This document shows positions 1-10,022 of a DNA stretch of 10,022 nt, in pieces (the first letter of the stretch is position 1; the number at the start of each line of letters is the position of its first letter). Where the stretch lies: positions 1-10,022 of the forward strand of contig JAITHF010000176.1 in the NCBI GenBank assembly GCA_031280115.1. The letters run 5' to 3'. The translations under genes were made by a program, and so were the position numbers. Origin of the DNA: Spirochaetaceae bacterium. Its GTDB lineage: Bacteria; Spirochaetota; Spirochaetia; Treponematales; Breznakiellaceae. Below the pieces are notes generated by a model that saw only the letters and a list, made by a program, of their open reading frames with translations, had not been told where the DNA came from and searched no databases.

Positions 1-119
1 ATGAAGTTGAAGGCCCGGGCAATGACCGGTACGTCTTTGCCGCGGCGCTTGAGACGGACAGGGAGCCGGCGGAGGGCTTGTGGGCGCCGCCGTTTTTACC
101 TATATTTAAATGGCTATGA
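1..119 (+). CDS. C-terminal end of an upstream protein (partial)
   Basis: Reading from position 3, an open frame runs to a TGA at 117-119. It encodes about 38 residues with the start off the left edge: an acidic and aromatic stretch ending in PPFLPIFKWL. Codon choice (GCG, CCG, GAG, GGC) matches the other genes of the window. The TGA shares the ATGA at 116-119 with the start codon of the next gene, the usual sign of two translationally coupled genes in one operon. The fragment is too short to name a family. A competing frame that opens with ATG at base 1 is very arginine-rich and looks like a shadow. Confidence 0.6.
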   Translation, partial: EVEGPGNDRYVFAAALETDREPAEGLWAPPFLPIFKWL

Positions 120-1462
120 TTTCACGACCCTTTTATATAGTATTACGGCTTTACCGGCTCGGCGCGGCGGCGCTCTTCTTGACGGCCCGCGCCGCCCTGC
201 CCCTGCCCGCGCAGGGGCTTGACCTCCCTACCAGACAGATACCGGACGACTCTTCCCTGCGCCTAGCCCTGCGGGACTCATGGTTTACTGAAGCGCCTGA
301 GCGGGTCCTCAGTATGCGCGCTTTTGTGCGGGACCTCAGCGGCGGCGGGAAGGTGCAGGTGCGCGCCGAAGAGGGGAAGGGCGAGTTTATGGTCATTCTG
401 GCCCGGGAGCGGAACGGCGCGTACCCGGGATGGGCGCAGGGTTCATGGATTTTGACCCGAAACAGCGCTGACGGCAGCCCTGCGCGTATCCGGGTCTTCT
501 TGCGGAGCGACCCCTACACCTACATCCAGTTCCGGCCTGTTGCCGCGGACCGGAGCGTGATGGATATGGTGCTGTACAATGCCTATGTCGTGCGCTCCCT
601 GCCTATTCCCTATTCTCTTGAGCGGCTTTTCGTGCTTCCCCTGGAAGAGGCGCTCCTGGCAGCGGCGGGGCGGTTCCCCCGGAAGTATTTTGATCCTGAT
701 CCGGATGCCTACCGGGACCTGCGGGGGTTTATGGCGCTGGTCCGGCAGCGCCTTCCGGCGCTCTCGTTCCATGACGACGGGGCCATAGACGACACGGGGC
801 GGTATGTGTATATCGCAAACCTCCAAGCCCAGGAAGGGGAGGCGGGGCTTAACTGTTCGGGCTTTGCCAAATGGATGGTTGACGGCATCCTGCGCCCCTT
901 TACCGGCAGGCGCCTTGCTATCCCGCCCTTAAAAAAAGCCTTTGGCAATCGGGGTTCTTCGTTTACCGAACCCTATGAAGAGGCGCGGGATCCTTTTTTC
1001 GGCCTTGACTGGACGCGCAACCTTGCGTCAACCGCGCTTTCCGCTATGCTGTCCTCCGGCGATTTCGGGAAACTTGAGGAGATTGAGGTGCAGCGCAGCC
1101 CTTTTTCCTCGTTAATCGCCCGGGATCCGGCAGGCAATTCTATCCGGTCCTATCCGAGTTTCCTGCTGAACGCGGGTTTCAGCATCGAAGGGCTTCAGCC
1201 GCTCCTTTATACCCTTGCCATTGACCGCCCGGGGACCATATACCTTGCGTCAGTGAACAGCGAAGAGGGGGCCGCGCGCCCCCGGATACGCCAGCATTTT
1301 CATGTGGCCGTGCTGGTTCCCTATTTCAACGAGTACGGGGTCTTTCAAACAGCGGTCTTTGAGAGCGCCGAGGAAACCTCGTTTGCCCAGTTCCGGCGCC
1401 GGTATCCGGGGCATTTTGTCAATCTGGTCCGTATCCCCACAGAATCCCGCTTCGACCCCTAA
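116..1462 (+). CDS. Secreted protein of unknown function with an NlpC/P60-like NCSGF motif
   Basis: I do not recognise this 448-residue protein as a named family. Residues 4-33 form a basic, hydrophobic N-terminus (YRLGAAALFLTARAALPL) that looks like a signal peptide, possibly cut near ARA-A, so the protein probably acts in the periplasm or is anchored at the inner membrane. Near residue 246 is NCSGFAKW, which resembles the DCSGF motif holding the catalytic Cys of NlpC/P60 cell-wall peptidases. Near residue 394 is HFHVAVLVPYF, which could hold the partner His. The Cys-His distance, about 147 residues, is roughly twice that of ordinary NlpC/P60 domains, so a large insertion or a different fold is possible. 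I chose ATG 116 because it makes a 4-base ATGA overlap with the upstream gene. ATG 110 would add only Met-Ala, and neither start has a clear ribosome site. The stop codon directly abuts repeat copy A. Coding status is secure; peptidase function is a guess. Confidence 0.85.
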   Translation: MISRPFYIVLRLYRLGAAALFLTARAALPLPAQGLDLPTRQIPDDSSLRLALRDSWFTEAPERVLSMRAFVRDLSGGGKVQVRAEEGKGEFMVILARERNGAYPGWAQGSWILTRNSADGSPARIRVFLRSDPYTYIQFRPVAADRSVMDMVLYNAYVVRSLPIPYSLERLFVLPLEEALLAAAGRFPRKYFDPDPDAYRDLRGFMALVRQRLPALSFHDDGAIDDTGRYVYIANLQAQEGEAGLNCSGFAKWMVDGILRPFTGRRLAIPPLKKAFGNRGSSFTEPYEEARDPFFGLDWTRNLASTALSAMLSSGDFGKLEEIEVQRSPFSSLIARDPAGNSIRSYPSFLLNAGFSIEGLQPLLYTLAIDRPGTIYLASVNSEEGAARPRIRQHFHVAVLVPYFNEYGVFQTAVFESAEETSFAQFRRRYPGHFVNLVRIPTESRFDP

Positions 1463-1588
1463 CCCCCGAAGCGGCGCCTCAGCGGGCTTCGCAGGCGGAA
1501 GGGCGCGAAGCAGGAAGCCTTTAGGGGTGGTTTGGAGGGTCTATGACCCTCCAAATTCTTCCCAAAGAGGCGCGCAGCGCCGATAATT
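1463..1588 (+). repeat. Composite intergenic repeat, copy A
   Basis: The copy begins at the TAA of the preceding gene with the boundary motif AACCCCCGAAG. Its first block, 1464-1485, is identical over 22 bases to 9928-9949 (copy D). The next 50 bases (1486-1535) align to copy D without gaps, with 11 mismatches by my count, and include GGAAGCCTTTAGGGG. A stem-loop follows at 1531-1555, and then an arm, 1564-1588, that reappears inverted at 1703-1728. Compared with copy B it lacks about 47 bases lying between two AAAGAGGCGC direct repeats, so it may be a deleted form. Confidence 0.8.
1531..1555 (+). terminator. Perfect 11-bp stem-loop after the secreted-protein gene
   Basis: The arms TTTGGAGGGTC and GACCCTCCAAA pair perfectly around the loop TAT. 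The hairpin lies about 70 bases after the stop codon and is followed by TTCTTCCC, not by a proper T-tract. It could end transcription or protect the 3' end of the mRNA. It occupies the same place in copy A as the stem-loops of copies B, C and D, but with a different sequence. Confidence 0.5.
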
Positions 1589-1728
1589 CGTTATATAATA
1601 ATGATTTATCTGGGGACAGGATAGTTTATTTTGCTAGCAAGAAAACTTATTTTGCGTGCAAAAAAACCGGTTTTCCTGCCGCGCTCTGTTGGTATATTAA
1701 AAAATTATCGGCGCTTTCGCGCCTCTTT
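1564..1728. repeat. AT-rich 165-bp segment bounded by inverted repeats
   Basis: The left arm (1564-1588, AAAGAGGCGC then GCGCCGATAATT) returns as its reverse complement at 1703-1728. The two differ only in a small central loop, GCA against GAAA. Each arm carries its own mini-hairpin, GGCGC/GCGCC. The 114 bases between are far richer in A and T than the flanking genes. The arms are also the ends of repeat copies A and B, so this segment can be read as the centre of a large inverted repeat, or as a small MITE-like insertion. No transposase and no clear target-site duplication are visible. Confidence 0.6.
1626..1674. repeat. Tandem 21-bp repeat and three palindromes
   Basis: Bases 1626-1646 and 1647-1667 are a direct tandem repeat (TTATTTTGC, two variable bases, GCAA, then an A-rich end) with 3 mismatches in 21. 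Each unit is centred on a palindrome: TTGCTAGCAA at 1631-1640, and TTTTGC-GT-GCAAAA at 1650-1663. A third, perfect palindrome AAAACCGGTTTT follows at 1663-1674. The arrangement looks like repeated protein-binding sites or short hairpins. A 62-residue frame crosses it but appears to be an accident of the repeat. Confidence 0.6.
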
Positions 1729-1890
1729 TAAGAGTTTATGGAGGGCTTTTTTATCTGCGCTTCATGTTTGCGCCTCTTTGTGCGAACTTCCCGTAAGGGA
1801 ACAGCCTTAGGCTGCCCCCAAACCCCCCTAAAGGCTGCCTGCGCCGCGCCCGTGCGCTCTGGCGCTCTGGCGCTCCCCGGCGCTTGGGGT
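1703..1890 (-). repeat. Composite intergenic repeat, copy B, overlapping the 3' end of the RND gene
   Basis: Read on the minus strand, this copy starts with CCCCAAGCG (a degenerate form of the first block), then GCACGGGCGCG, AGCCTTTAGGGG and the stem-loop 1797-1819. A segment shared with copy C at 5153-5197 follows (CATGAAGCG, then AGATAAAAAAGCCC and CCATAAA), and finally the inverted arm 1703-1728. The part from 1828 to 1890 is inside the RND reading frame and supplies its last 20 codons and its stop. A short duplication, GAGCGCCA twice, lies in the same part. Confidence 0.75.
1797..1819 (-). other. Stem-loop of repeat copy B
   Basis: On the minus strand GGGGGCAGCC pairs with GGCTGTTCCC around TAA: ten pairs, two of them G-U in RNA. 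The G-U pairs would be C-A mismatches on the other strand, so the structure favours the transcript that runs out of the RND gene. Its 3' arm can instead form a 5-bp hairpin, TTCCC/GGGAA around TTAC (1788-1801), so the two folds exclude each other. No T-tract follows immediately. Confidence 0.55.
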
Positions 1891-4800
1891 AAACCGGCTG
1901 GGCCGGCCCCTTCCCGCGCCTTTCTCCCGCGGGCTGTTAAGGAGGGAATATACCGCAGGCGTAACCAGCAGGGTCATAAAGAAACTCACTGACAGGCCCC
2001 CTACAAAGGTCTTGCCAATGGGCTGTATCGTGTCCGCCCCGGGGCCGGGAAAAAACGCGATAGGTATCATGCTGATAATCGTAGTGAGGCCGGTCATAAG
2101 GATAGGCCGCAGCCGGCTGCGCCCGGCCTCAAGGCAGGCGTCCCGCACGGACAGCCCCCGGGCCCGCAGGGTGTTGGTGTAGTCAACCAGCACAATGCCG
2201 TTGTTCACCACCACCCCCACCAGCGCCACCACCCCCACGGCGGAAAAGACCGACATGGCCTGATTGCCTATCTTATATATCCATATCACCCCGATAAAGA
2301 GGAGCGGGATAGAAAAGAAGATCACAAGCGGGTCAACAAAGGACTCGAACTGGCTTGCCATAAGGCCGAACACGAGAAACACCGCGGCGCCTATGATAAA
2401 AATAAAGCGCGTGTTATAGGTCTTGATCTCTTGAGCTTCCCCCAAATAGCGCACGGTTACGCCTTCCTGAGGCACCAGATACTGTTTGACCGCTTCTTCA
2501 AGTTTCATCTGGGTTTCGGTCGCCGCGATGCCCCCGGCCAGACTGCCGGTTACCCGCAGGACCCGCTCCTGATTCTCCCGCCTGACCGACATAGGGGCGC
2601 GCCCCTCGCGTATGCGCGTCAGATTTGCAAGGGAAACCCGCTCCCCCCCGCGGCCCGGCACAAAAAGCGCGTCCAGATTGGGCAGCCCTGCCTGATCGCT
2701 CTTTTGCAGGATGACCTGTACGTTGATAATCCGGTCCCCCCGGCTTATAGTAGCGGCGTTGGCGCCGTTGACCGCGGTGCGCACCTCTTCGGCAATGGCC
2801 GAAAGCGAAACCCCCAGGGCCGCGGCCCGGTCCCGGTCAATCTCAATCCGGAGCTGCGGCGCCCCTTCGCTCAGGTTCACCTGCGGGTCCTCGATTTCAG
2901 GCAGGTGCCGGGCCATAATAGCTTTTATCTCATTGGCGGTCTTCATAAGCGCGTCAGCGTCTTTGGAACTCACCGCGATTTCCACTGCCGAGGAAGCGCT
3001 CATGCTCCGGCCCGCCCGGAACGCAACCTGCATACCGGGGATGTTCGAGACGACCGGCGCCAGTTTGCGGATGATAGAGTCAGGCGTGTCAATCTGCTTT
3101 GCCGGCTCAGGGAGGATGATCTGCACCGAGCCCTGGGCCGAGCCGCTCTGCCGCGCCGTGAGCACCAGATCCCGATACCCAAGCACGTTTTCTTTCACTA
3201 TGGTTTCAAGGGCCTCCACCGCCTGCTCCGTAACGGCAAGGGGCGTGCCCTGGGGCAGGGACACGTTGAGCGTGATAGAATCGTCGGTCCTGCTGCGGAA
3301 GAACAGGTTCATCCCGATACCGCTGAACTGGGTCAGGGAGAACGCCAGAATAAGCAGGGTCAGGAGCAGCACAAGCAGCCGGCGGCTCAGGCAGTAATCA
3401 ATGGCCCGCCGGTATGCGTTGTCAAGGCCCTGGAAGAACCTGTCCATCGCCGCGTCAGCAGCCCGCAGGAACGGGAGGCGCAGCGGCTTCTGCCTGTGCG
3501 TGTCAAGGCGCATAATCGAACCTGCAAGGCTCGGCACCAAGGTCAGCGCCACCAGAAGGGAGCAGGCAAGGGAAATCACCACCGTGAAAATCAGGTCGTT
3601 GAAGAACTGCCCCATCATCTCAAGGTCGTTTTTATAGATCAGGAGGGGGACGAACACGCAGAGGGTGGTGGCTGTTGAGGTAACGATAGCCCGCAGCATC
3701 TCCTGGCTGCCCAGAACCGCGGCGGCCTCCGCTTTGGCGCCCCGCAGCCGGTAGGCGTGGACATTGTCCAGAATCACGATCGAGGCGTCGACGGTCATGC
3801 CCAGGCCGAGGATAAGGCCGGTCATGGTGAGCAGGTTAAGGGTAAAGCCGAAGGCCGCCATGCACATAAGGGTCAGCAGAATAGAAACCGGAATAGACAG
3901 CCCCACAATTAACGTGCCTTTCACGTTCCGCAGGAAGATAAACAGCACCGCCATCGCAAGGAGCGCGCCCTGCACCGCGTTGGCGTACACCTGGTTGAGG
4001 GCGGCGCTTATGAGGGTGGTATTGTCTGACAGGACCTGCACCGTAAGCCCCTGGGGAAGGCGCTGGTTAATCCCTTCAAGAGCTTCCCGCACGCGCTTTG
4101 CCGTCCGCACCTGGTTGCTGTCGCTGGCGCCGGTTACTTGCAGGTACACGCCGCTTTCGCCGTTCACCCTGACCCGCGCCGCGTTGTCGTTGTGGGCAAT
4201 CCCCACGTCCGCGACGTCTTCGAGCCGGACAATCTGGGAGCGGTTTGGATTGGCGGCTCCCGCGCCTGCCGGGGACAGGGTTTTAACTACCAGTCTTTTT
4301 ATCTGGGTAATGTCCGCCAGTTCCTGGGCGGTCAGCAGCTGGTACTCCATGTCCCCGCGCCCGAGGCTGCCGCCGCTTGAGAGGATGTTTTGCCCCCGCA
4401 AGGCCGCGCTTATGTCCCGCAGAGTAAGGTTGAGCGCGGCAAGGCGGTTTTGGGAAACCGCCGCGCGGACGAGCTGGGTGGTGCCGCCGGTTACTTCCGC
4501 TGAGGCAACCCCGTCAATCCGCTCGACCTCCGCCTGGATCTCGTCTTCAGCAAAGAGGCGGAGCTGATCTGACGGGTAATTCCCCCGGACCACAAGGCGC
4601 ATGATAGGCGCGGCGGACATATCATAGCGCCGCGCCACCGGCGAAGAGGCGTCGTCAGGGAGGGAGTTGGCAATACGGTTTACCAGCGTTTGGGCGTCGG
4701 TCATGGCTTTATCCATGTCGGTCCCGTAGGCAAAGTTAAGGTTGATAGTGCTGTACTCAAAGTTGGACGTGCTGGTCATATCAACCAGCCCTTTGGAGAC

Positions 4801-5016
4801 CGCAAGGGCCCGTTCAAGCGGGATGGTGATATTCTGTTCCACGTCAGACGGGCCCGCGCCGGCAAGGCGGGTAGACACGGACAGGACCGGGCGGGATATA
4901 GAGGGGTACAGGTCAAGGGCGATATGGGGGACCAGGGTGGCCGCCACGCCCAGGGCAAGGGCGTACAGCACAACCACCGTAACCGGACGCTTCACCGAAT
5001 ACTCAACGATACTCAT
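1828..5016 (-). CDS. RND multidrug efflux transporter, HAE1/AcrB type
   Basis: A complete inner-membrane RND pump of 1062 residues, the usual length for AcrB-type proteins, which use the proton gradient to expel drugs, detergents or lipids through a periplasmic adaptor and an outer-membrane channel. I count 12 membrane segments: near 12-30, six between 347 and 564, and five between 867 and 1026, with the two large periplasmic loops between. In helix 4 the sequence VDASIV keeps the Asp matching AcrB D407 (D410) but has Ala in place of D408. In helix 10 VVNNGIVLVD has Asn (N938) in place of K940. AAGGAG at 5022-5027 lies 5 bases before ATG. TATGAT at 5041-5046 could be a -10 box, but no -35 is visible. 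No adaptor or TolC gene is adjacent. The tail after residue 1042 is encoded by repeat copy B. The substrate cannot be told. Confidence 0.95.
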   Translation of the reverse strand: MSIVEYSVKRPVTVVVLYALALGVAATLVPHIALDLYPSISRPVLSVSTRLAGAGPSDVEQNITIPLERALAVSKGLVDMTSTSNFEYSTINLNFAYGTDMDKAMTDAQTLVNRIANSLPDDASSPVARRYDMSAAPIMRLVVRGNYPSDQLRLFAEDEIQAEVERIDGVASAEVTGGTTQLVRAAVSQNRLAALNLTLRDISAALRGQNILSSGGSLGRGDMEYQLLTAQELADITQIKRLVVKTLSPAGAGAANPNRSQIVRLEDVADVGIAHNDNAARVRVNGESGVYLQVTGASDSNQVRTAKRVREALEGINQRLPQGLTVQVLSDNTTLISAALNQVYANAVQGALLAMAVLFIFLRNVKGTLIVGLSIPVSILLTLMCMAAFGFTLNLLTMTGLILGLGMTVDASIVILDNVHAYRLRGAKAEAAAVLGSQEMLRAIVTSTATTLCVFVPLLIYKNDLEMMGQFFNDLIFTVVISLACSLLVALTLVPSLAGSIMRLDTHRQKPLRLPFLRAADAAMDRFFQGLDNAYRRAIDYCLSRRLLVLLLTLLILAFSLTQFSGIGMNLFFRSRTDDSITLNVSLPQGTPLAVTEQAVEALETIVKENVLGYRDLVLTARQSGSAQGSVQIILPEPAKQIDTPDSIIRKLAPVVSNIPGMQVAFRAGRSMSASSAVEIAVSSKDADALMKTANEIKAIMARHLPEIEDPQVNLSEGAPQLRIEIDRDRAAALGVSLSAIAEEVRTAVNGANAATISRGDRIINVQVILQKSDQAGLPNLDALFVPGRGGERVSLANLTRIREGRAPMSVRRENQERVLRVTGSLAGGIAATETQMKLEEAVKQYLVPQEGVTVRYLGEAQEIKTYNTRFIFIIGAAVFLVFGLMASQFESFVDPLVIFFSIPLLFIGVIWIYKIGNQAMSVFSAVGVVALVGVVVNNGIVLVDYTNTLRARGLSVRDACLEAGRSRLRPILMTGLTTIISMIPIAFFPGPGADTIQPIGKTFVGGLSVSFFMTLLVTPAVYSLLNSPREKGAGRGRPSRFTPSAGERQSARAHGRGAGSL

Positions 5017-5107
5017 ACAAACTCCTTAATAGGTTATGTTATCATATTTTAAGAGCAGGCGCAGACCGCGCACCAGCCCAAAACAAGAAGCCTTTAGGGG
5101 GGGTGTG

Positions 5108-5128
5108 GAGGCAGCCTCCGGCTGTTTC
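5108..5128 (+). other. Stem-loop of repeat copy C
   Basis: GAGGCAGCC pairs with GGCTGTTTC around TCC: nine pairs, including two G-U. Compared with copies B and D, one G-C pair has become A-U (5109 with 5127), a compensated change that keeps the stem. Confidence 0.55.
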
Positions 5129-5245
5129 AGCAGTCGTAGTTTGCAAAAAAGGGCGCGAAGCATGAAGCGTAGATAAAAAAGCCCCCCCATAAAGTCTTCA
5201 AACGCGCAAGCGCAGCGCAGCGCTCATATTCAAACACCACACAAT

Positions 5246-5280
5246 CCCCCGCAGGGGGCGCCTCCGAAGGGGGCCTTCGG
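5246..5280. other. Two adjacent GC-rich hairpins
   Basis: CCCCC-GCA-GGGGG (5246-5258) and CCGAAGG-GGG-CCTTCGG (5264-5280) are perfect short stems with 3-base loops, just before the -35 box of the STAS operon. Neither has a T-tract, so they are not convincing terminators. They may insulate the operon promoter or be part of repeat copy C. Confidence 0.5.
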
Positions 5281-5284
5281 GGGT

Positions 5285-5313
5285 TTGACAAAGGAGGGGA
5301 ATACGCATAAAAT
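5285..5313 (+). promoter_or_regulatory. Sigma70-type promoter of the STAS-YbjN-PspA operon
   Basis: TTGACA (5285-5290, perfect -35) is followed after exactly 17 bases by TAAAAT (5308-5313, 5 of 6 matches to the -10 box). Transcription would start near 5320 and leave a leader of about 29 bases before the STAS start codon. The -35 box begins inside the last bases of repeat copy C, so the repeat ends at, and may help shape, this promoter. The spacer holds AAGGAGGGG, which looks like a ribosome site but has no start codon at a usable distance. Confidence 0.75.
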
Positions 5314-5348
5314 AAAAAGATAATGAAAAGGAATGCGGGCATACGGCT

Positions 5349-5900
5349 ATGTCAAACAATGAAATTGTTCAGGGATTTGATGATGAAAAAGATGCGGCCC
5401 TCACGATAACCCTTGAGAAGGCGCGGGAAGCTGAAGAGATGCTGATTGTCTCTTTAAGCGGCTCAGTTGACCCCCATAACGCGCCGTTTCTTCAAAAACA
5501 GATGGTCAAGGCAATTGAGAAGGGGTATACCAAGCTCATTTTTCACTGCGCGGGCCTTGGGGATATTTCTTCCGCCGGTATCGGCGCCTTTTCACACTTC
5601 CTTAATTTGGTCAAGGCCAAAGGGGGGGATCTGGTGTTTTTCGGTATCCAGCCGAAAGTACAGGGGGTGCTCCAGGTCCTGGGCTTCGCCCAAGTCTTTA
5701 CGACAAGGGAAACCAGAGACGAATCGGCCGGCGTGTTCCGCAGCCCCCCGCCGCCTGCGCCGGACGGGCGCTTTCCTGTAACCGCCGTATGCCCCGCCTG
5801 CTCCCAAACGCACAATGTCATGGAAGCCGGGCGGTTCAACTGCTCCCGCTGTAAAACCGCGCTCATAACCGACCGCCAAGGGCAGGTGTTTCTGGGATAA
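5349..5900 (+). CDS. STAS-domain protein with C-terminal zinc ribbon (anti-sigma-factor-antagonist-like)
   Basis: Residues about 30-120 read as a STAS domain of the SpoIIAA kind, a small cytoplasmic switch that binds anti-sigma kinases or other partners. The diagnostic loop is LGDISSAGIGAF near 70-81; S75 falls where SpoIIAA carries its phosphorylated serine, so control by phosphorylation is possible. A proline-rich linker (PPPPAP, about 133-138) joins it to a compact zinc ribbon with paired cysteines CPAC (148-151) and CSRC (165-168). The N-terminal 20 residues are acidic. The 183-residue length is longer than a bare STAS protein because of the ribbon. It is the first gene of its operon, 33 bases before the YbjN-like gene. 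Ribosome-site support is poor: AAGGA lies about 16 bases upstream, with no better in-frame start. No kinase or phosphatase partner is in the window. Confidence 0.88.
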   Translation: MSNNEIVQGFDDEKDAALTITLEKAREAEEMLIVSLSGSVDPHNAPFLQKQMVKAIEKGYTKLIFHCAGLGDISSAGIGAFSHFLNLVKAKGGDLVFFGIQPKVQGVLQVLGFAQVFTTRETRDESAGVFRSPPPPAPDGRFPVTAVCPACSQTHNVMEAGRFNCSRCKTALITDRQGQVFLG

Positions 5901-5933
5901 CCGCGGGTTTTATGCTAGTATTAAGGATAGGGT

Positions 5934-6311
5934 ATGACAGACAATAAAATCGAACAGTATTTACGGGAGTTAAAGGTCTCCTATCGGGAACTTGAGCCCA
6001 ATCTGTGGCTGGTGGAACCGGAAGGCCAGCCGCAGGTGGCTGTTTTGTACGCAGAACCGCTGGTGGTTATCCGCGCGCTGGTCATGGAAGCGCCCCGTGA
6101 AAACCGGCTTGAGCTTTTTACTAAACTCCTCGCGCTTAACGCCGCGGATATGATCCACGGCGCCTACGGGCTTGAGGGGGATAAAATTGTGCTGATTGAC
6201 AGCTGGGAATACGGCACGCTGGATTTTGAGGAACTGAGAGCCACGATTGAGTCTTTCAGCCTCGCATTAACCCAGCATTATCCGCTATTGTCGGTGTACA
6301 GGGACCGATAG
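5934..6311 (+). CDS. YbjN-domain protein
   Basis: This 125-residue soluble protein resembles the YbjN family, which has a fold related to type III secretion chaperones and is thought to bind other proteins in the cytoplasm. Supporting features are the central AEPLVVIRALVMEAP strand region, a helix with FTKLLALNAADMIHGAYGLE, a strand KIVLIDSW, and the closing helix LRATIESFSLALTQHYPLL. There is no signal peptide or membrane segment. AGGA at 5924-5927 lies 6 bases before ATG. Its TAG is only 12 bases before pspA and overlaps the pspA ribosome site, so the two are probably translated together. E. coli YbjN is somewhat longer and its role is not settled. A job as helper or regulator of PspA or the STAS protein is inference from position. 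Confidence 0.75.
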   Translation: MTDNKIEQYLRELKVSYRELEPNLWLVEPEGQPQVAVLYAEPLVVIRALVMEAPRENRLELFTKLLALNAADMIHGAYGLEGDKIVLIDSWEYGTLDFEELRATIESFSLALTQHYPLLSVYRDR

Positions 6312-6323
6312 GGAGGTTATACA

Positions 6324-7019
6324 ATGGGAATTTTCTCAAGGCTTAGAACACTCATTTCATCAAATGTGAACGACATGATAAGCAAGGCCGAAAAGCCGGA
6401 AAAGATGCTGAACCAGCTTATTATCGACATGAACGAACAGCGTATCGAATCAATGAAAGCCGTGGCAATGGCCATCGCCGACGAAAAAAAGCTGGAGCGG
6501 GAAGTTATGAACCAGCAGGCTATGTCTCAGGAGTGGGAACGGAAAGCCATGCTCGCGGTGCAGGCGGGAAAAGACGACCTTGCGAAAGAAGCGCTTCTCC
6601 GCAAGCAGGAATATGAAAACGCCTGCATGGAATATAAAAAACAGTGGGAAGCCCAAAAGAGCGCGGTGGAAAAACTGAAAGTTTCCCTGCGGGAGCTGCA
6701 AAACAAGATAGAGGAGGCCCAGCGCAAGAAAAACCTCCTTATCGCCCGGGCCAAACGCGCCGAAGCCCAGCAGAAGATTCAGGACACGATCTCATCGGTG
6801 TCCGGCAACCGCAGCGCCTTTGACGCCTTTGACCGGATGGCCGCCAAGGTTGACCAGATGGAAGCCCAGGCTGACGCGGCCCAGGAGCTGGATGACTACT
6901 CGTCCAACTCAAGCCTTGAAAAACAGTTCGCCGAACTTGAGAAGTCCGATACCGCGGCGGATCAGCTGCTCCTTGATCTTAAAGCGAAGATGAAAGCCCT
7001 GCCGGACAAAGAGCTGTAA
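6324..7019 (+). CDS. pspA: PspA/IM30 family membrane-stress protein
   Basis: The 231-residue protein has the PspA/Vipp1 layout. An N-terminal amphipathic helix (MGIFSRLRTLISSNVNDMIS, 1-20) inserts into stressed membrane. Next comes the family hallmark KPEKMLNQLIIDM (24-36), then a long charged coiled coil to about 155, and shorter helices to the C-terminus. PspA proteins polymerise, in an ESCRT-III-like way, on the inner face of the cytoplasmic membrane and limit proton leakage. Length is close to E. coli PspA (222). The start is firm: GGGAGG at 6311-6316, 7 bases before ATG. No pspF, pspB or pspC is nearby, so control must differ from the enterobacterial system. The STAS gene at the head of the operon suggests a partner-switch route, which is inference. 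Confidence 0.95.
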   Translation: MGIFSRLRTLISSNVNDMISKAEKPEKMLNQLIIDMNEQRIESMKAVAMAIADEKKLEREVMNQQAMSQEWERKAMLAVQAGKDDLAKEALLRKQEYENACMEYKKQWEAQKSAVEKLKVSLRELQNKIEEAQRKKNLLIARAKRAEAQQKIQDTISSVSGNRSAFDAFDRMAAKVDQMEAQADAAQELDDYSSNSSLEKQFAELEKSDTAADQLLLDLKAKMKALPDKEL

Positions 7020-7094
7020 GACCCGCAGGCGGCGGCGGGAAGCAGGCGGCCTTGGGGCGGAGAAAGCCCTGCCCCTTGTGAAAGGCGCGCCGTG

Positions 7095-7116
7095 ATAGTA
7101 TGGTAATAGATACTAT
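7095..7116. promoter_or_regulatory. Inverted repeat over a possible promoter
   Basis: ATAGTAT (7095-7101) and ATACTAT (7110-7116) form an inverted repeat with an 8-base spacer, one helical turn apart, like an operator. TTGTGA (7076-7081) and TATGGT (7099-7104), 17 bases apart and each with 4 of 6 matches, could be a weak sigma70 promoter whose -10 box the repeat would cover. GGAAG at 7131-7135 is the ribosome site of the next gene. The rest of the gap (7020-7090) is GC-rich, with only a weak hairpin. Confidence 0.4.
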
Positions 7117-7140
7117 ACAGCATAAAAACTGGAAGAAAAA

Positions 7141-8079
7141 ATGAAACATATAGTACGGTTGATTCTGGTTATCAGTCTCTGTTTCGCGGTGGTGTTTGTA
7201 CTTTCCCTGATACTTAAACTGCTCCAGATTCGCCTTGAGTCAGTGCGGGCCCTGCCGGTTTTCTCACGGCTGAGTCTGGAAGAATGTATCGCCGCGGCCC
7301 GGGGGGCCTTTCCCATTACCATCTATTTTTCCATTCTGTTAAGCGTAAGCTATACGGCGCGGCGGGGCATCCCCGCGCCGGCTGCGATAATGTGCCTTAT
7401 TATTCTGGGCATGAGCGCGTCCCTCCTCATCGCCCTGGGGATAAACGCGCTTGAGCGTATTCCGCCCTCCCCTTCCCCGCCTTTAGGTATACCCCTTGGC
7501 GAGGCGGGGCTTATCTTCTCCCATCCTCCCGATAAAGCGCGGATATTTCTCGAAGACCCCGGCAACCCCCAGGGCGCCCAGGTGGCGGCGGAGCCGGACC
7601 GCCCGCTTCTCTATGAAAAATCCCCCGGGAACGCCGGCGGCCTGGGAACTGCCCAGGGCTTCGGCTTCGCGCCGGCGCTCCTCCAAAGCAATATGTATTT
7701 CTTTTTACAGCGTATATTCAAAGATATTGATCTTGCGGCGGCGCAGTTTACCACACGGTTCAAAGAAGGATTTATGCTTTTCTTCCTCTATATGCTTTCT
7801 CTGGTGTTCCTCCTGAGCTCAGGTCGTTTTCTTATGGACATAAGCGGATGGCCCCTTGCGAACCTGTTCCTGGGTATTCTCGCGTTTCGAGGGGTCCTCG
7901 CGTTGGAACGCGTCCTTAACTCGGAGGGAACATGGACTCTGCTGGTTTCTTTTATGGGAGAGGGCTTTCCCCAATGGGTGTTAAGCCCCCTTGTGTTTGT
8001 TTGCTTAGGGTCAGTGGTTATCCTCTATGCCGCGTTTGCGCGGCTTGGGAAAAGCCGGAGGCTCGATGAAGATTTCTAA
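7141..8079 (+). CDS. Membrane protein, six helices in a 3+3 layout, function unknown
   Basis: I do not recognise this 312-residue protein. Hydrophobic helices are near 5-27, 55-75, 79-103, 209-228, 237-258 and 278-301. The middle part, 104-208, is soluble and probably periplasmic. Its first 70 residues are rich in Pro and Gly (PPSPSPPLGIPL, EDPGNPQGAQ) and look like a flexible, little-conserved loop; the last 25 before helix 4 (FFLQRIFKDIDLAAAQFTTR) look like an amphipathic helix. GGAAG lies 5 bases before ATG. The gene overlaps the next by 14 bases, so the two products are probably made together and may form a complex. The 3+3 arrangement with a paired neighbour recalls LptF/LptG, the permease of lipopolysaccharide export, but the middle domain is short and I see no firm motif. 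Confidence 0.85.
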   Translation: MKHIVRLILVISLCFAVVFVLSLILKLLQIRLESVRALPVFSRLSLEECIAAARGAFPITIYFSILLSVSYTARRGIPAPAAIMCLIILGMSASLLIALGINALERIPPSPSPPLGIPLGEAGLIFSHPPDKARIFLEDPGNPQGAQVAAEPDRPLLYEKSPGNAGGLGTAQGFGFAPALLQSNMYFFLQRIFKDIDLAAAQFTTRFKEGFMLFFLYMLSLVFLLSSGRFLMDISGWPLANLFLGILAFRGVLALERVLNSEGTWTLLVSFMGEGFPQWVLSPLVFVCLGSVVILYAAFARLGKSRRLDEDF

Positions 8080-9868
8080 AAAGATGTTCCTGTCCCCGGC
8101 GGGGCTGTTTGTTATCTATATGGTGCTGTCCTTTCTGGCCGTTATGGGATTCCGCATGCTCTTCCCCGGGGAGCCGGCGCCGCTTGCGTCTCACGGGAAA
8201 TCATGGCGGCTTATCCAGGGGGTTATTGCGTTTATCACCCTGTTTCCCGCGCTGACTATGGCGGGGCTGGTCCTGCCCTTCGGCCTAAAGACCCAGAAGT
8301 GCGGGGAATTCGACCGGTTTTCCGAAGCGTTTCTCGATCAGGTGAAGCCGTCGGTCTTCGCGGCCATCGGCGCTGCCGCCTGCTACGGGCTGCTGTTCTT
8401 TCTGGTATTCCCCCTTGTCCAAAGTCAGGAAACCACCCTGCGCTCCGAGGGGCGCCTCTTTACCGCCTCAAAAGCAAAAGCCCTGGCAAGCGCGGAAAAA
8501 GGCGCGTGGCTGGAAGCGGCCCAGTTCATTGCTGTCTGCGACCAGATATGGCCGGACAGTCCGGAAATCGAATCCCTGAGAGCCGACGCGCTTATGGGCA
8601 TAGAGGCGTGGCGGATTTCCCAAGCCAACGCCCAAATGGAAGCATGGGTGAAAGGGGATATGTATCAGGACATGATGGCCGCCTATTCCAGACTTGAGGG
8701 GAAAGAACAGCCGGTCAACGCGGCGGCGGCCCTGGCCCTGGCGGATAAAGCGATGCAGGCGGAACGGTACTTTGACGCCCATTGGCTTGCGAACCTGGGG
8801 GAACAGCTCGCAGGGCGGGGGAGTCAGGAGCGCCGTGCCGGAAAGGAGCTTGCAAACCATGCCTGGGACGCGGTAACCAGTTTGAAACCGAACACCAGAG
8901 AACAGCGCGCCTATGATTTGTACCGCAAAAAACGGGAAGGCTACGAGGCGATGATGGGGGAAAACTGGATTAAAGCCTACTATATTTTCAAAGAGCTCGC
9001 CGTGGAAACCCCCGGCGATCCAGATGCGGACCGCTTTCTTGCCATAAGCGAAAGAGGCGCCAAAACCAAAGCCTTTTTTATTGATGAGATAGAGCTGACC
9101 TTAGGGGAAATCCTTTCAAGCGCGCTCTTTTCTTTTCCCCTGGAGCTTGCGGAAGGAAATAAGAAAGGCCGCATGGTGCTGCGTTTCGGCTCCCTCTCAA
9201 CGGCGCCAAACTTTTCCTACGGTATAGACCTGGAGCTTATGGCGTTTGACGCAAGCGGAACTTTGCTCTACCAGATGCAGGCGCCCTATGTAAAGATAAT
9301 CCCCCTTGAGCGGGAAGGGGAGGGCCCCCGGCTTATATGTATGTTTAAGGCTCTGGACCGGCTTGACGAAACCAAACACCATGAGCCCCTGTGGCAAGGG
9401 CCCGCGCCGCCTGCGGTGCGGAACGATATGTTCGCCATTAACCTTGCCTATGATGATTTTCTGGTGCTCGCCCGCCTGGGCTGGGGGCTTGAGCCTATTC
9501 TCATCGGGGATCTTATGGGAATGGCCAAACGTATCGGCGCCTACGGGTATATTCCAGAGCTTTTTCAGGCGGAAATCCTTAACCGCTTTTCAGAGGCGGC
9601 GTTTTTCCTGCCCATGTCTATACTAATTATTGTGATAGGCTGGCGGTATCGGTCTAAAAAGATCAGCCTGCAAGTGGGTATTCCTATGCTGGTCGTTTTG
9701 CCGCTCATATTTAACAGCGTGGTATTCCTCTGCCGGAGTATGCTCCACAGCCTCAGTGTCTGGTCAGTTATCTTCTTGAAATTTTCCACTGCCATCGCGG
9801 TCTTCACCATAGGGACCGTTGTCTTCCTGATCTTAACGCTCATCCTCCTCGCCGCCCAGAAAGCCTAA
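8066..9868 (+). CDS. Large membrane protein with TPR-like helical and beta periplasmic region, 3+3 helices
   Basis: A 600-residue inner-membrane protein that I cannot name. Three helices lie at the N-terminus (about 11-31, 50-73, 97-117) and three at the C-terminus (about 510-528, 534-556, 562-596). Between them, residues about 125-330 are helical, with repeat-like pieces resembling TPRs (for example AEKGAWLEAAQFIAVCDQIWP, shown in part, and GENWIKAYYIFKELAVETPG). Residues about 336-430 look beta-rich. The stretch 480-528 (LIGDLMGMAKRIGAYGYIP, then EILNRFSEAAFFLP before helix 4) has the feel of the LptF/LptG segment before its fourth helix. I start at ATG 8066, with GGAGG at 8057-8061; an upstream ATG at 8027 would add 13 residues rich in Arg and Gly and has no ribosome site. 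The start overlaps the preceding gene by 14 bases. The stop is part of a hairpin. Confidence 0.85.
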   Translation: MKISKKMFLSPAGLFVIYMVLSFLAVMGFRMLFPGEPAPLASHGKSWRLIQGVIAFITLFPALTMAGLVLPFGLKTQKCGEFDRFSEAFLDQVKPSVFAAIGAAACYGLLFFLVFPLVQSQETTLRSEGRLFTASKAKALASAEKGAWLEAAQFIAVCDQIWPDSPEIESLRADALMGIEAWRISQANAQMEAWVKGDMYQDMMAAYSRLEGKEQPVNAAAALALADKAMQAERYFDAHWLANLGEQLAGRGSQERRAGKELANHAWDAVTSLKPNTREQRAYDLYRKKREGYEAMMGENWIKAYYIFKELAVETPGDPDADRFLAISERGAKTKAFFIDEIELTLGEILSSALFSFPLELAEGNKKGRMVLRFGSLSTAPNFSYGIDLELMAFDASGTLLYQMQAPYVKIIPLEREGEGPRLICMFKALDRLDETKHHEPLWQGPAPPAVRNDMFAINLAYDDFLVLARLGWGLEPILIGDLMGMAKRIGAYGYIPELFQAEILNRFSEAAFFLPMSILIIVIGWRYRSKKISLQVGIPMLVVLPLIFNSVVFLCRSMLHSLSVWSVIFLKFSTAIAVFTIGTVVFLILTLILLAAQKA

Positions 9869-9884
9869 CCCCCGAAGGGGGGTT
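9867..9884 (+). terminator. Hairpin overlapping a stop codon
   Basis: AACCCCC (9867-9873) pairs with GGGGGTT (9878-9884) around GAAG. The stem includes the last two bases of the TAA stop codon. There are only two T's after the stem, so it may be a weak terminator or an mRNA end protector. The left arm is the same AACCCCCGAAG motif that opens repeat copy A. Confidence 0.4.
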
Positions 9885-9925
9885 CACGTGCTTCTTGCAG
9901 CGATAGGGTTTGCAATTTTAGTCAC

Positions 9926-10022
9926 AACCCCGAAGCGGCGCCTCAGCGGAATTCGATAACGCACGGGCGCGACGCAGGAAGCTTTTAGGGGAGGTTTGGG
10001 GGCAGCCGAAGGCTGTTCCCTT
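9926..10022 (+). repeat. Composite intergenic repeat, copy D (cut by the window end)
   Basis: The copy opens with AACCCCGAAGCGG. The block 9928-9949 is identical to 1464-1485 in copy A, and the following 50 bases match copy A without gaps. GCACGGGCGCG and GCAGGAAGC-TTTTAGGGG are shared with copy B. The stem-loop GGGGGCAGCC-GAA-GGCTGTTCCC lies at 9998-10020, and the window ends two bases later. The 41 bases between the hairpin at 9884 and this copy hold nothing I recognise. Confidence 0.8.

Follow-up and report, generated by a model that had tools for sequence, protein, structure and literature searches.

Mirrored, hairpin-rich mosaic elements with central 21-bp tandem arrays in the intergenic DNA of a spirochaete

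The window analyzed here, i.e., the whole stretch of DNA under study, is one entire contig (C58, 10,022 bp) of an uncultured spirochaete whose habitat is probably the termite gut. It contains four stretches of repetitive, structured DNA (A to D), all of which were found where an earlier note had placed them (Table 1). The gap-free alignment reported for A and D was recovered between 1464-1538 and 9928-10002 (75 bases, 84% identity). The shared blocks were confirmed as well, B being complementary to D over 42 nt (86%) and 34 nt (94%) and to C over 30 nt (90%). Copy D, for which a start at 9926 had been given, begins at 9869 directly after a stop codon, and it is truncated by the contig end, as the window is the whole contig. 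Copies A and B had been described as separate elements and are actually the two inverted arms of one composite (1463-1890), with a head, an array of two 21-bp units and a tail connecting them. The TAG stop codon of the RND gene (1828-5016) is the TAG within TTTAGGGG of arm B. The sequence GGGGACAGGATAGTTTATTTTG of head h2 has 94 matches in the genome with up to three mismatches. The 21-bp array, the most unusual part of the composite, is missing from the earlier description.

Table 1. Modules of the composite and of copies C and D in the window.
Feature	Position	Strand	Remarks
Arm A, module 2 (CCCCGAAGCGGCGCCTCAGCGG...)	1464-1498	+	Family D1; begins one base past the stop of gene 110-1462
Arm A, module 3 (GCGCGAAGCAGGAAGCCTTTAGGGG)	1503-1527	+	
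Arm A, module 4, perfect hairpin TTTGGAGGGTC-TAT-GACCCTCCAAA	1531-1555	+	Short-loop form
Arm A, module hp (AAAGAGGCGCGCAGCGCCGATAAT)	1564-1587	+	
Head h2 (TCGTTATATAATAATGATTTATCTGGGGACAGGATAG)	1588-1624	+	Bears the GGGGACAG tag
Core tandem array, two 21-bp units, 2.0 copies (P21)	1625-1674	.	Dyads TTGCTAGCAA and TTTGCGTGCAAA (second imperfect in mid-dyad)
Tail h1 (minus strand ACCAACAGAGCGCGGCAGGAAAACCGGTT and AT-rich continuation)	1665-1703	-	
Arm B, module hp	1704-1728	-	I19; inverted partner of 1564-1587
Arm B, module 4, long-loop form	1740-1814	-	I4; 62-mer type insert and S (CATGAAGCGCAGATAAAAAAGCCC, 1743-1766)
Arm B, module 3 and degenerate module 2	1815-1890	-	I1, I2; overlaps end of RND gene
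Copy C, partial element without array	5068-5286	+	Divergent spacer; module 3 (AAGAAGCCTTTAGGGG, 5085-5100), 62-mer/S module, further hairpins
Copy C, hairpin CCCCCGCAGGGGG	5246-5258	+	
Copy D, module 0 type hairpin CCCCCGAAGGGGGG	9869-9882	+	Immediately past stop codon 9866-9868
Copy D, module 1 (GTGCTTCTTGCAGCGATAGGGTTTGCAATTTTAGTCACAACCCC)	9888-9931	+	
Copy D, modules 2, 3 and start of 62-mer type loop	9928-10022	+	Ends at contig end

In the genome of origin (G000; 1.84 Mb assembled), GAAGCCTTTAGGGG was found with 47 exact matches (30 forward, 17 reverse), whereas the reversed pattern gave none, so these repeats are not due to chance. This supports the proposal that small, structured, REP-like non-coding elements form a genome-wide family, and the search for the blocks outside the window found them throughout the genome. 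Matches to nine module patterns numbered 86 in a systematic sample of 15 unmasked contigs (89 kb), compared with 2 after reversal of the sequence, and in 52 contigs there were 550 matches against 10, with 11 of the 550 lying within predicted genes. Masked contigs had been removed before counting (5 of 20 in the systematic sample of this genome, 1 of 7 for G001 and 2 of 20 in the family sample). Extrapolation to the whole genome predicts at least a thousand modules, which are arranged in a readable grammar. A module lies within 400 bp of the contig end at 45 of 104 ends overall and at 11 of 30 in the systematic sample. Since draft contigs often terminate in elements, the assembly probably halts there and the number of elements is underestimated. 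For users of the draft genome, the module-rich contig ends are a practical warning.

Outside this genome, a GAAGCCTTTAGGGG-type search of 96 relatives gave one match in each of 4, compared with one in each of 3 for the reversed control, and the matches in relatives are therefore background. A scan of genome contigs with a 14-mer returned at least 110 stretches from unrelated phyla, with one match each among the matches listed. A phage origin is unsupported, as no exact head was found in viral contigs and no phage record resembled 1463-1890.

The placement of the modules is non-random, as the earlier note had supposed, but it does not follow the preference for gene 3′ ends on the strand of the gene that had been claimed. 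The strand was analyzed with the 15-mer GGAAGCCTTTAGGGG (up to two mismatches, 37 contigs, 77 matches). In tandem spacers it lies on the same strand in 11 cases and on the opposite strand in 13, in divergent spacers it is opposite to the nearer gene in 16 of 16 cases, and in convergent spacers it lies on the strand of the nearer gene in 5 of 6; the remaining matches are at contig ends (29) or in predicted genes (2). These counts, together with the occurrence of modules in divergent spacers, reject the 3′-end rule, and a single rule covers them: most modules are directed inwards, from the edge of the gene towards the interior of the spacer. Among spacers of at least 150 bp in the 52 contigs, a module is present in 10 of 14 convergent, 14 of 27 divergent and 23 of 51 tandem ones. 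Convergent spacers may thus be somewhat richer in modules, and the element is not restricted to gene ends. The statement that almost every long spacer is filled holds within the window, but in the systematic sample only 6 of 16 spacers of at least 150 bp have a module.

The ratio of inward to outward orientation, taken over 39 spacers with at least two modules in 37 contigs, is 31:3, 35:6, 46:7, 27:5, 22:2 and 23:6 for modules 0, 1, 2, 3, 4 and hp, respectively. For spacers with any module it is 253:52 in the 52 contigs and 21:10 in the systematic sample. The bias is weaker in the latter, and several spacers deviate from the module order. This order is largely fixed and mirrored about the centre in convergent, tandem and divergent spacers alike, and the composite-bearing spacers are 0.3 to 2.4 kb long and contain many module types. 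The loop of module 4 is variable: the 82 matched copies comprise 23 with the short loop, 11 with the 62/S insert, 5 with another form and 43 without a recognised closure; many of these 43, among the 70 rows listed, bear GGGGGAACTGGTTCCCCC or a 62-mer type loop.

The composite 1463-1890 folds back on itself (z -10.15, DNA parameters), which would suit transcribed structured RNAs or 3′ end regulators, whose hairpin ladders stop transcription or shield mRNA ends. In the array dyads, read on the head-forward strand, G.T exceeds A.C at 16 of 32 heads (reverse at 7, equal or neither at 9), a split which points the same way but is too small to decide and in which one array is counted from both ends. 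However, copy C (z -1.23) folds no better than its shuffles, 25 of 200 of which are at least equal, and the elements also occur in the divergent spacers. In Rfam 15 nothing in the window exceeded the gathering score, the best match being PhotoRC-I (E 0.54, 18.3 bits vs 45), and identity with an Rfam family was rejected. A role as RNA is hence considered improbable.

The repetition of non-coding DNA peaks exactly at lags of 21, 42 and 63 (46.9, 35.1 and 24.9 per kb), compared with 0.3 per kb at lag 20 and 0.8 at lag 22. The arrays comprise two units in the composite of the window and up to about 28 elsewhere, and in those read the units abut directly without unique spacers. As tandem arrays of a unit between 10 and 60 bp they conform to the definition of minisatellites (VNTRs). 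The sequence of the unit differs from locus to locus, while the main class retains a dyad with covarying arms. This dyad is seen at one register, where the complementarity of the four arm pairs is 0.77, 0.80, 0.80, 0.72 and 0.72 for units 1 to 5, against 0.10 to 0.60 at the other registers with data. Covariation of the arms reaches 0.754 among 57 distinct 12-mers, compared with a mean of 0.628 and a maximum of 0.684 in 1000 column shuffles. When each array is compared singly with shuffles, a dyad at P below 0.05 is found in 14 of 68, and some of the 68 may be coding, as the filter for coding arrays was weak. Some units are 22 bases long (L181).

Since 21 bp corresponds to two turns of B-DNA, all dyads would lie on one side of the helix. 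The exact period and the covarying dyad at a single register could therefore reflect helically phased binding sites, whose register is kept by a dimeric or filament-forming DNA-binding protein, e.g., in nucleoid organisation; the outer hairpins would then be insulators or remnants. One and the same protein is not expected to accept palindromes that vary by locus, though, and the small share of arrays with a dyad of their own as well as the 22-base units speak against it, so that this explanation seems unlikely.

A period divisible by three might also indicate coding heptapeptide repeats. Among the 50 arrays of 100 bp or longer, 47 have at least one open frame, and in a few arrays the variation is concentrated mainly in a single phase (L182, 966-1196: 1/15/2; L221, 4083-4292: 0/7/0). 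However, none of the six frames is open in three of the long arrays (270 and 323 bp, and the longest of all with 594 bp), most arrays have several open frames, as chance predicts for a 21-bp repeat, and mostly there is no phase bias. Coding was thus largely rejected for the array class and is regarded as highly improbable.

The 21-bp peak recurs in three of five sampled relatives of the same genus (G001, G003 and G004), mostly with other sequences, while samples of G002 (42 kb) and G005 (114 kb) had no such peak in non-coding DNA. In G005, one contig end has a 21-bp array (L195), and five arrays of this period lie inside predicted genes. These data bear on an origin from ordinary minisatellites and decayed inverted duplications without a dedicated transposase, in which the period stems from one ancestral array spread by recombination. 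Duplication of whole units accounts for the homogeneity within arrays, and many units have the frame TTTGNNNNCAAA plus AAACTTATT in common. Against this, the arrays of G001, G003 and G004 have the same period without visible sequence relation, heads and tails recur at the array ends and the module order is largely fixed, which makes such an origin rather improbable. An empty site was sought via the STAS gene; in the relatives read, the gene upstream of it is not conserved, and its ortholog in G003 lies at a contig end.

A search with the profile PF01797 identified one Y1 transposase of the RAYT type in the genome of origin (NCBIfam NF047646, 99.5 bits vs the cut-off of 80); G005 scored 81.4, and G003, with 66.1, remained under the cut-off. 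The contig of G000 ends within this possibly incomplete ORF, and the 3′ flank is thereby missing. The matches per genome were 8 in G001, 16 in G004 and 11 in G005. In five genomes, the flanking DNA was read for a single RAYT locus per genome. The motif GGGACAG precedes the RAYT ORF by 73 bases in G000, 10 in G003 and 32 in G005, and was not found within 800 bases 3′ of it in G003 and G005. Head h2 and the RAYT flanks have the tag in common and then diverge (GATAGTTT vs AGCAAAT). In G003, 7 of the 18 genome matches of GGGGACAGAGCAAAT (up to two mismatches) are on the 16.7-kb RAYT contig, with some inverted pairs. The sole RAYT locus read in G001 is adjoined by GTGTCTGACACC and TGTCTGGCAC, and the latter is included in 63-bp array units (3 x 21) of this genome. 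The single copy read in G005 has a head without GGGACAG (AGAAGCAGGATAG), and G002, which has no RAYT match, has 7 matches of the G003-type tag vs 1 in the control. A BLAST search with 127 bases of arm A matched 3 of 58 genomes, which are the same three in which GGGACAG was seen beside RAYT. The common tag suggests that the elements are tied to a resident RAYT transposase; shared descent could also cause this co-occurrence.

REP, BIME and REPIN sequences with their RAYT (TnpA-REP) are described, in the portions of PMC3116915 and PMC2817692 consulted, as short extragenic palindromes of high copy number, with inverted doublets enclosing hairpin-forming spacers, tandem clusters and nested or adjacent insertion. 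The modules of the window family are likewise short, palindromic, extragenic and in high copy, they form inverted doublets and tandem clusters, and a RAYT gene is present in the same genome. Published REPs of the first RAYT class bear a GT(A/G)G head, according to the same part of PMC2817692. The heads of the elements described here lack it and carry GGGGACAGGATAG instead, and the mirrored, ordered modules and the central 21-bp array of locus-specific sequence are further differences from REPs. With MITEs and foldback elements the family shares long inverted arms, many copies and the lack of evident coding capacity, whereas its arms are modular and a tandem array is central. The resemblance of the arrays to CRISPR, i.e., short palindromic repeats in tandem, is superficial given the absence of unique spacers. 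In neisserial intergenic mosaic elements (NIMEs), a short inverted repeat bounds many unrelated repeat sequences. The window family is, like NIME/dRS3, a mosaic of different repeat modules filling spacers, but it has a largely fixed order, mirror symmetry and a tandem core. LIMPs of algal mitochondria are, as far as the consulted part of PMC4524435 describes them, also intergenic, internally repetitive and palindromic, and some are nested in other repeats; in these, however, the repeat units make the stem, whereas the 21-bp units form a tandem core with dyads of their own in the main class, and the type of genome is another. Among open-licence papers, judged by title or the opening of the abstract, no description of such composites was found.

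The family is in high copy and mostly intergenic, with a largely fixed mirrored order, foldback in the window and central arrays of exactly 21 bp. There is an about even chance that these are non-autonomous, hairpin-rich mosaic elements of REPIN/BIME-like nature, spread genome-wide, and the composites are probably selfish DNA of the REP type. The RAYT-type Y1 transposase found in the genome, or a relative since lost, would recognise the hairpins in single-stranded form and would have spread the GGGGACAG-tagged core. The nested mirror grammar may have been built up as elements inserted again and again at or within hairpin loops already present, or as loops were replaced. The core array would then have been enlarged by duplication of whole 21-bp units, whose sequence turned over at each locus while the period, and in the main class the dyad, were kept. 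The elements would gather in spacers because selection purges insertions elsewhere, and the ending of a gene or the supply of a stop codon by an element would be a side effect. The REPIN/BIME-like model offers no reason for a period of exactly 21.

A more far-reaching view, which is tentative and rather doubtful, regards the arrays as an intergenic class across the clade, with units whose sequence may change freely, a period fixed at exactly 21 bp (two helical turns), a main-class dyad kept by covariation and a position at the centre of a mirrored hairpin composite. If true, cells would read helical phase and hairpin shape and not sequence, and the reader would be either a Y1/RAYT-type enzyme, with the array as its product, or some unknown DNA-binding system that responds to structure. 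The wider questions concern the spread of REP-type DNA and why bacteria tolerate it. This genome, together with its relatives of different sequences and the same 21-bp period, forms a natural series for asking whether RAYTs build the composites and what sets the period.

The four repeat copies which the earlier note had described in this window are indeed present. Two of them, A and B, are the inverted arms of one composite at 1463-1890, in which arm A is followed by the head h2, two 21-bp units, the tail h1 and arm B. Folded as a single DNA strand, this stretch reaches -122.8 kcal/mol vs. a shuffled mean of -73.4 kcal/mol (z = -10.15), with 0 of 100 shuffles being as low. Copy C alone showed no significant folding against shuffles (z = -1.23, 25 of 200 shuffles). 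Arm B (1828-1890) contains the last approximately 20 codons and the TAG stop codon of the gene for the RND pump, and the Pfam domain of this protein ends at residue 1026 of 1062. The gene at 7141 was also found after PspA in the same-genus relative G003 (L289). The window is one contig (C58) of a draft assembly of 1,844,453 bases in 301 contigs, which is 62% complete and probably derives from a termite-gut member of the Treponematales, family Breznakiellaceae.

Features located in the window, in its genome (G000) and in the relative G003
Feature	Position	Strand	Remarks
Predicted protein of 450 aa	110-1462		no Pfam match
Arm A of the composite			modules 2, 3, 4, hp
Arm B of the composite		inverted	hp, 62-mer/S, 3, degenerate 2
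AcrB-type RND pump	1828-5016	minus	PF00873
STAS protein, YbjN/CesT-like protein, PspA			further genes of the window
Predicted protein of 312 aa	7141-8079		no Pfam match
Predicted protein of 600 aa	8066-9868		no Pfam match
Own RAYT-like ORF	G000:C283:9508-9948 (L208)		147 aa, open at contig end, 3' flank missing from assembly
TGACTCA-class array	L180:7100-7439
TGACTCA-class array	L182:6101-6351
TGACTCA-class array	L166:7813-7975
TGACTCA-class array	L175:13168-13257
Tandem array, G003	L310 (C62:1-280)		GGGGACAGAGCAAGGCGCGT in unit
Tandem array, G003	L311 (C78:60-360)		GGGGACAGAGCAAGGCGCGT in unit

The elements are assembled from short hairpin-type repeat modules. Starting at the gene edge and proceeding into the spacer, the modules typically follow the order 0 (CCCCCTGCGGGGG), 1 (GGGTTTGCAATTTTAGTCACAACCC), 2 (GGCGCCTCAGCGGAATTCG) and 3 (GCGCAGGAAGCCTTTAGGGG), then either module 4 (GGAGGGTCTATGACCCTCC) or the 62-mer plus S (GCCGATAAAAAAGCCC), and then hp (AAAGAGGCGCGAAGCGCCGATAA). 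Inside hp lies a head, h2 or h1, then an array, and then the mirror image of the whole module series. In 39 spacers with at least two modules, located on 37 contigs, the inward:outward counts were 31:3 for module 0, 35:6 for 1, 7:0 for 1b, 46:7 for 2, 27:5 for 3, 22:2 for 4, 16:5 for the 62-mer, 24:6 for S and 23:6 for hp, as well as 22:7, 14:3, 8:5 and 3:1 for h2, h1, h3 and h4. Counting spacers with any module, the ratio was 253:52 in 52 contigs and 21:10, thus weaker and based on small numbers, in the systematic sample alone. All three spacer types (convergent, divergent, and tandem) show the inward rule, from which the strand of a module relative to its gene follows. Many spacers carry a single arm only, some contain several arrays linked via the connecting end h3, and in others the order is broken (e.g., L166, L168, L220, L226). 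At one pair of the short-loop stem of module 4, about 26 copies have T-A, about 6 have G-C and about 9 are unpaired, among 82 matches to a self-complementary pattern counted on both strands.

In the own genome, GAAGCCTTTAGGGG occurs in 47 exact copies (reversed pattern: 0) and the array head GGGGACAGGATAGTTTATTTTG in 94 matches with up to three mismatches (control: 0). On the complete set of 52 unmasked contigs (410 kb in total), nine module patterns gave 550 matches vs. 10 in reversed sequence; 37 of these contigs were the window or had been picked for matches or for the RAYT gene. In the systematic sample, for which one contig in 15 was drawn (20 contigs, of which 5 were masked and the remaining 15, with 89 kb, were used), the ratio was 86 vs. 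2, from which roughly 1,800 module copies can be extrapolated for the assembly. These copy numbers are lower bounds, since contig ends often adjoin modules: a module lies within 400 bp of 45 of 104 ends overall, the systematic sample giving 11 of 30. Of the spacers of at least 150 bp, 47 of 92 bear modules when all contigs are counted, and 6 of 16 when the count is limited to the systematic sample.

Tandem Repeats Finder detected 43 arrays with a period of 20-22 or multiples in the first 21 contigs, 37 of them outside predicted genes and many flanked by the same recurrent heads and tails. The 21-bp family accounts for 11 of 22 non-coding arrays in the systematic sample (12.3 per 100 kb). In 100.6 kb of own non-coding DNA, 8-mer recurrence peaks at lags 21, 42, and 63 (46.9, 35.1, and 24.9 per kb), off-peak values being 0.3 at lag 20, 0.8 at lag 22 and 0.17 at the median lag; the systematic sample alone gave 18.2, 16.7, and 8.9, with 0.0 and 0.2 at lags 20 and 22. 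A second class with period 21 has units around TGACTCA (e.g., TTGACTCAAATACAGCGTCGG) and its own head with ATGCTTGAATATA.

The gene models of the relatives were trained on small samples. Among same-genus relatives, the values at lags 21/42/63 were 11.8/17.9/16.3 in G001, 11.1/8.1/7.1 in G003 and 4.8/8.7/4.9 in G004, and the non-coding samples of G002 and G005 showed no lag-21 peak (0.1). The own element family itself is present on some contigs of G003 and G005, so the G003 peak in part reflects sequence shared between the genomes or, possibly, stray contigs. Arrays of a different type also occur in G003, once on the same contig (L185), and by eye the units of G001 and G004 have no visible relation to the own units. 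Other genera of the Breznakiellaceae reach 2.0 at lag 21, from few arrays; beside this weaker peak, lags 14, 28, 35, 49, and 56 appear, which perhaps come from a heptanucleotide array. The models offered do not explain why unrelated units share the exact 21-bp period.

In the 12-mer located 5 bases after the head, the fraction of cells with paired arms is 0.77, 0.80, 0.80, 0.72, and 0.72 in units 1-5 (about 45, 38, 32, 31, and 27 arrays), and 0.10 to 0.60 in other registers with data. Across 57 distinct 12-mers at this position, 0.754 of arm pairs are complementary, whereas 1000 shuffles of partners within columns averaged 0.628 and did not exceed 0.684, array kinship being left in. Unit by unit and compared with shuffles, the dyad reached P < 0.05 in just 14 of 68 arrays and is therefore a feature of the main class, not of every array. 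Of the 50 arrays with a length of 100 bp or more, 3, including the longest (594 bp), have no open frame. Mismatches between neighboring units show no general codon phase, and a codon-phase bias occurs in a few arrays (L182 966-1196, L221 4083-4292). As a class, the arrays are regarded as non-coding.

The open-licence literature, as far as its accessible parts extend, yielded REP surveys touching Spirochaetes (PMC3733652, PMC12306157) and a study of mitochondrial palindromes (PMC4524435), and described neither arrays with an exact 21-bp period nor a module grammar with mirror symmetry. A word search of the accessible text on Breznakiellaceae genomes (PMC13067680) returned no reference to intergenic or palindromic sequence. 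The own elements lack the GT(A/G)G feature of the GT(A/G)G REP class and are therefore not filed as its members.

Matches to PF01797 were found in the own genome (1), G003 (1), G001 (8), G004 (16), and G005 (11), with none in G002. NCBIfam classes the own ORF, like one ORF in each of G001, G004, and G005, as a REP-associated tyrosine transposase (RAYT), the G003 ORF scoring 66.1, below the cut-off of 80. The tag GGGACAG, common to head h2 and RAYT flanks, lies 73 (G000), 10 (G003), and 32 (G005) bases upstream of the RAYT ORF; in G003 and G005 it is absent from the 800 bases that follow the ORF on its 3' side. With up to two mismatches, GGGGACAGAGCAAAT gave matches:reversed controls of 12:4 in G000, 4:1 in G001, 7:1 in G002, 18:2 in G003, 6:0 in G004 and 13:3 in G005, and of 0:2, 4:4, 5:6, 15:4, and 18:4 in the further genomes G010, G013, G031, G032, and G042. 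As G002 has no RAYT match, a strict link between tag and RAYT has an exception. G003 also has tandem arrays with the RAYT-linked tag in the unit, at a spacing of about 20-24 bases (see table).

Seven of the 18 GGGGACAGAGCAAAT matches in G003 are located on its RAYT contig and include inverted pairs resembling REPINs. In G001, the 63-bp array units contain TGTCTGGCAC, which is also found beside its RAYT, and GTCTGGCACTGAAAA (up to one mismatch) has 11 matches, compared to at most one in each of nine other genomes. Hence, in two lineages array edges or units carry the sequence that is present at the local RAYT gene. This correlation is the best evidence suggesting that the elements may be REPINs. 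Our conclusion is that they work like REP/BIME DNA.
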